From assembly GCF_003633725.1 (NCBI RefSeq), contig NZ_RBIJ01000001.1:441934-505933 (forward strand): 64,000 nucleotides of DNA, written 5' to 3'. This DNA comes from Brockia lithotrophica (GTDB lineage: Bacteria; Bacillota; Bacilli; Thermicanales; DSM-22653). This document shows positions 1 through 64,000 of the stretch, in pieces. Within the stretch, counting starts at the first letter, position 1. Every line of letters begins with the position of its first letter. Below the pieces are notes generated by a model, which was given only the letters and a program-made list of their open reading frames with translations, searched no databases and was not told the origin of the DNA. Both the position numbers and the translations under genes were made by a program.

Positions 1-711
1 GGCGAGCGCCCCCGCCTCCCTCACGGGAGCAAAGAGGACGTCCAAAGGTTCGACGACGCCGAAGAAGTTCGGGTACTGCACGAAGACGGCCGCAACGTCT
101 TTGTCCAGACGCTCAGCAAGGGCCGCCGCATCCGTGGCCCCCGTCCGTGCGTCGATGGGCACCTCGTCTACGGAGAGGTCAGGGCCGAACGCGTACGTGC
201 GCAGCACGTCCCGCACGTCCGGATGGAGGGCCCGGCTTACGAGCACGCGCCGCCGCTTCGTGACGCGCGCAGCGAGGAGCATCGCCTCCGCGGCGGCGGT
301 GGCGCCGTCGTACAGAGAGGCCTGGGCAACGTCGAGGCCCGTAAGCTCGGCGATCATCGTCTGAAATTCGAAGATCGCCTGGAGGTTCCCTTGGGAGGCT
401 TCTGCCTGGTACGGGGTGTAGGCCGTAAGGAACTCCCCGCGCGAGATGAGCGCCTGCACGACGGCCGGGATTGTGTGCTCGTACGCCCCCGCGCCTACGA
501 AGTGCACGAGGTCGTGCACGGTGCGGTTTTGCGCGGCGAGAGAGCGGAAGAAGCGGTAAACCTCCGCCTCGCCCATTGGGCCCTCTACCTCGAGGGGGCG
601 ACGGAGGCGGACGCTTTCGGGAATGTCGGCAAAGAGCTCCTCCACGCTCCCTACGCCGATGGCGGCAAGCATAGCCTCGACGTCATCCGGGGTATGGGGG
701 GTATAGGTCAT
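1..711 (-). CDS. gcvPA: Glycine dehydrogenase (decarboxylating) subunit 1, 3' truncated by window edge
   Basis: N-terminal 237 codons of the alpha part of the split P-protein. With GcvPB this PLP enzyme decarboxylates glycine and passes the aminomethyl group to the lipoyl H-protein. The N-terminus (MTYTPHTPDDVEAMLAAIG) and the stretches around VHDLVHFVGAGAYEH and YTPYQAEASQGNLQAIFEFQ are the family signature. Translation from 711 is favoured because GGAGG lies eight bases upstream; another in-frame ATG eight codons earlier lacks good spacing. It follows gcvT by about 70 bases on the same strand, so the two are probably co-transcribed. The C-terminal half and gcvPB lie outside the window. Confidence 0.95.
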   Translation of the reverse strand, partial: MTYTPHTPDDVEAMLAAIGVGSVEELFADIPESVRLRRPLEVEGPMGEAEVYRFFRSLAAQNRTVHDLVHFVGAGAYEHTIPAVVQALISRGEFLTAYTPYQAEASQGNLQAIFEFQTMIAELTGLDVAQASLYDGATAAAEAMLLAARVTKRRRVLVSRALHPDVRDVLRTYAFGPDLSVDEVPIDARTGATDAAALAERLDKDVAAVFVQYPNFFGVVEPLDVLFAPVREAGALA

Positions 712-780
712 GGGTACCGCCTCCACGTACGTCATTCCCTTTGCACCTTCATCCGGGCATGGGGGCGAGGAAGTCACCGT

Positions 781-1884
781 CTACCCGGAACGGCGGTAAA
801 AAGGCAGGGGGACAACGACCGCCCGCGCCCGCCGGCCGCGGAGGTCCACGTCGAGCCTCGTTCCCTCTCGGGAGTACGCCGCGTCCACGTAGGCCATAGC
901 GTACGCACCGCCAAGTGTGGGGGCGATGGTCCCGCTCGTCACGCGGCCGACGAGGGCCTCGCCGGCAAAGACGGCGTACCCCGTGCGCGGGATCCCCCGA
1001 TCTTCCATCCGCAGGCCTACCAAGAGGCGGGATATGCCCTGCTCCTTTTGCCGGAGAAGCGCCGCCTTCCCCACGAAGTCGACCGGCTTTTCCCAGCGCA
1101 CGAAGCGCTCGAGGTTGGCCTCAAGGGGCGTAATCGTCTCCGCGAGCTCCTGTCCGTAGAGGGGCAACCCGGCTTCGAAGCGTAGCGTGTCGCGCGCGCC
1201 GAGGCCGCAGGGGACAAGGCCGTATTCCCGTCCCCGTTCGAGGAGCGCATCCCAGAGTTCTGCTGCCGCTTCCGCGTCGACAAAGAGCTCGAATCCGTCC
1301 TCGCCCGTATACCCCGTGCGCGAGACGAGTAGGACGGGGACACCGGCCACAGTCACGTTTTCGCGAAAGCGAAAGGGGCGAAGGTCGTCTACCGAAGGCT
1401 CCGCGAGTTGCGAGAGGAAGGACGCGGCGCGCGGGCCCTGAAGGGCGATGAGGCCGATGCGATCGGAGATGTCGAGAACCTGGGGACCGCCGAGGGCGTG
1501 CTCCTTGAGCCAACGATACACCTTCTCCGTGTTGGCGGCGTTGGCCACGACGAGGAATTCCTCGTCGTTGAGGCGATAGAGGAGCACGTCGTCCAAAATT
1601 CCGCCCTGCTCGTTTAAGAAAAATCCGTACGCCGCCCGACCGACCTCGAGACGGGCGACGTACTGCGTTGCGAGCCTTTCTAAGAAATCCACGGACTCCG
1701 GGCCCGAAACGAGGATCTCTCCCATGTGGGAGACGTCGAAGAGTCCCATGCGTTCGCGCACGGCGCGGTGTTCTTCGAGAATGCTCGAATACTGCACGGG
1801 AAGTTCAAATCCCGCAAAGGGGACAAACTTTGCGCCCAGGGCGGCGTGCCTCGCGTACAGCGGCGTACGCCGGAGTTCCCCCAT
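781..1884 (-). CDS. gcvT: Aminomethyltransferase, glycine cleavage T-protein
   Basis: 367-residue T-protein. It transfers the methylene group from aminomethyl-lipoyl-H-protein to tetrahydrofolate, releasing ammonia. Family landmarks are LYARHAALGAKFVPFAGFEL at the N-terminus, FDVSHMGEI near residue 50 and the GARDTLRFEAGLPLYG stretch in the middle. The length is normal for the family. ATG at 1884 has GGGAGG eight bases upstream. It is first in the gcvT-gcvPA unit and divergent from a SNF2 helicase, the same arrangement as gcvT/yqhH in Bacillus. No glycine riboswitch fold was recognised in the 150-base leader. Confidence 0.96.
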   Translation of the reverse strand: MGELRRTPLYARHAALGAKFVPFAGFELPVQYSSILEEHRAVRERMGLFDVSHMGEILVSGPESVDFLERLATQYVARLEVGRAAYGFFLNEQGGILDDVLLYRLNDEEFLVVANAANTEKVYRWLKEHALGGPQVLDISDRIGLIALQGPRAASFLSQLAEPSVDDLRPFRFRENVTVAGVPVLLVSRTGYTGEDGFELFVDAEAAAELWDALLERGREYGLVPCGLGARDTLRFEAGLPLYGQELAETITPLEANLERFVRWEKPVDFVGKAALLRQKEQGISRLLVGLRMEDRGIPRTGYAVFAGEALVGRVTSGTIAPTLGGAYAMAYVDAAYSREGTRLDVDLRGRRARAVVVPLPFYRRSG

Positions 1885-1959
1885 GGATCATGCCTCCCTG
1901 CGTGGGGATACCTGCCGGTCTAAGGTCCCATACTACGTTCGGGCTCGGCCTCGACCTTC

Positions 1960-1988
1960 ATCTTACGCAAAAAAAGGTGCAGGAGCAA
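1960..1988 (-). promoter_or_regulatory. Predicted sigma-A promoter of gcvT
   Basis: Read on the minus strand, TTGCTC, a 17-base spacer and TAAGAT lie about 75 bases upstream of the gcvT start. The -10 is a 5/6 match; the -35 is weak. The assignment rests on position and spacing only. Confidence 0.45.
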
Positions 1989-2034
1989 AATCCCGCGCCT
2001 TCGTACCGCACTTCACAACAGGAGGTGCGGCACC

Positions 2035-3903
2035 GTGGAGCAAACAACTTCGGAGGAACGCCTCCCATTCCCCACGTCGCTCCTCCTTCCGCCGAGATCG
2101 GGCGAGGAGGACCCCCGCGTTCCCGCACGGGTGGAGGTACGGATAGAGGCGGAGGCCCTCGCCGAATTCCGGGAGGCGGAACGCGGAGAACGTCCCTGGG
2201 ATTTGGCGGCGTTTTTCCCGCTCGCCCTCCTCGTACACGTGCTCGACGCAAAGCCCGAGTTCGACCGGCTATACGCCCCCGATCTTCTCCCCCACCTTGA
2301 ACTCTTCCCCCACCAACGGGAAGTCCTCCGCCGTGCCGTGTGGGAGATGGGGGGACGGGCGCTCCTCGCCGACGAAGTGGGCCTCGGAAAGACGATCGAG
2401 GCGGGGCTCATCCTCGTCGAGTACCTGAGCCGCGGGCTTGCGGAAAACGTCCTCATCCTCGTACCCGCCTCCCTCGCCCTTCAGTGGCAGAGGGAACTTG
2501 CGGAAAAGTTCTCCCTCTACTTCCCCATCGCTGCAAAGCCCCACACCCTGGAGCACGAACCGCGCTTCATCGCCTCTCTCGACTTTGCCAAACGCTCTCC
2601 GTATCGCGAGATCCTCCTCGCACGCACCTTCGACCTCGTCGTCGTCGACGAGGCGCACAAATTGAAGAACCCGAAAACCCTCGCCTACCGCTTCGTCGCC
2701 GCCCTGCGGAAAACGTTCCTCCTTCTCCTCACGGCGACGCCCCTGCACAACCACCCCCGCGAGCTCGCGTCGCTCGTCCGACTCCTCCGCCCCGGCCACG
2801 AAATCTCCGCGGAACTCGAGCGGGCGGCAGCACGCCGCGGCAAAAGGCCCCTTCCCGACGTTCAACCTGCTTCAGTGGAAAGGCAAGAGGGGATGCTCTC
2901 CGTTCCGAAAGGCGCCCGGTCGGGTGCCGAAGGAAGTGATTCCGCAGTGGCCGAAGTCCGGGAACGCCTGCACGAGGTCATGATCCGCTCGCGCCGCCGA
3001 GAGGTAGGGATCGAACTTCCGCCGCGGCGCGTGGTCACCGTTCCGATCCACCTGTCCCGCGAGGAACGGGAATTCTACGAAGCGGTGAGCGCGTTCATCC
3101 GCAAAGAGTACGCCCGTCGCGGAAAGAGCGCCGCCCTTCCCCTGATCCTCATGCAGCGTCAACTCACCTCGAGCCGCGTCGCCGTCTACACGAGCCTCCT
3201 GCGCCTGTACCGCAAGTACCCGGATGACCCCGCCCTGCAGGAGGAAATCCTCTCCCTGTACGAGATGGGCCGCTCCATTCCCCACGACTACAAGCAGGAC
3301 GCCCTGATCGCCCTCTTGCGGGGGATGCCCGAGGACGAAAAAGTGGTCGTCTTTTCCGAGTTCCACGGGAGCGTTCACGCCCTCGTGAAGCGCCTCAAAG
3401 ACGAGGGGATTCCTGCCGTGCTCTACCGCGGCGGCTTCGGCCGCTCCAAGAAGGACTACATGCGGGAGCTCTTCGCAACGCGGGTCCGCGTCCTCGCCGC
3501 AACGGAAGCCGGAGCCGAAGGGCTCAACCTCCAATTCGCCCGCCACGTGGTGAACTACGACCTTCCGTGGAACCCCATGCGACTCGAGCAGCGCATCGGG
3601 CGCGTGCACCGCCTCGGGCAAACAGAGCCCGTGCAGGTGTACAACCTCGTCACGCAGGATACCGTGGAGGCCGAGGTCCTAGCCCTCCTCTACGAAAAGC
3701 TCGGCACGATCCACGCCCTCCTCGGCCTCGACGAAGACGTCCTCGGGCGCGGAGTTGGCACGCGGTTCGAACGTCACCTCTTCGACGTCCTCGTCGGCTC
3801 GCGCAGTGCGCAGGAACGACACGTGCGCCTCGCACACCTCGCCGCCCTTCTCGAACAACTCGCCGAAGGCGCAGAAGGCGCGGGAGCCGAAAAGACGTCG
3901 TAG
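2035..3903 (+). CDS. SNF2-family DEAD/DEAH-box helicase (YqhH-like)
   Basis: 622-residue superfamily 2 ATPase. Motif I (DEVGLGKT) is at about residues 113-120, motif II DEAH at 205-208, and the C-terminal helicase domain ends in motif VI (QRIGRVHRLGQ, about 520-530). The family remodels protein-DNA or protein-RNA complexes; the target of this branch is unknown. GTG at 2035 is preceded by GGAGGT with good spacing. It is followed by yqhG and faces gcvT, the neighbourhood of Bacillus yqhH. Residues about 273-306 are a Ser/Gly-rich segment between the two ATPase lobes whose DNA carries a short inverted repeat. Confidence 0.93.
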   Translation: MEQTTSEERLPFPTSLLLPPRSGEEDPRVPARVEVRIEAEALAEFREAERGERPWDLAAFFPLALLVHVLDAKPEFDRLYAPDLLPHLELFPHQREVLRRAVWEMGGRALLADEVGLGKTIEAGLILVEYLSRGLAENVLILVPASLALQWQRELAEKFSLYFPIAAKPHTLEHEPRFIASLDFAKRSPYREILLARTFDLVVVDEAHKLKNPKTLAYRFVAALRKTFLLLLTATPLHNHPRELASLVRLLRPGHEISAELERAAARRGKRPLPDVQPASVERQEGMLSVPKGARSGAEGSDSAVAEVRERLHEVMIRSRRREVGIELPPRRVVTVPIHLSREEREFYEAVSAFIRKEYARRGKSAALPLILMQRQLTSSRVAVYTSLLRLYRKYPDDPALQEEILSLYEMGRSIPHDYKQDALIALLRGMPEDEKVVVFSEFHGSVHALVKRLKDEGIPAVLYRGGFGRSKKDYMRELFATRVRVLAATEAGAEGLNLQFARHVVNYDLPWNPMRLEQRIGRVHRLGQTEPVQVYNLVTQDTVEAEVLALLYEKLGTIHALLGLDEDVLGRGVGTRFERHLFDVLVGSRSAQERHVRLAHLAALLEQLAEGAEGAGAEKTS

Positions 3904-3944
3904 GCACACGTCCCGGCGAACGCGGTACGATGGAGGGAAAGACG

Positions 3945-4913
3945 GTGGATCCAAAGACCTTGCGCTTCCTTACGGCCGAATACTTTCGCCGCACGGGAAG
4001 CGAAATTCTCGAGGAAGACGATGTTTTGCTTCGCGTCCGCCTTTCCCGCGAGGCCGATCTCGAACTCGGCTATCGGCCCATGTACTGGTCCTTCGTCGAC
4101 GCGGGGAACCTCAAGCCGGAGCCTTTGGAAAAGACGTACCGCTTCTACGCCCCGGGGAGCGATGCCCGTCCGAGCCCACCGTCTCCTTACGGCGGCGGCG
4201 AGGAATGGCTCACGCCGACCTCCGAACGGCTGCGGCGAATCCTTCGGGCGCTCGCCCGGCGGGGAAGCGCCGTGCGTCTCTTTGAATACGAAGAAGGCGG
4301 CGGGACTCTCGCACCTTGGTACGCCTTTACGGTGCGCGTGGGGCTCTTTCGCGAGGTCGCCCGAGAATACGTCGCCTCCTACGGGTACGACGCCGTGCGG
4401 GGAGAAATCGTACCCGAGTTTTGGGGGCGACTTCTCGACCTTTCTTTGGGAAGCGAGCCCCCGCCCTACACCCGTCTCCTCCCCGCCATCCGTTCGGGGG
4501 AAGGGGCGGCCAGGTCCGTCGTCGAGTACGTCCTCCAAGAGATCCGGGGCGACCTCGGATGGGCGGAAGAAGCCCGCGCGCGCCTGGCAGAAGAGATGCG
4601 CCGACTCGACTCCGCCTCTCTGCCTCCCCCTCCGGCGAAAACGAAATCCGGAGTGTCCCGCTGGGAAGTGGTGGAATCGCAGGACGCTTCCGCGCCGAAA
4701 GAGGAACCCTCGGCAAAACCGGAGTTCGGCTTCGATCCGGAAAAGGAACGCGAAGACCTCCTCCGCCGCTACCGTCCGCGGATTCGCCTCTCCCTCGTCC
4801 AAGTCGCCCTCGTCTACCTCGCAAAGGACCCCCGCGCTCTCCCGGCGCGGGAACTCGCTCCGGAACCGCTTCGCCGGCTCGCCGAACGCCTCAGCGGCAG
4901 AAAAAGCCCTTGA
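3945..4913 (+). CDS. yqhG: YqhG-like conserved protein of unknown function
   Basis: 322 residues from GTG 3945, which has GGAGGG seven bases upstream; an ATG five codons earlier overlaps that ribosome binding site. The N-terminus (PKTLRFLTAEYFRRTGSEIL) and the place directly after a yqhH-type helicase match YqhG of Bacillus. No enzymatic motif, signal peptide or membrane segment is visible. Residues about 73-88 form a Pro/Gly-rich patch (PSPPSPYGGGEE) and the region from about 225 is also low-complexity. The 3' end overlaps the convergent aroK by 23 bases, so no terminator separates them. Confidence 0.8.
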   Translation: MDPKTLRFLTAEYFRRTGSEILEEDDVLLRVRLSREADLELGYRPMYWSFVDAGNLKPEPLEKTYRFYAPGSDARPSPPSPYGGGEEWLTPTSERLRRILRALARRGSAVRLFEYEEGGGTLAPWYAFTVRVGLFREVAREYVASYGYDAVRGEIVPEFWGRLLDLSLGSEPPPYTRLLPAIRSGEGAARSVVEYVLQEIRGDLGWAEEARARLAEEMRRLDSASLPPPPAKTKSGVSRWEVVESQDASAPKEEPSAKPEFGFDPEKEREDLLRRYRPRIRLSLVQVALVYLAKDPRALPARELAPEPLRRLAERLSGRKSP

Positions 4914-5502
4914 GCGTGCGTGCGAGGTCGGCGGCGGCCCGCTCGGGGGTGTCGAGATTTGCGTAGACGAGGTCGGCGACTTCCCTATACAGAGCTTCGC
5001 GCGTGCGGAAGCGTTCGCGCAGGGATGCTTCGTCGTCCAGGGAAAACAGGGGGCGATCGGAATGCCCCCCGGACTCGCTGAGGCGCTTCCAGAGGTTCGA
5101 AAAGGGAACCTCGAGGTAGACGACGATACCGCTCGCACGCAGCCTCTCCCGGTTCTCCGGACGCAGGACGACGCCACCACCTGTGCTCACGACGAGGGGG
5201 GTCTCCTCCTCCGCAAGGCGGGCGAGGAGCTCTGCCTCGCGCCGGCGAAAGCCCTCTTCTCCTTCCGCGGCGAAGATGGCGGCTATGGATCTCCGCGCCT
5301 CGCGGACGATCTCGGTGTCCATGTCCACCCACCGGCGGCCGAGCTCCCGAGCGAGAAGGCGGCCGACCGTGCTCTTTCCCGCACCCATGAAACCCACGAG
5401 GTAGACGTGTCGCCTCCCCCGCGCGTCCGCACGGTTCCCGTCGCCCTGCCGATCCGATGCCCGCGCATCTCCTCCGCTTCCGACGGGCGACGCGTCCCTC
5501 AC
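4891..5502 (-). CDS. aroK: Shikimate kinase
   Basis: 203-residue kinase that phosphorylates shikimate at the 3-hydroxyl in the chorismate pathway. The P-loop GFMGAGKST is at residues 37-45, the shikimate-binding Asp pair follows in WVDMDTEI, and STGGGVVLRPENR carries the Gly-rich substrate loop. About 30 residues precede the usual N-terminus; they are Gly/Asp/Arg-rich and probably disordered. GTG 5502 is supported by AGGAGGAGG just upstream. It is the last gene of the rsmD-coaD-aroK run, 22 bases after coaD. Confidence 0.94.
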   Translation of the reverse strand: MRDASPVGSGGDARASDRQGDGNRADARGRRHVYLVGFMGAGKSTVGRLLARELGRRWVDMDTEIVREARRSIAAIFAAEGEEGFRRREAELLARLAEEETPLVVSTGGGVVLRPENRERLRASGIVVYLEVPFSNLWKRLSESGGHSDRPLFSLDDEASLRERFRTREALYREVADLVYANLDTPERAAADLARTLKGFFCR

Positions 5503-5524
5503 CTGGACCTCCTCCTTTCGCCCT

Positions 5525-6696
<1,172 letters not shown>

Positions 6697-6997
6697 GTGC
6701 GGCACCTCCCTTTTGCCGAGGGAAAAAACGCTATGCGTGGTATATCCCGCCACCGTTCCGGGAATACTCCCTACTGGCGGCGCTCAAAGCCGCGGTCCGC
6801 ACAGCTCGTGCTTGTTCCCCCCAAGCTCTTCCTCCGGTTTCTCCTCTCCCAACCCTTGATCCGTAGGCCGCACACGCGGCCGATTTTTTTTGTCCTTTGC
6901 CTCGAGGAAGGCCGACGCCGTTTTTCGGGGAAGAGACCGGCGCCCCGAAGGGGGAAAGGTGCCCCCGCCGAGAGGATCGGTCCCCAGCGGGACAGCG
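6697..6997. other. Intergenic stretch between recG and rsmD
   Basis: About 300 bases with no supportable coding region on either strand. It holds one strong hairpin followed by eight T residues that reads as a plus-strand terminator (listed separately), although no plus-strand gene precedes it. Nothing else was recognised. Confidence 0.6.
6866..6891 (+). terminator. Rho-independent terminator with no obvious upstream gene
   Basis: A perfect 6-bp stem GGCCGC/GCGGCC with loop ACAC is followed by GA and eight T on the plus strand. The flanking genes (recG, rsmD) run on the minus strand, so it would end an antisense or unannotated plus-strand transcript. Confidence 0.6.
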
Positions 6998-9052
6998 TCA
7001 ATCCCAAAGCTGCCCCGCCTCCTCGTGCACGCCCGCCAGGGCCTCGCGCAAGGGGACCGCCTCCTCCGTTTCCCAAAAGGCGGAATCGGCGAGGAGGCGC
7101 TCCGCCTCCTCGTGGGCGATTTGGAGCATGCGCAGTTCCCGCGGTGAGTCGAGCTGGGTAAAGCGGAATTCCGGCAAGCCGCTCTGCTTCGTGCCGAAGA
7201 GATCGCCCGGTCCGCGGAGTTCGAAGTCCTTTTCCGCGATCTGAAACCCGTCCGTAAGTTCGCGGAAGACTTGCAGGCGCTTGCGCCCGAGCTCGGTGCG
7301 GGGATCGGCGACGAGGATGCAGTACGACTTGTGCGAGCCCCGGCCGACGCGCCCCCGGAGTTGGTGCAGCTGCGCGAGGCCGAAGCGGTCGGCGTCGTAG
7401 ATCACCATCACCGTGGCGTTCGGGACGTCGACGCCAACTTCGACCACCGTCGTGGAAACGAGGACGTCGAGCTCGCCGGCAACAAAAGCGCGCATCACGC
7501 GGTCCTTTTCGCGGCCGGAGAGCCGTCCGTGGAGGAGGCCGACGCGCCGCCTGGGCAAGAAGTTTCGAACCCGGTCGTAGAGGTCGACGACGTTTTGGTA
7601 CTCGAGCTTGTCCGATGCCTCAATGAGCGGCGCGATGACGTACGCCTGTCGCCCGCGTTCGATTTGCCCGTCGACAAAGGTGAGCACGTCGGCAAAGCGT
7701 TCCGGCGTCGTCCAGTGCGTCTCGACGGGCGTTCGCCCAGGGGGCATCTCGTCGAGAACCGAAACGTCCAGGTCCCCGTACAGGAGGAGGGCGAGCGTCC
7801 GGGGAATTGGCGTCGCACTCATGGAGAGGAGGTCGGGGACGTCCCCCTTTTGCGCGAGCAGGCGGCGTTGAACGACGCCGAAGCGGTGCTGCTCGTCCAC
7901 AACGACGAACCCGAGGTCGGCAAAGCGCACGTGCTCCGTGATCAGAGCGTGGGTACCTACGGCTACGGAGATCGTGCCCTGGGCGAGCCCATAGAGGATT
8001 TCCTCCCGCTCGCGCCGCGGCGTCCGTCCCGTGAGAAGCGCGATTGGCACGTCTTCCGGCAGAAGGCCGCGCAGGGTACGCACGTGCTGTTCGGCGAGAA
8101 TTTCCGTGGGCGCCATGAGCGCCGCCTGACGCCCGCCGCGGACGACGGCGTATATCGCCAGCGCCGCCACCGCGGTCTTCCCCGATCCTACGTCCCCCTG
8201 CAAGAGGCGGTTCATCGGGTAGGGTCCGAGGAGATCGGCAAAGATTTCCTGAATCGCGCGCCGCTGCGCCCCCGTGAGGGTAAAGGGCCAGCGCGAGGCA
8301 AGCTCTAAGACCTCTTCTGGACGAAAGCGGTGTTCCCGTACCCTCCGCGTCCGCACGCGCACGTTCCGGGCCGCGAGAACCTTGAGTTGGTAGAGGAAAA
8401 CCTCTTCGAAGGCCATGCGCCGCTTCGCCCAAAAGAGCTCGCGCTCGTCCTGGGGGAAGTGGAGGGTGCGGAGCGCCTCCCCCCGCGGAAGAAGGCGGTA
8501 CTTCTCGCGAAGCGCCGCGGGAATCGGATCGGGAATCTCGAGATCGGGAAGGGAGAAAAGGAGGCGTATGAGTTCGGAAAACCACGCATCCGCTCCGCGC
8601 CCCGGGAGTCCGTACACGGGCGTGAGCGACTCCGTGGCAATGCCTTCCGCGGAAAAGCGCGTCTTTTGCGCCACAAGCTGACGGGACTTCGGGTCGTAGC
8701 GCCCCGCCACCTGCACGCGGGCTCCCGGAATCAAGCGCTCGCGCAGGTACGGTTGGTTGAACCAGACGACCGTGATCGTCCTTCCGCCGACGTCCAAGGT
8801 AGTCGCGAGGCGCGAGAAGTTTCCGCGGAAGCGGGAAAACTTGGGATGCGCCTGCACCACGCCCACGACAGAGAGCGTTTCGGGAACGCGGACTTCCTCG
8901 AGGGGTTTGGCCCGAAAGTCTTCGTAGCGGCGCGGTACGAAGAGAAGCGCATCGCCTACCGTGCGAATTCCCACTTCGGCCAAAACGTCCTGCCGGGATT
9001 TGGGGAGCGAAACGACCTCCGGCAGCGGCGCGGAAAAGAGGCCCACGGCCAC
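6998..9052 (-). CDS. recG: ATP-dependent DNA helicase RecG
   Basis: 684-residue superfamily 2 helicase that regresses stalled replication forks and branch-migrates recombination intermediates. The N-terminal wedge/OB domain (FVPRRYEDF, about residue 40) is followed by the Walker A motif (QGDVGSGKT, about 285), the DEQH box (about 386) and the C-terminal helicase domain with QLRGRVGRG. GTG 9052 is used; another GTG two codons later is equally possible because the ribosome binding site (GGGGGTGG) is diffuse. It lies 78 bases downstream of fakA, as in the Bacillus ylo cluster, but without the sdaA genes between. Confidence 0.96.
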   Translation of the reverse strand: MAVGLFSAPLPEVVSLPKSRQDVLAEVGIRTVGDALLFVPRRYEDFRAKPLEEVRVPETLSVVGVVQAHPKFSRFRGNFSRLATTLDVGGRTITVVWFNQPYLRERLIPGARVQVAGRYDPKSRQLVAQKTRFSAEGIATESLTPVYGLPGRGADAWFSELIRLLFSLPDLEIPDPIPAALREKYRLLPRGEALRTLHFPQDERELFWAKRRMAFEEVFLYQLKVLAARNVRVRTRRVREHRFRPEEVLELASRWPFTLTGAQRRAIQEIFADLLGPYPMNRLLQGDVGSGKTAVAALAIYAVVRGGRQAALMAPTEILAEQHVRTLRGLLPEDVPIALLTGRTPRREREEILYGLAQGTISVAVGTHALITEHVRFADLGFVVVDEQHRFGVVQRRLLAQKGDVPDLLSMSATPIPRTLALLLYGDLDVSVLDEMPPGRTPVETHWTTPERFADVLTFVDGQIERGRQAYVIAPLIEASDKLEYQNVVDLYDRVRNFLPRRRVGLLHGRLSGREKDRVMRAFVAGELDVLVSTTVVEVGVDVPNATVMVIYDADRFGLAQLHQLRGRVGRGSHKSYCILVADPRTELGRKRLQVFRELTDGFQIAEKDFELRGPGDLFGTKQSGLPEFRFTQLDSPRELRMLQIAHEEAERLLADSAFWETEEAVPLREALAGVHEEAGQLWD

Positions 9053-9130
9053 ACCACCCCCGACGCGAAGGTTGTCCGCCCCTGAGTTCCGGCGCTTTCC
9101 TTGAACGTCCGAGGGGCGGAGCCGCGCGTC

Positions 9131-10936
9131 CTACCCCTCGAAGCTCACGAGGAGGGGGTAGAGGGGCTGCCCGCCTTCGAACGCCTCGATCTCGAGGTCC
9201 GGATACCGTTCTTCGAGGGTTCGGAGGAGCCTCTCGCGCGCGTCTTCGGGAAGTCCGTCGCCCCAAAAGAGGGTGAGCATCCCGTCCGAATGCACCCCCA
9301 GGCGCTCGAGAGCCGCGAGGAGCACGCCTTCGAGCGCATCCCCCTTGGCGAGGAGGGACTTCCCCGAAAGGGCGATGTACTCTCCGGCCCGAATCGACTC
9401 CCCGTCAAAGCGGGCGTCGCGCACGGCCTGCGTGATCTGCGCGACGCGCGTCGCGCGAAGCGCTTCTTCCATGGCCGCCACGTTTTCTTCTGCCGAAAGG
9501 TCCGGACGGTAGGCGACGAGCGCCGAAACGCCCTCTGGGAGCGTCGTCGTCGGAACGACGAACACCGGACGGTCCGCCAACTGCCGCGCCTGTTCCGCAG
9601 CGAGGATCACGTTCCCGTTGTTGGGGAGGACTACGACCGCGTCGGCGTTCGTGGAGCGAATCGCCGTGAGAATCGCCTCCGTGCTCGGGTTCATCGTCTC
9701 CCCGCCGTCGACGAGCGCCTGCGCCCCTAGGCTCTCCATCAAGGCGGCAAATCCCTTCCCCTGGACGACGGCGACGACTGCCGTCCGTACCCGAGGAGGC
9801 TTCGCCGCTCCGTCGTCCCCGCTTCCGGCGGGATTCGGGGGAGCCGGAGCCTTCGCCTCGGCCTCCGCTTCGGGTGCCGAAGGCGTTCCCCGTTCCTCCG
9901 ACCCGGACGTCTTGCGACGCGCTTCGGAGCGCGCCTTTTGGGCGCGAATCTGCTCGCGCATGTTGTCGATCTTGATGCGGATGAGTTCTCCGAAAGACTG
10001 CGCCCAGGTGAGTACTTCGCCCGGGGTTTCGGAATGAACGTGCGCGCGCACGAGGTCGTCACCCCGGAGCACGACGATGGAATCGCCGAAGCGCTCGAGG
10101 GAACGACGGAACTCGTCTTCGCGGAAGGATGCGGGGTCGTACAGGCGTACGACAAAATTCGTACAAAAGCCGTACGGGAGGTCCTCGGGATCTCCTTCCC
10201 AAGCGTGCACGTCATCGGGAAGCCCCTCGTCCAGGGCTTCGACGAGCGCCGCCCGGCCTCCGGCGGAAGTACCCTGCACCGCGTCCGCCGCAAGGGCGAC
10301 AGAACCGCCCTCTCCGCGCAGTCCCTCGAGAAACCCTTCGTAGAAGTACACGAAACCCTGCCCGCCGGCGTCGACGACGCCTGCCTGGCGCAGGGGTTCG
10401 AGCATCTCGGGCGTGCGCGCCAGCGTCTCTCGTGCCGCACGGAGAAGCGCCTCGACGACGGCTACGAAGTCCCCGCCGCGACGCGCTTCCCCCAGAGCCG
10501 CCTGGGCTCCTTTGCGCGAGACCGTGAGAATCGTCCCTTCCGCGGGTTTCATCACCGCACGGTAGGCGGCGCGCACCCCCGCGTCCACCGCCTCCGCCCA
10601 CTCGAGAGGCGTGAGGGCGGATTTCCCGTCTACCTCCTGGGCAAATCCCCGGAAAAGCTGGGATACGATGACGCCGGAATTTCCGCGCGCACCCATGAGA
10701 AGGCCGCGCGAGAACGCCTGTGCCACGGCACCTACGCCGCCAGAGACCCCACGGCTTTCTTCGAGGCCTGCGCCTATGGTGAGCACCATGTTCGTCCCCG
10801 TGTCCCCGTCGGGAACGGGAAAGACGTTGAGCCGGTTGACGACGTCCTTGTGCGCTTGCAGGCGGCGATAGCCCGCCTCCAAGGCGGCGCGAAACAGATC
10901 CTCCGAAAGGAGGTGAATTCCCCGGTTCTCAGCCAA
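9131..10936 (-). CDS. fakA: Fatty acid kinase catalytic subunit FakA (YloV), DAK2 family
   Basis: 601 residues. The N-terminal DhaL-type kinase domain carries NVFPVPDGDTGTNM (about residues 38-51), followed by the middle and C-terminal FakA domains. With a FakB lipid-binding partner it phosphorylates exogenous fatty acids for phospholipid synthesis. TTG 10936 is the start: GAGGAGG lies seven bases upstream and the sequence then reads AENRGIHLLSEDLFRAAL. An Ala/Pro/Glu-rich linker at about residues 345-385 is unusually long, and its DNA carries a small hairpin. It follows the asp23-like gene, as yloU-yloV do in Bacillus. Confidence 0.94.
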   Translation of the reverse strand: MAENRGIHLLSEDLFRAALEAGYRRLQAHKDVVNRLNVFPVPDGDTGTNMVLTIGAGLEESRGVSGGVGAVAQAFSRGLLMGARGNSGVIVSQLFRGFAQEVDGKSALTPLEWAEAVDAGVRAAYRAVMKPAEGTILTVSRKGAQAALGEARRGGDFVAVVEALLRAARETLARTPEMLEPLRQAGVVDAGGQGFVYFYEGFLEGLRGEGGSVALAADAVQGTSAGGRAALVEALDEGLPDDVHAWEGDPEDLPYGFCTNFVVRLYDPASFREDEFRRSLERFGDSIVVLRGDDLVRAHVHSETPGEVLTWAQSFGELIRIKIDNMREQIRAQKARSEARRKTSGSEERGTPSAPEAEAEAKAPAPPNPAGSGDDGAAKPPRVRTAVVAVVQGKGFAALMESLGAQALVDGGETMNPSTEAILTAIRSTNADAVVVLPNNGNVILAAEQARQLADRPVFVVPTTTLPEGVSALVAYRPDLSAEENVAAMEEALRATRVAQITQAVRDARFDGESIRAGEYIALSGKSLLAKGDALEGVLLAALERLGVHSDGMLTLFWGDGLPEDARERLLRTLEERYPDLEIEAFEGGQPLYPLLVSFEG

Positions 10937-11010
10937 ATCCCTTCCTCCTCGAGCGCAGGAAAGACTCTCCCCTTGCCTGTGCGGTACGCCCCCGAAGAAT
11001 CGGCAAAAGA

Positions 11011-11406
11011 CTAGTTCTCTACCTTAACCCCTCGGACGTGGACGTTCACCGTCGCCGTCTCGATTCCGAGAAAGGTGCGCAACGCGTAGAGGACACGCTC
11101 CTGCAGGTTCCGCGCGACTTCCGGAATCCGCACCCCGTACGTTACGATGACGTATAGGTTGAGGGAGACCTCCTCCCCGTCTTCCCCTTCCCGGCCCTTC
11201 TTGTCCGCCAAGACCACCTCGACCCCTTTGGCGAGGTTTTCCCGCCCGAGGATCTCCAAGATGCCTTCGCTGATCGGCTTTTGCGGGACCATCCCCACGA
11301 TGCCGAAGACGTCCATCGCCGCATACCCGGCAAGCTGGGCGATTACGCGGTCCGAAATGTAGAGCTTCCCACCGTCCATATCCTTCACGTACGGCATGCC
11401 CTCCAC
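11011..11406 (-). CDS. Asp23/Gls24 family envelope stress protein (YloU-like)
   Basis: 131 residues of the Asp23/YloU family: KLYISDRVIAQLAGYAAMDVFGIVGM at the N-terminal half and a C-terminal VIVTYGVRIPEVARNLQERV segment. Asp23 homologues sit at the membrane and affect cell-envelope homeostasis; the mechanism is unknown. GTG 11406 has GGAG at suitable spacing; an ATG three codons later is an alternative. It immediately precedes fakA (75 bases), a conserved pair. Confidence 0.9.
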   Translation of the reverse strand: MEGMPYVKDMDGGKLYISDRVIAQLAGYAAMDVFGIVGMVPQKPISEGILEILGRENLAKGVEVVLADKKGREGEDGEEVSLNLYVIVTYGVRIPEVARNLQERVLYALRTFLGIETATVNVHVRGVKVEN

Positions 11407-11532
11407 CCCTTCTTCTCCGCGAGGTCCGGCCGTACCGGAAGTTCGCGGGAAATTCGGCGCTCCTTCCCTGCTTTTCCGTAGGACCCACCGGCTGCGCTTG
11501 CATCATGGCCATTGTACACGAGCCCCTGGAGG

Positions 11533-11556
11533 AAAAAAAGCGGCCCTGCGGGCGCA
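11533..11556 (-). terminator. Terminator-like hairpin in the asp23 leader region
   Basis: On the minus strand an imperfect stem (GCGCCC paired with GGGCCGC around GCA) runs into seven T. No minus-strand gene lies directly upstream, so it could end an antisense transcript or be a leader attenuator. Confidence 0.4.
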
Positions 11557-11634
11557 CGTAAGGTGTCCGTCCGCGAAGCCTTTCGGGGGAACTCCGAAGG
11601 CACGGAACGCGTTAGCCCGCGGTACTCCCCGCTT

Positions 11635-11664
11635 TTGCATCTTGGTTTTGCCTTATGCTATGAT
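11635..11664 (+). promoter_or_regulatory. Predicted sigma-A promoter of rpmB
   Basis: TTGCAT, an 18-base spacer and TATGAT lie about 90 bases upstream of rpmB in a locally AT-rich patch. It matches 4/6 and 5/6 of the consensus. Confidence 0.6.
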
Positions 11665-11752
11665 ACTTTTCGTGTGTAGAAAAGGCCTGCGGGAATGACC
11701 TCGAGGGCTTTCCCTCGGATGCGCGGCAAAGCGCGGCAAAGGAGGAAAGACC

Positions 11753-11941
11753 ATGGGACGGGTGTGTTACGTCACGGGAAAGAAGCCCATGTTCGGCAAC
11801 CGCCGGAGCCACTCCATGAAGGCGAGCCGGCGGAAGTTCTCCCCCAACCTCAAAAAGGTACGTATCCTCGTCGACGGTAAACCCAAGCGCGTGTGGGTAC
11901 ACGTAAAGGCACTCAAAAAGGGCCTCGTACAGCGCGTTTGA
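11753..11941 (+). CDS. rpmB: 50S ribosomal protein L28
   Basis: 62-residue L28, a component of the large ribosomal subunit. The family signature [20 protein letters not shown] is at the N-terminus and the protein is basic throughout. ATG 11753 is preceded by AAAGGAGG. In Bacillus rpmB lies beside spoVM and divergent from yloU; here it is also divergent from the yloU homologue and convergent with spoVM. A strong terminator follows. Confidence 0.98.
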
Positions 11942-11975
11942 CGCCCCGACGTACCGAAACGCGGACAGGACGAAA

Positions 11976-12006
11976 GGCGTAGGCACCGCAGCCTACGCCG
12001 TTTTTT
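11976..12006 (+). terminator. Rho-independent terminator of rpmB
   Basis: A perfect 9-bp stem GGCGTAGGC/GCCTACGCC with a 6-base loop is followed by G and six T. It may also serve spoVM, which ends 16 bases away on the other strand. Confidence 0.9.
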
Positions 12007-12021
12007 ACGCCTTTCTCGCCC

Positions 12022-12132
12022 CTACGCCTTCTCCCGACGGACAACCTTTCGCCTTTCTCCCCGAAACCGTTCCATGAAAAAGCGGACGAGGGCAGCAATC
12101 GGGCCGGGAAGTTTGATCGTGTAGAAGCGCAC
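12022..12132 (-). CDS. spoVM: Stage V sporulation protein M (SpoVM), tiny coat-assembly anchor
   Basis: 36-residue peptide beginning VRFYTIKLPGPIAALVRFFM. SpoVM is an amphipathic helix that senses the convex forespore membrane and anchors SpoIVA and the spore coat. The FYTIKLP block, including the proline at position 9, matches Bacillus SpoVM; the C-terminus is a basic extension (about ten residues beyond the 26 of B. subtilis). GTG 12132 has GGGGAGGT eight bases upstream. The location next to rpmB is the conserved one, but here the two are convergent. Confidence 0.9.
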   Translation of the reverse strand: MRFYTIKLPGPIAALVRFFMERFRGERRKVVRREKA

Positions 12133-12468
12133 GGCGTCCCACCTCCCCAGGTCTTCTCCTATGTCTATATTCCGAAGGGGGGCAAAATGTCCTCGGACCG
12201 CCGCGGACCCCCGTCCATCGTCGGCGACGGCATCTCCTCCAAATGTTCGGTTTCTCTTGGTATTCAAACCGAAAGCACAGGGTAAAGTTCGATATTCTCT
12301 CCCGAAGGACCGGTGTACAATGGGATGCAGCGCCGTACACGCGCGATATCGACGAACGTTCGCCGTATGTCTTCCTTGACAAGCCTTCTTTCCTTGTGCT
12401 AGACTTCATCTCAACATTGAGAACAAACGGTCCAAACCTCCCCATCGGAAAGAGAGGGAACGAGAACG
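12133..12468. other. Intergenic region between spoVM and the aminotransferase
   Basis: 336 bases without a supportable gene. It contains the plus-strand promoter at 12376-12405. A 22-codon minus-strand frame at about 12156-12224 has a badly spaced ribosome binding site and was not called. No T-box or riboswitch fold was recognised. A sporulation promoter for spoVM is expected here but could not be pinpointed. Confidence 0.5.
12376..12405 (+). promoter_or_regulatory. Predicted sigma-A promoter of the aminotransferase-serA operon
   Basis: A perfect TTGACA, an 18-base spacer and TAGACT lie 63 bases upstream of the aminotransferase start. Confidence 0.65.
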
Positions 12469-13647
12469 GTGCAGGATCAGCTCTACCTCCGAATTCCCGG
12501 CCCAACGCCGGTACCGCCCCGCGTCCTCCGCGCCCTCGCCCAACCCATGGTCGGACACCGCGACCCCCTCATGGACGAACGCGTGGCGCGCATCACCGCG
12601 AGGCTCAAGCCCCTCTTCGGCACGCAGGGCAAGGTCTTCCTCCTCGCGGGAAGCGGAACGTTGGCCATGGAAACGCTCCTCGTAAACCTCACCGCCCCCG
12701 GTGACGAAGTCCTCGTCGTTACGAACGGGAATTTCGGGGAGCGCTTTGCCGCCATCGCCCGCGACCACAAGCGAAACGTCCACACCCTCTCGTTCCCCCC
12801 CGGCGTTCCGACGGATCCGGAGGCCTTCCGGGGCGCCCTCGCCGCGCATCCGAACCTCCGCGCCGTGATCGTCACGCACTGCGAAACCTCCACTTCCCTC
12901 CTCAACCCCGTACGGGAACTCGCGGCGATCGTCCGTGAAGTCCGCCCGGAGGCCCTCGTCCTCGTCGACGGCGTTTCCTCGATTGCCGGAGTGGAGATGG
13001 CCATGGACGCGTGGGGAATCGACGGGGTTGCCACGGGTTCGCAAAAGGCGCTCATGAGCCCGCCGGGTCTCGCCATCGTGGCCTTGGGGCCCCGCGCCCT
13101 TGAGGCGATGCGCGCCGTAGACGGCCCGCGCTTTTACGCCGATCTCCGCCGCTACGAGGACAGCCTGGCGAAGAACACGACCCCCTTCACCCCTGCCGTC
13201 TCCCTCCTCTTCGCCCTCGACGAGGCGCTCAACCTCATCGAGGAAGAGGGCTATGAGGGCGTCTTCGCCCGCCACCGCCTCATGCGCGACATGACGCGTG
13301 CGGGAATTCGCGCCCTCGGGCTTCCCCTGCTCGTCGAAGACGACGCCTACGCCTCCCCGACCGTGACCGCCGTGGACGTAGAGGCCCTGGGGCCCAAGCG
13401 CGTTTTGGCCACCTTGCGCGAGCACTTCTCCGTCGTCTTCGCCTCCGGACAGGGGAACCTCACGCCGCGCATCGTGCGCATCGGTCACATGGGATACGTA
13501 TCGCCTTCGGACGTCCTCCACTATCTCGCGGCCTTCGAGGTGACTTTGGAGCTCCTCGGGCATCCCGTGCGCCGGGGTGCCGCCGTCGCGGCCGCTGCGG
13601 AGGTGTACACGGCGTGGGCTACCGCATCGTCATCGCCGACCCGCTGA
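12469..13647 (+). CDS. Class V PLP aminotransferase (serine/alanine-glyoxylate type)
   Basis: 392-residue fold-type I PLP enzyme. The N-terminus (LRIPGPTPVPPRVLRAL, then MVGHRD) and the PLP lysine in TGSQKALMSPPG (Lys193) are those of the alanine/serine-glyoxylate aminotransferase family. Its 3' end overlaps serA by 34 bases, so translational coupling is likely, and it probably acts in serine synthesis or interconversion. Whether it works on phosphohydroxypyruvate (replacing SerC) or on serine/glyoxylate cannot be told from sequence alone. GTG 12469 follows GAGAGGG at slightly long spacing. Confidence 0.9.
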   Translation: MQDQLYLRIPGPTPVPPRVLRALAQPMVGHRDPLMDERVARITARLKPLFGTQGKVFLLAGSGTLAMETLLVNLTAPGDEVLVVTNGNFGERFAAIARDHKRNVHTLSFPPGVPTDPEAFRGALAAHPNLRAVIVTHCETSTSLLNPVRELAAIVREVRPEALVLVDGVSSIAGVEMAMDAWGIDGVATGSQKALMSPPGLAIVALGPRALEAMRAVDGPRFYADLRRYEDSLAKNTTPFTPAVSLLFALDEALNLIEEEGYEGVFARHRLMRDMTRAGIRALGLPLLVEDDAYASPTVTAVDVEALGPKRVLATLREHFSVVFASGQGNLTPRIVRIGHMGYVSPSDVLHYLAAFEVTLELLGHPVRRGAAVAAAAEVYTAWATASSSPTR

Positions 13648-15200
13648 GCGAGGCGGGGCTCGAACCCCTTAGACGCGACCCTGAGGTGGAGATCATCGAC
13701 GTCTCCCACGAGGACGACCCCGATGCCCTTGTACGCGCCCTCCGCGACGCCGACGCCCTCATCGTGCGCAGCCGTACGAAGGTCACCCGCGACCTCCTCG
13801 ACCTCGCCCCGCGCCTCAAGGTCGTAGGGCGCGCCGGCGTGGGCGTGGACAACATCGACGTCGATGCCGCCACGGAACGGGGTGTGCTCGTCCTCAACGC
13901 CCCCAACGGGAACACGATTGCCGCCGCGGAACACGCCTTCGCCCTCCTCCTCGCCCTCGCCCGGCGGATTCCCGAAGCGCACGCTTCGGTAAAGGCGGGG
14001 CGCTGGGAGCGCCAGCGCTTCATCGGCTTTGAGCTCATGGGGAAAACGCTCGGCGTGGTGGGCCTCGGTCGCATCGGAAGTGAGGTAGCCAAGCGTGCCC
14101 GCGCCTTCGGTATGGAGGTCCTCGGCTACGACCCCTATCTCCCCGAATCCCGAGCCCGGTCGTTGGGCATCGAGCCCGTGAGCCTCGAAGAACTCTTCCG
14201 CCGCGCCGACATCATCACCCTGCACACGCCGCTTACGGAAGAGACGCGAAACCTCATCCGCCGAGAAACCCTCGCCCTCATGAAGGACGGCGTGATCCTC
14301 GTGAACGCCGCCCGCGGTGGCCTCATCGACGAAGACGCCCTGGTAGAGGCCGTACGCAGCGGGAAGGTCGCAGGCGTCGCCCTCGACGTTTTTGCCGAGG
14401 AACCGCCGAAAAACGCCGAGCTCCTCGCCTTGGAACGTGCGGTGTTTACTCCACACCTCGGGGCGAGCACCGTCGAAGCGCAGGAAAACGTCGCCCGCGA
14501 CACGAGCATCGCCATCCTGGAGGCCCTACGCGATCGACCCGTCCGCACGGCAGTCAACCTTCCGGAAGCGCCCTCGCCAGAGGCGGCGGAGCTCCTCCGT
14601 CTCGGGGAGCGCCTTGGCACCTTCGCCATGGACGTGCTGGACGGTCCGCCCGTCGCTGTAGACGTCACCTTCCACGGAGAGATCTCCGAAGCGGAACGGG
14701 AGTTCCTCGTCCGCGCCGTGCTCAAGGGCGTCCTCGCTCGCCAGCTCGACGTGCGCGTAAACCTCGTAAACGCCCGCACGCTCGCCCGCCAGCGGGGCCT
14801 CGAAGTTCAGGAGACGTGGACGAGCACGAGCACCGGGTTCCCCTTCCTCGTTCAGGTACGCCTGCGCGGAGAACGCGGCTCAGCCGTCCAAGTTTCGGGC
14901 ACGATTGTCGAGGGCCTTGGGCCGCGCATCGTCGAAGTCGAAGGGTTCCCCGTGGACGTCCCACCGGAGGGGACGATCGTCTTTGCCCACCACGTCGACC
15001 GCCCGGGCGTAATCGGGCGCGTAGGCATGATTTTCGGCGAGAAGGGAATCAACATCGCGACGATGATCGTCGGCCGCCGGGAAATCGGCGGCGAGGCCGT
15101 CATGCTCCTCGCCGTGGACCACACCCCCGACGAAGACACTCTCGCCAAGCTTCTCGACATCGAGGCCTTGCGCAGCGTGAAGCTCGTCCGCCTCGGATAA
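13614..15200 (+). CDS. serA: D-3-phosphoglycerate dehydrogenase
   Basis: 528-residue long-form PGDH that oxidises 3-phosphoglycerate to phosphohydroxypyruvate, the first step of serine synthesis. The N-terminal substrate domain is followed by the NAD-binding GxGxxG (VVGLGRIGSE, about 145), the catalytic Arg/Glu/His residues ending in TPHLGAST, an intervening ASB domain (about 330-450) and a C-terminal ACT domain (VDRPGVIGRVGMIFGEKGIN), the usual serine-sensing module. GTG 13614 has GGAGGT upstream inside the aminotransferase gene. Confidence 0.96.
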   Translation: MGYRIVIADPLSEAGLEPLRRDPEVEIIDVSHEDDPDALVRALRDADALIVRSRTKVTRDLLDLAPRLKVVGRAGVGVDNIDVDAATERGVLVLNAPNGNTIAAAEHAFALLLALARRIPEAHASVKAGRWERQRFIGFELMGKTLGVVGLGRIGSEVAKRARAFGMEVLGYDPYLPESRARSLGIEPVSLEELFRRADIITLHTPLTEETRNLIRRETLALMKDGVILVNAARGGLIDEDALVEAVRSGKVAGVALDVFAEEPPKNAELLALERAVFTPHLGASTVEAQENVARDTSIAILEALRDRPVRTAVNLPEAPSPEAAELLRLGERLGTFAMDVLDGPPVAVDVTFHGEISEAEREFLVRAVLKGVLARQLDVRVNLVNARTLARQRGLEVQETWTSTSTGFPFLVQVRLRGERGSAVQVSGTIVEGLGPRIVEVEGFPVDVPPEGTIVFAHHVDRPGVIGRVGMIFGEKGINIATMIVGRREIGGEAVMLLAVDHTPDEDTLAKLLDIEALRSVKLVRLG

Positions 15201-15222
15201 GGACGCCGAAGGGGGAATCCCC

Positions 15223-15438
15223 GTGCGCCTCGTCTTTCACTAAAACGGCCCCATCGAAATTGCGGGCGATCAATTCGTCTTGCGAACGGGCGAAGAAGAG
15301 ACCCCTCTCGCCCGCACGCGCGTCTTTCTTTGCCGCTGCGGCGCCTCCCATCGCAAGCCCTTTTGCGACGGAAGCCACGCCCGCATCGGATTTCGGGCAC
15401 CCGCCGGAGAACTCACGTGGGAAGCGGAGAGGCCATAA
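15223..15438 (+). pseudogene. CDGSH iron-sulfur domain protein interrupted by an in-frame TAA
   Basis: The frame from GTG 15223 (AAGGGGGA upstream) to TAA 15436 encodes 71 codons of a small CDGSH protein. The [2Fe-2S] ligand motif CRCGASHRKPFCDGSH is intact, and NGPIEIAG matches the family's N-terminal strand. Codon 7 (15241-15243) is TAA, exactly between VRLVFH and NGPIEIAG, where the family has a sense residue. No well-placed start follows the stop. It lies 22 bases after serA. It may be a recent nonsense pseudogene or a base-call error; recoding is less likely. Confidence 0.8.
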
Positions 15439-15490
15439 CCGGGACCACCGCCGATCCCGGACCACCCCGAGACACGCCTACCGCAATTTC

Positions 15491-15525
15491 AAGCCCCCGG
15501 CCGAAAAGCCCACGGCTGGGGGCTT
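15491..15525. terminator. Bidirectional terminator between the CDGSH gene and the UDG-fold gene
   Basis: AAGCCCCC-GCCG pairs with CGGC-GGGGGCTT (one mismatch) around a 9-base loop, followed by TTT on the plus strand. It lies between two convergent genes. Confidence 0.65.
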
Positions 15526-15532
15526 TACGTCT

Positions 15533-16294
15533 TCACCTTTCTTCCGTGAGAACCGCACGACGGATTTCCGCGAGGAAGCGGGACCCGTGCCCCTGCGCCG
15601 GGTGTACGACCTTGAGGTGCGAGATCCCGAGCGCCTCGAGCCCTTCGTGGGCGACGTTCCCTACGGCGACGACGCGCGGAAAGGCGCCTTCCCTACTCCA
15701 CCGGCGGAAGATGCCGAGAAATTCCGAGAGAACCTCAAGCCCTTCCCGCACTTCGCGGCGCCGGGGCGGACGGTTGCTCATGGGGCCTCGTTTGGAATCC
15801 AGAGGATGAAAAGGAACGACGCTAAAGAACACCACGTCTTCGGGGGCCAGCCCCGCCGCGCGTACCGCGCGCCAGACCAAGGTAGCGCTCACCTCTGCGA
15901 ACCCGTAGAGGCGCGTCGCCTCCGAGGTTCTCCCCGCAAGTATCGGGTGGTCGGGACGGCTCGTGCGCACGCCGCGGCGGCCGAAGGCCACCTCGGCGGG
16001 GATTTCTGGATGAAGGCCGAGGAGGATTCGCTCCGAGGTAAAGGGAACGCCGGAAAAGCGCGCGCCGCGGTAGCCTAAGGCCTCGCCGATCCACACCCAA
16101 CGGACGCGGCCGAGGCGTCGCGCGAGGTAGTACGTAAGGTGCAGTCGGCGGACGCACGGGGCAAGCCGAGAACGGTCCCACACGAGGTCGCTCTCCCTCC
16201 ACGGATTGAAGAGATCGCCCCCCGTGGGAATTGCGGCAAGCTCGCGGACGAACCGCGCCGCCTCCGCAAGCGCTGCCGTAGACCGGTCCGACAC
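15533..16294 (-). CDS. Uracil-DNA glycosylase superfamily protein
   Basis: 253 residues of the UDG fold. GDLFNPWRE lies near residue 26, the conserved VWIGEALGYRGARFSGVPF at 67-84, and the C-terminal HPAQGHGSRFL supplies the catalytic-loop histidine. Similar Firmicutes proteins are annotated as uracil-DNA glycosylases, but substrate and base specificity are unproven. GTG 16294 has GGGGGAG six bases upstream. It stands alone between two terminators. Confidence 0.82.
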   Translation of the reverse strand: MSDRSTAALAEAARFVRELAAIPTGGDLFNPWRESDLVWDRSRLAPCVRRLHLTYYLARRLGRVRWVWIGEALGYRGARFSGVPFTSERILLGLHPEIPAEVAFGRRGVRTSRPDHPILAGRTSEATRLYGFAEVSATLVWRAVRAAGLAPEDVVFFSVVPFHPLDSKRGPMSNRPPRRREVREGLEVLSEFLGIFRRWSREGAFPRVVAVGNVAHEGLEALGISHLKVVHPAQGHGSRFLAEIRRAVLTEER

Positions 16295-16365
16295 GTCGAT
16301 CTCCCCCGTCGTTTGCGGCAACGGTTTCGGGCTTTCCGTTCCCAAGATACCTCTCCCCTGGGATG

Positions 16366-16393
16366 AAAAAAAGCCCGGCGGCTTTCGCCGGGC
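16366..16393 (-). terminator. Rho-independent terminator of the ugp operon
   Basis: On the minus strand GCCCGGCG/CGCCGGGC with a 5-base loop is followed by seven T, 67 bases after ugpB. Confidence 0.92.
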
Positions 16394-16460
16394 ATCCGAA
16401 CCGTACGGCATGACCATCTCCACCCACGTCTCCCCTACCCTGTGGCAAAACCGCCGCGGC

Positions 16461-17816
16461 TTACTTCGCGCGTTCCTTGGCGCGATCGATCGCCGCCTGA
16501 GCGGCCTGCGCGGCAGCCTTGAGCGCGTCGTCCGGCGACTTCTGTCCCAAGAGGGCCGCCTGGATTTCCTTGTCGATCTCCTTGAGGGCGGCATCAAACC
16601 CGGGAATCCTCGGATCAAAGAACCCGTAGTCGAACTGCTGGGTTCCCACGCCGTAGGCGGGATTTTGGGCGACGTAGTCCTCCCACTCCTTCGTCTTGAG
16701 CGCCGAATAGCGGATGGGGAGATATCCCGTGGACTTCGCCCAAAAGACCGTGTTGTCCGTGTTCAGGAGGTACTTGATGAAAAGCCACGCCGCAAGCTTC
16801 TCCTCGGGTTTGGCCGAATCGAACACGGCCACGGCGTTCCCGGCAAAGGCCACCGCCTTTTCTTTCCCCGCCGGCACGGGAGCGGCAGCCCAATGGATGT
16901 TCCCTTCGGCAGCTTTGGCCACAAAGGGAATTCCCGCCGAGGAGCCAATGTACATCCCTACGTCGCCGCGGCCGAAGGGGTTTGACATGTACTGATCCTC
17001 TCCGGCGAGTCGGGCGACCTTCTCCTGGAAAAGCCCCACGAGGAAGCCTAGGGCTTCCCTGCCCTCAGGGCTATCGAAGAGGACCTTGCCCGTAGCTTCG
17101 TCGACGTAGCGCCCTCCCGCCTGCCTTACCCATTGGTGGAACTGCCAGCCCACAGAGTTTTCAAAGCCCATTCCGATTACGCGCCTGCCGTTCTTTTCTC
17201 CCGTGAGCTTTTTCGCCGCCTCCTTGAGCTCGTCCCACGTTTTGGGCGGCTGAAGCCCCGCCTCCCGGAAGTAGTCCGTGTTGTAGTAGAGGATTTGCGT
17301 GCTCTTGCTGAAGGGGAGCGAGTAGTACTTCCCGTCCCACTGGTTGGCCTTGCGGAAGACCTCTACGATGTCGTCGAGTTCTTGCTTGCTCCAACCGATT
17401 TCCGAGTTCTCGATGTACGGCGTGAGGTCGGCGACGAGCCCGTTTTGCCGGAAGTCCGTCACCCAAGTCTCGATCACCTGAGCCATGACGGGAAGCGTGT
17501 GGGACTTCGCCGCCGCGACGAGCTTTTGCTGCAGATCGCCGTAGTTCCCCTGAGCCTCGAGCTTGATCCGAACGTCGGGATGTTCCTTCATGAAGTTTTC
17601 CGCAATCGTCCTCAGGGCCTCTTCGTGCTTTCCCGTCATCGCGTGCCAAAAGGTGACCTCCACGGGCCCCGTGAGCTTTGTCGCGATGCTCGAAGTTTCG
17701 GCGGGTGCAGAGGTCTTCTGCGTTTCGCTCCCTCGACAGCCGCCCATGGTGAGGGCAGCAAGGAGGACGGCGACAAGAAGGATGCCGAGACGTCGGGCGA
17801 AAGGCGCGCGGCGCAT
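16461..17816 (-). CDS. ugpB: ABC importer substrate-binding lipoprotein, UgpB-like
   Basis: 451 residues. The signal peptide ends in a lipobox with Cys27 (LTMGGC), then a family-1 solute-binding fold begins at VEVTFWHAMTGKHEEAL. The YYSLPFSKSTQILYYN and WEDYVAQNPAYG regions are characteristic of glycerol-3-phosphate binding proteins. It would be anchored outside the cell and feed the UgpA/UgpE permease. It is the last gene of the operon, 134 bases after ugpE, with GGGAGGG six bases before its ATG. The substrate (sn-glycerol-3-phosphate or phosphodiesters) is inferred from family and the upstream Pho box. Confidence 0.88.
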   Translation of the reverse strand: MRRAPFARRLGILLVAVLLAALTMGGCRGSETQKTSAPAETSSIATKLTGPVEVTFWHAMTGKHEEALRTIAENFMKEHPDVRIKLEAQGNYGDLQQKLVAAAKSHTLPVMAQVIETWVTDFRQNGLVADLTPYIENSEIGWSKQELDDIVEVFRKANQWDGKYYSLPFSKSTQILYYNTDYFREAGLQPPKTWDELKEAAKKLTGEKNGRRVIGMGFENSVGWQFHQWVRQAGGRYVDEATGKVLFDSPEGREALGFLVGLFQEKVARLAGEDQYMSNPFGRGDVGMYIGSSAGIPFVAKAAEGNIHWAAAPVPAGKEKAVAFAGNAVAVFDSAKPEEKLAAWLFIKYLLNTDNTVFWAKSTGYLPIRYSALKTKEWEDYVAQNPAYGVGTQQFDYGFFDPRIPGFDAALKEIDKEIQAALLGQKSPDDALKAAAQAAQAAIDRAKERAK

Positions 17817-17950
17817 GTCGTACCCTCCCTCTTCTTTCCCGTACTCGCCTCTCTATCGCCAGGCCGCACGTCGCGTTGCGGCTCGTACTTTCCGCCCTCC
17901 CCGCGCCCGCCGGCGGACCGGGCATCTGTCGGGACGAAAGGCTTTCTCCT

Positions 17951-18775
17951 TCATCCCTTGATTCCCGCACGGGAAATTCCCTCGACGATGTGGCGTTGAA
18001 AGAGGAGAAAGAGGACAACCATGGGAACGATCACAAAGGCCGAGGCCGCCATGAGGAGCTCGTACGCGGTACCCGCCTCCGTGGTAAACGCCGTAAGACC
18101 TACGGGGAGCGTCCGCATTTCCCTGCTGTTTGTGACGATGAGAGGCCAGAGGAAGGCGTTCCAACTGCCGATCGCCTTGAGGAGGGCGATCGTCACGAGC
18201 GCGGGTCTCGTGATCGGCACGAGGATTTCCCAGAGAAAGCGAAAGTCGCCGGCTCCGTCGACGCGGGCCGCGTACCCGAGTTCCTTCGGGACGGACAGAA
18301 GGTGCTGTCGGTAGAGGAAGATCGCAAAGACGCTCGCCGTCCAGGGGACGATGAGCGCCGCATACGTGTCGATCCACCCGAGCCTCGTGAGGGTGAGGTA
18401 GTTGGGTACGAGGAGGACCTCCCCGGGAACCATCATCGTCCCGAGGAGGAGGCTGAAGAGCACCTCCCTTCCCCAAAACCGAATTCGCGCGAAGGCGTAC
18501 GCGGCGAGGACCGTCGTGAGAAGTTCCCCGAGGGTAGAGAGGGTCGTGACGATCACGCTGTTCACGAAGTAGCGGCCGAAGGGCGCCATGCGCAGGGCCT
18601 CGGCGTAATTTTCCCAATGCGGGGGAACGGGCACCCAAACGGGCGGAAGTACGGCAACTTGGTTGGGAGTCTTAAGCGAAGTAGAGAGCATCCAGAGGAA
18701 AGGAAGGAGCATGAGGACGCCGCCGAGAAAGAGGAGGAGGTAGATCGTCCCTTTCGAGAGCGCGTCGCGCACCAC
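17951..18775 (-). CDS. ugpE: ABC sugar-phosphate permease, UgpE/MalG type
   Basis: 274-residue inner-membrane permease with about six transmembrane helices (first at LLLFLGGVLMLLPFLWMLS). The EAA loop is at GYAARVDGAGDFRFLWEILVP, which contacts the ATPase. It pairs with UgpA. GTG 18775 has AGGAGG nine bases upstream and starts 25 bases after the ugpA stop. Confidence 0.9.
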   Translation of the reverse strand: MVRDALSKGTIYLLLFLGGVLMLLPFLWMLSTSLKTPNQVAVLPPVWVPVPPHWENYAEALRMAPFGRYFVNSVIVTTLSTLGELLTTVLAAYAFARIRFWGREVLFSLLLGTMMVPGEVLLVPNYLTLTRLGWIDTYAALIVPWTASVFAIFLYRQHLLSVPKELGYAARVDGAGDFRFLWEILVPITRPALVTIALLKAIGSWNAFLWPLIVTNSREMRTLPVGLTAFTTEAGTAYELLMAASAFVIVPMVVLFLLFQRHIVEGISRAGIKG

Positions 18776-18800
18776 GCGAGTCCGCCTCCTAAGTTGAAGC

Positions 18801-19694
18801 TCATCGGTTGTAGACGATCCTTCGTCCGATCCACAACTGAAGGAGAGTGAGGAGGAACGTGAGGAGGAAAAGGACGTACGAGGCCGCTGCAGCCACGGCG
18901 TAGTCTTGTTCGCGGTAAAACTTCTCGAAGATGTAAAACACCAAGGTGAGAGCGCTGCGCACGGGTCCCGCGTTTCCGCCGAAGAGGGCGTACACCTCGT
19001 CGAACACCTTAAAGGCGCCGATCACGGAAACGACGGAGACGAAAAAGGTCGTCGGCGCGAGAAGCGGAAAGGTCACGTGCCAGAAACGCTGCCATGCCGT
19101 CGCATGGTCCACGCGGGCCGCCTGCTCGTACACTTCTGGAATGCTGGAAAGCCCAGCGAGAAAGATGAGGATGTTGTACCCCAGGCTCTTCCAAATGGCG
19201 AGGATCACGAGAGAAGGGAGCGCCCACTTTGGACTCGTAAGCCACGGGATTGGAGAAATTCCGAACCAGGACAGTACGTAGTTCAACAGGCCATAGTCCG
19301 TATGGAAAATCCACCGCCAGACGACGGAAATCGCCACGACGGACGTCACCACCGGGAGAAAGTACACCGTGCGAAAGGCAGCCATGCCGGGAAGTCGTTG
19401 ACGAAGGAGGAGGGCAAAGCCGAGGGAAAGCGCAAGGGATGCCGGCACGACGCCGAGGACAAAAAGCACCGTGTTGCGGAGAGCCCGCCAAAAGCTGGGA
19501 TCGTGAAAGAGGTATACGTAGTTGTCGACGCCGTAGCGGTACACGACATCGCGATAGTAGTCGTAGTCGGCGTAAAAGCTCAAAAGCAACGAAGAAAAAA
19601 TCGGATAGACGGTAAACACCCCTAAAACCACGAGGGCAGGGGCGAGGTAAAGCGACGCCTTGAGAAACGAAGAGAGGGTAGGGCGTTCGTCCAC
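18801..19694 (-). CDS. ugpA: ABC sugar-phosphate permease, UgpA/MalF type
   Basis: 297-residue permease with six predicted helices (first at LYLAPALVVLGVFTVYPIF). The EAA loop is YEQAARVDHATAWQRFWHVTFP. The length fits UgpA rather than the longer MalF. GTG 19694 starts three bases after the ATPase stop with GAGGGG upstream, so the two are translationally linked. Confidence 0.9.
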   Translation of the reverse strand: MDERPTLSSFLKASLYLAPALVVLGVFTVYPIFSSLLLSFYADYDYYRDVVYRYGVDNYVYLFHDPSFWRALRNTVLFVLGVVPASLALSLGFALLLRQRLPGMAAFRTVYFLPVVTSVVAISVVWRWIFHTDYGLLNYVLSWFGISPIPWLTSPKWALPSLVILAIWKSLGYNILIFLAGLSSIPEVYEQAARVDHATAWQRFWHVTFPLLAPTTFFVSVVSVIGAFKVFDEVYALFGGNAGPVRSALTLVFYIFEKFYREQDYAVAAAASYVLFLLTFLLTLLQLWIGRRIVYNR

Positions 19695-19697
19695 GGC

Positions 19698-20888
19698 CTA
19701 CACCCCTCTCGAGCGCAAGAGTTCGGAATCCCTCGCATCCGCATCGCGGCGCACGCGAAGGCGCAGGTTTTTCCCGTCGGCGTCGAAGACGTGTACGCGG
19801 GAGGCGTCGATCCCCACGATTACCCGATCGCCCGCCCGGTATGGGGAAGACGACGGAGCGACGAGGCGAAGGTCGCCGGCGGAGGTACGTACCTTGTACA
19901 GCACGTCTCGCCCGACAACCTCCCTGTGGACGACAAGACCCGGAAACTCGTTTGCCGCCGGAGAACCTTCTGCGCCCTCCCCCGCCTCCAAAAGGGGGAA
20001 GGGGGGTGTCCCCTCCGACCGAGAAGGACGAAGGCTCGCCGCTTCAGGACGTACGCCCAGCTCATACGCCGCACCGGGACGAAGTTCGGCAAACTCCTCG
20101 GGGGAGACTTGTACCTCGAGCCCGCCGGAAAGGGAAAATCTCCCGCTTCCGGCGTACTCGGCGGGAAAGAAGTTCATCGGCGGGTTCCCGACGAAATGGG
20201 CGACGAAACGATCTAGAGGAAATTCGTACAGTTCTTCCGGAGGAGCGAACTGCACCGCCTTTCCGTCGCGCATTACGAGAATCCGGTCGGCGAGCGAAAG
20301 GGCCTCTTCTTGGTCGTGGGTTACGAGAACCGTCGTGATCCCCACCTCACGCTGCACGCGGCGAATCTCTTCTCGCATTTCGAGGCGCAGGCGAGCATCG
20401 AGGTTGGAAAGCGGTTCGTCGAGAAGCAGAAGGTCGGGGCGTTTCACGAGCGCCCGGGCAATGGCCACCCTTTGCTGCTGACCTCCCGAAAGCTGGGATG
20501 GCTTTCGCTCCAAGAGGTGGTCGATGTAGAGCATGCGGGCTACGGCGAGCACCCTTTCCCGGCGTTCTTCCCGCGGTCGGCGCTGCATGTGCAAAGGGAA
20601 GGCGATGTTCTCGAAAACGCTCATATGCGGGTACAGGGCGTAATTTTGAAAGACGAGGCCCACGTTCCTTCGCTCCGGCGGGAGCGCGTTCACCACGCGC
20701 CCGTCGAAGCGGATTTCTCCCTCGGTAGGTACGTACAACCCCGCGAGGAGGAAGAGGGTGGTCGACTTGCCGCACCCGCTCGGGCCCAAGATCACGACGA
20801 ACTCGCCCGAAGCAAACTCCACACTCAGCGCGTCTACGGCCGTCACCTTTCCGAACCGCATGGAGACCCTTTCGAGCGCGACGCGCAC
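19698..20888 (-). CDS. ugpC: ABC importer ATPase, UgpC/MsmX/MalK type
   Basis: 396 residues. Walker A GPSGCGKST, signature LSGGQQQRVAIARAL, Walker B LLLLDEPLSNLD and the switch His in VTHDQEEALSLADR are all intact, followed by the C-terminal OB-fold (MOI/TOBE) domain. A Gly/Pro/Glu-rich insert (TPPFPLLEAGEGAEGSP) splits that domain at about residues 285-310. GTG 20888 is preferred (GGAGG seven bases upstream) over a longer frame. It is first in the ugp operon, unlike E. coli where the ATPase is last-but-one. Confidence 0.9.
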   Translation of the reverse strand: MRVALERVSMRFGKVTAVDALSVEFASGEFVVILGPSGCGKSTTLFLLAGLYVPTEGEIRFDGRVVNALPPERRNVGLVFQNYALYPHMSVFENIAFPLHMQRRPREERRERVLAVARMLYIDHLLERKPSQLSGGQQQRVAIARALVKRPDLLLLDEPLSNLDARLRLEMREEIRRVQREVGITTVLVTHDQEEALSLADRILVMRDGKAVQFAPPEELYEFPLDRFVAHFVGNPPMNFFPAEYAGSGRFSLSGGLEVQVSPEEFAELRPGAAYELGVRPEAASLRPSRSEGTPPFPLLEAGEGAEGSPAANEFPGLVVHREVVGRDVLYKVRTSAGDLRLVAPSSSPYRAGDRVIVGIDASRVHVFDADGKNLRLRVRRDADARDSELLRSRGV

Positions 20889-20988
20889 TCCGACCCCTCC
20901 CCGGCAAGATCGGACACAAAAAGGCATCTACATACCCGCGGACCCTCAGAACCTGCTGCGGCCCATACCTTCGTGAGGGCCGCATTTC

Positions 20989-21054
20989 AACATACCACAT
21001 GGAATGCGCACGAAACGTTAAGATTACGTAAGGTGTCTGTAAAGCGTCTGTAAA
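20989..21054 (-). promoter_or_regulatory. Four-repeat PhoP/PhoB-type box with promoter upstream of the ugp operon
   Basis: Read on the minus strand, four hexamers TTTACA, TTTACA, CTTACG and TTAACG follow each other at exact 11-base spacing (plus-strand blocks starting at 21049, 21038, 21027 and 21016). This is the direct-repeat architecture of Bacillus Pho boxes (TTAACA-like hexamers with 5-base gaps). A -10-like TATGTT lies 21 bases downstream (plus 20989-20994). The operon would therefore be induced by phosphate starvation. The response regulator is not in the window. Confidence 0.75.
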
Positions 21055-21120
21055 CCGGGCGAGAAATACGGGACCACTTGCGGGAGATTCTAGACCGACG
21101 AAAGAACACCGGGCGAGCAC

Positions 21121-21145
21121 AAAAAAAACCCATCCCGAGGATGGG
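21121..21145 (-). terminator. Rho-independent terminator of the ABC-2 exporter operon
   Basis: On the minus strand CCCATCC/GGATGGG with a 3-base loop runs directly into eight T, about 50 bases after the last gene of the exporter module. Confidence 0.92.
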
Positions 21146-21196
21146 CACGCTGTGTACGTATCTTTTTGGTAGGTCTCAGGAGGAAGGGCCTTGGAG

Positions 21197-21754
21197 TTAA
21201 CGCCTCGTCAACCTCAATGCCACTGTAACGGCATTGAGGACGCCGACGGCGATGACCAGGTAGTAGGCGCCTTCGCCAAGATAGAAGGAAGAGGCGGTAT
21301 TCTCACCGGCGGCTTGGAAACCAAAGATCAGGAGTCCTCCGGGAGCGAGCTGGAAGGAGGGCAAGCCAGCAAAATCGCCGATAATGAAGACGATAAACGC
21401 AAGGATAAAGAGACCCAAAGAAGTCAAAAATGCACCTCCGACCAGGGCAAGAAGCACCTGTCCCGCTCCTTTGATCATGTGGACGGCTCCTTTCCGCATG
21501 CGGTGAACCCTCTGCTTTACATAGGTCCGCCATGTGTCCACAGTTCGTCGCCAATGGTGATAAAATGGACTGTCGTTAAATATAGGTAAAAGGGTCGAAG
21601 TTTGCGCGAGAAAAGGGGGCGCAGCTGCCAGCCATAAACGATCGCTCGAGTTCGCCCATTCGTCGTGAAGGAACCACCCTTGACCATCGGATTGGAGGCT
21701 AACTCCCGGAGCCAGGGTCCAAACATTTGTCGAAGACCTTCCTTCACGGCCCAT
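21197..21754 (-). CDS. Hypothetical membrane protein of the ABC-2 exporter module
   Basis: 185 residues from ATG 21754, which has GGAGG seven bases upstream and overlaps the permease stop by 11 bases. The N-terminal about 90 residues are soluble and Trp-rich. Two hydrophobic segments follow (about 100-130, VLLALVGGAFLTSLGLFIL, and about 160-180, AYYLVIAVGVLNAVTVAL). No family was recognised. Tight coupling to the permease suggests an accessory subunit or an immunity-type partner. The codons are less GC-rich than those of neighbours. Confidence 0.7.
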   Translation of the reverse strand: MGREGRSSTNVWTLAPGVSLQSDGQGWFLHDEWANSSDRLWLAAAPPFLAQTSTLLPIFNDSPFYHHWRRTVDTWRTYVKQRVHRMRKGAVHMIKGAGQVLLALVGGAFLTSLGLFILAFIVFIIGDFAGLPSFQLAPGGLLIFGFQAAGENTASSFYLGEGAYYLVIAVGVLNAVTVALRLTRR

Positions 21755-23153
21755 CGCGGCGCCTCCACTTTTCGGCAATGATGGCAAAGCCGATTCCCAA
21801 GGAAATGAAGCCTAGGCTGGATATTATGAATCCCACAGGACGGGGAAACAGGGATTCCAACATCTGGGCTCCCCTGTACAGAACGACCGAAGCCAGAGCG
21901 AACAGCACCGCATTCATGAGCCCTTGGAGGGTATCCTCGTCCCGTAATGGCACCGCGACGCCCCACGCCAAGGCCAAGGAGTAAGTCACGAGGGCATAAA
22001 TGGTAGCCTGACCCAGGTTTGGCACCAGGATTTCCGCGTTCAAGCCTATGAGAAAGCCTACGCCCATGAAGAGGATCACCCAGGCCATACTGGCGAGGGC
22101 GATGGTACCCATGGCCTTGGCTAAGACATAGTCGGTAGGACGCAGGGGGAGGCTGCGGATCCATATCTCCAGAGGAAGATCGATAGCCCGAGCCCTAAGG
22201 ACCATCAGAGCCAACGAAAAGGCTCCCAGGTAAAGGGCTGTCGGGACATAAAGGAGCTCTCTCACGTAGGGGGAAGGGTTCAATCCTTCGCCAGCCCAGG
22301 GCCTCCAGAGGAGGAGTCCAAGGAATAGCCAGATACCTCCTATGGAAGGGGCGAGAATGATCTTTGTGTTGGTATCTCGCAGGATGTTCCGGGATTCATA
22401 GCCCAACCACGCCCACCGTCCGCGGGGAAAAGGCATTCGGTGGCCGAGGGGCGGTTGATCCATTCGGGTACGAACGTCCCCATCCGTCGACCACGAAAAG
22501 CGGTTTAGGAGCCACCGCCAGGCCAACCAATCCAAGATAAGAAGTACCCCGATGCTCCCCACCAGAAGAGGCCCCGGCCGAAAGACGTCGAGCCAAGGGG
22601 TTCCGGTGAGAAACCAGAGGATGGCTCCGATAGCCCCGGCGAAAAGGGCCCAACCCCGTCCTACCGCCAGCTTTCCGATCAAAGTTAACCAGGCAGTGCT
22701 AGTCATCAAGATGACGACACCTACTCCTCCAACCGCCATACCAGGCAAGGAAAGGTACCCACGCTGGGTGAGAGCCAGGAACACCGGTGCCGTGAGGAGC
22801 AAGGAAAAGATCCCGGTAGCCAGGAAAAGAGGGGTAGTGCTTCCGAAGAGGAGAGCACCATCAGTCACGGGCAGGGCTTGGTGGAAACCCTTCGGGATAA
22901 GGCGCCGGGCATCGACAAGAAGGAATGCCAGAACGGTACCGACGGCTAGGATACGCACGAAGTAGAGGATCAAGAAATCTAGCACCGGTGTCGACGCGGT
23001 GAAAGTGATTCGAAAGAGAGCTACGTCTGCCAACGAAAGGCCCAAGAGTGCCAGCAAAACGACAGTCCACACCCATGGAGCGTCCCACACCAAAGCCGTA
23101 AGGCTTCGGCGGATTTCAAGGAGTCTCATTCGGCTGATGAGCCACCAATTCAC
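21744..23153 (-). CDS. ABC-2 type transporter permease (large, multi-pass)
   Basis: 469 residues with roughly ten to twelve hydrophobic segments and no soluble domain. It resembles large exporter permeases encoded with a single ATPase, for example of antibiotic or peptide export systems; the substrate is unknown. GTG 23153 has GGAGGG nine bases upstream; a GTG seven codons earlier and an ATG eight codons later are alternatives. It overlaps the upstream ATPase gene by 38 bases. Confidence 0.78.
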   Translation of the reverse strand: MNWWLISRMRLLEIRRSLTALVWDAPWVWTVVLLALLGLSLADVALFRITFTASTPVLDFLILYFVRILAVGTVLAFLLVDARRLIPKGFHQALPVTDGALLFGSTTPLFLATGIFSLLLTAPVFLALTQRGYLSLPGMAVGGVGVVILMTSTAWLTLIGKLAVGRGWALFAGAIGAILWFLTGTPWLDVFRPGPLLVGSIGVLLILDWLAWRWLLNRFSWSTDGDVRTRMDQPPLGHRMPFPRGRWAWLGYESRNILRDTNTKIILAPSIGGIWLFLGLLLWRPWAGEGLNPSPYVRELLYVPTALYLGAFSLALMVLRARAIDLPLEIWIRSLPLRPTDYVLAKAMGTIALASMAWVILFMGVGFLIGLNAEILVPNLGQATIYALVTYSLALAWGVAVPLRDEDTLQGLMNAVLFALASVVLYRGAQMLESLFPRPVGFIISSLGFISLGIGFAIIAEKWRRRDGP

Positions 23154-23940
23154 GGAGAAGCTCCCTCCGCTCACCGCCGCCTACCGCAAAGAGAAAAGCT
23201 TCTGCCAGGTCGGAGGCGTGATATCGGGCCTTCAATTCCTCTGCAGACCCCTGAGCTGCAATGCGACTACTATGGACGAAGTAGAACCGGTCAGCTACCT
23301 TTTCGGCAAAGGGAAGGTCATGCGTCGCAAGCAATACGGCTACCCCTTGCTGCGCCAAAGCATGGAAGAGGTCCCGCACTAATACCACCGTCGCCGGGTC
23401 TAACCCAGAAGTGGGTTCGTCACAAATGAAAACGCGAGGCCGAGGGAGAAGGGCCGCGGCCAACTGTACCTTTTTCCGCATCCCGTGGGAATACCCCTTC
23501 ATGAGGCGATCGGCCGCACCGGAGAGATCCAGATAGGCCAGCCATCGTTCGATGGCGGACTCCGCTTCGGAGCGGGGATTTTCATAGAGGGCGGCGATAA
23601 AACGAAGGAATTCTCGTGCGGTGAGGAACTCGGGCACCTCATGGGATGCTGGGACAAAACCCAGATGGCGGCGCAGGCGCCAGAGGTCGGGGGGAAGAGG
23701 GGCGGGGCGACGAGACTCGGGAGCGGTTCCCCAAGTGTAGTCCAGAACCCGTACGCGACCACGAGAAGGGGAAAGGATCCCGGCGACAATGTTCATCAAG
23801 GTGGTTTTGCCTGCCCCGTTGGGACCGACCAGGGCGACGATTTCGCCCGCTCGTACCTTGAGGTCGGCATCCTGAATTCCCGGCACTTCCCCAAACCATC
23901 GAGTGACCCCATCCGCCTCTACCAGCACCGCATTCGTCAA
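23116..23940 (-). CDS. ABC-2 exporter ATPase
   Basis: 274 residues with Walker A GPNGAGKTTLMN, a signature region YSHGMRKKVQLAAALL (SHGMRKK in place of SGGQ), Walker B VFICDEPTSGLD and the switch His in LLATHDLPFAEKV. This pattern is typical of CcmA/NatA-like export ATPases. The start is TTG 23940 with AAAGGTGG upstream. It is first in a three-gene module, 78 bases behind the oxidoreductase gamma gene and with no clear promoter of its own. Confidence 0.88.
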   Translation of the reverse strand: MTNAVLVEADGVTRWFGEVPGIQDADLKVRAGEIVALVGPNGAGKTTLMNIVAGILSPSRGRVRVLDYTWGTAPESRRPAPLPPDLWRLRRHLGFVPASHEVPEFLTAREFLRFIAALYENPRSEAESAIERWLAYLDLSGAADRLMKGYSHGMRKKVQLAAALLPRPRVFICDEPTSGLDPATVVLVRDLFHALAQQGVAVLLATHDLPFAEKVADRFYFVHSSRIAAQGSAEELKARYHASDLAEAFLFAVGGGERRELLRELVAHQPNETP

Positions 23941-24018
23941 AAGAAACCACCTTTCCCATCAAATATCCGAAAAGTTCGGCCCACTTTTCCAGGAAGACGA
24001 GAAGGGGCTTCTCTTCCC

Positions 24019-24675
24019 TCAAACCGCCGAGCGCACCGCCTCGAAGCCCGTCTCCAAGGCGCGTTCGTTGGCCGGGATGAGGCGGTGGCGATGAGGCGGC
24101 AAGACTTCACGTAAGGCGAGTTTGAGGTAGGCGAGATCGACGACTCCCGTCAAGGCGGCATACGCGCCCACGAGCACGTTTACAGCGACGCGTGCGTCGC
24201 CGATCTCTTCCGCAAGGGAGGTGGCGGGAATCCCGAGCAGGCGACCGAGCTTCACTTCGAGATTTGACCGAACGTCGGGGGGAAGCTCGACGATCGAAGC
24301 GTTATAGAGGACGATGCCTCCCTCCCGCACCTTCGGGACGAAGCGGTCGAAGGAAGGGCGGTTCATGGCGAGGACAGCGGTAGGGGCGAAGACGAGCGGC
24401 GAGACGACGGGGCGACGCGAGAGGACGACGGCGCTGTAGGCCGTTCCCCCGCGTTGTTCGGCGCCGTATGCGGGGACCCAGCTCACGTGTAGCCCCTGCA
24501 TCATCCCCGCCTGGGCGAGGAGAATCCCCCCCGTAAGCACGCCTTGCCCGCCGAAGCCGGCGACGACCACTTCTTCGGGAGGCAATGGCGGAGCCGCATC
24601 CCCCATCCCCGGGCCGAGGGCCGAAACCGAGGCGCTTTCGACTTTTCCAGGCGGAAATCCCCTGTATCCTTCCAT
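24019..24675 (-). CDS. 2-oxoacid:ferredoxin oxidoreductase gamma subunit
   Basis: 218 residues of the pyruvate/ketoisovalerate oxidoreductase catalytic gamma family. VVVAGFGGQGVLTGGILLAQAG at about residue 36 and WVPAYGAEQRGGTAYS are diagnostic. With the alpha, beta and ferredoxin subunits it oxidatively decarboxylates a 2-oxoacid to acyl-CoA and reduces ferredoxin. ATG 24675 has GGGGGAG seven bases upstream; the first about 35 residues are an unconserved extension. It is last of the four-gene operon. Confidence 0.92.
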   Translation of the reverse strand: MEGYRGFPPGKVESASVSALGPGMGDAAPPLPPEEVVVAGFGGQGVLTGGILLAQAGMMQGLHVSWVPAYGAEQRGGTAYSAVVLSRRPVVSPLVFAPTAVLAMNRPSFDRFVPKVREGGIVLYNASIVELPPDVRSNLEVKLGRLLGIPATSLAEEIGDARVAVNVLVGAYAALTGVVDLAYLKLALREVLPPHRHRLIPANERALETGFEAVRSAV

Positions 24676-24708
24676 AGGTGCTCTCCCCCGTTCGTACCCT
24701 TTTATCGC

Positions 24709-25578
24709 TCAGGCGAGCGGTTTCCAACCTTCGGGGACCTTGATCTCCCCCAGGGGGTAGTACTTTACGACCTCTGTTTCGATGTAGCGCAAGGCATCTA
24801 CGGGATCCATCTTCCAGTTGATGGGGCAACTCGAGAGAAACTCGACCAGAGAAAACCCGAGCCCTTGGAGTTGCACCTCAAACGCACGCTTCAAGACGCG
24901 CTTTGCCCGCAGAACTTCTTTGGGGGAAGTGACCGTAACGCGGGCGAGGTATACCGCACCTTCGAGCGAGGCGAGCATCTCGGGCATGCGGATGGGAAAT
25001 CCCGTAAGCGCCGGATCGCGACCCGCAGGAGAGGTCGTCGTCCGCATCCCCGGAAGGGTGGTAGGGGCCATTTGTCCGCCTGTCATGCCGTAGACCCCGT
25101 TGTTCACGAGAATCGCCGTGACGCGTTCGCCGCGGGCGGCGGCGTGCACGGTTTCCGCCGTGCCGATGGAGGCGAGGTCACCGTCTCCCTGATAGGTAAA
25201 GACAAAACGGTCCGGAAGCACGCGCTTCACACCCGTCGCCACGGCAAGGGCCCGCCCGTGGGCGGCGGAGATCATGTCTACGTTCAGGTAGTCGTAGATG
25301 AGCACGGAACAGCCGATGCTCCCCACGCCCACCGTCCGTTCGAGGAGGTCGAGCTCTTCGAGGACTTCGGCCACGAGGCGGTGGATGATCCCATGCGTGC
25401 AGCCGGGGCAGTAAATCGTGTGTGCCTCCGTAAGTCCGCGGGGGCGAGCAAACACGACCTTTTTCTGGTCGACGCCTCCTTCCCTTTCCCGCACTAGGGA
25501 ACTTTTGGGGGAGGTCGTCTGTACGCCGGCGCCTTCTTCTACGGCTGGTCCTCGGGATTCGCGAACCTCTTGGCTCAT
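24709..25578 (-). CDS. vorA: 2-oxoacid:ferredoxin oxidoreductase beta subunit (TPP-binding)
   Basis: 289 residues. The thiamine-diphosphate motif GDGDLASIGTAET plus ILVNNGVYGMTGGQ and the Cys-containing IYCPGCTHG near the N-terminus identify the beta subunit that holds TPP. ATG 25578 overlaps the alpha stop as ATGA. The first about 40 residues are a low-complexity extension. The preferred 2-oxoacid (branched-chain or 2-oxoglutarate) cannot be fixed from sequence; the alpha subunit looks most like VorB. Confidence 0.92.
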   Translation of the reverse strand: MSQEVRESRGPAVEEGAGVQTTSPKSSLVREREGGVDQKKVVFARPRGLTEAHTIYCPGCTHGIIHRLVAEVLEELDLLERTVGVGSIGCSVLIYDYLNVDMISAAHGRALAVATGVKRVLPDRFVFTYQGDGDLASIGTAETVHAAARGERVTAILVNNGVYGMTGGQMAPTTLPGMRTTTSPAGRDPALTGFPIRMPEMLASLEGAVYLARVTVTSPKEVLRAKRVLKRAFEVQLQGLGFSLVEFLSSCPINWKMDPVDALRYIETEVVKYYPLGEIKVPEGWKPLA

Positions 25579-26663
25579 CGGCTGCGCACGCCCCTTTCTG
25601 CGGCTACGTCTTCCGCAGCCGTCACGATTTCGTCCAACGTCGGCACGATGCCCCCTGTGCGTCCGAAGAAGGACACGGGTTTGCGCCCTTCCACGGCAAG
25701 CCGTACGTCCTCCACCAACTGGCCGAGGCTCATTTCGACGGTGAGAAAGCTTCGCACCCCGGGGGAGTCGGCAAGCTCTCGGATTCGCCGTGTCGGGAAA
25801 GGATACAAGGTAATGGGCGCGAGCACGCCGGCAGCAATTCCCCTGCTCCTCAGAACCTCTGCCGCCGCCTGCGCGAGTCGTGCCATCGTTCCAAAGGCCA
25901 CGAGAACGAGTTCCGCATCCTCGAGGGCGAATTCCTTCCAACGCTGCTCTTCTGCCTCGATCTGGGCGTACTTCTCCGCCAGACGGAGGTTGTGGCGCTC
26001 GAGTTCTTCCGGCTCGAGGTAGTCGGTCTTAATCACGTTCTTGGGGCGTCGGCCCATCGTCCCCGTCGTTGCCCACGGTTTTTCTGGCAGGTCGAGCGGG
26101 GGGAGCTCTTCCTCGATTTCCACGGGCTCCATCATCTGGCCGATCATCCCGTCACTCAACACGATCACGGGGTTTCGGTAGCGATCGGCGAGGTCGAAGG
26201 CGAGCTCCATCACGGGAAAGATCTCCGGCACGGACGTAGGTGCAAGCACGATCGTCCTGTAATCCCCGTTGCCGCCCCCCTTCACCGCCTGGCGGTAGTC
26301 CGCCTGCGCGGGCGCGATGTTTCCGATGCCCGGACCTCCCCGCATCGTGTTCACGATCACGGCCGGCAGCTCCGCACCGGCGAGGTAGCTGATTCCCTCT
26401 TGCATGAGGGCGAGGCCCAGGCCGGACGTCGAGGTCATCACCCGCGCCCCCGCCGCAGCCGCTCCGTAAAGCATGTTTACGGAAGCGGTTTCGCTTTCCG
26501 CCTGAAGGAACACGCCGCCTACCTCAGGAAGTCGCCGCGACAAGTACTCCGCAACTTCCGTCTGCGGCGTGATCGGGTACCCGAAGTAAAAGCGGCATCC
26601 GGCGCGAACTGCCGCCTCCCCGTACGCCTCGTTCCCCTTCATGAGGATCTTGCGTTTAGGCAC
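25575..26663 (-). CDS. vorB: 2-oxoacid:ferredoxin oxidoreductase alpha subunit (VorB-like)
   Basis: 362 residues. LMKGNEAYGEAAVRAGCRFYFGYPITPQTEV, FLQAESETASVN and TSTSGLGLALMQEG are hallmarks of the alpha subunit, annotated as 3-methyl-2-oxobutanoate dehydrogenase VorB in related anaerobes. GTG 26663 has GAGGAGGT eight bases upstream and overlaps the ferredoxin gene by 8 bases, so the frame upstream was discarded. It acts in the cytoplasm. Confidence 0.92.
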   Translation of the reverse strand: MPKRKILMKGNEAYGEAAVRAGCRFYFGYPITPQTEVAEYLSRRLPEVGGVFLQAESETASVNMLYGAAAAGARVMTSTSGLGLALMQEGISYLAGAELPAVIVNTMRGGPGIGNIAPAQADYRQAVKGGGNGDYRTIVLAPTSVPEIFPVMELAFDLADRYRNPVIVLSDGMIGQMMEPVEIEEELPPLDLPEKPWATTGTMGRRPKNVIKTDYLEPEELERHNLRLAEKYAQIEAEEQRWKEFALEDAELVLVAFGTMARLAQAAAEVLRSRGIAAGVLAPITLYPFPTRRIRELADSPGVRSFLTVEMSLGQLVEDVRLAVEGRKPVSFFGRTGGIVPTLDEIVTAAEDVAAERGVRSR

Positions 26664-26937
26664 GGAGGGGCACCTCCTCGCGGACGATCGTGAGGACGAC
26701 GTCCGGACACATGTAGGCACAAAACGCGCACCCTTTGCAGGCCTCGGGATTTACGAACTCCGCCGGATGGTAGCCCTTTGCGTTGTAGCCTTCGGAAAGA
26801 ACCAACGAACCGTGCGGGCAGGCGCTGACGCAAAGCCCACACCCCTTGCAACGCTCGACGTCCACGTACACCGCAAAGCGCGGACGCACTTTCCCCACGA
26901 GCTCCGCCTCCTCCCGCCTGCCGTTCCAAACCGTCAT
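26656..26937 (-). CDS. 2-oxoacid:ferredoxin oxidoreductase ferredoxin subunit
   Basis: 93-residue 2[4Fe-4S] ferredoxin-type delta subunit with two cluster motifs, CKGCGLCVSACP and CKGCAFCAYMCP. It carries electrons from the TPP centre to free ferredoxin. It is first in the operon. ATG 26937 is used; a GTG 13 codons downstream has a stronger ribosome binding site (GAGGAGG) and would give an 80-residue protein. Confidence 0.92.
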   Translation of the reverse strand: MTVWNGRREEAELVGKVRPRFAVYVDVERCKGCGLCVSACPHGSLVLSEGYNAKGYHPAEFVNPEACKGCAFCAYMCPDVVLTIVREEVPLRA

Positions 26938-27007
26938 ACGCACCTGTACCTTCAGCAGAGTTCCCGCTCGCGTCGGCGTCTCCGAGGCGGAAATCCGCTT
27001 AGGCGGT

Positions 27008-27016
27008 ATTGTAGCA
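27008..27016 (-). promoter_or_regulatory. Extended -10 promoter of the 2-oxoacid oxidoreductase operon
   Basis: Minus-strand TGCTACAAT is an extended -10 (TGn plus TACAAT) about 70 bases upstream of the ferredoxin subunit, in a short AT-rich patch. No clear -35 was seen. Confidence 0.5.
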
Positions 27017-27191
27017 TACTTTTCCTGAAATAGGAGGTGTGCGACACATCTTCCCATCTCCCGCAAGAGGAAGACTTCCGCGCCGGCCCGGGAAAAACGG
27101 AGCTATACTTGAAACGATGAAAGCGCGTACATAAGAGCGAAACCACCTCCACTCACAACTCCAACCCAAAACTCACGGAAAGGAGAACCAC

Positions 27192-28496
27192 ATGTCCACA
27201 CCCCGCAATGCCGTACCCCGCTATGCTCCCCTCACCTACAGCGCGGGAAATTTCGCCGTAGGACTTATGACCCAAGCCTTTGCCGCGTTCGTGCTCTACT
27301 TCTACGTGGATTACCTCGGAGCCTCTCCCCTTTACATCTCCTACGCCATGGCGGTACACGGGATTTTTAACGCCGTTCTTAACCCCCTTGTAGGGCAGCT
27401 ATCCGACGCCACACGTACCCGCTTCGGGCGAAGGATTCCTTACATCGCCTTCGGATTCCTTCCTCTCGCGCTCGTGTACGGACTTCTTTGGAACCCCCCG
27501 GCGAACCCGAACCTCCTCGTCCTGTACTTCCTCTTCATCGTTTTCCTCTACGACTCCCTCTTCGTGCTCGTGGTTCTCAATTGGACCGCGCTCTATCCCG
27601 AAATGTTCCCTACCCCCGAAGAACGGACGTCGGTGGCCGCGCTACGGCAGTTCTTCGGATTTTTGGGAATGATCAGTGGAATGGTCATTCCGCCTCTCAT
27701 CGCTTCCCGGACGGGTTGGTCGGCCTTTGGGTGGATCGCCGCAGGATTTGTCTCCCTTTTCCTAGGCGTGTCACTCTTGGGAGCCAGGGAAAGGGAGCCT
27801 TCTACGACCGGCACACTCCCCCTTTGGACCTCCCTAAAGGTTACCCTTACGAACCGCACCTTCCTCGTATTTGTGGTCGCGAACCTCGCCGTCCAAACGG
27901 GGTTCGCCCTGCTTACGGCTACCGTTCCTTTTTACGCGAAGTACCTCCTCCGGCTTCCGGAAGAAAAAACCGCCCTCCTCTATGCGGCAATCCTCCTCCC
28001 CTCCCTCCTTGCCATGTTCATTTGGGGTTACGTTTTGAAGTACGTGCCCCCGCGTCGTGCCGTAATCACAGCTCTCGTGTACCTGTCGGCCCTTCTCGTC
28101 TCCTTCTTTTTCGTGACAAACTTGGCCATTGCCCTCGCCGCAGGGGTGCTTTTCGGGTTCGGTCTCGCGGGGGTCGTCATCCTCTTTGACATCCTCCTCG
28201 CCGAGGTCATCGACGACGACGCACGACGGAATGGCGTGCGGCGAGAAGGGATCTACTACGGCGTAAACGGATTTGTGATCCGCCTTTCCGTAACCCTGCA
28301 GGCGATCCTCACCGGAACGGTGCTCACCCTTGGGGGATACGTACCCCATGCCGCCTCCCAGGTCCCGTCGGCTCTGCTCGCCATTCGGTCCCTCATGGGG
28401 ATCTGGCCCATGTTTTTCCTCCTCGTGGCAATCCTACTGTTTCGGGTCTTTCCCTTGGGTAGGTTTCCTCAGAATCCCGACGCTCCTCCCTCCTAA
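27192..28496 (+). CDS. GPH-family (MFS) sugar:cation symporter
   Basis: 434 residues with about twelve transmembrane segments. The cytoplasmic loop DATRTRFGRRIPYI after helix 2 is the glycoside-pentoside-hexuronide symporter version of motif A. Such proteins import glycosides or related solutes with H+ or Na+; the substrate is unknown and no catabolic gene is adjacent. ATG has AAAGGAGA upstream. TATACT at 27104-27109 may be its -10, without a recognisable -35. Confidence 0.85.
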   Translation: MSTPRNAVPRYAPLTYSAGNFAVGLMTQAFAAFVLYFYVDYLGASPLYISYAMAVHGIFNAVLNPLVGQLSDATRTRFGRRIPYIAFGFLPLALVYGLLWNPPANPNLLVLYFLFIVFLYDSLFVLVVLNWTALYPEMFPTPEERTSVAALRQFFGFLGMISGMVIPPLIASRTGWSAFGWIAAGFVSLFLGVSLLGAREREPSTTGTLPLWTSLKVTLTNRTFLVFVVANLAVQTGFALLTATVPFYAKYLLRLPEEKTALLYAAILLPSLLAMFIWGYVLKYVPPRRAVITALVYLSALLVSFFFVTNLAIALAAGVLFGFGLAGVVILFDILLAEVIDDDARRNGVRREGIYYGVNGFVIRLSVTLQAILTGTVLTLGGYVPHAASQVPSALLAIRSLMGIWPMFFLLVAILLFRVFPLGRFPQNPDAPPS

Positions 28497-28667
28497 ACGG
28501 GGCCATGGAACGCCACAGCCGATCGCCTTTTCATCCGAGGGTTCCGTTTCCAAAAGTGCGAGAAGATAGAGTACAATGGGCTTAGAAGTGCAGAAGGGGG
28601 TGGACAGCCGCTCCCCGGAGAGTCGCTAAGACCCACGATTTCCAACAAGCCGAGAGGGGGAAAACCT

Positions 28668-29462
28668 TTGATCGGGAAGTCCCTCGAAGACGGGTGGACG
28701 GCATTACGGGAAAACGGGTGGCGGCTTCTTGGTGTATCGCTGCTCATGGGGATTTTAATCTTTCTCGTCTCTGCGGTCGGTTTGGCGGTCGTCGGGGCAA
28801 TCTGGTACAGTGTGGATCCGGAAGCTCTTTCGGACTTGGTCTCGCAACTCCAAAGCCCGGGGGACGAGCCGCCGGAAATCCCCCAATCGGTAGACATCGT
28901 TGCACAGCTTCTTATCAACGTCCTTTCTTCACTCTTTCTCGGCGGGTTTTACGCCGCCTTTCTCGCCGCTGTCCGCGGGGAGCCGTTCGGCGTTGGAATC
29001 CTCTTTTCCCGTATGGGAGACTTTTGGAAGTACTTTGTCGCCTACCTCGTAGTCTCTTTTGTCGTCGGATTTGGCTTTCTTTTCCTCATTCTTCCCGGGA
29101 TTTACCTGGGCGTTCGGTTGTCCCTTTACCCATTTGCCATCGCTGACGGATACGGGCCGTTTGACGCGCCCTTTACGGTCAGCTGGGAGGCCACGCAAAA
29201 GAGGTTTTGGACGGTCTTCGGCTTCTACGCAGCCCTCATAGGAATTGGCCTTTTGGTTTTTGGAGCAATTGGAATGGTCTTCTTCCTCGGAGTACTTTTC
29301 CCCTTCTTTATGTCGGTAGGCATTCTCCTCCTCGTCTTGGGGGGAATTGGTTTTTCCTTGTACGCCGTTACCGCCTCGGCCGCCCTGTACAACCAACTCC
29401 TCGAAGAAAAAGGGATCTCTCCCGCCCGTGCGGATTCTTCCCTCGCCGACCGCTACTGGTGA
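28668..29462 (+). CDS. Hypothetical multi-pass membrane protein (DUF975/YciC-like architecture)
   Basis: 264 residues with five or six hydrophobic segments. A pattern of amphipathic N-terminus (SLEDGWTALRENGWRL), paired helices and a mid-protein SRMGDFWKYF loop resembles uncharacterised integral membrane families such as DUF975. No catalytic motif is seen. TTG 28668 is preceded by GAGAGGGGG; no ATG or GTG is better placed. TACAAT at 28572-28577 may be a -10. A terminator follows. Confidence 0.72.
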   Translation: MIGKSLEDGWTALRENGWRLLGVSLLMGILIFLVSAVGLAVVGAIWYSVDPEALSDLVSQLQSPGDEPPEIPQSVDIVAQLLINVLSSLFLGGFYAAFLAAVRGEPFGVGILFSRMGDFWKYFVAYLVVSFVVGFGFLFLILPGIYLGVRLSLYPFAIADGYGPFDAPFTVSWEATQKRFWTVFGFYAALIGIGLLVFGAIGMVFFLGVLFPFFMSVGILLLVLGGIGFSLYAVTASAALYNQLLEEKGISPARADSSLADRYW

Positions 29463-29537
29463 GATCTTCGCCGTTCCGGCCTAGACGTACCTCTGTCCCG
29501 CATTCTCAGAGCTTCGATCCAAACAGAATCGAAATAC

Positions 29538-29576
29538 AAAGCCCGCCTCCCAGCGGCATGCCAGGGGGCGGGCTTT
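29538..29576. terminator. Bidirectional terminator
   Basis: AAGCCCGCC pairs with GGCGGGCTT across a loop rich in further pairing, with TTTT on the plus side and TTTG on the minus side. It lies between two convergent genes. Confidence 0.75.
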
Positions 29577-29599
29577 TCGTGGGCCGCAAAGACTTGCGC

Positions 29600-30418
29600 T
29601 TACGCCGCCTTCGCCCCACCGGATTCCCCAAAAGGGGCGGGCGTTCGCAGGTAGCGAACCCCGAGCCACGTCTGGACGGCGGCAAACACCGCGCGTAAGG
29701 CGACGTCGGGAAGGAGGTGGGCAACCCACGCCCCGAGCGCGGACCCGAGGAAGATCCCGGCGAGGAGTCCGGGAAGGATGGGTGCGGCGACGTTGCCGAG
29801 GCGGAAGTGCGTCCACGCCCCCACCGTACCCGTGGGTACCATGGCGAGAAGGGACGTCCCCTGGGCGAGGTGCTGGCCCACGCCGAGGAAGACGACCATC
29901 GCAGGGACCATGATCGACCCGCCGCCAACGCCCATCATCCCCGAGAGAAACCCCGTGAAGATCCCCGTCGCGAGGAGGACGGCGATCCCCGCGGCGGAAG
30001 TCCCGATCGGAGTTCCCGCGCCGGAAACGGCCAAAGCGTTGAGGTACGGTCGGGCGAGGAGAAGAACCGCCGTAAAGAGGAGGAAGGCACCAAAGGCGCG
30101 CTTCAACTTCCACTCGGGAAGCTCGTGGGCAAAGCGCGCTCCAAAGTGGGCCGTAACCATCGCCGTGGCCGCGAGGAGGAGGGCGCCCAGGAGGTCGGCG
30201 GAGCCGAAGCGGGCGTACGTCGCCGCGCCAGCAACCCCCGTGACGACGACGGCGGCGAGGCTCGTCCCGTGGGCGCGAACTTGGGAGAGGCGGAAGACGC
30301 GCACGAGGAGGGGGATCATGATCACGCCGCCCCCCAGCCCTACGAGACCGCCGAACGACCCGGCGAGAAGACCGATGAGCGCGGCCTGAGCGTTGTGCCG
30401 AAATTCGCTTTTGTTCAC
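29600..30418 (-). CDS. TauE/SafE family sulfite/organic-anion exporter
   Basis: 272 residues with about eight hydrophobic helices and the duplicated glycine-rich signature of TauE/SafE (GLVGLGGGVIMIPLLVR and GMMGVGGGSIMVPAMVV). The family exports sulfite, sulfoacetate or similar anions; the substrate here is unknown. GTG 30418 has GGGAGG seven bases upstream and overlaps the trmI stop as GTGA. It is the last gene of a tightly packed four-gene operon. Confidence 0.9.
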   Translation of the reverse strand: MNKSEFRHNAQAALIGLLAGSFGGLVGLGGGVIMIPLLVRVFRLSQVRAHGTSLAAVVVTGVAGAATYARFGSADLLGALLLAATAMVTAHFGARFAHELPEWKLKRAFGAFLLFTAVLLLARPYLNALAVSGAGTPIGTSAAGIAVLLATGIFTGFLSGMMGVGGGSIMVPAMVVFLGVGQHLAQGTSLLAMVPTGTVGAWTHFRLGNVAAPILPGLLAGIFLGSALGAWVAHLLPDVALRAVFAAVQTWLGVRYLRTPAPFGESGGAKAA

Positions 30419-31224
30419 GCTTCGGCCTCCCTTTTTACAGGAGGCTTTTCCTCTTCTTGCCAGCCCTCTACTTCCCGGCGGGCGAAGACGAGGTAGCCCG
30501 TATGTCCCGTCATCCGGTCCTCCGGACGCAGGCGGGCGGGGTTGGGCTTGTAGTAGCGGTGTAGGATCTCGAGGACCTCGACATCCGTAAACCCTGCCTG
30601 AAGACTCTGGAGGAGTTCCTGTACCTGATTGGTCGTGGGCAGGAGAAAGGCTACGGGGGCGCCCGGCCGGAGCGCGGCGTAGAGCGGTGCGAGCACCGTT
30701 TCGGGTTCGCGTACGTCGATGAATGCCGCGTCGTACGGCCCACCGGCGATCGCCTGCGAGGCGTCGGCGTGCACGAATTCCACCACGTCCGCAAAGCCCG
30801 CACGAGTCACGTTTTCGCGGGCGAGGCGGAGAAAGGCTTCTTCCCGCTCGTACGTCACGACGCGGCCGGACGGAGATACGGCCCACGCGAGGGCGATGGT
30901 CATCGCCCCGCTTCCCGAACCCGTTTCGAACACGCGATCTCCCGGGCGAAGCCCGAGCTTGAGAAGGGTAAACCCCGCGTCCTTGGGGTAGACGATCTGC
31001 GTCTTGCGCCGAACGCGCATGAGGAGGTCTTCGAGGCTCGGACGGAGCACGCGCACGCGAGCTCCGATGTTCGTCCTAAGCACCGAACCCACATCCGCTT
31101 GCAAGACTTCGGCGAGGGAAAGGGTTCCGCGGTGCGTGCCGTAGGTTCCCTGCGCATCGGGGTCTACGTGGAGGAGGGCGCGCGTTCCGTCGTCGAAGAG
31201 GAGGTACACCGGTCCTATGGGCAT
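30415..31224 (-). CDS. trmI: tRNA (adenine58-N1)-methyltransferase
   Basis: 269-residue SAM methyltransferase of the TrmI family that makes m1A58 in the T-loop, a modification linked to thermostability of tRNA. It has the N-terminal cap domain (VYLLFDDG, GTYGTHRGTLSL), RRKTQIVYPKDAGFTLLKLGL, the SAM motif VFETGSGSGAMTIALA and the C-terminal RPEDRMTGHTGYLVFARR. ATG 31224 has AAAGGGGGT upstream and lies inside the 3' end of the DUF429 gene (10-base overlap). Confidence 0.94.
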   Translation of the reverse strand: MPIGPVYLLFDDGTRALLHVDPDAQGTYGTHRGTLSLAEVLQADVGSVLRTNIGARVRVLRPSLEDLLMRVRRKTQIVYPKDAGFTLLKLGLRPGDRVFETGSGSGAMTIALAWAVSPSGRVVTYEREEAFLRLARENVTRAGFADVVEFVHADASQAIAGGPYDAAFIDVREPETVLAPLYAALRPGAPVAFLLPTTNQVQELLQSLQAGFTDVEVLEILHRYYKPNPARLRPEDRMTGHTGYLVFARREVEGWQEEEKPPVKREAEA

Positions 31225-31844
31225 CCCATGACCCCCTTTGCACCGCGCCGGGGGAGGACGATCGTCCCGTCCTCCCCCGCGAGGAGTTCGGTTTCGCCTC
31301 GGAGGTGGAGAATTCCTGTCCAAAGGGCGGCTACGGCGTCCAACTCGTCTTGCGTGGGCAGTCCTTCGGCCGACTCCGGCAGGGGCAACCCGCGTCGGCG
31401 GAAGAACGCGGCAATTTCTTCCCTCGCCTTGCGGGGAACTCCGCAAACGTCGTACGTCGCCCCCGGATAGACTTCCCAAACCTCCTTGCCCCGTTTCCGC
31501 CACGCTTCGGCGAAGCGCATGCCCCGCTCCGTCAGACGGCGCATGGGGCCGAGCGTCACGGGAAAGAAGCGAATCCCCCTTTCGCGGAGCATGCGGTCGC
31601 AGGCGCGTAGGTGCGGTCCGCTTCGGTCTTCCACGCCCTTTCTGCCCGCGGGGAGACCTAGGGGGGCGTCTACGTAAATTCGGTCGAAATCCGCGGCGAG
31701 TCCTTCGATCTCGGCATCGGCGTACACGATTCCCACGCGCAGCGCGCCCTCGGAGCAAAAGGCGTATCCCGTAGGGCGCCGCGGACTGCCGGCGAGGTCG
31801 AGGCCGAGAATCCGAACGGGACCTTCGGACTTCGCTCCGCTCAT
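31215..31844 (-). CDS. DUF429 family protein (predicted RNase H-fold nuclease)
   Basis: 209 residues. LGLDLAGSPRRPTGYAF at the N-terminus, IYVDAPLGLP and WEVYPGATYDVCGV are the conserved blocks of DUF429, a predicted RNase H-like family without established function. ATG 31844 overlaps the upstream PHP gene as ATGA, and its 3' end overlaps trmI, so all are co-translated. Confidence 0.82.
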   Translation of the reverse strand: MSGAKSEGPVRILGLDLAGSPRRPTGYAFCSEGALRVGIVYADAEIEGLAADFDRIYVDAPLGLPAGRKGVEDRSGPHLRACDRMLRERGIRFFPVTLGPMRRLTERGMRFAEAWRKRGKEVWEVYPGATYDVCGVPRKAREEIAAFFRRRGLPLPESAEGLPTQDELDAVAALWTGILHLRGETELLAGEDGTIVLPRRGAKGVMGCP

Positions 31845-32656
31845 CCCAGAGGGAAGACCTCCCGCCTGCGCCCGCGAAAGGCGACAACCTCCCGGTAGCC
31901 CACCTCGCGGGCGAGGGCGAGGGCTTGGTCGTACGCGTACCCGAGGTTTTCCGGCTCGTGGGCGTCGGAAGAGAGCACGATGGGCACGCCCCGGGCGTGG
32001 AGCTTCTCGAGAAGCGGACGCGCGGGGTAGATCTCACCCACAGGTTTGCGCAACCCGGCGGTAGAGATCTCTACGACGAGGCCGCCGCGGGCGACGGCCT
32101 CGGCAACTTCTTCGTAAAGCTCGTCGAGAAACTTCGGGTCGGCGGGACGATAGCCGAAGATCTTGACCAAGTCGATGTGTCCGACGATGTCCACGAGGTG
32201 CGCCTCGGCCATGGAGATGATCTGGTCGAAGTACGCCCGATACACCTCCCGGATGTCCCTCCGCTCGTACTCGTGGCGGAACTCCTTGAGGTCGATGCCC
32301 CACGATCCGATCCAGTGAACGGACCCGATCACGTAATCGAACGGGTAAGACTCGAGGAAGCGGGCGATGCGCTCCTCTTTGCCAGGGACGTAGTCCATCT
32401 CGATGCCGAACTTCAGGGGGATTCCCTCGGCCCGGGCGGCGTCTACGAGGGCCACGTACTCCTCCATCCGCAGGCGCCGTCGCGCCTCCGCCCAAGGCTC
32501 TTCCACGATCCCCCGCGTCTCGGCAAAAAAGTAGGCGTGCTCCGAAAGCCCCCACTCTTCGATACCGAGCTCCGCGGCGCGTTCCGCGTAGCGCCGCAGG
32601 TAGTTCGGATCGAACCCCCCTGTTTCGTAGATGTGTACGTGGTAGTCCGTGAGCAC
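31841..32656 (-). CDS. PHP-domain phosphatase (histidinol-phosphatase HisK/HisJ type)
   Basis: 271 residues of the PHP metallohydrolase family. DYHVHIYETGG (metal ligands) opens the protein, GLSEHAYF, the KFGIEMDYVPGKE stretch, GSVHWI and IVGHIDLVKIFG follow, and SSDAHEPENLG closes the active site. This is the histidinol-phosphatase-like layout, although no other his gene is near. GTG 32656 has AAGGAGG seven bases upstream. It is first of the PHP-DUF429-trmI-TauE operon, 82 bases behind rpe. Confidence 0.9.
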   Translation of the reverse strand: MLTDYHVHIYETGGFDPNYLRRYAERAAELGIEEWGLSEHAYFFAETRGIVEEPWAEARRRLRMEEYVALVDAARAEGIPLKFGIEMDYVPGKEERIARFLESYPFDYVIGSVHWIGSWGIDLKEFRHEYERRDIREVYRAYFDQIISMAEAHLVDIVGHIDLVKIFGYRPADPKFLDELYEEVAEAVARGGLVVEISTAGLRKPVGEIYPARPLLEKLHARGVPIVLSSDAHEPENLGYAYDQALALAREVGYREVVAFRGRRREVFPLG

Positions 32657-32738
32657 CGGCGGTCCTCCTTTTCGATTCGAACCGTCCGCTCTAAGGGGGG
32701 CGATACGAGCCCCTCCCTCCAGGAGACGAATCGACTTC

Positions 32739-33452
32739 CTACTTTCCTTCCCGCGGAAGGGGAATGCTCTTCAGGGCGGCAATGGGTTCTCCCCGATCCT
32801 TTGCGCCGAAGACATACGTCCCCGCGACGAGGACCGTAGCACCGGCCTCCACGACCTCACGCCCCGTTTCGGCGTTGATGCCGCCGTCGACGGAGATCGG
32901 AACGTGCGGGCGTCCGAGTTCCACGAGCATCTTCCGGATTCGCGCCACCTTGTCCTTCACCCAGGGGATGAAGGCCTGCCCGCCGAACCCGGGGTTGACG
33001 CTCATCACGAGGACGAGGTCTACCTCGTGGAGGAGTGGGCGTATCGCCTCGCAAGGGGTCGAAGGATTGAGGGATATTCCCGCCTTCATCCCCATGGACT
33101 GGGCGGCCTTGATCGCGCGGTGCGCGTGCGGATCCGCTTCGATGTGGAGGGTGAACGCGTCCGCACCCACATCGCGAAAGGCCTCGAGGAGCCGTTGGGG
33201 GGCTTCCACCATGAGGTGGACGTCGAAAAAGAGGTCCGTATGCCGCCGGAGAGCCTTTACCACGGGCGGGCCGAAGGTGAGGTTGGGCACAAAATGCCCG
33301 TCCATCACGTCCCAGTGAAGCCAATCGGCACCCTTCGCCTCCACGTCGCGCACGTCTTCGAGAAGGCGGGCGAAATCTGCCGAAAGGAGCGAAGGGGCGA
33401 CGAGGGGACGGTCGATCTGGGCAAAGAGGGCAAAGGATTCGTCGCGCTTCAC
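32739..33452 (-). CDS. rpe: Ribulose-phosphate 3-epimerase
   Basis: 237-residue TIM-barrel enzyme of the pentose phosphate pathway. APSLLSADFARL, HWDVMDGHFVPNLTFGP (metal and catalytic Asp), VHLMVEAP, MSVNPGFGGQAF and VDGGINAETG are all in place. GTG 33452 has GAGGAGGT six bases upstream. About ten residues precede the usual N-terminus. It follows rsgA as in Bacillus. Confidence 0.97.
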   Translation of the reverse strand: MKRDESFALFAQIDRPLVAPSLLSADFARLLEDVRDVEAKGADWLHWDVMDGHFVPNLTFGPPVVKALRRHTDLFFDVHLMVEAPQRLLEAFRDVGADAFTLHIEADPHAHRAIKAAQSMGMKAGISLNPSTPCEAIRPLLHEVDLVLVMSVNPGFGGQAFIPWVKDKVARIRKMLVELGRPHVPISVDGGINAETGREVVEAGATVLVAGTYVFGAKDRGEPIAALKSIPLPREGK

Positions 33453-33553
33453 ACGGGCACCTCCTCGATCGTCGAAGGAAAAGCTGCAGCTAGGCGTACG
33501 CGCACTGTGGGGAAACGTTCCGCGTTCCGCGGAGAACTTTCGCTAGCTCAAAC

Positions 33554-34498
33554 TCAGTAGCGCTCCGCGTGCATTTCCCGAAGCTCGCGCAAGAAGGTGA
33601 GGTAATTCGCGTAACGGGATCGGGCGATTTTCCCTTCCTCTACAGCCGCGCGCACGGCACACCCTGGTTCCCGTTCGTGCAGGCAGTCGCGAAAACGGCA
33701 GCCTTCGGCGCACGCCGCAATTTCCGGAAACAGTCGTCCGAGTTCCGGAAGACCCACGTCCGGTAGGCGAAGCGCCCCGAACCCCGGGGCATCGGCGATC
33801 CAACTGCCCTGTCCTACGTCGACGAGGACGACTTCGCGCGTCGTGTGCCTTCCGCGGCCGAGCTTCCGGCTGAGCTCTCCGACCGCAAGGGGAAGGTCGG
33901 GGCGAAGCACCCGCAAAAACGAAGTCTTCCCCACCCCCGAAGGCCCGGCGAGGACGAGGACTTTTCCGGCCAAATGGGCGCGGACCTCCGGAAGCCCCTC
34001 TCCGGTACGCACGCTCCCCGCAAACGTCGCATACCCGGCGCTCCGATATACGCCCAAAAGCGCTTCGAGCTCCTCTCTTTCGGAAAGCCCGAGGACGTCT
34101 ACCTTGTTCCAAAAGAGAACCGCTTCGAGTCGGGCGTGTTCTACGTGCACGAGGAGGCGGTCGAGGTACGCGAGGTCGACCTCGGGTTCCCGTAGGGTGG
34201 CCACCACGAGGACGGCATCCACGTTGGCCGCGGGGGGACGAACGAGCTCGCTCTTGCGCGGGAGGACCTCGATCAGCACGCCTTCTCCCTCGCCCGTGGG
34301 CCGCACGTGGACGAGATCCCCTACGAGAGGCGTAATTCCGAGCTCCCTCAGGAGTCCGCGTGCGCGCGTGCGAAGGACCGAACGCCGGAAGTCCTGGCCG
34401 TCTTCAGCGGACGGGGTTTCTCCGTCCTCTTCTACGACCACGTCGTAGTAGCCCGCCAGAGCGCGAACGATGCGTCCCCGCAGGAGCGTCTCCTTCAG
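33554..34498 (-). CDS. rsgA: Ribosome small-subunit GTPase RsgA, probable CTG start
   Basis: 314 residues. RGRIVRALAGYYDVV is the N-terminal OB domain, FWNKVDVL and the circularly permuted GTPase core with GPSGVGKTSFLRVL (P-loop) follow, and the C-terminal zinc site is CRFRDCLHEREPGC. It helps mature the 30S subunit. No ATG, GTG or TTG lies between the promoter-like TATACT and the conserved OB strand. CTG 34498 has AAAGGGGGG six bases upstream; a second CTG (34483) has AAGGAG six bases upstream. Either gives a family-like N-terminus. Confidence 0.93.
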   Translation of the reverse strand: MKETLLRGRIVRALAGYYDVVVEEDGETPSAEDGQDFRRSVLRTRARGLLRELGITPLVGDLVHVRPTGEGEGVLIEVLPRKSELVRPPAANVDAVLVVATLREPEVDLAYLDRLLVHVEHARLEAVLFWNKVDVLGLSEREELEALLGVYRSAGYATFAGSVRTGEGLPEVRAHLAGKVLVLAGPSGVGKTSFLRVLRPDLPLAVGELSRKLGRGRHTTREVVLVDVGQGSWIADAPGFGALRLPDVGLPELGRLFPEIAACAEGCRFRDCLHEREPGCAVRAAVEEGKIARSRYANYLTFLRELREMHAERY

Positions 34499-34535
34499 AA
34501 CCTTCCCCCCTTTCTCAATCGAACGGCACAAGAAT

Positions 34536-34541
34536 AGTATA
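34536..34541 (-). promoter_or_regulatory. -10 element of a probable rsgA promoter
   Basis: TATACT on the minus strand, about 40 bases upstream of the proposed rsgA start, lies in the only AT-rich patch between prkC and rsgA. The -35 is poor. Confidence 0.45.
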
Positions 34542-34608
34542 GCACAGCGCCCCTCGGCCTTCGACTTACCGCGGCGGGACGCGGTTCCAGGCCGCCGGCA
34601 CCGGGAGA

Positions 34609-34642
34609 GAGTTCCCCCCTTGGAGAGAAAGGGGGGGAACTC
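34609..34642 (-). terminator. Strong hairpin at the prkC stop codon, no T tract
   Basis: A perfect 11-bp inverted repeat (GAGTTCCCCCC with its complement) spans the prkC stop codon. The lack of a T run argues for mRNA-end protection, attenuation or a palindromic repeat rather than a classic terminator. Confidence 0.5.
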
Positions 34643-36626
34643 AGGGCGAAGGGGGAGAAGTGCCACTGGCCGGCGGGGATGCTCCGTTTTCTCCCTGTGC
34701 GTCGCCGCGCTTCGCTTCCGCGTAGGAGATCGCCTGAGATAGGACGAGAGCCCCGTTTTGGTAGACGCGGAGAAGCCCGTCCTTCCCCGGCGCCAAGACG
34801 AGGAGGACCTCGTACGTCTTTGCGCCGTTTACCGTTTCCCGAATCACCGTGTGGTCCGTAAAGCGGGCGTCGCTCACGCTGATTCGGACGTCTACGGACT
34901 CGCCGCCCTGCGGCAGGACGGTCACCGGGTAGTGAACTTCCACGGCGTCGGGGAGGAGCCCGTCGGAGACGAATAGGGTCACCTTCGTTCCTGGGGAGGC
35001 CTTTTCCCCCGCTTGGTAGGGCCAAGCCCGGATCACGGTTCCCTCGGGGAAGTAGCTCTTTTCCCGCTCGACCTTGGGATCGGGGTCGAACCCGGCACGC
35101 GCCAGAAGTCCCCGCGCCTCCTCGAGAGAACGGCCGACCACGTCCGGCATCACCGTCTCTTTAGGTCCCTTGCTCACGACGAGCGTCACCGTCGTCTGCT
35201 TGGGCACGACCTCCGTTCCCCCCGCCGGCATCTGGCGGATGACGACTCCGGCGGGCACCGAGTCGGAAAACTCCTCCTCCGTCCGTACTCCGGCAAAGGC
35301 GGCAAATCGCGACTTGGCCACTTCGAGCGTAAGCCCGCTCACGTCGGGTACAGGCACCTTGCGAGGTCCAGAAGAAAGGGTGAGGAGGACGGAAGCGGTG
35401 GTTTTAAGGCGCGTCCCCGCCGGGGGATCCTGCGCGATTACCTTCCCCGCCTCGACTTCGTCGGAAGGTTCCTCGCGCGAGTCTACGTGGGCAAACCCCG
35501 CCTGCTCCAAGGCGCGAAGTGCCTCCTCGCGCGTCATCCCCGCGACGTCGGGTACTTCTCTTTCGGGTACCTGGAAAGAAGCAGAGAGGGCGTGGATCCC
35601 CCACCAGAGGAAAAGGAGAACGGCAAGCGCAAGGGCGCTCCCCCACACGTAGGGCTTTCGTAAGGCGCGCACCACTCGCCCTCCGCGTCCCGACGCGGGG
35701 GAAGACCCGGTCCTTTCTGAGGAAAGTTCCGAAAAGGGACGCGTCCACGCCTCGGCGTCGGGGAAATCCGCATCCGGTTCCTCCCAGGGCGGCTCCTTTC
35801 TCCGCGCCGGATCCAGAGAAGAGGCGAGGTCGAGGCGCATCGCCTCGGCAGACGGGTACCGGTTTTCGGGACGTTTGGCCATCGCCCGCCGGACGACGTT
35901 TTCCAAGGCCACGGGAACCTCCGGCCGCCGTTCGCGTACGGAGGGGGTAGGGGCATCTACGTGCTTGAGGGCGACGGTTACGGGACTGTCCCCGGTAAAG
36001 GGGAGGACGCCGGTGAGCATCTCGTAGAGGACCACACCGAAGGCGTACAAATCGGACGCCGGCGTGATGGTTTCGCCTCTCGCCTGTTCGGGCGAAAAGT
36101 AGTGGGCCGAACCGAGGAACGTGCCGCTCTCCGTGAGCGTCTCTCCCCCCAACGCACGCGCGATGCCGAAGTCGCTCACCTTGGCCGTACCGTCGGCGGT
36201 GAGGAGGATGTTGTGCGGCTTGACGTCTCGGTGTACGATCCCGCGGTTGTGCGCATGGGCCAGGGCGCGAAGCACCTGGTCGCCGATGGAAAGGACTTCT
36301 TCCAAGGGCAGCGGCCCGCGAGCGCGGATCTCTTCCTTGAGCGTTCGTCCTGGCACGTACTCGAAGACAAGGTACGGAGCGCCTTCGTGGGTCCCCGTGT
36401 CGAACAAGGTCACAATGTTCGGGTGGGAGAGGAGGGATACGGCCTGCGCTTCGCGCAAAAACCTCCGGCGAAACTGCTCGTCGTCGGCGTACGGCTCTCG
36501 CAGGACCTTGACCGCCACGTTCCTGCCCAAGAGGAGGTCCTCCGCGAGGTACACGTAGGACATCCCGCCTTCGCCCAACTTCCGGCGAATGAGGTAGCGA
36601 CCTCCGACGACGTCCCCCAGTTTCAC
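34641..36626 (-). CDS. prkC: PASTA-domain Ser/Thr protein kinase PrkC
   Basis: 661 residues. The cytoplasmic kinase domain has the Gly loop GEGGMSYVY (19-27), Lys40, HRDVKPHN (132-139) and DFG (152-154). A juxtamembrane linker leads to one transmembrane helix (about 370-390), then three PASTA repeats (each PDV-led) and a C-terminal Ig-like domain. The kinase senses muropeptides/lipid II and controls growth, division and germination. GTG 36626 has GAGGAGG seven bases upstream and overlaps the phosphatase stop as GTGA. Confidence 0.96.
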   Translation of the reverse strand: MKLGDVVGGRYLIRRKLGEGGMSYVYLAEDLLLGRNVAVKVLREPYADDEQFRRRFLREAQAVSLLSHPNIVTLFDTGTHEGAPYLVFEYVPGRTLKEEIRARGPLPLEEVLSIGDQVLRALAHAHNRGIVHRDVKPHNILLTADGTAKVSDFGIARALGGETLTESGTFLGSAHYFSPEQARGETITPASDLYAFGVVLYEMLTGVLPFTGDSPVTVALKHVDAPTPSVRERRPEVPVALENVVRRAMAKRPENRYPSAEAMRLDLASSLDPARRKEPPWEEPDADFPDAEAWTRPFSELSSERTGSSPASGRGGRVVRALRKPYVWGSALALAVLLFLWWGIHALSASFQVPEREVPDVAGMTREEALRALEQAGFAHVDSREEPSDEVEAGKVIAQDPPAGTRLKTTASVLLTLSSGPRKVPVPDVSGLTLEVAKSRFAAFAGVRTEEEFSDSVPAGVVIRQMPAGGTEVVPKQTTVTLVVSKGPKETVMPDVVGRSLEEARGLLARAGFDPDPKVEREKSYFPEGTVIRAWPYQAGEKASPGTKVTLFVSDGLLPDAVEVHYPVTVLPQGGESVDVRISVSDARFTDHTVIRETVNGAKTYEVLLVLAPGKDGLLRVYQNGALVLSQAISYAEAKRGDAQGENGASPPASGTSPPSP

Positions 36627-37426
36627 CGACCATCCTCCTCTCCCGCTTCCAAGAGAACGACGGTGACGTTGTCGGTCCCGCCGCGACTCAAGGCGAGGCC
36701 CACGAGCTCGCTCCCTGCGGTGTCCAGGTTGCTCGTCGTGCCGAGGATCGTCGCGATCTCCCCGTCGTCCACGTGCTGCGTGAGGCCGTCCGTACAAAAG
36801 AGCAGCCGATCTCCTGCACTCCATTCGAGGCGCAGGGGGTCTGGCGTGACGTGCGCTTCCGCCCCTACCGCGCGCAGGATGATGTGCCGTTGGGGGTGCT
36901 CCCGCAACGCCTCATAGGCAATATGGCCCTCTTTGTACAAGGTAAAGACGTAAGAATGGTCGTCGGTAAGCCGCTCGAGAATTTCCCCTTTGCGGCGAAA
37001 AAGGTAGACCCTGCCGTCGCCCACGTGTACGCCCACACCTCCCCGGGAGTCTACGAGAGCGACGTCGACGGTGGTTCCCATGCGCCCCTCCCACTTCCCG
37101 GCAAGTTCAAACACGCGGGCGTTGGCGAGGCGCACCGCTCCTTCGAGGAGCTCTAACCAACGCCGCTCTCCTTCGGGATCGCCGACGAGCGGGAGGTCTT
37201 CCAAACGTTCTGCCTCCGCCTTTACGTGGGCGACAACAACGTCTACCGCCGTCTGCGCGGCGACCTCCCCGCGCTCGTGTCCCCCCATTCCGTCGGCCAC
37301 GACGACGAGGACCTTTCCCGAAGGAAGGGGTTCGACGGCAGCAGCATCTTCGTTGTTCGGACGCACCCGGCCGAGCTCGGAAAGGCTGAAGACCTTCACC
37401 TCGATTCCCTCGCTTCCCTCGCGCAT
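36623..37426 (-). CDS. prpC: PP2C-family Ser/Thr phosphatase PrpC
   Basis: 267 residues of the PPM phosphatase fold. The metal-binding Asp residues sit in RPNNEDA, VVVADGMGGHERGEVA, LLFCTDGLT and RGGTDNVTV. It dephosphorylates PrkC and its substrates. ATG 37426 is used; an upstream GTG at 37456 and an internal GTG ten codons later, which would start MKVFSLSELGRVR like the family, are alternatives. It is coupled to prkC. The rlmN gene that precedes it in Bacillus is missing here. Confidence 0.94.
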   Translation of the reverse strand: MREGSEGIEVKVFSLSELGRVRPNNEDAAAVEPLPSGKVLVVVADGMGGHERGEVAAQTAVDVVVAHVKAEAERLEDLPLVGDPEGERRWLELLEGAVRLANARVFELAGKWEGRMGTTVDVALVDSRGGVGVHVGDGRVYLFRRKGEILERLTDDHSYVFTLYKEGHIAYEALREHPQRHIILRAVGAEAHVTPDPLRLEWSAGDRLLFCTDGLTQHVDDGEIATILGTTSNLDTAGSELVGLALSRGGTDNVTVVLLEAGEEDGR

Positions 37427-37628
37427 CGCTTTTCCCCGCTTTGCCGTACGGGACACCGGGCTACCCTCTGCATCGTCGAAACGGCACCTACCTTTTACGG
37501 AACGCTGGCACTTTCATCGCCCGAGGCTCGGGAAAACGCGCGTCCCCTTTCGCGAAAAAACGTCGCCTGGGATCCGGACGGAAAGGGAAAACGACCCGTA
37601 CCCTCGGACGCGCACGAACTCCGAGGGT

Positions 37629-39047
37629 TCACCAGACGCGAAAGCGGGCGATGAAAAAGCCGTCTACGTCCAAGTCCTGGGGTAAGATCTCGAGCGTCCC
37701 CGGCATCCGGATGCGCTTGCGGAGCACGGCGGGTACGAACGACGCCATCCCCTCTTCGTCGAGCTTCAGGGCGGGATTGCGCGCGAGGACCTCGCGGACA
37801 ACGCCCTCGTTTTCGTCCGGCGTGAGGGTGCAGGTGCTGTACACGAGCACGCCGCCCGGGCGGACGATCTGCGCCGCCGCATCCAAGAGCTCCCGCTGAA
37901 GCGCCGCGAGCTCCCTCACGCTTTCCGGCGTGTGGCGGTACCGCAGTTCGGGACGTCGACGAATCGTCCCCAATCCCGAACACGGCGCATCCACAAGGAC
38001 GCGATCGAATTCGCGGCCGTACGCGCGGGGGAGATCCCGTCCGTCGCGCACCGTCGGCACGACAATGGAGAGGCCCAGGCGCTCGACCTCCTCGCGAATT
38101 CGACGCACGCGGCTCTCGTGGACGTCGACGGCGACGACCTCTCCCGTGTCGCGCATGCGCTCGGCGGCAAAGGTCGCCTTCCCCCCCGGAGCGCTGCAGC
38201 AATCGAGGATCCGCTCGCCGGGCCGCGGATCGAGCACGTGGACGACGAACATCGCCGCCTCGTCTTGGATCGTGATCCATCCGCGATCCAAAAACTCCCG
38301 CGGAGGAAACCCCCGTCCTTTGAGGCGCAGAGCCTCGGGGACGAGGCGGCCGTGCTCCACCGTATACCCCCTATCGAGGAGGGATTGGCGGACGAATTCC
38401 CGGTCGACCCGAAGGAGGTTCACCCGAAAGTTGAGCGGGGGCGGAACGTCGAGGGTGGCGAGGAGGCGGAGAAGTTCTTCGTCGCCGTACCTTTCCCGCC
38501 AAACTTCGAGAAGCCATTGGGGAACGCCGTAGCGAAGGGATAAGGCCTCTGGGTCATCGCCTTCGGGCAGACGCACGCGTTCCGGCTCGCGCAGGTACGT
38601 GCGGAGGATCCCGTTTACGACCTTTTTGAGCGGGGTAAATCCGGCCGTATCGACGAGGGCGAGGGTTTCGGAAAGGACGGCGTACGGAGGTATGCGCGTG
38701 AGAAAGAGAAGCTGGTAAAAGGCGAGGTAGAGAATCCTACGTACGTCCGCAGGCAATCGTTCGGCGTGCTTCGCGTACTGGGAAACGGCGTAGGCGAGGT
38801 ACGGACGGTGGGCGAGAACGCCGTATACGAGCTCCGTAATGAGACGCCGGTCGGCGTCCGAGACGGGCCGTTCGTCCAAAACGGCCCGCAAGAGGTAGTT
38901 CGAATACGCGCCCTTTTCTTCTACACGCTTCAAAATCTCCAGCGCCAACCGACGCGCCGGGGATGGGCCCTTCTTGCCCGGTATGGTCCCCGACTGTCGA
39001 TTAGCCCCGGAGGGTTTGCCGGGGGGTTGGTGGGTCAACTTGGGCAC
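37629..39047 (-). CDS. rsmB: 16S rRNA (cytosine967-C5)-methyltransferase
   Basis: 472 residues: an N-terminal NusB-like RNA-binding domain (ARRLALEILKRVEEKGAYSN onward), then a SAM methyltransferase domain with LDCCSAPGGKATFAAERM, the DAPCSGLGT motif and the catalytic Cys in YSTCTLTPDEN. It methylates C967 of 16S rRNA. GTG 39047 overlaps fmt by 47 bases; its ribosome binding site is weak and the first about 28 residues are poorly conserved. Confidence 0.94.
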   Translation of the reverse strand: MPKLTHQPPGKPSGANRQSGTIPGKKGPSPARRLALEILKRVEEKGAYSNYLLRAVLDERPVSDADRRLITELVYGVLAHRPYLAYAVSQYAKHAERLPADVRRILYLAFYQLLFLTRIPPYAVLSETLALVDTAGFTPLKKVVNGILRTYLREPERVRLPEGDDPEALSLRYGVPQWLLEVWRERYGDEELLRLLATLDVPPPLNFRVNLLRVDREFVRQSLLDRGYTVEHGRLVPEALRLKGRGFPPREFLDRGWITIQDEAAMFVVHVLDPRPGERILDCCSAPGGKATFAAERMRDTGEVVAVDVHESRVRRIREEVERLGLSIVVPTVRDGRDLPRAYGREFDRVLVDAPCSGLGTIRRRPELRYRHTPESVRELAALQRELLDAAAQIVRPGGVLVYSTCTLTPDENEGVVREVLARNPALKLDEEGMASFVPAVLRKRIRMPGTLEILPQDLDVDGFFIARFRVW

Positions 39048-39972
39048 CTACTTTCCACGTCTTGCGTCCACGAAGAAATTCGGCAGCGGTCATCTCCCGC
39101 CGGCCTTCCGGTTTGAGCCGGCGCACGACGAACACGCCCTTCCCCGCCCGAATCCGGATCACGTCCGCAAGTTCGACGATCGTCCCCGGAGAGGCGTCGG
39201 CAAAGGGCCCTTCGTCTTCCGCCTGCGCCTCGAGCACGAGAATCCGCTCGCCGAAGGCGGAAAAAAACGCCCCCGGCCAAGGCGTAAGCCCCCGCACGCG
39301 CCAGACCAACTCTTGTGCGGAAAGCTGGAAGTCGAGGGCGCCATCTTCCTTCTTCAGAAGGGGGGCAAAGGACTTTTCCGCCTCGTTTTGCGGCACGGGT
39401 TCGATCTCTCCCCGAAGGTAGCGGGGCAGGGTTTCCACGAGGAGGGCCGCACCCATTTCCGCTAGACGGGCTTCCAAAATCGCCGCGTTTTCGTGCGGGT
39501 ATATGGAAGTCTCTCGCTGGGCGAGAATCGGACCGGCGTCGAGCGCCTCCACCATCTTGACGATGGTTACGCCCGTCTTCGTCTCCCCCCGCATGAGCGC
39601 CCACGCCACCGGGGCGGCGCCGCGGAACTTGGGAAGAAGCGATGCGTGGACGTTGATCGCCCCGAAAGGGGGGCCTTCCAAGAGCGGGCGCGGTACGATT
39701 TGCCCGTACGCCGCAGTTACGATCACGTCTGGTGATGTCGCGAGGATCTCTCGAATCGCCGCCTCGTCCTTTAGGCGCTCCGGCTGAAAGACCCGGAGTC
39801 CGAAAGAGGCCGCAAAGACCTTGACGGGAGGTGGCACAGGCTCGCCGCTTCGGCCCTTCGGACGGTCGGGTTGCGTCACGACGAGCACGACGTCGTACCC
39901 CGCATCCACGAGCGCCCGAAGGGAGGGGACAGCGAACGCCGGAGTGCCCATAAAGACGACGCGTTCAGGCAT
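39001..39972 (-). CDS. fmt: Methionyl-tRNA formyltransferase
   Basis: 323 residues. [17 protein letters not shown] opens the formyltransferase domain, the folate-binding [17 protein letters not shown] is in the middle, and a C-terminal anticodon-facing domain follows. It formylates initiator Met-tRNA. ATG 39972 (GAGGG nine bases upstream) overlaps the def stop by 8 bases; an ATG two codons earlier is possible. Confidence 0.96.
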
Positions 39973-40444
39973 GCACATCCGCCCTCGTTTCCTCGGCGTG
40001 CGTAAGCGACAGGGCGCGGTCGATGAAGAGAATTCCGTCGAGGTGGTCGATCTCGTGTTGGATGGCCCGCGCCTTGAGACCCTCGGCCTCGAGGATCGTG
40101 CTTTCCCCCGTGCGGGTCAGGGTGCGCACGCGAATCCGCGCCGCCCGCGGGACTTCTCCGTAAACTCCGGGAATGGAGAGGCACCCCTCTACCCCAACTT
40201 CTTCGCCCTCGGCCGCGAGGATCTCCGGATTGATGAGCTCTATGAGGCCGTCGCCCACGTCTACAACGGCGATACGGCGCGAAATTCCCACCTGAGGTGC
40301 GGCAAGGCCGACGCCGTCCGCATGGCGCATCGTCTCGGCGAGGTCGTCGAGCAGGCGAAGCACCTGGGGCGTTATGGACTTCACCGGCCGCGCCACCTCG
40401 CGCAGGACGGGATCCGGGTGTTTGACGATGTATCGTACGGCCAC
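39965..40444 (-). CDS. def: Peptide deformylase
   Basis: 159-residue metalloprotease that removes the formyl group from nascent proteins. The three motifs are complete: [18 protein letters not shown] (metal Cys) and QHEIDHLDG (metal His pair). GTG 40444 follows GGGGGA. It is paired with fmt and overlaps it. Confidence 0.97.
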
Positions 40445-40513
40445 GTTCGGTCCCCCCTCGCTCGCGTTTTTGTTTGTGCGCCCGCTCAGAAGTGTCCGGC
40501 GTACACCCCGGCC

Positions 40514-43114
40514 TTAGGAAAAATCCTGCGGATCGAAGTCTACGGTGAGGTCGACCTCGTCTTGCCGAAGCCGAGGATGGTGTTCCTGAAGCACCCGCCG
40601 CAGACGCAAGGGAAAATCCGGTTCTCGCTTATATTGTACCAGTGCGTGAAAGCGAAAGCGATCGCGGACCCGCGGGATCCCCGCGGGCATTGGGCCCTTG
40701 ACGACCGTATCCGGCGCAAGGCGCGGGAGGAGGTCTTCTACGATGCGCGCCAACGCGTCCCGCGCCCGCCGCATGTCGACGTGGGCGGTCTCCAAGAGCA
40801 CGAGGCGCGTGAAGGGCGGGTAATTTTGGGCGCGGCGGACCTTGAGCTCCGCCCGGTAGAACTCATCGATTCGCCCGTCGCGGGCGAGGGCGATTGCGGG
40901 GTGGTCGGGGCGAAACGTCTGAACGACGACCTCGCCGGGAAGGTTGTGGCGTCCGGCACGTCCGGAGACCTGCACGAGGAGTTGAAACGTGCGCTCTGCG
41001 GCGCGGAAGTCCGGGAACTGTAGGGAGAGGTCGGCGAGGAGAATCACGGAAAGCGTGACGTACGGAAAATCGAGCCCCTTTGCCACCATCTGCGTCCCCA
41101 GAAGGATGTCCGCCTCCCGTTCGGCAAACTTGGTGAGGATTTCTTCGAGGGCGCCTTTCCGGGAGGTCGTGTCGCGATCCATACGCAAGATGCGGGCTTC
41201 GGGGAAATACGACCTGAGGAGTTCCTCTACGCGTTCCGTGCCGAGGCCGAGGTGGACGAGGTTCGGCGACCCGCAGTAGGGACAACGGGGAACCATGGGC
41301 ATTTCGAAGCCGCAGATGTGGCAGCGGAGCACGTCCTCGGCGCGGTGGTAGGTGAGCGACACGTCGCAGTGCGGGCACTGGACTGTACGCCCGCACGAAC
41401 GACAGAGCACCACGGGTGTGTATCCCCGACGGTTGAGAAAGACGATCGCCTGCTCGCCCCGGCGCAGGCGTTCTTCGAGGCGTTCGAGGAGGAAGGGACT
41501 CAGGACGATCCCCCCGAGACCCCGCCTCTCCTTTCCCGTCGCGCGGACGGCGCCGCGCCCTCCGCCTGCGGCACCCCGGGCGAGCGAGACGGCTTCGTCG
41601 TGCGGTTCGGTCTCCCCTACGTCCAGCCGCAAGTCCACGACGTGTACCCGGGGAAGAGGTCGGCGGTCGATGCGCTCCCGAAGCTCGAGGAGGTGGTAGT
41701 GGCCGACGCGCGCCCGAGCGTACTGCTCGAGCGACGGCGTGGCGCTCCCCAAAAGGAGGAGTGCGCCGTGGTACCTGGCCCTAAGCTCAGCCACCTCGCG
41801 GGCGTCATACCGCGGCGTCTCGTCTTGCTTGTAGCTTGTCTCGTGGGCTTCGTCGACGACGATGAGGCCGAGGTTTCGCACGGGGGCGAACACCGCGCTC
41901 CGCGCGCCGACGGCAATGCTCGCCTCCCCCCTCCAGAGGCGACGCCACTCGTCGTACCTCTCCCCCACGCCGAGGGCGCTGTGAAGCACGGCCACACGCC
42001 TGCCGAAGCGCGCCGTGAACCGGGCGACCATAAGAGGTGTGAGGGAGATCTCCGGAACGAGGACGATCGCCCCCTTCCCTTGGGCGAGCACCTCTTCGAT
42101 GAGCTGGAGGTAGATCTCCGTCTTGCCGCTTCCGGTGACGCCGTACAGGAGGTAAGGTTTCAAGACGTCGCCTTCGCCGCGGAGGGCCGCAAGGAGGCGC
42201 GCAAATACCTCCGCTTGGGCCGGCGTGAGCTCGCGCTTGGGCTCAGGGGCAAGAGCAGGCAAGAGCGGTGCGCGGTAGCTCTCACGCGGGTAGACTTCCA
42301 CGAGGCCGCGTCGGGCGAGCGCTCGAACCACCTCGCGCGCACCGGGGATCTCCTGCTCCAAGAGGCGAAGGGGAACCTCCCCTCCGCTGCGTATGCGTTC
42401 GAACACCTTCGCCTGCTTGGGCGTGAGGGGTTCGGCGGGATCGGCGTCCCCGACCCTTCGCGCGACGAGCTCCTCGCGTACGGGATGGGCGCGCCGGGGG
42501 CGGATAAAGGTTTCCAAGTACCCGAGTCGGAGGAGGTTTTCGACGACGTCCGGCGTCTCGGAAAACGCGTCCCGCAGGCGACGAAGGGGGACCTCTCCTT
42601 TCGCGCGCAGGTGTGCGATCACCGCCTCTTCGTCAGGTAGGAGAAAGAGTGGCTCGTCCTTCCGCGACAGACGAACCCAAAGTTCCCCTTCCGGACGCAA
42701 CGCCTGGGGCAACATGGTGGCATAAACCCGGTAGAGCGGGGCGATAAGCCGTTCCGCCAACTCTCGACCCAGGGCTACGAATTCCGCAGAAAGCACCGGT
42801 TCATCGCGGTCGAGAATGTATACGAGAGGTTTCAAAGCCAAGCGGAGGTCGCGCTCTTGCGCGGGGCGCACGTCCGCGACGAACCCTGGAACCAGTTGCT
42901 TTCTCACCTCTACGAATACGCGGCTCCCCGGCTTAAGGCCCTCCGTCGCCAGGTAGGTGAGGACGTCGTTTCCGGGAAAGAGGGGCACGTCCACGGCGAC
43001 GTCGGCGACGATGGGGCGGGCTTCTGCACCTCCTTCGGATTCCCCGCTCGGCCGAGGGTCGGAAACTCCCCTCCCCCGCCCCAAGGCTTCCTTTCCACCC
43101 TGCACGGCGGCCAT
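40514..43114 (-). CDS. priA: Primosomal replication restart helicase PriA
   Basis: 866 residues. The N-terminal 3' DNA-binding domain (LTYLATEGLKPGSRVFVEV) and winged helix are followed by Walker A GVTGSGKTEIYL (about 325), the DEAH box (about 420) and the zinc-binding module with paired CxxC motifs (CRSCGRTVQCPHC, CHICG, CPYCG), then the helicase C domain. It restarts collapsed forks. ATG 43114 has GGAGG six bases upstream. About 30 unconserved residues lead in, and a Gly/Arg-rich insert (about 520-540) precedes the zinc module. Confidence 0.95.
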   Translation of the reverse strand: MAAVQGGKEALGRGRGVSDPRPSGESEGGAEARPIVADVAVDVPLFPGNDVLTYLATEGLKPGSRVFVEVRKQLVPGFVADVRPAQERDLRLALKPLVYILDRDEPVLSAEFVALGRELAERLIAPLYRVYATMLPQALRPEGELWVRLSRKDEPLFLLPDEEAVIAHLRAKGEVPLRRLRDAFSETPDVVENLLRLGYLETFIRPRRAHPVREELVARRVGDADPAEPLTPKQAKVFERIRSGGEVPLRLLEQEIPGAREVVRALARRGLVEVYPRESYRAPLLPALAPEPKRELTPAQAEVFARLLAALRGEGDVLKPYLLYGVTGSGKTEIYLQLIEEVLAQGKGAIVLVPEISLTPLMVARFTARFGRRVAVLHSALGVGERYDEWRRLWRGEASIAVGARSAVFAPVRNLGLIVVDEAHETSYKQDETPRYDAREVAELRARYHGALLLLGSATPSLEQYARARVGHYHLLELRERIDRRPLPRVHVVDLRLDVGETEPHDEAVSLARGAAGGGRGAVRATGKERRGLGGIVLSPFLLERLEERLRRGEQAIVFLNRRGYTPVVLCRSCGRTVQCPHCDVSLTYHRAEDVLRCHICGFEMPMVPRCPYCGSPNLVHLGLGTERVEELLRSYFPEARILRMDRDTTSRKGALEEILTKFAEREADILLGTQMVAKGLDFPYVTLSVILLADLSLQFPDFRAAERTFQLLVQVSGRAGRHNLPGEVVVQTFRPDHPAIALARDGRIDEFYRAELKVRRAQNYPPFTRLVLLETAHVDMRRARDALARIVEDLLPRLAPDTVVKGPMPAGIPRVRDRFRFHALVQYKREPDFPLRLRRVLQEHHPRLRQDEVDLTVDFDPQDFS

Positions 43115-43138
43115 CGCCTCCCTCCGCTACGCGGCGAG

Positions 43139-43173
43139 AAAAAACGCCCGCCGCCTTCTCGGGTACGACGGGC
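43139..43173 (-). terminator. Terminator or attenuator between coaBC and priA
   Basis: On the minus strand GCCCGTCG pairs with CGGCGGGC (one G-T) across a 12-base loop, followed by G and six T, just ahead of priA. Confidence 0.55.
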
Positions 43174-43217
43174 AACCGAAGCACGCGTCGCCGCCTGGCA
43201 ACCGCTCAAGCCGTAGC

Positions 43218-44525
43218 TCAGCGTACGGCGGCGAGGCGTGCGGCGATCGTCTCCAAGAGTTTGTCGGCCAAAACGCGCTTGTCCTCCCGGGGGAACGTAA
43301 ACCTTCCTCCCCACCGGTCGTACAGGACGACTTCGTTTTCGTCGGCCTCAAAGCCCACGTCCGCACGGGAGACGTCGTTGAGCACGAGAAAGTCGAGGTT
43401 TTTCCGTACGAGCTTATCTCGGGCGTTCGCCTCGAGGTTTTCCGTCTCGGCGGCAAATCCGACGAGCACTTGGTCGCTCCTTCGCCTCTTTCCCATTTCC
43501 ATGAGGATATCCGGCGTGGGTTCGAGTTCGAGGACGAGGCGGTTCCCCTTTTTGATCTTTTGCAGGGCGACGGACTTGGGACGGTAGTCCGCCACGGCGG
43601 CAGCGGCGATGAACACGTCTGCCGCGGGAAAGAGCTCCTCTACGGCGTGCAGCATGTCCTCCGTCCGAAGGGCCCGCCGCACCTCTACGCCAGGAGGTGG
43701 AGGCACGGAGGTGGCGCCGGCCACGACGACGACGCGCGCACCGCGACGAAGGGCGGCCTCGGCCAAGGCAAAGCCCATCTTTCCCGAAGAACGGTTAGAA
43801 AGAAACCTTACGGGATCGAGGGGTTCCTGCGTCGCACCTACGGTGAGGAGGACGAACTTCCCCGAGAAAAAGGAGCCTCCTTCGGATGCGGGAGGGGATC
43901 CGAGATTGGCGCCTTCGGGGGCAGGGGGGACGCCGGAATTGGGAATCGGGAGCACGGTCCGTCCTTGAAGGACGTCGTCTACAAAGGCGAAAATCTCCTC
44001 CGGCTCGGGCATCCGTCCCTTCCCCTCGTACCCGCACGCCAAGGGTCCGCTCGCCGGTTCGAGAATCGTGTACCCCAACCGCCGAAGGCGCGCGATGTTG
44101 TCCTGGACGACCGGGTGGGCATACATGTGAACGTTCATTGCGGGGGCGAGGATCACCGGCGTTCGCGCGGCGAGAAGGGCGGTGGAGAGGAAGTCGTCTG
44201 CAAGGCCACAGGCGAGTTTGGCGAGGACGTGTGCCGTAGCAGGGGCTACGACGAAGAGAGAGGCGCGGTCCGCAACGGCGATGTGGGCGATTTCCTCGGG
44301 GCGCTCCTCGCGGAAGACGTCCGTGTACACCCGTCCGCGTGCCATGACCTGAAACGTGAGGGGCGTGACGAAGCGCTCGGCCCCCCGCGTGAGGATCACT
44401 TCGACCTCGTAACCGGCCTTGTGCAAAAGGCTCACGAGGCTTACGGCCTTAAACGCCGCAATGCTTCCGGTGACGCCGACGACAACCGTTCCCCCAATCT
44501 GCCTTCGAGGTCCCTCCGCGCCCAC
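43218..44525 (-). CDS. coaBC: Bifunctional phosphopantothenoylcysteine decarboxylase/synthetase
   Basis: 435 residues. The N-terminal CoaC flavoprotein has VVGVTGSIAAFKAV, the conserved PAMNVHMY and ACGYEGKGR. The C-terminal CoaB CTP-dependent ligase has SNRSSGKMGFALAEAA and AAVADYRP. Together they make 4'-phosphopantetheine from phosphopantothenate and Cys. A Gly/Pro/Ser-rich linker (about residues 190-220) joins the domains. GTG 44525 is chosen for its GGGGGG/AAGG site; a GTG ten codons upstream has none. Confidence 0.94.
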   Translation of the reverse strand: MGAEGPRRQIGGTVVVGVTGSIAAFKAVSLVSLLHKAGYEVEVILTRGAERFVTPLTFQVMARGRVYTDVFREERPEEIAHIAVADRASLFVVAPATAHVLAKLACGLADDFLSTALLAARTPVILAPAMNVHMYAHPVVQDNIARLRRLGYTILEPASGPLACGYEGKGRMPEPEEIFAFVDDVLQGRTVLPIPNSGVPPAPEGANLGSPPASEGGSFFSGKFVLLTVGATQEPLDPVRFLSNRSSGKMGFALAEAALRRGARVVVVAGATSVPPPPGVEVRRALRTEDMLHAVEELFPAADVFIAAAAVADYRPKSVALQKIKKGNRLVLELEPTPDILMEMGKRRRSDQVLVGFAAETENLEANARDKLVRKNLDFLVLNDVSRADVGFEADENEVVLYDRWGGRFTFPREDKRVLADKLLETIAARLAAVR

Positions 44526-44579
44526 GGGACCTTCCCCCCATCCACCTGCATCCACGCCGAAATGCCCGGCATCTCCCGC

Positions 44580-44810
44580 TTACGCGGAGCGGCCGGAAGG
44601 GTCGCCGCTTCCGTCCGGAAGGATGACGCGAAGCTTCCCCTGGTAGAATTCCTCGAGCGCCTGACTCACCGGGCGCGGCGGAGGATCGTCTTCGGTTCCC
44701 CGTACGCGAAACTCCTCGAGGATCTGACGCGCCCGCCGGGCGGCAATGACGGTGAGCAGGTACTTGCTTCCCGCCCGAGCGACGAGTTCGTCGATCGGCG
44801 GATACCGCAT
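44580..44810 (-). CDS. rpoZ: DNA-directed RNA polymerase omega subunit
   Basis: 76 residues. YPPIDELVARAGSKYLLTVIAARRARQI is the omega signature; it assists assembly of beta-prime into RNA polymerase. ATG 44810 has GGAGGG nine bases upstream. It lies between gmk and coaBC, the standard order. Confidence 0.95.
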   Translation of the reverse strand: MRYPPIDELVARAGSKYLLTVIAARRARQILEEFRVRGTEDDPPPRPVSQALEEFYQGKLRVILPDGSGDPSGRSA

Positions 44811-44875
44811 GCCGAACTTCCCTCCCCTACGTACGCCACTTCAGGACGCGGACCTCGCGCCTGCGACGTCCGCCC

Positions 44876-45589
44876 CTACGAAGAAAACGGCGGTCGCCCA
44901 CCGCCTTCGTGGACGAGCCACTGCTCGACGCGACGGAGCATCCGCTCCGCCCGCAGGTGTTCTGCCGTGATGATGGCGAGAATCCGGTCTACGGCGCGGT
45001 CTACGTCGTCGTTCACGACGATGTAGTCGTAATGGCGGGCCATTTGGAGTTCTTCCCAAGACTTCTCCAGGCGGGCGGCGATTTCCGCATCTTCCTCCGT
45101 TCCCCGGCCCGAAATCCGCCGCCGGAGCTCTTCCCAAGAAGGGGGGACGAGGAAGATGAAAATCCCCGCGGGAAACCGTTCCCGTACCTGGAGGGCCCCC
45201 TGGACTTCGATTTCCAAGAGGACGTCGCGGCCCTCCCGTAAGTTCTGTACGACGAAGTCCTTTGGGGTCCCGTAGAGGTTGTTCACGTACTCCGCCCACT
45301 CGAGGAAGGCATCCTCGGCGACCATGCGAAGGAACGTCTCCCGCGAGCGAAAGAAGTAGTTCACTCCCTCGACTTCCCCGGGCCGAGGGGCACGGCTCGT
45401 CACGGACACGGAGTAGATGAGCTCCGGAGCGCGTTCCCTAAGCCTCGCGCTCACCGTCCCCTTTCCTACGCCGGAAGGCCCGGACAAGACGATGAGAAGT
45501 CCCCAGTGCGGTTCCGGCACGATCTTCGACGACGGGACCCCGCTCCCTGTGTTCGCTAGCCCCTGCTCCTCACGCTCCGATCCGCTCAC
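44876..45589 (-). CDS. gmk: Guanylate kinase
   Basis: 237 residues. The P-loop GPSGVGKGT is at 37-45, followed by SVTSRAPRPGEVEGVNYFF and the GMP-binding core. It converts GMP to GDP. The first about 28 residues are a Ser/Glu/Gly-rich extension; no later start codon with a ribosome binding site was found. It follows the Ca ATPase by 89 bases; the yloC (YicC-type) and remA genes that normally stand here are absent. Confidence 0.95.
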   Translation of the reverse strand: MSGSEREEQGLANTGSGVPSSKIVPEPHWGLLIVLSGPSGVGKGTVSARLRERAPELIYSVSVTSRAPRPGEVEGVNYFFRSRETFLRMVAEDAFLEWAEYVNNLYGTPKDFVVQNLREGRDVLLEIEVQGALQVRERFPAGIFIFLVPPSWEELRRRISGRGTEEDAEIAARLEKSWEELQMARHYDYIVVNDDVDRAVDRILAIITAEHLRAERMLRRVEQWLVHEGGGRPPFSS

Positions 45590-45678
45590 CGTCTACACCT
45601 TCCGCCCTTTCGGTTTTCCATCCCTCCTCTCCTCGGTACGCCCCTTGCGGTCCTGCGGTCGCCCGCTTGGCGGGGACG

Positions 45679-48474
45679 TCACCTCCCCAGGCCCTTTTGC
45701 CTCTTCATCCGTCGCACGTAGCGGCGGTACGCGCGGCGCGCCGCGTGCAAGAGAAGCGAAGGAACGAGCGCCGCGCCGGCGAGAAAGACCATGTCCGTCG
45801 GCGAGAGAGGAGCGATGCGAAAGAGTCCCGCCGCGGAGGGGACGGCGACGACGAGCGCCGCAAGCCCCATAGAGGCGAGGAATGCGAGGAAGAGGAGGGG
45901 GTTGCGTTCAAACCGTCCGTACCCCTCGGATCGATCGAAGATCACGAAGAGCTGCCCGGCAACGAGGGCCCAAAAGGCCGCAGCGCGTGCCTCGGAGAGC
46001 CCTTGTGTTTCAAGGTAACGCAGGAATACGGCCAGTGCAAGTCCGCCGACGAGAAGCCCGCCTACGAGGATCGTGAGGCCGAGTCCGCGGGCAAAGAGAC
46101 CTTCGTGCGGCGGGCGCGGAGGGCGCTCCATGACCTCCGGATCCCGCCCCTCCAACCCTAAAGCGAGGGCGGGAAGCCCTTCCGTGAGAAAGTTGATCCA
46201 CAAAAGCATGAGCGGCGACAGGGGGAGTGCCGTCCCCGCGAGGATTGCCCCGAAGACGAGAAACACCTCGGCGACGTTTGCCGTAAGGACGAAGCGGACA
46301 AAGGCGCGGATGTTTTCGAAGATCGCCCGTCCTTCTTCGACGGCACGTGCGATCGTCGCGAAGTTATCGTCTAGGAGGATGAGGTCCGCCGCCTCTTTGG
46401 CCACGTCCGTGCCCCCGCGCCCCATGGCAATCCCCACGTCGGCCGCCCGAATCGCCGGAGCGTCGTTTACGCCGTCGCCCGTCATCGCCACGACGTGCCC
46501 TTCGCGCTTCAAGATTTCCACGATGCGCAGCTTGTGTTCGGGGCTCACGCGCGCGAACACGCGGACGTACGGCAGCCTCTCCGCCAATGCCTTGTCCGAA
46601 AAAGTATAGAGGTCCCGGCCCGTCAAAGTCAAGGAACCTTCTTCCCACAATCCGATGTCTTTGGCGATGCGTTCCGCTGTCTCCGGGTGGTCCCCCGTCA
46701 CCATGGCCACGCGAATCCCCGCACCGCGGACGCGGGCGAGCGCCTCCCGAACCTCCGGACGCGGCGGATCGATTAGCCCGACGAAGCCGACGAAGACGAG
46801 CTTCCCTTCGAGGTCCTCGCGGGAACCGCGAAAGCGGGGGATTCTCCGGTAGGCGAGGGCAAGCACGCGGTACCCGTCTCGGCTCAGCCGATCTACCTCG
46901 GAGAGCAAGGCGGAGCGGGTGCGATCCGTGAGCGGACGAACGTCCGATCCGACGAGTACGGAAGAAGAGCGGCGAAGTACCGCCTCAGGCGATCCCTTGA
47001 CCGCCCACAGGTCTTCTGCAATACTGCGGTAGAGCACCGCCATGTAGCGCGTATGGTGGTCAAAGGGGACTTCGTCCACGCGCGCGTAGCGGGAAAAGAG
47101 GCCTTCGGGACGGACGCCGAGCTTTTTTGCGAATTCCCAAAGGGCGAGCTCCATGGGATCCCCGCGGAAGATCCGCGTATCCGAAGAGGAGAACTCTGTT
47201 CCCAAAAGGGATTCCGAGTTGTCCGACGGAGAAGGCGGCATAAAGGTGGAGCCGCGGGACACTTCGTCCGGCGCCCGAAGGGGTGACCCCGAAGAAAGCG
47301 GAACTCCGCCCTCGAACACCTCGTGCCGGCGGTTGGCGAGGGCGAGGATGGTAAGGGCGACCCGGACGTCTTCAGAATGTACGGCGATGGGTACGCCGCT
47401 GCGAACGAGCATCGCCTCACCGTCGTCTTCCTCCCGCACGTGGTACACCGCTCCGGGCACGGCGAGGAGGACGGCGCGCATTCGGTTTTGTGTGAGTGTT
47501 CCCGTCTTGTCCGTGGCGATGAACGTCGTAGACCCCAAGGTTTCTACGGCGTGAAGTCGACGTACGAGAGCATTTTCCCGCGCCATACGGTACACCCCGA
47601 GGGTGAGGACGACGGCGACGATGGCCGGAAGGCCCTCGGGGATGGCCGCCACGGCAAGCGTCACCCCCGTAAGGAGGAGTTCAGGAAAGGGCGTGCCCGT
47701 CTGACCGCCGAGGAGGAGAACGGCGGCGATGAGCGCCAGGGCGCCGACCACAAACACCTTGCCCAATTCGTTCATCCGGCGTACGAGTGGCGGGGCATCG
47801 GGTTCCGAGTCTTTGAGAAGCCGTGCGATTCGCCCCATGGCCGTCGCCTTGCCCGTCGCCACGACGATCCCCGTCGCCGAACCGCGGACGAGAAGCGTTC
47901 CCATAAAGAGGATTCCGTGCTCGTCGGCTTCTTCGCGTTCCACATGCTTGGCAACCGGGACGCTTTCTCCCGTGAGCAAGGATTCGTCTACGTGCACCCC
48001 TTCCGCTTCCCAAAGGCGGAGATCCGCGGGGACCCGTTCCCCCGCCTCTACGACGACGACGTCTCCCGGAACTAGGGATTCCGCGGGGACGACGGAGAGC
48101 CTGCCGTCTCTTAGCACCCGACACGATGGTGCCGTGAGGTCGCGCAAGGCTGCGAGCGTCTTTTCCGTCCGGTACCCTTGAAAGAACCCGAGAAACCCGT
48201 TCAGGAGCACGACGGCGAGGATCAGGACCGCGTCCACGTACTCCCCGAGGAGCGCGGAAAGGAGCGTCGCCCCAAGGAGCACGAGAAGCATGAAATCCTT
48301 GAACTGCTCGAGGAACGCAAACCACCACGAACGGCGTCGGCCGTCCTCAAGGCTGTTCGGACCGTAGTGCGCACGGCGCGCTTCTGCCTCCCGTGACGAC
48401 AGTCCGACTCGCGGGTCGACGCGAAGCTCGCGGAGGAGGTGTTCCAAGGGCGTGCGGGAAAGCGGGGCGTGCAT
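45679..48474 (-). CDS. Cation-transporting P-type ATPase, calcium type (YloB-like)
   Basis: 931 residues of the P2A/SERCA-like class. The N-terminal cation ATPase domain is followed by the actuator loop (LLTGESVPV), M4 with PEGLP, the phosphorylation site DKTGTLT, KGSPEAVL in the nucleotide domain, and the hinge TGDGVNDAPAI. It likely exports Ca2+ (or Mn2+). ATG 48474 has AAGGAGG ten bases upstream. A Ser/Pro/Gly-rich insert of about 45 residues lies in the nucleotide-binding domain (about residues 390-435). It is positioned as yloB is in Bacillus. Confidence 0.94.
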   Translation of the reverse strand: MHAPLSRTPLEHLLRELRVDPRVGLSSREAEARRAHYGPNSLEDGRRRSWWFAFLEQFKDFMLLVLLGATLLSALLGEYVDAVLILAVVLLNGFLGFFQGYRTEKTLAALRDLTAPSCRVLRDGRLSVVPAESLVPGDVVVVEAGERVPADLRLWEAEGVHVDESLLTGESVPVAKHVEREEADEHGILFMGTLLVRGSATGIVVATGKATAMGRIARLLKDSEPDAPPLVRRMNELGKVFVVGALALIAAVLLLGGQTGTPFPELLLTGVTLAVAAIPEGLPAIVAVVLTLGVYRMARENALVRRLHAVETLGSTTFIATDKTGTLTQNRMRAVLLAVPGAVYHVREEDDGEAMLVRSGVPIAVHSEDVRVALTILALANRRHEVFEGGVPLSSGSPLRAPDEVSRGSTFMPPSPSDNSESLLGTEFSSSDTRIFRGDPMELALWEFAKKLGVRPEGLFSRYARVDEVPFDHHTRYMAVLYRSIAEDLWAVKGSPEAVLRRSSSVLVGSDVRPLTDRTRSALLSEVDRLSRDGYRVLALAYRRIPRFRGSREDLEGKLVFVGFVGLIDPPRPEVREALARVRGAGIRVAMVTGDHPETAERIAKDIGLWEEGSLTLTGRDLYTFSDKALAERLPYVRVFARVSPEHKLRIVEILKREGHVVAMTGDGVNDAPAIRAADVGIAMGRGGTDVAKEAADLILLDDNFATIARAVEEGRAIFENIRAFVRFVLTANVAEVFLVFGAILAGTALPLSPLMLLWINFLTEGLPALALGLEGRDPEVMERPPRPPHEGLFARGLGLTILVGGLLVGGLALAVFLRYLETQGLSEARAAAFWALVAGQLFVIFDRSEGYGRFERNPLLFLAFLASMGLAALVVAVPSAAGLFRIAPLSPTDMVFLAGAALVPSLLLHAARRAYRRYVRRMKRQKGLGR

Positions 48475-48591
48475 CCTCTGCCGTCCTCCTTTGGTCGATG
48501 CAACTCCTCCTGTCCCTCCCACGTGTATGCGGGGCACGTCCCCAGCATGAGCCCCGTTCGCCCGCCCGAAAATCGGTTCGCCCGCAAAGGC

Positions 48592-48614
48592 GAGAAAGCC
48601 CCCGATACGGGGGC
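48592..48614 (-). terminator. Terminator-like hairpin in the divergent ATPase/rqcH spacer
   Basis: GCCCCC/GGGGGC with a 5-base loop precedes TTTCTC on the minus strand, about 118 bases upstream of the ATPase start. It could be a leader attenuator; no riboswitch fold was recognised around it. Confidence 0.35.
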
Positions 48615-48677
48615 GCGCGACGCGCTTCCACCCACCCGCACGAAATCCGCAAAGGGAAGAGGTGCCCACGGAACGCC

Positions 48678-50612
48678 ATGCTCGACGGCCTCGGAATTGC
48701 CCGACTTCTGTCCGAACTCACCCCGCATCTCGGCCGCAGAATCTACCGCGTGGAGTTCGCCGATTCCCGGATATTCCTCATCGTCCACGCAGGGGGGAGC
48801 CTCGTCTTTTTCCTCGATCCGGAAGCCCCCCTCTTTTTCGCCCTGTCCTCCGAAGACGATCTCGGCAAAGAACTCCTCCGTACGGCGCAGGCGGTACGCA
48901 AGGAGACCCCGCAACTCGCTGCTCGCCTCCTCCCGTGGCGCCGCGCCCTCGAAGGCGGCATTCTTGTCCGGGCGGAACAACTCGCCCGTGACCGCGTCTT
49001 CGCTCTCGGCGTGGACATGCGAAGCCAAACGGGAGAACGTCGACTCCTCCGCCTCGTAGCCGAACTCGTCCCGCGCTACGCCAACCTTCTCCTCGTCGAC
49101 GAAAAGGGAGGGATCCTCGCCGTCTTCCGCCCCGTAGACGCGGGGATGTCTCGATACCGACGTCTCGTTCCCGGCGGGCGCTACACCCCCCCTCCTCCCC
49201 TCTCCCTTCCCGACCCCCTCCAGTTCACCCCCGCGGAGCTCGCAGCGCGCATTCGGGAAAGCCGGAACGCCGAAGACCTCCGCAAGATCGGAGCGGGGAT
49301 CGGCCGCGATACGGCCTACGCCCTCTGGAGCCACATCGCACCCGCGCTCCGGGATCCCGACTTCGAAGAAGCTGCTTTGGGCGAACGAACCTACCGTCTC
49401 CTGCACGACGCCGTCGCGGGAAAAGCGCCTGCGGCCTTTGCCGTCCCCGAAACCGGCGGAAGGCCGCACCTCTCCCCTGTTCCCCCGCCTCCTCCGCTTC
49501 CCTCCGGAACAGGCGAGGACACAGCCCTCCCCCGCCTTCCCGGGGATGCCTCTTTGAAGTGGGGCGAAGCGCCGACGATGCACGACGCCGTGCGCCGGGT
49601 GTTTCTCTCCCTTCGAGAAAGCCGTGCCGAAGAGCGTCGCACCCGCCTCCTCCGCCGCCTCGAAGAGCGCGGGGAATTCCTCGCGCGCCAAAGGCAAGAA
49701 CTCGAACGCATCGTCCGCGAAGGCGAGGAAGCGGAGCGCGAACGCGAAGCGGGGGAACTCCTCCTCGCATACGCAGCGCACGTACCGCCGGGCGCCGCGT
49801 CCGTCCTTCTCCCGCCCCCGGGGGAGGGCGGAGAACCCCGAGAAATTCCGCTCGACCCCACTCTCGACGCGGCAGGGAACGCCGCGCTCTACTTCACACG
49901 CTATCGAAAGAAGAAGAACGCCGCCCGCCACGCCGCCCAGAGGCTAAAAGATGTCCGCGCGGAGGAAGACTACCTCGCAAGCCTTCGCCTCGCACTTCTC
50001 ACGGGAGACGAAAAGGACCTAAACGAAGTGGAGGAAGAAATGCGCGCCCAAGGGCTTTTGGGGAAGCGCGCATCCCGCCAGGCGGAGGCGGAGAAAGACC
50101 ACCCGATTGCCGAAGGCGAAAAACCTAGGGGCGGGAAAAAGGGGGGGAGCCGAAAGTCGGAAGCCCTCCCCCAACCGTTGCGCCTCCGCTCTTCAACGGG
50201 GACGGAGATCTGGGTAGGACGAAACAACGCGCAAAACGACGCCCTCACCTTTCGTCTCGCCGACCGGCGCGACGTCTGGCTGCACGCCCGCGGGATTCCC
50301 GGCGCCCACGTCGTCGTCCGCTCTCCCGCCCCCGACCCCGCGACCTTGGAAGAAGCCGCCCTGCTCGCCGCATACTTCAGCACGGGCCGCGATTCCGGAA
50401 GCGTCGCCGTGGACGTTACCGACGTGCGTTCCGTGCGCAAGCCTCGGGGCGCCCGTCCCGGGTTTGTCACGTACCGTAACGAAAAAACGCTCCACGTCGC
50501 CGTGGACGTGGAGCGCGTACGGCGCCTCTTGGAACGCAGCGAGGAAAGCACCGGTTCCCGAACTTCTGCGCCACCGGAAGAGAACGCCCCCCGCGGGAAA
50601 TCCGAGGAGTGA
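48678..50612 (+). CDS. rqcH: Ribosome quality control protein RqcH (fibronectin-binding/NEMF family, YloA)
   Basis: 644 residues. An N-terminal NFACT-N domain (MLDGLGIARLLSELTPHLG, later RSQTGERRLLRLVAEL), a long helix-hairpin/coiled-coil middle (about 300-420) and the C-terminal NFACT-R domain (VGRNNAQNDALTFRLADRRDVWLHARGIPGAHVVV) are visible. It binds obstructed 50S subunits and directs alanine tailing. Residues about 260-295 are a Pro-rich insert whose DNA has an 8-bp inverted repeat. Divergent from the ATPase as yloA and yloB neighbours; the start has only a weak ribosome binding site. Confidence 0.93.
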   Translation: MLDGLGIARLLSELTPHLGRRIYRVEFADSRIFLIVHAGGSLVFFLDPEAPLFFALSSEDDLGKELLRTAQAVRKETPQLAARLLPWRRALEGGILVRAEQLARDRVFALGVDMRSQTGERRLLRLVAELVPRYANLLLVDEKGGILAVFRPVDAGMSRYRRLVPGGRYTPPPPLSLPDPLQFTPAELAARIRESRNAEDLRKIGAGIGRDTAYALWSHIAPALRDPDFEEAALGERTYRLLHDAVAGKAPAAFAVPETGGRPHLSPVPPPPPLPSGTGEDTALPRLPGDASLKWGEAPTMHDAVRRVFLSLRESRAEERRTRLLRRLEERGEFLARQRQELERIVREGEEAEREREAGELLLAYAAHVPPGAASVLLPPPGEGGEPREIPLDPTLDAAGNAALYFTRYRKKKNAARHAAQRLKDVRAEEDYLASLRLALLTGDEKDLNEVEEEMRAQGLLGKRASRQAEAEKDHPIAEGEKPRGGKKGGSRKSEALPQPLRLRSSTGTEIWVGRNNAQNDALTFRLADRRDVWLHARGIPGAHVVVRSPAPDPATLEEAALLAAYFSTGRDSGSVAVDVTDVRSVRKPRGARPGFVTYRNEKTLHVAVDVERVRRLLERSEESTGSRTSAPPEENAPRGKSEE

Positions 50613-50736
50613 TATTTCCCGGGTAAGCGCAGGATTCGCAACCTTTCTTCTTTCTTCTCTCTCGGGTCGTCCTTCTTTCGAACCTTGTCGAACAAGGCGA
50701 CGAAAGCGCTCGGCAGCAAAGGCACCGAAAGGCGGA

Positions 50737-51975
50737 TTAGACTTCGAAAGCCCAAAGTCCCCCGCGAAGGAGCGGCTCCCGCGTACCGTCGGGGAGGATT
50801 CCGTCGACGTCGAGCGAGGGGCTTCCGATCATGAAGTCCTCGTGGATGAGACTTCGGTTGGCACCCCGCGCGAGCAGTTCGTCTTCGGAAAGGTCCGGTC
50901 CTCCTTGAAGGGTCGTCGGGTATGCCTGGCCGAGGGCGAGGTGGCAGGAGGCGTTTTCGTCGTACAGCGTGTTGTAGAAGAGAAGCCCGCTTTGGGCTAC
51001 GGGAGAATCCACAGGTACCAAAGCCACTTCGCCCAGATGGCGCGCGCCCTCGTCGGTATCCAGGAGGTGGCGCAAGGTCTCTTCCCCGCGTTCCGCCGTA
51101 AAGCGGACGACGCGCCCACCCTCAAACCACAAAGTAAAGCCGTCTACAAGCGTCCCGTGGACGTTGAGCGGCTTCGTGTTCCGCACGTATCCCTCTACCT
51201 CGAGCCGGTGCGGCATCGTGTACACTTCTTCCGTGGGGATATTCGGCTGAAAGGGGATTCCCTCATGGTCCGTCGCCCCGCCGCCGTGCCAGATGTGACC
51301 TTCGGGGAGTCCGACGACGAGATCGGTCCCCTCACCGCGAAAGTGAAGCTTGCGGTAGCGCTTCTCGTTTAGGTAGGCGACCCGCCGCTCGAGGTTCCGG
51401 CGGTGGCGGTCCCAGTTTTCCAAAGGATCGCCGGGCCGAACGCGGGAGATCCGAAGAACGGCGTCCCAAAGCGCCTCTACGGCCTCCCCTTCCGAAAGGC
51501 CGGGGAAGACCTTCCTCGCCCAGGCGGGCGTCGGGATGGAGATCAACGACCACCGCGCCCGGTCGCTCATCGTGTACGCGTAGTAGTTGCGAAAGGCTTC
51601 GCGCCGTGCCTTATCTCCACGGGCGACGCGGGATGCGGGAATGTCCGCGAGAAGGTCCGGATCCGGTGCGTAAATCGAAAGAAAGGCAGCCCCCTCGCGC
51701 GCCATCTGCGCGTACCCCTCCCCCATCCACCGGGGAAAGTAATCCAGAGCCTCGTCGGCGGCGAGAAGGTAGCGAAGACGCGTCACGCGGTCGTCTCCGT
51801 AGTTCACGAGCACGTACCGGGCACCGGCGAGGTACGCCTCTTCCACGAGGTAGGAAACGAAGTCCCGTGCCTCCACGGGGGCGTTGAGCACGAGGACTTG
51901 CCCGGATCTGAGGTTTACGCCTTTGCGCACCGCGAGGCGCGCGTACGCCCGAAGCAGTTCTTCGTTAGGTCCCAC
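50737..51975 (-). CDS. M29-family aminopeptidase (AmpS/aminopeptidase T type)
   Basis: 412 residues of the thermophilic metalloaminopeptidase family M29. LLRAYARLAVRKGVNLRSGQVLVL is the N-terminus; the metal-binding Glu/His residues lie in the C-terminal half (RFTAERGEETL, LGEVALVPVDSP, NTLYDENASCHLALGQAY and IHEDFMIGSP). It trims N-terminal residues from peptides. GTG 51975 has AAGGGAG eight bases upstream and overlaps the 3' end of the Toprim gene by 11 bases. Confidence 0.93.
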   Translation of the reverse strand: MGPNEELLRAYARLAVRKGVNLRSGQVLVLNAPVEARDFVSYLVEEAYLAGARYVLVNYGDDRVTRLRYLLAADEALDYFPRWMGEGYAQMAREGAAFLSIYAPDPDLLADIPASRVARGDKARREAFRNYYAYTMSDRARWSLISIPTPAWARKVFPGLSEGEAVEALWDAVLRISRVRPGDPLENWDRHRRNLERRVAYLNEKRYRKLHFRGEGTDLVVGLPEGHIWHGGGATDHEGIPFQPNIPTEEVYTMPHRLEVEGYVRNTKPLNVHGTLVDGFTLWFEGGRVVRFTAERGEETLRHLLDTDEGARHLGEVALVPVDSPVAQSGLLFYNTLYDENASCHLALGQAYPTTLQGGPDLSEDELLARGANRSLIHEDFMIGSPSLDVDGILPDGTREPLLRGGLWAFEV

Positions 51976-52402
51976 GTCCTTCGCTCCCTTCTTCTTCGTC
52001 GAAATGGCGGTTCCGCCCCCTCCTCCGTCGCCTGCCCCGTTCCTTCCCGTTGACCTTCCGTTCCCAGGCCAAAAGCCACTCCTCACGCACGGCAAAGTGT
52101 GCCTCGTCGAGCACGCGGGCGAGGTAGGCAAGGGGGGTGTGGGCGATTTCCCGGTAAATCTTGCGCGTGTACAGGTGCTTGGCCCGCGGAAACCACCGAC
52201 CGAGGAGACGGCGGAGGCGGTTGCCCGGCTCGTCGGCATCGACAAAAATATACACGTCCTCTCGCTCGTACGGAAGAAGGCGCCGGAGGAGTTCTTCTTC
52301 CCCCAACGTTCCGTGCGTGAGGAGGAAGGTCACCGGTTCCGCGAGAACTTCTTCGAGCCGCCGCTGGTCCGTCTTGCCCTCGACAATGATCACCTTCTGC
52401 AT
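51965..52402 (-). CDS. Toprim-domain protein (YusF-like)
   Basis: 145 residues. MQKVIIVEGKTDQRRLEEVL carries the catalytic-type Glu and VYIFVDADEPGNRLRRLL the DxD of a stand-alone Toprim fold, related to RNase M5 and DnaG. The function of the YusF branch is unknown. The C-terminus is Arg/Glu-rich. ATG 52402 has GAGGGGGT seven bases upstream. It overlaps the aminopeptidase. Confidence 0.83.
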   Translation of the reverse strand: MQKVIIVEGKTDQRRLEEVLAEPVTFLLTHGTLGEEELLRRLLPYEREDVYIFVDADEPGNRLRRLLGRWFPRAKHLYTRKIYREIAHTPLAYLARVLDEAHFAVREEWLLAWERKVNGKERGRRRRRGRNRHFDEEEGSEGRGT

Positions 52403-52489
52403 GCGGCACACCCCCTCGGTTCGCCCCCACGTTCCGAGCGCAACCCCGATCTCCGGCGTCCCCGCCTGCAGAGAAGGAGGAAGCGATCC

Positions 52490-53095
52490 ATGGTTCTCTC
52501 GGAAAACTCCCGATCGAAACCCGAGAGCGAGCGCATGTTCGTCGCCGTGCCCGTCCCGGCGTCCGTGCGCGTGCACCTCGCCGCCCGAACAGACCACCTC
52601 CTCCGCACCTTCCCCTTTCAGACGACCGTGCACCCTCAAGATTACCACATTACGCTCCTCTTCCTGGGAGACGTCCCGACCGCACGGGTTGCCGAACTCC
52701 GTATGGTGCTCGGCGAGGCCGTCCGCCCCCTTCCTTCCTTTCGCCTCTCCCTCGGATCGCTCGGCACCTTCGGACCGGAGGCGCACCCTACCGTCCTCTA
52801 CGTACGGATTGCAGGAGAGGCGGAAAAACTCGCCGACCTCGCCCGCCGCGTACGTACGGCAGCAGAACGCCTAGGTTTCACAGGGGATCGAAAGCCCTTC
52901 GTCGCCCACCTCACCCTCGCCCGACGCTACCGCGGGGTGAAGCCCTACTCCCCCGCGGATGCCGCAAGGATTTGGGGACCGGGGGACGACGGCACGATCA
53001 CGAGCTTTGCCGTAGACGAAGTGATCCTCTTCGCCTCTCACCTTGGCCGCCGCCCGATGTACGAGCCGCGGGCCGCATTTCCCCTCGAAGGATAG
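52490..53095 (+). CDS. thpR: RNA 2',3'-cyclic phosphodiesterase (2H phosphoesterase, ThpR)
   Basis: 201 residues of the 2H superfamily. MFVAVPVPASVRVHL opens the domain, and the two catalytic HxTx motifs are HITLLFLG and HLTLARR. It opens 2',3'-cyclic phosphates on RNA; earlier called 2'-5' RNA ligase. ATG 52490 has AGAAGGAGG nine bases upstream. It diverges from the Toprim gene. Confidence 0.92.
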   Translation: MVLSENSRSKPESERMFVAVPVPASVRVHLAARTDHLLRTFPFQTTVHPQDYHITLLFLGDVPTARVAELRMVLGEAVRPLPSFRLSLGSLGTFGPEAHPTVLYVRIAGEAEKLADLARRVRTAAERLGFTGDRKPFVAHLTLARRYRGVKPYSPADAARIWGPGDDGTITSFAVDEVILFASHLGRRPMYEPRAAFPLEG

Positions 53096-53160
53096 AGGCT
53101 CTCCGGCAAGGGCTGTACGAACTCCGATCAGACACGAGGCGTTGAGGGCTTCCTTCCTGT

Positions 53161-54333
53161 TTAGGAGCGACGTGAGGCCGGAGTCCCTTCCTCCGAGGCG
53201 CTCCGCCGCATGAAAAGGTATAGCACGACCAGACCTACGAGCGAGTACAAAACGCCGGCAAAAAACGGCGCCCGCGGTTCCCACGTGAACAGGTAGCCTC
53301 CGACGACCGGTCCGAGGACACGCCCGAGGCTGTCCATCGCCGTGTTCGCCCCGCTCGTAGCTCCTTGCGCCACGCGCGTGACCCGCGTGAGGAGGGAGAG
53401 GACGATCGGGCGCACGAGCGAATTGCCCAGCGCAAAGACGGAGACGAAAAGAATCGCGGAGAAAAGGCTTCCCGTAAATACGATCAAGTAAAACCCGAGG
53501 GCGCTTACGAGCAACCCCAAGGCGATCGCCCGCGTTTCTTGTCCTTCCCGAACCTTGGAAACGAGGGCACCCTGGGTGAAGGCCGTCACGAGCCCGACAA
53601 AGGTGAAGAGGATGCCTAACTCGTAGCGTGTCGCTCCAAAGGTGCGCATCGCGTAAAAGGCGACGGTGCTCTCAAGTCCGGCGAGGGAAAAGGTGACGAG
53701 GAAGGTGAGGACGAGGAGGTACCCCGTGCGGCCCCTTAGGAGGCGGAGGGCCGCGCCGAATCCCGTGACCACGTGTCCGCCGTGTCGCGGGGCGACGACG
53801 GGAAGCCGCGCAAGGACGAGGAGCGCCGCAAACCAAGAGAGAATCGCCGCGGCGTAGAACGGGAAAGAGGCCTGAGCGTGGCCAAGGATCCCCCCGATCG
53901 CGGGACCGAAGACGAACCCAAGCCCGATGGACATTCCGGCAATCCCCATGGCCCGCGTGCGCGCCTCGTCTTCCGTGGCATCGGCGAGGTAGGCCATGCT
54001 CGAGGCGATCGCCGCCCCCGAGAAGAGGCCCCCCAAGATGCGTGAGACGTACATCCAGACGAGGTCGTGGACGAACATCCCGAAAAGCCAGAAGCTGAGG
54101 CCAAAGCCCAAAAGGCCTATGAAGATCACGCGGTTGCGGCCCCAGCGGTCGGAAAGGGTCCCCCACACCGGGGCCATGAGGAAGGAAACAAGGGAGTAGA
54201 TCCCCAGGAGGTATCCCAAGTGGTACGGTGCGGCCCCGGCCTCCTCGACGAGCGAGGGCAACACGGGGATCACCATCCCGAAACCGGAAAAGGCGAGGAA
54301 GAGGACGAACCCGATCAAACCCACGGCCGGCAC
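53161..54333 (-). CDS. MFS transporter (drug-efflux type)
   Basis: 390 residues, twelve hydrophobic segments. Motif A GTLSDRWGRNRVI follows helix 2, and GFVFGPAIGGILG in helix 5 is the motif C seen in antiporters, so proton-driven efflux is likely; the substrate is unknown. GTG 54333 has GGAG nine bases upstream. It is downstream of pncB on the minus strand? No: pncB lies at higher coordinates and is transcribed toward it, 151 bases away. Confidence 0.87.
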   Translation of the reverse strand: MPAVGLIGFVLFLAFSGFGMVIPVLPSLVEEAGAAPYHLGYLLGIYSLVSFLMAPVWGTLSDRWGRNRVIFIGLLGFGLSFWLFGMFVHDLVWMYVSRILGGLFSGAAIASSMAYLADATEDEARTRAMGIAGMSIGLGFVFGPAIGGILGHAQASFPFYAAAILSWFAALLVLARLPVVAPRHGGHVVTGFGAALRLLRGRTGYLLVLTFLVTFSLAGLESTVAFYAMRTFGATRYELGILFTFVGLVTAFTQGALVSKVREGQETRAIALGLLVSALGFYLIVFTGSLFSAILFVSVFALGNSLVRPIVLSLLTRVTRVAQGATSGANTAMDSLGRVLGPVVGGYLFTWEPRAPFFAGVLYSLVGLVVLYLFMRRSASEEGTPASRRS

Positions 54334-54484
54334 GTCCCTCAGCTCCTTCTGACGTCAGAGATTCGACAAGTCGAGTTCCCCATCCGAACGGCATTGTCCG
54401 TACCCGAAACACGCGAGACCTTCCTCGTGCCCCGAAACGGAAGGAATCCGGGGAAACGGAAACCCTCGGTTGCGGTTGCGCCCC

Positions 54485-56092
54485 CTACGAGGGAGGAGAT
54501 CCGGAGTTCCCGTTGCCGTTTTGGTCGTACGGTTCGGCGGCATACGGCCGCGCGGGACGGCTGACCTGACGGAGGAGGTTTTGCTTGAGCGTCCAGAGGG
54601 GGAGCGAGAGGTCCACGATGTACTCGTGAGGGTTGAGAAGACGGCGCACCTCGGGCGAAAAGCGCGCCAACTCCTCTTGGGCGGTGCGCCGTGCTTCGGA
54701 AGCGCTCGGAGGCGGAGCGAGAACCTCCCCCCCGCGCAAGACGGGCTCGAGGAGGGGGCGCACCTCGTAGTCTTCGAGAATCTTGCGCTTGTGGGTGTAG
54801 ACGGGGTGGAAGATCTCGTAAGGGCCCGAAGGCACCGGCTCCTCGTCGAGGGCAATGACATCGGCCATCGCCTCCCCGCGGCGCTTGTGGTAGAAGCGCC
54901 ACACCTGCTTGCGCCCCGGGTTCGTGATCTTTTCCGGGTTGTCGCTCACCTTGATCACGGGTTCGAGCGCGCCTCCGTCGGAGGCGACGGCGGAGAGTTT
55001 GTAGACGCCGCCCAGGGCGGGGCAATCCGCCGAAGTGATGAGGTCTGTCCCCACGCCCCAAGCGTCGATGCGGGCCCCCTGGAGCTTGAGATCGCGGATG
55101 ATCGTCTCGCTCAAATCTCCGGAGGCGAGGACGAGGGCGTCCTTAAGGCCGGCGCGGTCGAGCATGCGCCGCGCCACCTTGGACAAGTAGGCGAGGTCTC
55201 CGGAATCCAAACGCACGCCGTATACCTCGGGGGAACGACCCAACCGCTCCCTGTGCTCCCGCAAGACCTCAACCGCCGTGGGAAGGCCCTGCCGCAAGGT
55301 ATCGTATGTGTCCACGAGGAGAATGGCCCGTTCGGGAAAGGCATCGAGAAAGGCGAGGAAGGCTTCCCGTTCAGAGGGGAAGCTCTGGACGAAGGCATGG
55401 GAATGCGTCCCCGTCACCGGGATCCCGAAGCGCGTTCCCGCGTAGACGTTGGAAGTGGAGTGCACGCCCCCGATGTACGCCGCCCGTGCCCCCCAAACTC
55501 CGGCTTCCGGACCGTGGGCACGGCGAAGGCCGAATTCGAGCACGGGATCGCCGTCGGCGGCGGTGACTACACGTGCGGCCTTCGTCGCGATGAGCGTCTG
55601 GTGGTTCACGATGGACAAAAGGGGTGTCTCGATGAGGTGCGCTTCGAAGAGGGTCGCCTCGACGCGAAGGAGTGGCTCGTAGGGGAAGACGACCGTCCCT
55701 TCGGGTACCGCCCATACGTCTCCGCGAAAGCGGAACTCTGCGAGGGCGCGGAGAAAGTCTTCGTCCGTAAAGCCGAGCCGGCGCAGTTCTTCCAGATCTT
55801 CCCGGGTAAAGCGGAGCCGGGCGAGAAATTCGAGCGCCTGGGCGAGCCCTGCAAAGATCGCATACCCGTTCCCGCACGGGGTGCGACGAAAAAAGACGTC
55901 GAAAACCGCCCGCTTTCCTGCCGTTCCCCGGCGGAAGTGGGCGTACATCATCGTGAGCTGGTAGTAGTCCGTCACGAGAGGGGAAAGCCCCCTGTCGCCC
56001 CAAAAGGCGACGCGGGCGTCGGGAACCTCTCCCTGTGGCCGTACGTCTACGGGGTTTCGTTCGTCGGGTGTCTTCGGCGGCATGTGCTTCAC
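54485..56092 (-). CDS. pncB: Nicotinate phosphoribosyltransferase
   Basis: 535 residues of the long PncB2-like class. LVTDYYQLTMMYAHFRRG at the N-terminus, EFGLRRAHGPEAGV, GTHSHAFVQSFPSEREAF (catalytic His region) and VRLDSGDLAYLSKVARRML (ribose-phosphate binding) are conserved. It converts nicotinate and PRPP to nicotinate mononucleotide in NAD salvage. GTG 56092 is favoured by AAGG upstream; an ATG three codons later is possible. The C-terminal about 20 residues (Asn/Gly/Ser-rich) are unusual. Confidence 0.94.
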   Translation of the reverse strand: MKHMPPKTPDERNPVDVRPQGEVPDARVAFWGDRGLSPLVTDYYQLTMMYAHFRRGTAGKRAVFDVFFRRTPCGNGYAIFAGLAQALEFLARLRFTREDLEELRRLGFTDEDFLRALAEFRFRGDVWAVPEGTVVFPYEPLLRVEATLFEAHLIETPLLSIVNHQTLIATKAARVVTAADGDPVLEFGLRRAHGPEAGVWGARAAYIGGVHSTSNVYAGTRFGIPVTGTHSHAFVQSFPSEREAFLAFLDAFPERAILLVDTYDTLRQGLPTAVEVLREHRERLGRSPEVYGVRLDSGDLAYLSKVARRMLDRAGLKDALVLASGDLSETIIRDLKLQGARIDAWGVGTDLITSADCPALGGVYKLSAVASDGGALEPVIKVSDNPEKITNPGRKQVWRFYHKRRGEAMADVIALDEEPVPSGPYEIFHPVYTHKRKILEDYEVRPLLEPVLRGGEVLAPPPSASEARRTAQEELARFSPEVRRLLNPHEYIVDLSLPLWTLKQNLLRQVSRPARPYAAEPYDQNGNGNSGSPPS

Positions 56093-56305
56093 CGACCTGC
56101 CTTTTCCGTGAGGCTGCGGGTTGGCCGCAACGATTTTTTGCTGCTCCCAATCTATCGTAAGTCCGGCGACGCGGCAAGAAAGAAAGGCGTTTTTCCCTGG
56201 GCGTCCGCAGCCGCCTACACACCCCGCGTACAGGCGAATACACAGGAAAGGGCCCCGCGGCCGAAGAACCTCGAGGACGTCGAGGGAAGTGAGGAGGGAA
56301 CGTAC

Positions 56306-56542
56306 GTGTACGCCTTCTGGCCGGTGCAGTACGCGTCGCACGTCGTACGCCTCGCCCCCCACGAGGCGCTCTCCCTGCACGAACAGCTCCTCGTGTACAC
56401 CTACACCCTTTCGGATCTACGCGAAAAGGAAAAGTCCATTCAACATGAGGCAATCCGAACCATCGTAGCCCGTACCCGAGCGCTTCTGGAGAAGCACATC
56501 CGCGAGATCGTCGCGATCCTCGAAACCGCCCACGTTTCCTAA
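56306..56542 (+). CDS. Small helical protein, probable spore coat (CotF-related) partner
   Basis: 78 residues starting at GTG 56306, which has GAGGAGG eight bases upstream. The core HEALSLHEQLLVYTYTLSDLREKEKSIQHEAIRTIV is a long amphipathic helical pair like the ferritin-like halves of coat-F proteins. It lies 29 bases ahead of a CotF-like gene, and an equivalent pair occurs at 59991-60628. The role is inferred from this pairing; similarity to CotF itself is modest. Confidence 0.62.
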   Translation: MYAFWPVQYASHVVRLAPHEALSLHEQLLVYTYTLSDLREKEKSIQHEAIRTIVARTRALLEKHIREIVAILETAHVS

Positions 56543-56571
56543 CGCGAGAAACAAGGAAGGAGGGCATATGC

Positions 56572-56841
56572 GTGCTTACGCGCGAAGAACGCCACGTCCT
56601 TCAGGGGATCAACCTTTCCGCAAAGCAAATCATTTGGGGGGCGACGGGCGGTGCGATCGAATCGGCGACGCCCGTCGTGCGCGAGACGTTCCTGCGGCAG
56701 CTCGGCGAGTGGCTGGGCTTTCAGGGTGAGGTCTTTCACGCGATGAGCAAACTCGGCCTGTACCCCGCCTACGACCTGAAGACTCTCCTGCAGGGCGACG
56801 TAAAGCTCGCCAAAGAAACCCTGGAGGCGCGGGAAGCGTAG
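56572..56841 (+). CDS. Spore coat protein, CotF-like domain
   Basis: 89 residues. NLSAKQIIWGATGGAIESATPVVRETFLRQL and the following FHAMSKLGLYPAYD segment follow the coat-F pattern (two helices, TP-x-(L/V)-R turn, and a C-terminal Gly-(W/L)-Tyr). Such proteins reside in the spore coat. GTG 56572 has GGAGG eight bases upstream. A strong terminator follows. Confidence 0.75.
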   Translation: MLTREERHVLQGINLSAKQIIWGATGGAIESATPVVRETFLRQLGEWLGFQGEVFHAMSKLGLYPAYDLKTLLQGDVKLAKETLEAREA

Positions 56842-56866
56842 CGCCCCCACGGCACACCCAATACGC

Positions 56867-56904
56867 CCCTGCACCCGCCCGTAAAGGGGCGGGTGCAGGG
56901 TTTT
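56867..56904 (+). terminator. Rho-independent terminator after the coat-protein pair
   Basis: A perfect 14-bp stem CCCTGCACCCGCCC with its complement, six-base loop, then TTTT. Confidence 0.92.
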
Positions 56905-56918
56905 CCCCCACGCTGAGG

Positions 56919-57050
56919 TCAACCGAGAAGCCCAGCGCGGAGGATGATCACAAGGAGGACGTAGATCACTACCGCGAAGGCGAAGAGGCTGTAGGCGGAG
57001 GAGGGGGCAAACCCTCCGTCGGCCTGCGCCGCGGCGAAAGCTTTGGTCAT
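56919..57050 (-). CDS. YjcZ-family sporulation miniprotein 1
   Basis: 43 residues, starting MTKAFAAAQADGG and ending in the hydrophobic core LFAFAVVIYVLLVIILRAGLLG. This core matches the YjcZ family of tiny single-pass sporulation proteins whose function is unknown. ATG 57050 has AAGGAGGT eleven bases upstream. It is the first (downstream-most) of four tandem paralogues on the minus strand. Confidence 0.85.
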   Translation of the reverse strand: MTKAFAAAQADGGFAPSSAYSLFAFAVVIYVLLVIILRAGLLG

Positions 57051-57128
57051 GGTGCAAGCCCACCTCCTTCTCCCTCTTCGTCGTACGAGAAACGGTATCG
57101 GGAGCGAGGGAAAGTCTGCAAGACGGGT

Positions 57129-57272
57129 TTAGTAGGTCGGGCCGAGGATTCCGGCGCGGAGGATGATCACGAGGAGGACGTAGATCACCACCGCAAAGGC
57201 GAAGACGCTCACCCCGGAGGGAACGAGGAGCTGGGCTTCTCCGGCCGCCGCCTGCGCTTGCGCGAAGCTCAT
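57129..57272 (-). CDS. YjcZ-family sporulation miniprotein 2
   Basis: 47 residues: an Ala/Gln-rich head (MSFAQAQAAAGEAQLLVPSG) and the core VFAFAVVIYVLLVIILRAGI, nearly identical to copy 1. ATG 57272 has GGAGGT upstream (spacing about nine). It lies 78 bases upstream of copy 1. Confidence 0.85.
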   Translation of the reverse strand: MSFAQAQAAAGEAQLLVPSGVSVFAFAVVIYVLLVIILRAGILGPTY

Positions 57273-57308
57273 TCGGAACACCTCCTTCTCTCTAGGTGTG
57301 GCGAAGGC

Positions 57309-57407
57309 TTACGCACGCGGGACGAACACGCCGGTGTTCAAGATGATCACGAGGAGGACGTAGATCACGATCGCGAAGGCGAAGAAGTTGTAGCCGCTCT
57401 GGAACAT
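57309..57407 (-). CDS. YjcZ-family sporulation miniprotein 3
   Basis: 32 residues, the shortest copy: MFQSGYNFFAFAIVIYVLLV followed by a short C-terminal tail ending VPRA. The head is almost absent and Asn24 interrupts the C-terminal half. ATG 57407 has AGGAGGT upstream. Only 36 bases separate it from copy 2. Confidence 0.83.
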   Translation of the reverse strand: MFQSGYNFFAFAIVIYVLLVIILNTGVFVPRA

Positions 57408-57523
57408 CCCGTTCACCTCCTTCGCTTGCCCCGCCCTACGGTATGCCCCGCGCCTTCCGGGTGCGTGTGCGGATGTCCATCGGGCGCGGGGCCGTAGGGC
57501 TTACGCCTCAGCACCGGTAAGGT

Positions 57524-57664
57524 TTACCCCCACCAGCGGCCGTCGAGGACGATGACGAGGAGCACGTAGATCACGATGGCGAAGGCAAAGGTACGCATCC
57601 CCGCACCGCCGAAGAAACCGTCGAGGCCGCTTCCCGCGACGGCGCCGGCACCCGCCATGGCCAT
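57524..57664 (-). CDS. YjcZ-family sporulation miniprotein 4
   Basis: 46 residues with a longer Gly/Ala-rich head (MAMAGAGAVAGSGLDGFFGG) and the core TFAFAIVIYVLLVIVLDGRWWG. ATG 57664 is preferred because GGAGG lies eight bases upstream. It is the promoter-proximal copy. All four share the FAFA-(I/V)-VIYVLLVI core and probably arose by tandem duplication. Confidence 0.85.
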   Translation of the reverse strand: MAMAGAGAVAGSGLDGFFGGAGMRTFAFAIVIYVLLVIVLDGRWWG

Positions 57665-57843
57665 GCCATTCACCTCCTCCCGCGAGCGCTACACCCTATG
57701 CACGTCCCCGCCCTGCCGTTTGGGATTCGGCCCGCCGCGAAAGAAAACGGGCGCCGGGTTCCCTTTTTGCCGCGGTCGTGGTATGGTTCGGGACTGACGG
57801 GACCCTTTTCGGTGAACGCCCACGACGATCGGGAGGAATGCGT

Positions 57844-58653
57844 ATGGATACTCCTTTCGGCGCCGACCCACATGCTCCCAAGGACGCAGACGGCTCCCAA
57901 GCCGAGACTTGGGAGGCCGCGGGCTACCGAATTCCGATCCTCTATGAGGACAACCACGTGCTCGTGGTCGTAAAGCCCCCGGGACTTCTCAGCCAAGGCG
58001 ACGACACGGGACGTCCCAACCTCCTAGACATTCTCAAGGAACGGCGCAAGATCCGGGAGGCAAAGCCGGGACGGGCGTACCTCGCTCTCCTCCACCGCCT
58101 CGACCGGCCGGTCGGAGGCGTACTCGCCTTTGCCAAAACGAGCAAGGCGGCGGCACGCCTCTTCGCCGCCATTCGGGAACGGCGCTGGGAAAAGGGGTAC
58201 CTCGCCGTCGTCGTGGGACTCCCCCAGCCGGAAAAGGGGACACTCCGGCACGCGCTTCGAAAGATTCCCGGGAAGCCGCGCGTTCGGCTGGTCGACCCGG
58301 GAGATCCCGCCGGGAAGGAAGCCGTGCTCGACTACGAGACGCTCAAATACTCCGACGGCCTCTCCCTCCTCCACGTCCGCCTCGTCACCGGGCGTCCCCA
58401 CCAAATCCGCGTACAACTCGCCGCATTGGGGACACCCATCTGGGGAGACCCTGTATACGGGCGCAAAACAGAACGCAACCGAGAAAAGCCGCCCGGCGAA
58501 GGCCCCATTGGCCTTTGGGCGGCTTACCTCTCCTTTGCGCATCCGACGACGGGGGAACCCCTTGAGTTCGTCGCCCTGCCTCCACGGGAAGTCCCGTGGA
58601 CGCATTTTCCCCGTCTAAGGGACGTCGTCGAATCCTTTGCCCGCCGTCCGTAA
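57844..58653 (+). CDS. RluA-family 23S rRNA/tRNA pseudouridine synthase
   Basis: 269 residues. PILYEDNHVLVVVKPPGLLSQ starts the domain; the catalytic Asp is in LLHRLDRPVGGVLAFAKT, and VTGRPHQIRVQLA is the C-terminal motif. The uridine target is not predictable. ATG 57844 has GGGAGG seven bases upstream. The motif reads HRLDRPVGG rather than the usual HRLDxxTSG. No S4 domain is present. Confidence 0.9.
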   Translation: MDTPFGADPHAPKDADGSQAETWEAAGYRIPILYEDNHVLVVVKPPGLLSQGDDTGRPNLLDILKERRKIREAKPGRAYLALLHRLDRPVGGVLAFAKTSKAAARLFAAIRERRWEKGYLAVVVGLPQPEKGTLRHALRKIPGKPRVRLVDPGDPAGKEAVLDYETLKYSDGLSLLHVRLVTGRPHQIRVQLAALGTPIWGDPVYGRKTERNREKPPGEGPIGLWAAYLSFAHPTTGEPLEFVALPPREVPWTHFPRLRDVVESFARRP

Positions 58654-58654
58654 G

Positions 58655-58674
58655 TTCCGGCCAAAGCGCCGGAA
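58655..58674. terminator. Hairpin between convergent rluA-like gene and thiN
   Basis: TTCCGGC/GCCGGAA with a 6-base loop between two convergent genes; no long T tract follows on either strand. Confidence 0.5.
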
Positions 58675-58686
58675 ACTGGGGGCAAC

Positions 58687-59349
58687 TCACGGGGTGTCCC
58701 GGCTCTCCACGACGAGCAAGTACCCTTCGCGAATTCGAATTTCCCCCTCTCGGCCGAGGAGTTCGTTGGAAATCCCGCGGCTCGTCCCCCAAGCGAGGGA
58801 GGCGTTGTCCAGCGGATAGCGAAATCCCCGCAAGGTAATCCCGCGAACTTCCTCGCTCCACGGAAGGAGGGACACGAAGGGGAAGGCCGACCGGAGCACG
58901 TGAACCCCCGGCCCCAAAAGGCGAATGCGGTTGTGGGGGTCGGCGAGATACGCCTGACATCCGGAGCGAACGAGCCGGTACACGATGTGGACGTTGGCCA
59001 ACGTGTGGTCGAAACGCGTGCCGATGCCGCCGTATACGACGAGGACGCCCGGACGGAATTCTTCTCGGGCGGCTTCCACGGCGAGGTCGGTATCGGTCGC
59101 ATCCTTTTCGCGGGCAAAGGTACGGACGGGAACTCCCGCGGCCTTCAAACGTCGAACCCCCTCGTCGCCCACCGTGTCGAAATCCCCCACGGCCAGCGCC
59201 GGGCGAAAGCCACGTTCGACAAGCCACAGCGCCCCTTCGTCGGCGCCGATGAGAACCACCTCCTCCGCGTCCTCGCCTTCTGACCACAAGAGGGAACGGA
59301 AATCCTTTTCCTCCTTGGCGCCGCCGGCGACGACGAACGCCTTCCGCAT
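58687..59349 (-). CDS. thiN: Thiamine pyrophosphokinase
   Basis: 220 residues. IGADEGALWLVERGFRPALAVGDFDTVG, the FAREKDATDTDLAVEAA metal-binding stretch and GGIGTRFDHTLANV are the TPK catalytic signature; it makes thiamine diphosphate from thiamine and ATP. ATG 59349 has AGGAG six bases upstream. In Bacillus it follows rpe; here it has moved into the spore-protein region. Confidence 0.94.
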   Translation of the reverse strand: MRKAFVVAGGAKEEKDFRSLLWSEGEDAEEVVLIGADEGALWLVERGFRPALAVGDFDTVGDEGVRRLKAAGVPVRTFAREKDATDTDLAVEAAREEFRPGVLVVYGGIGTRFDHTLANVHIVYRLVRSGCQAYLADPHNRIRLLGPGVHVLRSAFPFVSLLPWSEEVRGITLRGFRYPLDNASLAWGTSRGISNELLGREGEIRIREGYLLVVESRDTP

Positions 59350-59369
59350 CGCCTTCTCCTCCCCTTCCC

Positions 59370-59398
59370 TCGACCTTTCACACACGCGGTGGTATACT
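59370..59398 (+). promoter_or_regulatory. Predicted sigma-A promoter of yggT
   Basis: TCGACC, a 17-base spacer and TATACT lie 46 bases upstream of the yggT start. Confidence 0.55.
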
Positions 59399-59443
59399 TG
59401 TGCGTGACGCAAAATCCCGCCGTTTCAGAGCGTGAGGTGGACG

Positions 59444-59722
59444 ATGATCCGCGAGTACATCCTGCTCTTCGCGAGTTGGGCGATAGACCTGTACTTCTAC
59501 GCGATGATCCTGTACATCCTCTCCTCCTGGATCCCGCCTTTGTACAATACGCGATTCGTACGCTTCCTTGCGGAGATCAGCGAACCATACCTGGGCTTTT
59601 TCCGCCGGATCATCCCTCCGATCGGAATCCTCGACATTTCGCCGATCTTCGCCCTGTTCGTCTACAAATTCCTCGCGATGCTCCTCTTGCGCGGCCTGTA
59701 CACCGTATTGTACGCCTGGTGA
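59444..59722 (+). CDS. YggT-family membrane protein
   Basis: 92 residues with two hydrophobic segments (LLFASWAIDLYFYAMILYIL and SPIFALFVYKFLAMLLL) around the conserved loop EPYLGFFRRIIPPIGILDISP, the YggT signature. The family is linked to cell division or osmotic protection without a defined mechanism. ATG 59444 has GAGGT five bases upstream. It is transcribed alone, with promoter and terminator on either side. Confidence 0.9.
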   Translation: MIREYILLFASWAIDLYFYAMILYILSSWIPPLYNTRFVRFLAEISEPYLGFFRRIIPPIGILDISPIFALFVYKFLAMLLLRGLYTVLYAW

Positions 59723-59735
59723 GAACCGGTTGCCC

Positions 59736-59780
59736 GCCGGTAAGGTCCCCGACCCGGGATCCTTACCGGCCTTTCGTTTT
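59736..59780 (+). terminator. Rho-independent terminator of yggT
   Basis: A perfect 10-bp stem GCCGGTAAGG/CCTTACCGGC with a 15-base loop, then CTTTCGTTTT. Confidence 0.85.
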
Positions 59781-59990
59781 GCGGGGGCGAACCGTTTTTT
59801 CCCGGTTAGCCCTACGCCAACTTCCAAGAAAGAACCTCGCGGCGATTCTCGAGTTCCCACCGAACGCGCGCCGTGTTTCGCATAAAAGGCGGGACATTAG
59901 GCACACTACGCCCGAAGACCCGAGGGCTTGCCCACGCAGGGTCTTTCCGGGAGAATTCGAACCCCGAATCCGCAGAGGAGGGTACGCACG

Positions 59991-60260
59991 ATGGTCAAGC
60001 CGCCCAACGTGATCACGACCAAGGACGCCCTCTACCTCAAGGACATCTTGGGCTGGGAACTCCTCGCCGTCAAGAAATGCACAAATCTCCAACAGCAGGT
60101 TCAAGATCCCGCACTCAAGCAGCTCTTTTCGGAGATCGCCGGAATGCACCGCCGGCACTACGACACGCTCCTCGGGCACCTGCAGACGCAAAACGCCGCA
60201 CAGATCCAGTCCTTCCAAGCTCAGGCGCAGATGACCCGAGAACCGCAGGCGGTACGCTGA
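59991..60260 (+). CDS. Small helical protein, probable spore coat (CotF-related) partner
   Basis: 89 residues: TTKDALYLKDILGWELLAVK, then LQQQVQDPALKQLFSEIAGMHRRHY, a four-helix ferritin-like half typical of coat-F companions, and a Gln-rich C-terminus. ATG 59991 has GAGGAGG nine bases upstream. It precedes a CotF-like gene by 44 bases. Confidence 0.7.
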   Translation: MVKPPNVITTKDALYLKDILGWELLAVKKCTNLQQQVQDPALKQLFSEIAGMHRRHYDTLLGHLQTQNAAQIQSFQAQAQMTREPQAVR

Positions 60261-60304
60261 ACGCCCGTCCGAGAAGCAAACCCAGCGATGAGGAGGGAAA
60301 CCCC

Positions 60305-60628
60305 TTGAGCCCTCAGATGCTTCAGCCGCCGGGAGCACAGGCGATTCCGGAAACGACCTCGATCAGCGACTACGACCTCGCCCGTGACGCACTCGCCATG
60401 GAAAAGTACATCATGAGCGGCCTCAACATCGCCGCGTGGGAAGCTACCTCCGAGCAGCTCCACAACGACCTTGTGCACATGCTCTCAGAGACCCACGGAG
60501 CAAACCGCAAGCTCTTCGAATACCTCTTCGCCAAGGGTTGGTACCCGGTAGAGGCCGAAGACCAACCAAAGCTGGATCAAATCTACCAAATGTTCGCCCA
60601 AGCCAAAGGAAAGCAAATGCCCCACTGA
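60305..60628 (+). CDS. Spore coat protein, CotF family
   Basis: 107 residues. ISDYDLARDALAMEKYIMSG, LVHMLSETHGANRKLFEYLFAKGWYPVEA is the coat-F pattern with the Gly-Trp-Tyr-Pro turn. TTG 60305 has GAGGAGG eight bases upstream; no ATG fits. It is probably expressed with the preceding gene during sporulation. Confidence 0.8.
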   Translation: MSPQMLQPPGAQAIPETTSISDYDLARDALAMEKYIMSGLNIAAWEATSEQLHNDLVHMLSETHGANRKLFEYLFAKGWYPVEAEDQPKLDQIYQMFAQAKGKQMPH

Positions 60629-60646
60629 CGCAGGTCCCTTCGCTGA

Positions 60647-60690
60647 GAAAGCACAACCCTCCCCGAAACGGGGAGGGTTGTACGCTTTCC
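60647..60690. terminator. Bidirectional terminator between coat gene and CAP-domain gene
   Basis: ACAACCCTCCCC/GGGGAGGGTTGT (12 bp) with loop GAAAC, extended by GAAAGC/GCTTTC arms outside a small bulge. It lies between convergent genes. Confidence 0.8.
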
Positions 60691-60719
60691 GGTCGGCAAG
60701 GGAAACCGTACGCGCGGCT

Positions 60720-62183
60720 TCACCGACCAATGAAATCCACGGTCATGTACGTTCCCGCCATTCCCGTCCCCAGGTGCGTGTATTTGGGAAAGGCGACGTT
60801 CTGCCGGTGCCCGGGAGAATTCAGGAAGGCGATGTGCATTTCGAGGGCGTCGTCGAAGCCCCGCGAGATGTTCTCCCCTGCAACCGTATCGGAAACCCCC
60901 ACTCGGGCAAGGCGATCGGCAAGCGTTCCGTTCGTAGGAGACACGTGGGCGAAAAACCCGTTCGTCAGCATGTCGATGCTGTGCCCTTTGGCCGCACGTG
61001 CAACCGCTTCGTCCCACGCGAGGGGGGAAAGGCCGTTCCTTAAGCGGAAATCTCGGACGAGGCCGGCGAGGTAGCGCTCTTCCGTCCGCAAAACATCGTC
61101 TCCGTAGGCGGGAGAAGCGCCGAGCGCTTCCGTAAGCCATTCCGGGCGCGGGGGCGTGTACTGAAGGGACACGGGATAGAGCCGTTCGCGCAAAATACGC
61201 TCCCAGCGACTTACCCGAAGGTAGAGGAGCGTATCGCCTGCGGCGTGGTCGACGAAGAGCTCTACGGCCGCCCGGCCGTCGGACGAAGCTGTGAGGAAAA
61301 TGCCGAAATCCTGGGGCATAGGGTTTACGCGCAGGGTAACTCCCCGATACGCAACGGAAACAGTGCTTTTCGGGGGTACGACACGTGTGTCCACCCGCCA
61401 ATCGAGAAACCTCTCCCCCGCACCGAGGACGAAGGATTCCGCACTCCCGCTCGAAAAGTATACGCCGCGACGGAATTTCCCCTCCCTCTCGTACGCCCAA
61501 AACACCTCTCCGTAAGGAGTTGTCCCTTGCCACGTAGGATTTCCCCACACCGCGGCAACTTCGGCGTAGGACGCCCCCAGCGGGAAAATCTCGTTTGCCG
61601 GGTTTCCGGACGAGAAGTCACGGGATCCCGTGGTCGGTTGTGGCGTGCTCGACCCCGTATCGCCCGTAGCCCTGGTGTCGGGAGAAGGCGAATCCGCGAT
61701 CGCAGGGGACGCCCCCGCCTTAGGGCCGTCCGCAGACTTTGTCGCGGAAAGAGGCGAACCCGTGGTTGGAGAGGACACTCCCGCCTTAGAGCCGTCCGCA
61801 GACTTTGTCCCGGAAGGATGCGAACCCGCAGCCGCGGGATCACCCATAGTCTTCGCATTGGACGAGGGCGGAACCGGCCCGCCTTCTTCGGTAGGAGGAG
61901 AGATCGCGGTGGAAGAGGGGACCTCCGATGAGGAAGGGGCGGAAGGCGGCGACTCCGAGGTGAGGGTGCCATCGGATTCCGTCGTTCCGGAAGAAGGCGA
62001 TCCGCCGGGACGTTCCGCGGTACGATTTTCGCCGCCGAAGGGAGGAAGATCTGTTCCCTTGTGTCCGGACGAAACCCCTGAAGCTGAAAGGGGAAAAACC
62101 CGGACTTCCGAGCAGCCGCCGACGAAAGTTCCCGTAAGAAGCAAAGCGCCGGCGAGGAACACGGCCCAAAGCCGCACGCGCAC
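60720..62183 (-). CDS. CAP/SCP-domain lipoprotein (YlbC/YkwD type)
   Basis: 487 residues. The signal peptide ends in a lipobox (FVGGC), so it is likely membrane-anchored outside. A Ser/Thr/Pro/Gly-rich linker of about 150 residues with two 22-residue repeats follows, then a CAP-associated domain (NEIFPLGASYAEVAAVWGNPTW) and a C-terminal CAP domain (FRLRNGLSPLAWDEAVARAAKGHS, NGFFAHVSP, GENISRGF). Bacillus CAP proteins of this type are sporulation- or envelope-associated. GTG 62183 has GGAGGG seven bases upstream. Confidence 0.88.
   Translation of the reverse strand: MRVRLWAVFLAGALLLTGTFVGGCSEVRVFPLSASGVSSGHKGTDLPPFGGENRTAERPGGSPSSGTTESDGTLTSESPPSAPSSSEVPSSTAISPPTEEGGPVPPSSNAKTMGDPAAAGSHPSGTKSADGSKAGVSSPTTGSPLSATKSADGPKAGASPAIADSPSPDTRATGDTGSSTPQPTTGSRDFSSGNPANEIFPLGASYAEVAAVWGNPTWQGTTPYGEVFWAYEREGKFRRGVYFSSGSAESFVLGAGERFLDWRVDTRVVPPKSTVSVAYRGVTLRVNPMPQDFGIFLTASSDGRAAVELFVDHAAGDTLLYLRVSRWERILRERLYPVSLQYTPPRPEWLTEALGASPAYGDDVLRTEERYLAGLVRDFRLRNGLSPLAWDEAVARAAKGHSIDMLTNGFFAHVSPTNGTLADRLARVGVSDTVAGENISRGFDDALEMHIAFLNSPGHRQNVAFPKYTHLGTGMAGTYMTVDFIGR
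61708..61827 (-). repeat. Two imperfect 54-base units at 66-base period in the CAP-protein linker
   Basis: Units 61708-61761 and 61774-61827 are about 85-90 percent identical by eye and encode the KSADG-S/P-KAG repeats of the linker. They are a local duplication in low-complexity coding sequence. Confidence 0.75.
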
Positions 62184-62317
62184 GGAACTTCCCTCCCCGA
62201 AGCCATTCGGCCAAGGCAGGTCCTTCGGCCGCCCGTCTCCGGAATCCGCGGCGAAGTCCCCTTGCACCTTTACTTCGGGGATCGGCGTCTTTTCTCGATA
62301 ACTTTAGACAGATTATC

Positions 62318-63037
62318 TCAGCGAGGCCTTTGGAAAGAAGGCGCCTCCTCTTCTACCGACGACGGCTCGGGCTCTTCGGGTTTCCTAAGGCCAAACGCGA
62401 AGGACTTTGCAGACCGAAGACTTCCCTCTACGCGATGGCACCGCCGACAACGAGGCTCATACACCTCCTCCGCACCGACGAGGAGGAGCGGCTCGTCCGC
62501 CCGAGCCGGCTTCCCATCTACGAGGCGTTGGGTAAACGTCGCCGGAGCGCCGCATACCGCACAACGGGCAAACAGGCTGATCCGCTCGTCGGCAAGCGCG
62601 AGCAAGTCGGCCATGGGCCCGAAGGGAAGCCCGCGGAAATCCTTGTCCAAACCGGCTACCACAATCCACAGCCCGCGACCGAGCAGGTGCGAAATCACCC
62701 GGACAAAGGCAAAGCTTCCGTCGGAATCCGTATCGAGGAAGAACTGCCCCTCGTCCACGAGGACCACGCGTTCGCCGCGGGAGCGAATTCTCGCATAGAG
62801 CTCTTCGGCAGATCCCACGGGAATCGCGGGAATCCGCTTCCCGGTATGGCTCACGATCTCGCCTTCGCCGTACCGCTTGTCCAAAGCGTGCTTGTATACC
62901 CCGATGTATCCCGACCCCCACCCACGGCTCTCCCTCAAGCCGTGGTAGAGGGTGATGAGAAATTCGCTTTTTCCGGCAAACATGGGCCCGCTTACGACGG
63001 TAAGCCACGGTCCTTGCCGATCGGGTATTTGAAGCAC
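62318..63037 (-). CDS. tdk: Thymidine kinase, type II
   Basis: 239 residues. The P-loop SGPMFAGKSEFLI is near residue 17, the DEGQFF motif near 92, FRGLPFGPMADLLALAD follows, and paired zinc Cys residues sit in CAVCG and CRRC. It phosphorylates thymidine for dTTP salvage. GTG 63037 has GGGAGG ten bases upstream; an upstream GTG at 63070 lacks one. The C-terminal about 30 residues are Pro/Glu/Ser-rich. Confidence 0.92.
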   Translation of the reverse strand: MLQIPDRQGPWLTVVSGPMFAGKSEFLITLYHGLRESRGWGSGYIGVYKHALDKRYGEGEIVSHTGKRIPAIPVGSAEELYARIRSRGERVVLVDEGQFFLDTDSDGSFAFVRVISHLLGRGLWIVVAGLDKDFRGLPFGPMADLLALADERISLFARCAVCGAPATFTQRLVDGKPARADEPLLLVGAEEVYEPRCRRCHRVEGSLRSAKSFAFGLRKPEEPEPSSVEEEAPSFQRPR

Positions 63038-63126
63038 TGAGATCCTGCCTCCCTGATGCCCGAGGTACACGTCCGGAATGCTTCAATATCCTTTCGCGTC
63101 GAAGTCGGCCTTTCCCTGCCCGCCCC

Positions 63127-63161
63127 GAAAAAAGAACGAGGAGGAGCGTACGCTCCTCCTC
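63127..63161 (-). terminator. Rho-independent terminator of speD
   Basis: GAGGAGGAGC/GCTCCTCCTC with loop GTAC, followed on the minus strand by GTTC and six T. Confidence 0.85.
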
Positions 63162-63209
63162 CCCTCAAGCTTCCCGCCGGGTGCGGTCCCCGGCGTTGGC
63201 CGGCAGCCC

Positions 63210-63620
63210 TCAGCGGATTTGAAGTTCGCCTCGGGCGGTGGAGACGTCCTCTACCCGCATGTCGCCCTCTCCCCGGACGAGTTTCTTGCCGAACACCTTC
63301 TCCGGTTTGAGGATTTCGATGAGGTAGCGGATCGCCTCTTCCGGAACCACGTGCTCACCGCAGGTGTATACGTCCACCGCGGCGAACCCGTGCTCGGGGT
63401 ACGTGTGGATGGAGAGATGGCTCTCCGAAAGCAGTACGAGGACGGTAGCCCCGTGGGGCTCAAACTGTTGGGACTGTACGCCGAGCACCGTAGCGCCCGT
63501 GCGCTCGACGGCTTCGACCGCGTGGCCTTCCAGCCACTTCGCATCTTTCAAGAGGTCGAAGTCCACACCCCAGAGGTCGACGGCGATGTGCCGGCCCGAC
63601 GTGCTGTAGACCATCGCCAT
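63210..63620 (-). CDS. speD: S-adenosylmethionine decarboxylase proenzyme
   Basis: 136 residues of the small prokaryotic SpeD. The self-cleavage site LLSES-HLSIHTYPE places the pyruvoyl-forming Ser at residue 67, and VDVYTCGEH carries the catalytic Cys and His. It supplies decarboxylated SAM for spermidine; no speE is in the window. ATG 63620 (or 63614) follows a run of eight G. It has its own promoter, a structured leader and a terminator. Confidence 0.96.
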   Translation of the reverse strand: MAMVYSTSGRHIAVDLWGVDFDLLKDAKWLEGHAVEAVERTGATVLGVQSQQFEPHGATVLVLLSESHLSIHTYPEHGFAAVDVYTCGEHVVPEEAIRYLIEILKPEKVFGKKLVRGEGDMRVEDVSTARGELQIR

Positions 63621-63636
63621 CGCGCACCCCCCCCTT

Positions 63637-63703
63637 CCTAGCGTCGTGGGCTGCGAGCTAGGAGGACCTCACTCCAGGGGAGCAGCTCCCCACCGCCGAG
63701 TGA
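63637..63703 (-). promoter_or_regulatory. Two-hairpin leader of speD
   Basis: In the about 110-base leader, CACTC and GAGTG enclose a GGGGAG/CTCCCC hairpin, and a second CCTAGC/GCTAGG hairpin ends beside the ribosome binding site. It could modulate translation; no known riboswitch class was recognised. Confidence 0.4.
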
Positions 63704-63741
63704 ACGTCGCATTTCGCATGCCCTGTATAGCCACGCAGCTT

Positions 63742-63770
63742 ATCTTACCATGGAACCCCCCCTTTGGCAA
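63742..63770 (-). promoter_or_regulatory. Predicted sigma-A promoter of speD
   Basis: TTGCCA, a 17-base spacer and TAAGAT on the minus strand, about 125 bases upstream of speD. Confidence 0.7.
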
Positions 63771-63801
63771 TAGGTTTGCCGGATCAAAGCTTGGGAGTTC
63801 G

Positions 63802-64000
63802 TCACCAAAGCTTTTCGATCCTTGCGCCGGGGAAGTAGAAGGAGAGGATGTCGCGGTAGCTTTGCCCCTTCTCTGCGCGACCTTTTGCTCCCCACTGGGA
63901 CATCCCCAACGAGTGTCCCCAACCGCTTCCCGTAAAGACGACTTTCGTCGGGACGACCCCGGTCTTGTCCACATAGCGTTCGCTACCGTCCGAAAGCCGT
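63802..64000 (-). CDS. SpoIID/LytB-domain protein, C-terminal fragment
   Basis: The last 66 codons of a gene that enters from beyond the window. GSGWGHSLGMSQWGAKGRAEKG and the tail YRDILSFYFPGARIEKLW are the C-terminal signature of SpoIID/LytB, lytic transglycosylases that remodel peptidoglycan during engulfment or cell separation. The N-terminal catalytic part is outside, so spoIID itself cannot be told from a paralogue. Confidence 0.88.
   Translation of the reverse strand, partial: RLSDGSERYVDKTGVVPTKVVFTGSGWGHSLGMSQWGAKGRAEKGQSYRDILSFYFPGARIEKLW

Follow-up and report, generated by a model that had tools for sequence, protein, structure and literature searches.

A Tandem Array of Miniproteins Related to YjcZ, Probably Made during Sporulation, in Brockia lithotrophica

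The window, i.e., the whole 64-kb stretch of Brockia lithotrophica DNA that was analysed, contains four tandem miniprotein genes on the minus strand (56919-57664; mp1 to mp4) whose products share an almost invariant hydrophobic core. We consider it probable that these are paralogous single-pass miniproteins of an order-specific sister family of YjcZ, that SigK-type promoters drive their synthesis in the mother cell at a late stage of sporulation, and that they pack through their core in the outer forespore membrane, aiding coat assembly. Few small proteins of spore-forming Bacilli exist in as many copies as the YjcZ-type miniproteins, and a deep lineage that has a sister family, lacks PF09680 and shows clear end types provides a natural comparison of the core versus the ends. 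It should be noted that genes of this sort score below the curated family cut-offs and are easily overlooked in annotation.

Results

The positions of the genes and the other features are listed in Table 1. Within the array, mp4 is transcribed first and mp1 last. All four genes start with ATG and have the sequence GGAGGTG upstream, with a GGAGG-to-ATG spacing of 8 nt for mp2, mp3 and mp4 and of 12 nt for mp1, so that the preliminary description was right in assigning each of them its own strong ribosome binding site. It had also described four tandem proteins of 32 to 47 residues with a near-identical core and different heads, and both the coordinates and the alignment agree with this: the common core FAFA[VI]VIYVLLVI[IV]L contains 13 invariant positions per 15 residues (F-A-F-A-x-V-I-Y-V-L-L-V-I-x-L). 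In each protein, the 17-residue stretch of highest hydrophobicity (Kyte-Doolittle mean 2.7-3.1) consists mostly of the core, and the string VIYVLLVI was not found outside the four miniproteins in a six-frame search of the 64-kb window. AlphaFold2 predicts that mp3 forms one helix (residues 3-25); a sequence search for PDB relatives of the miniproteins found none. The array is separated from the convergent gene B by a hairpin that is a probable two-way terminator, and a resembling hairpin is present at the same position in a sister genome of the same genus (G001).

Table 1. Features of the miniprotein locus and its surroundings (window positions unless stated otherwise).
Feature	Position	Strand	Remarks
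Gene A	56306-56542	plus	78 aa, helical (FWPV); first coat pair; conserved in G001-G004
Gene B	56572-56841	plus	Coat_F PF07875, 33.2 bits (cut-off 25.7)
14-bp hairpin	56867-56900	none	between convergent gene B and mp1; z -5.1
mp1	56919-57050	minus	43 aa, single helix, MTKAFAAA head
mp2	57129-57272	minus	47 aa, MSFAQAQA head
mp3	57309-57407	minus	32 aa, short GYN head
SigK-type -10 element CATACCGTA	57437-57445	minus	38 nt before mp3; identical in G001
mp4	57524-57664	minus	46 aa, DGRWWG tail
Partial SigK-type box CATAGGGTG	57692-57700	minus	36 nt before mp4; identical in G001
Pseudouridine synthase (rluA)	57838-58653		between array and second coat pair
Thiamine pyrophosphokinase (tpk)	58687-59349		between array and second coat pair
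yggT	59444-59722		between array and second coat pair
Gene C	59991-60260	plus	two-helix protein, half-ferritin-like predicted fold
Gene D	60305-60628	plus	Coat_F PF07875, 66.8 bits (cut-off 25.7)
Fifth miniprotein MTPEGAYAVTLFSFAVIVYVLLVVAMRTV	G000:C1:563240-563329 (L045 4238-4327)	minus	between gerQ (with cwlJ) and argC

The preliminary description had named untranslated frames as one result that would speak against it; what we observed is purifying selection. The genome containing the window (G000; 1.87 Mb, 12 contigs; a Brockia genome of 1.69 Mb has been reported, PMC5928048) was compared with G001, the reference for pN/pS. The four genes common to both genomes (mp2, mp3, mp4 and the fifth copy) differ by 20 synonymous and 8 non-synonymous changes (pN/pS 0.14, binomial p = 5e-7), and the core by 7 synonymous and 0 non-synonymous ones, which shows that the miniproteins are translated and constrained. 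The family is present in all six genomes of the order that were examined and, taken together with the pN/pS value, this means that the miniproteins are not chance frames. Moreover, paralogs within one genome keep the amino acids of the core though 27-61% of their codons differ, which speaks for selection rather than recent copying; recent gene conversion is therefore not favoured as the source of the core identity.

A comparison of copy number in related genomes, as the preliminary description had proposed, showed that the array on the rluA side varies from 0 to 7 genes, being oriented away from rluA in every case. Thus, there are four copies in G000, three in G001 (mp1 is the one without a counterpart; heads resembling that of mp1 occur at loci L036 and L039), three plus a headless relic in G002, one in G003, none in G004, and seven beside rluA in G303, a genome from a different family of the order. 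The relic, MMFYLVLVIYVLLLIALDYRWYGAF, is located at about 2834-2911 of L036, on the rluA side, where mp4 sits in the window. G002 and G003 contain additional arrays elsewhere. A search of 299 genomes of the phylum, which include only about ten others of the class, gave a match only in the genome of the window itself. In G436, a member of another family of the class, five genes of a bridging miniprotein type (GIAFILVLYVLLVIVSRTGWAY) form an array spread over both strands (L085 4209-5933).

The miniprotein family was seen only in genomes with sporulation genes. The sigK gene scored over the curated cut-off in 9/9 genomes tested, and spoIVA did so in each of the six from the order; both Brockia lithotrophica and H. 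schlegelii have been described as spore-forming (PMC5928048). A genome can have sporulation genes without the array, because G004 has no array yet possesses sigK and both coat pairs.

In the case of the promoters, we searched up to 110 nt upstream of 30 miniprotein copies for the SigK-type -10 element, CATAnnnTA. It precedes nine of them, always 31-40 nt from the start; shuffled sequences gave a mean of 0.33 copies with the motif and at most 2 of the 30. The same distance upstream of housekeeping controls contained it in 0/40 cases (Fisher p = 2e-4 versus the miniproteins), the controls being the upstream regions of rluA, tpk, yggT, naprt, tdk, speD and argC, with several starts approximated by the ends of tblastn matches. 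The nine boxes do not represent nine independent events, because the miniprotein copies are related; the letters within the box vary from locus to locus. CATAnnnTA occurs only five times on the two strands of the 64 kb, and one of these occurrences is the box that precedes mp3. The upstream search revealed no SigK-type box of their own for mp1 and mp2, which may be read from upstream starts. A search for sigma-70 promoters found one, versus 0.7 expected, and none before a miniprotein. YjcZ of B. subtilis belongs to the SigK regulon (PMC517825). We also observed a long hairpin on the minus strand between mp4 and mp3 (57425-57515), with the SigK-type box in its 3' arm; it is preserved in G001, one of the pairs there being G-U, and its fold z-scores are modest (-1.5 and -2.3).

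The preliminary description called the miniproteins YjcZ-like. This held for the homology of the core and did not hold for membership of the family as defined by Pfam. No member reaches the cut-off of 21 bits of PF09680 (YjcZ_2): mp4 scores 16.7 bits and the other copies in the window give no match, and only 3 of 28 relatives match the family at all (best E 0.0052). Likewise, TIGR01732 (NCBIfam) matches none of the four proteins of the window and, weakly, one of the 28 relatives (E 0.067). A comparison of profiles, however, relates the miniproteins to a true YjcZ set with a score of 30.3 and to the bridging set with 46.4; with the hydrophobic columns permuted 150 times as controls, the scores did not exceed 20.7 and 21.6, respectively. 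In addition, a protein of G405 links both families, scoring 37.9 bits against PF09680 and E 2.5e-5 with the miniprotein profile. PF09680 occurs in 59 of 200 genomes of the class (spoIVA is present in 58 of these 59, p = 1e-8), often in tandem and with up to 15 matches per genome, and in 0/6 genomes of this order.

The fifth miniprotein, M.PEGAYAVTLFSFAVIVYVLLV (the EGAY..LFSFAVIVY type), lies between gerQ and argC, with cwlJ next to gerQ, in G000, G001 and G303. The copy of G303 adjoins gerQ and has argC at a distance of about 4 kb, and in G001, G002, G003 and G004 the type adjoins argC. Upstream of the fifth copy in Brockia is the sequence CATACACGT, which we take to be nearer to the SigE box, and the copy is possibly read from a SigE-type promoter. 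The location of one copy at cwlJ-gerQ, which are germination/coat genes, suggests a role for that copy.

Discussion

The simplest reading of the sequence comparisons is that the miniproteins form an order-specific sister family standing in the place of YjcZ. They have in common with YjcZ_2/YjcZ (PF09680, TIGR01732) that they are tiny, multicopy, often tandem proteins with a single helix, Gly/aromatic heads and a core of the type FAx(I/V)V(I/L)(Y/F)(V/I)LL(V/I)I; they differ in that their core reads FAFA[VI]VIYVLLVI and is followed by a longer, charged or aromatic tail. Tandem copies of YjcZ are already common in Bacilli, so that the finding is only modestly surprising, and the array looks like the order's own version of the YjcZ family. 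SscA of B. subtilis is a very small spore coat assembly protein, and the array proteins are like it in their very small size. SscA is listed among the coat components (PMC12368082). In the literature we found no paper assigning a mechanism to YjcZ-type miniproteins. The association with spores that the preliminary description proposed gains support from the SigK-type motifs, the presence of sigK and spoIVA in the order, the fifth copy at cwlJ-gerQ and the profile link with YjcZ.

Based on these data, the following mechanism may be envisaged. The mother cell would make the miniproteins late in sporulation from the SigK-type promoters. The invariant core would form one transmembrane helix inserting in the outer forespore membrane, the side of the membrane being a guess, and would most likely pack against like helices or against a common partner, whose nature we can only guess. 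The variable, nearly uncharged heads and tails, rich in Ala, Gly and aromatic residues, would then protrude and help coat proteins to settle.

Whether the ends are specialised or redundant was addressed by comparing only the parts outside the core, scored against shuffled ends. The preliminary description regarded the miniproteins as subfunctionalised by their heads, and this stands for two types: mp4 (DGRWW), whose tail is also present in G001, G002 and G003, and the fifth type each have evident counterparts in genomes of other genera, which in most cases score well ahead of the second-best match. Since these two types are kept across genera, subfunctionalisation is supported for them, and they appear to be separate types that fit with specialised roles. 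The ends of mp1, mp2 and mp3, in contrast, do not sort cleanly into ortholog groups between genera, so that their differences may reflect drift, and the three may be partly redundant. This lack of sorting would be expected if the array consisted of dosage copies, i.e., four functionally equal membrane peptides of the spore, present in several copies to raise their amount, whose end differences are mostly drift around an essential core. The copy number at the site and the concentration of amino-acid changes in the ends of mp2, which account for six of the eight differences between G000 and G001, are also in line with dosage. However, besides the conservation of the DGRWW and EGAY..LFSFAVIVY types, in every extra array of G002 and G003 a DGRWW-type gene immediately precedes one of the M[SA]FA type, a repeated pairing that argues against dosage, which we regard as a doubtful, though serious, explanation. 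A bolder version of our favoured reading holds that the order replaced YjcZ with a modular set, in which an invariant helix carries interchangeable ends that each steer a different coat partner, and in which the fifth copy is the membrane anchor of the GerQ-CwlJ germination pair; we consider this unlikely.

A wider unit, a spore-protein island in which the array and both coat pairs form one joint module, had been proposed in the preliminary description. It finds some support in the gene order NAPRT-A-B-(mp)-rluA-tpk-yggT-C-D, which G000-G004 share, interrupted in G002 by a contig break. However, in G004 this run, including both coat pairs, is retained but contains no miniprotein, no coat pair accompanies the seven miniproteins of G303 at rluA, and none is near the extra arrays of G002 and G003. 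Array and coat pairs are thus separate things, the clustering is positional only, and the island as one unit was rejected on the evidence of G004 and G303; a joint module is accordingly very unlikely. Of the two flanking coat-like pairs, genes B and D are indeed Coat_F proteins and their partners A and C are not, and three housekeeping genes separate the second pair from the array; the miniproteins are unrelated to Coat_F. The toxins of type I toxin-antitoxin systems, which are small and hydrophobic, are frequently arranged in tandem, and the small size, the single hydrophobic helix and the tandem copies of the miniproteins would suit such toxins. This identity is nevertheless highly improbable, in view of the strong ribosome binding sites directly before each start, the SigK-type promoter motifs and the conservation through an order with a link to YjcZ. 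The region also gave no RNA family match of note and no PADLOC match, and a toxin or defence role is therefore unsupported.

Some observations concern the second coat pair. AlphaFold2 predicts that gene C encodes a two-helix hairpin (helices 10-36 and 40-82, pLDDT 81), whose top Foldseek/PDB matches are the half-ferritins EncFtn/EncB, with weak E-values of 0.17 and above. Unlike half-ferritins, it has no conserved ferroxidase Glu; the Glu at the matching helices in Brockia is Gln in the orthologs of G002-G004, which makes metal chemistry unlikely. A sequence search of the PDB found no relative of gene D. At loci L039 and L048, CATACTA boxes lie 36-40 nt before gene C; they presumably resemble the SigG -10 element, and the second coat pair may therefore be made in the forespore. 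Finally, gene D is adjoined by a minus-strand gene (60720-62267) whose product has a CAP domain (PF00188) and a long Ser/Pro/Gly region of low complexity.
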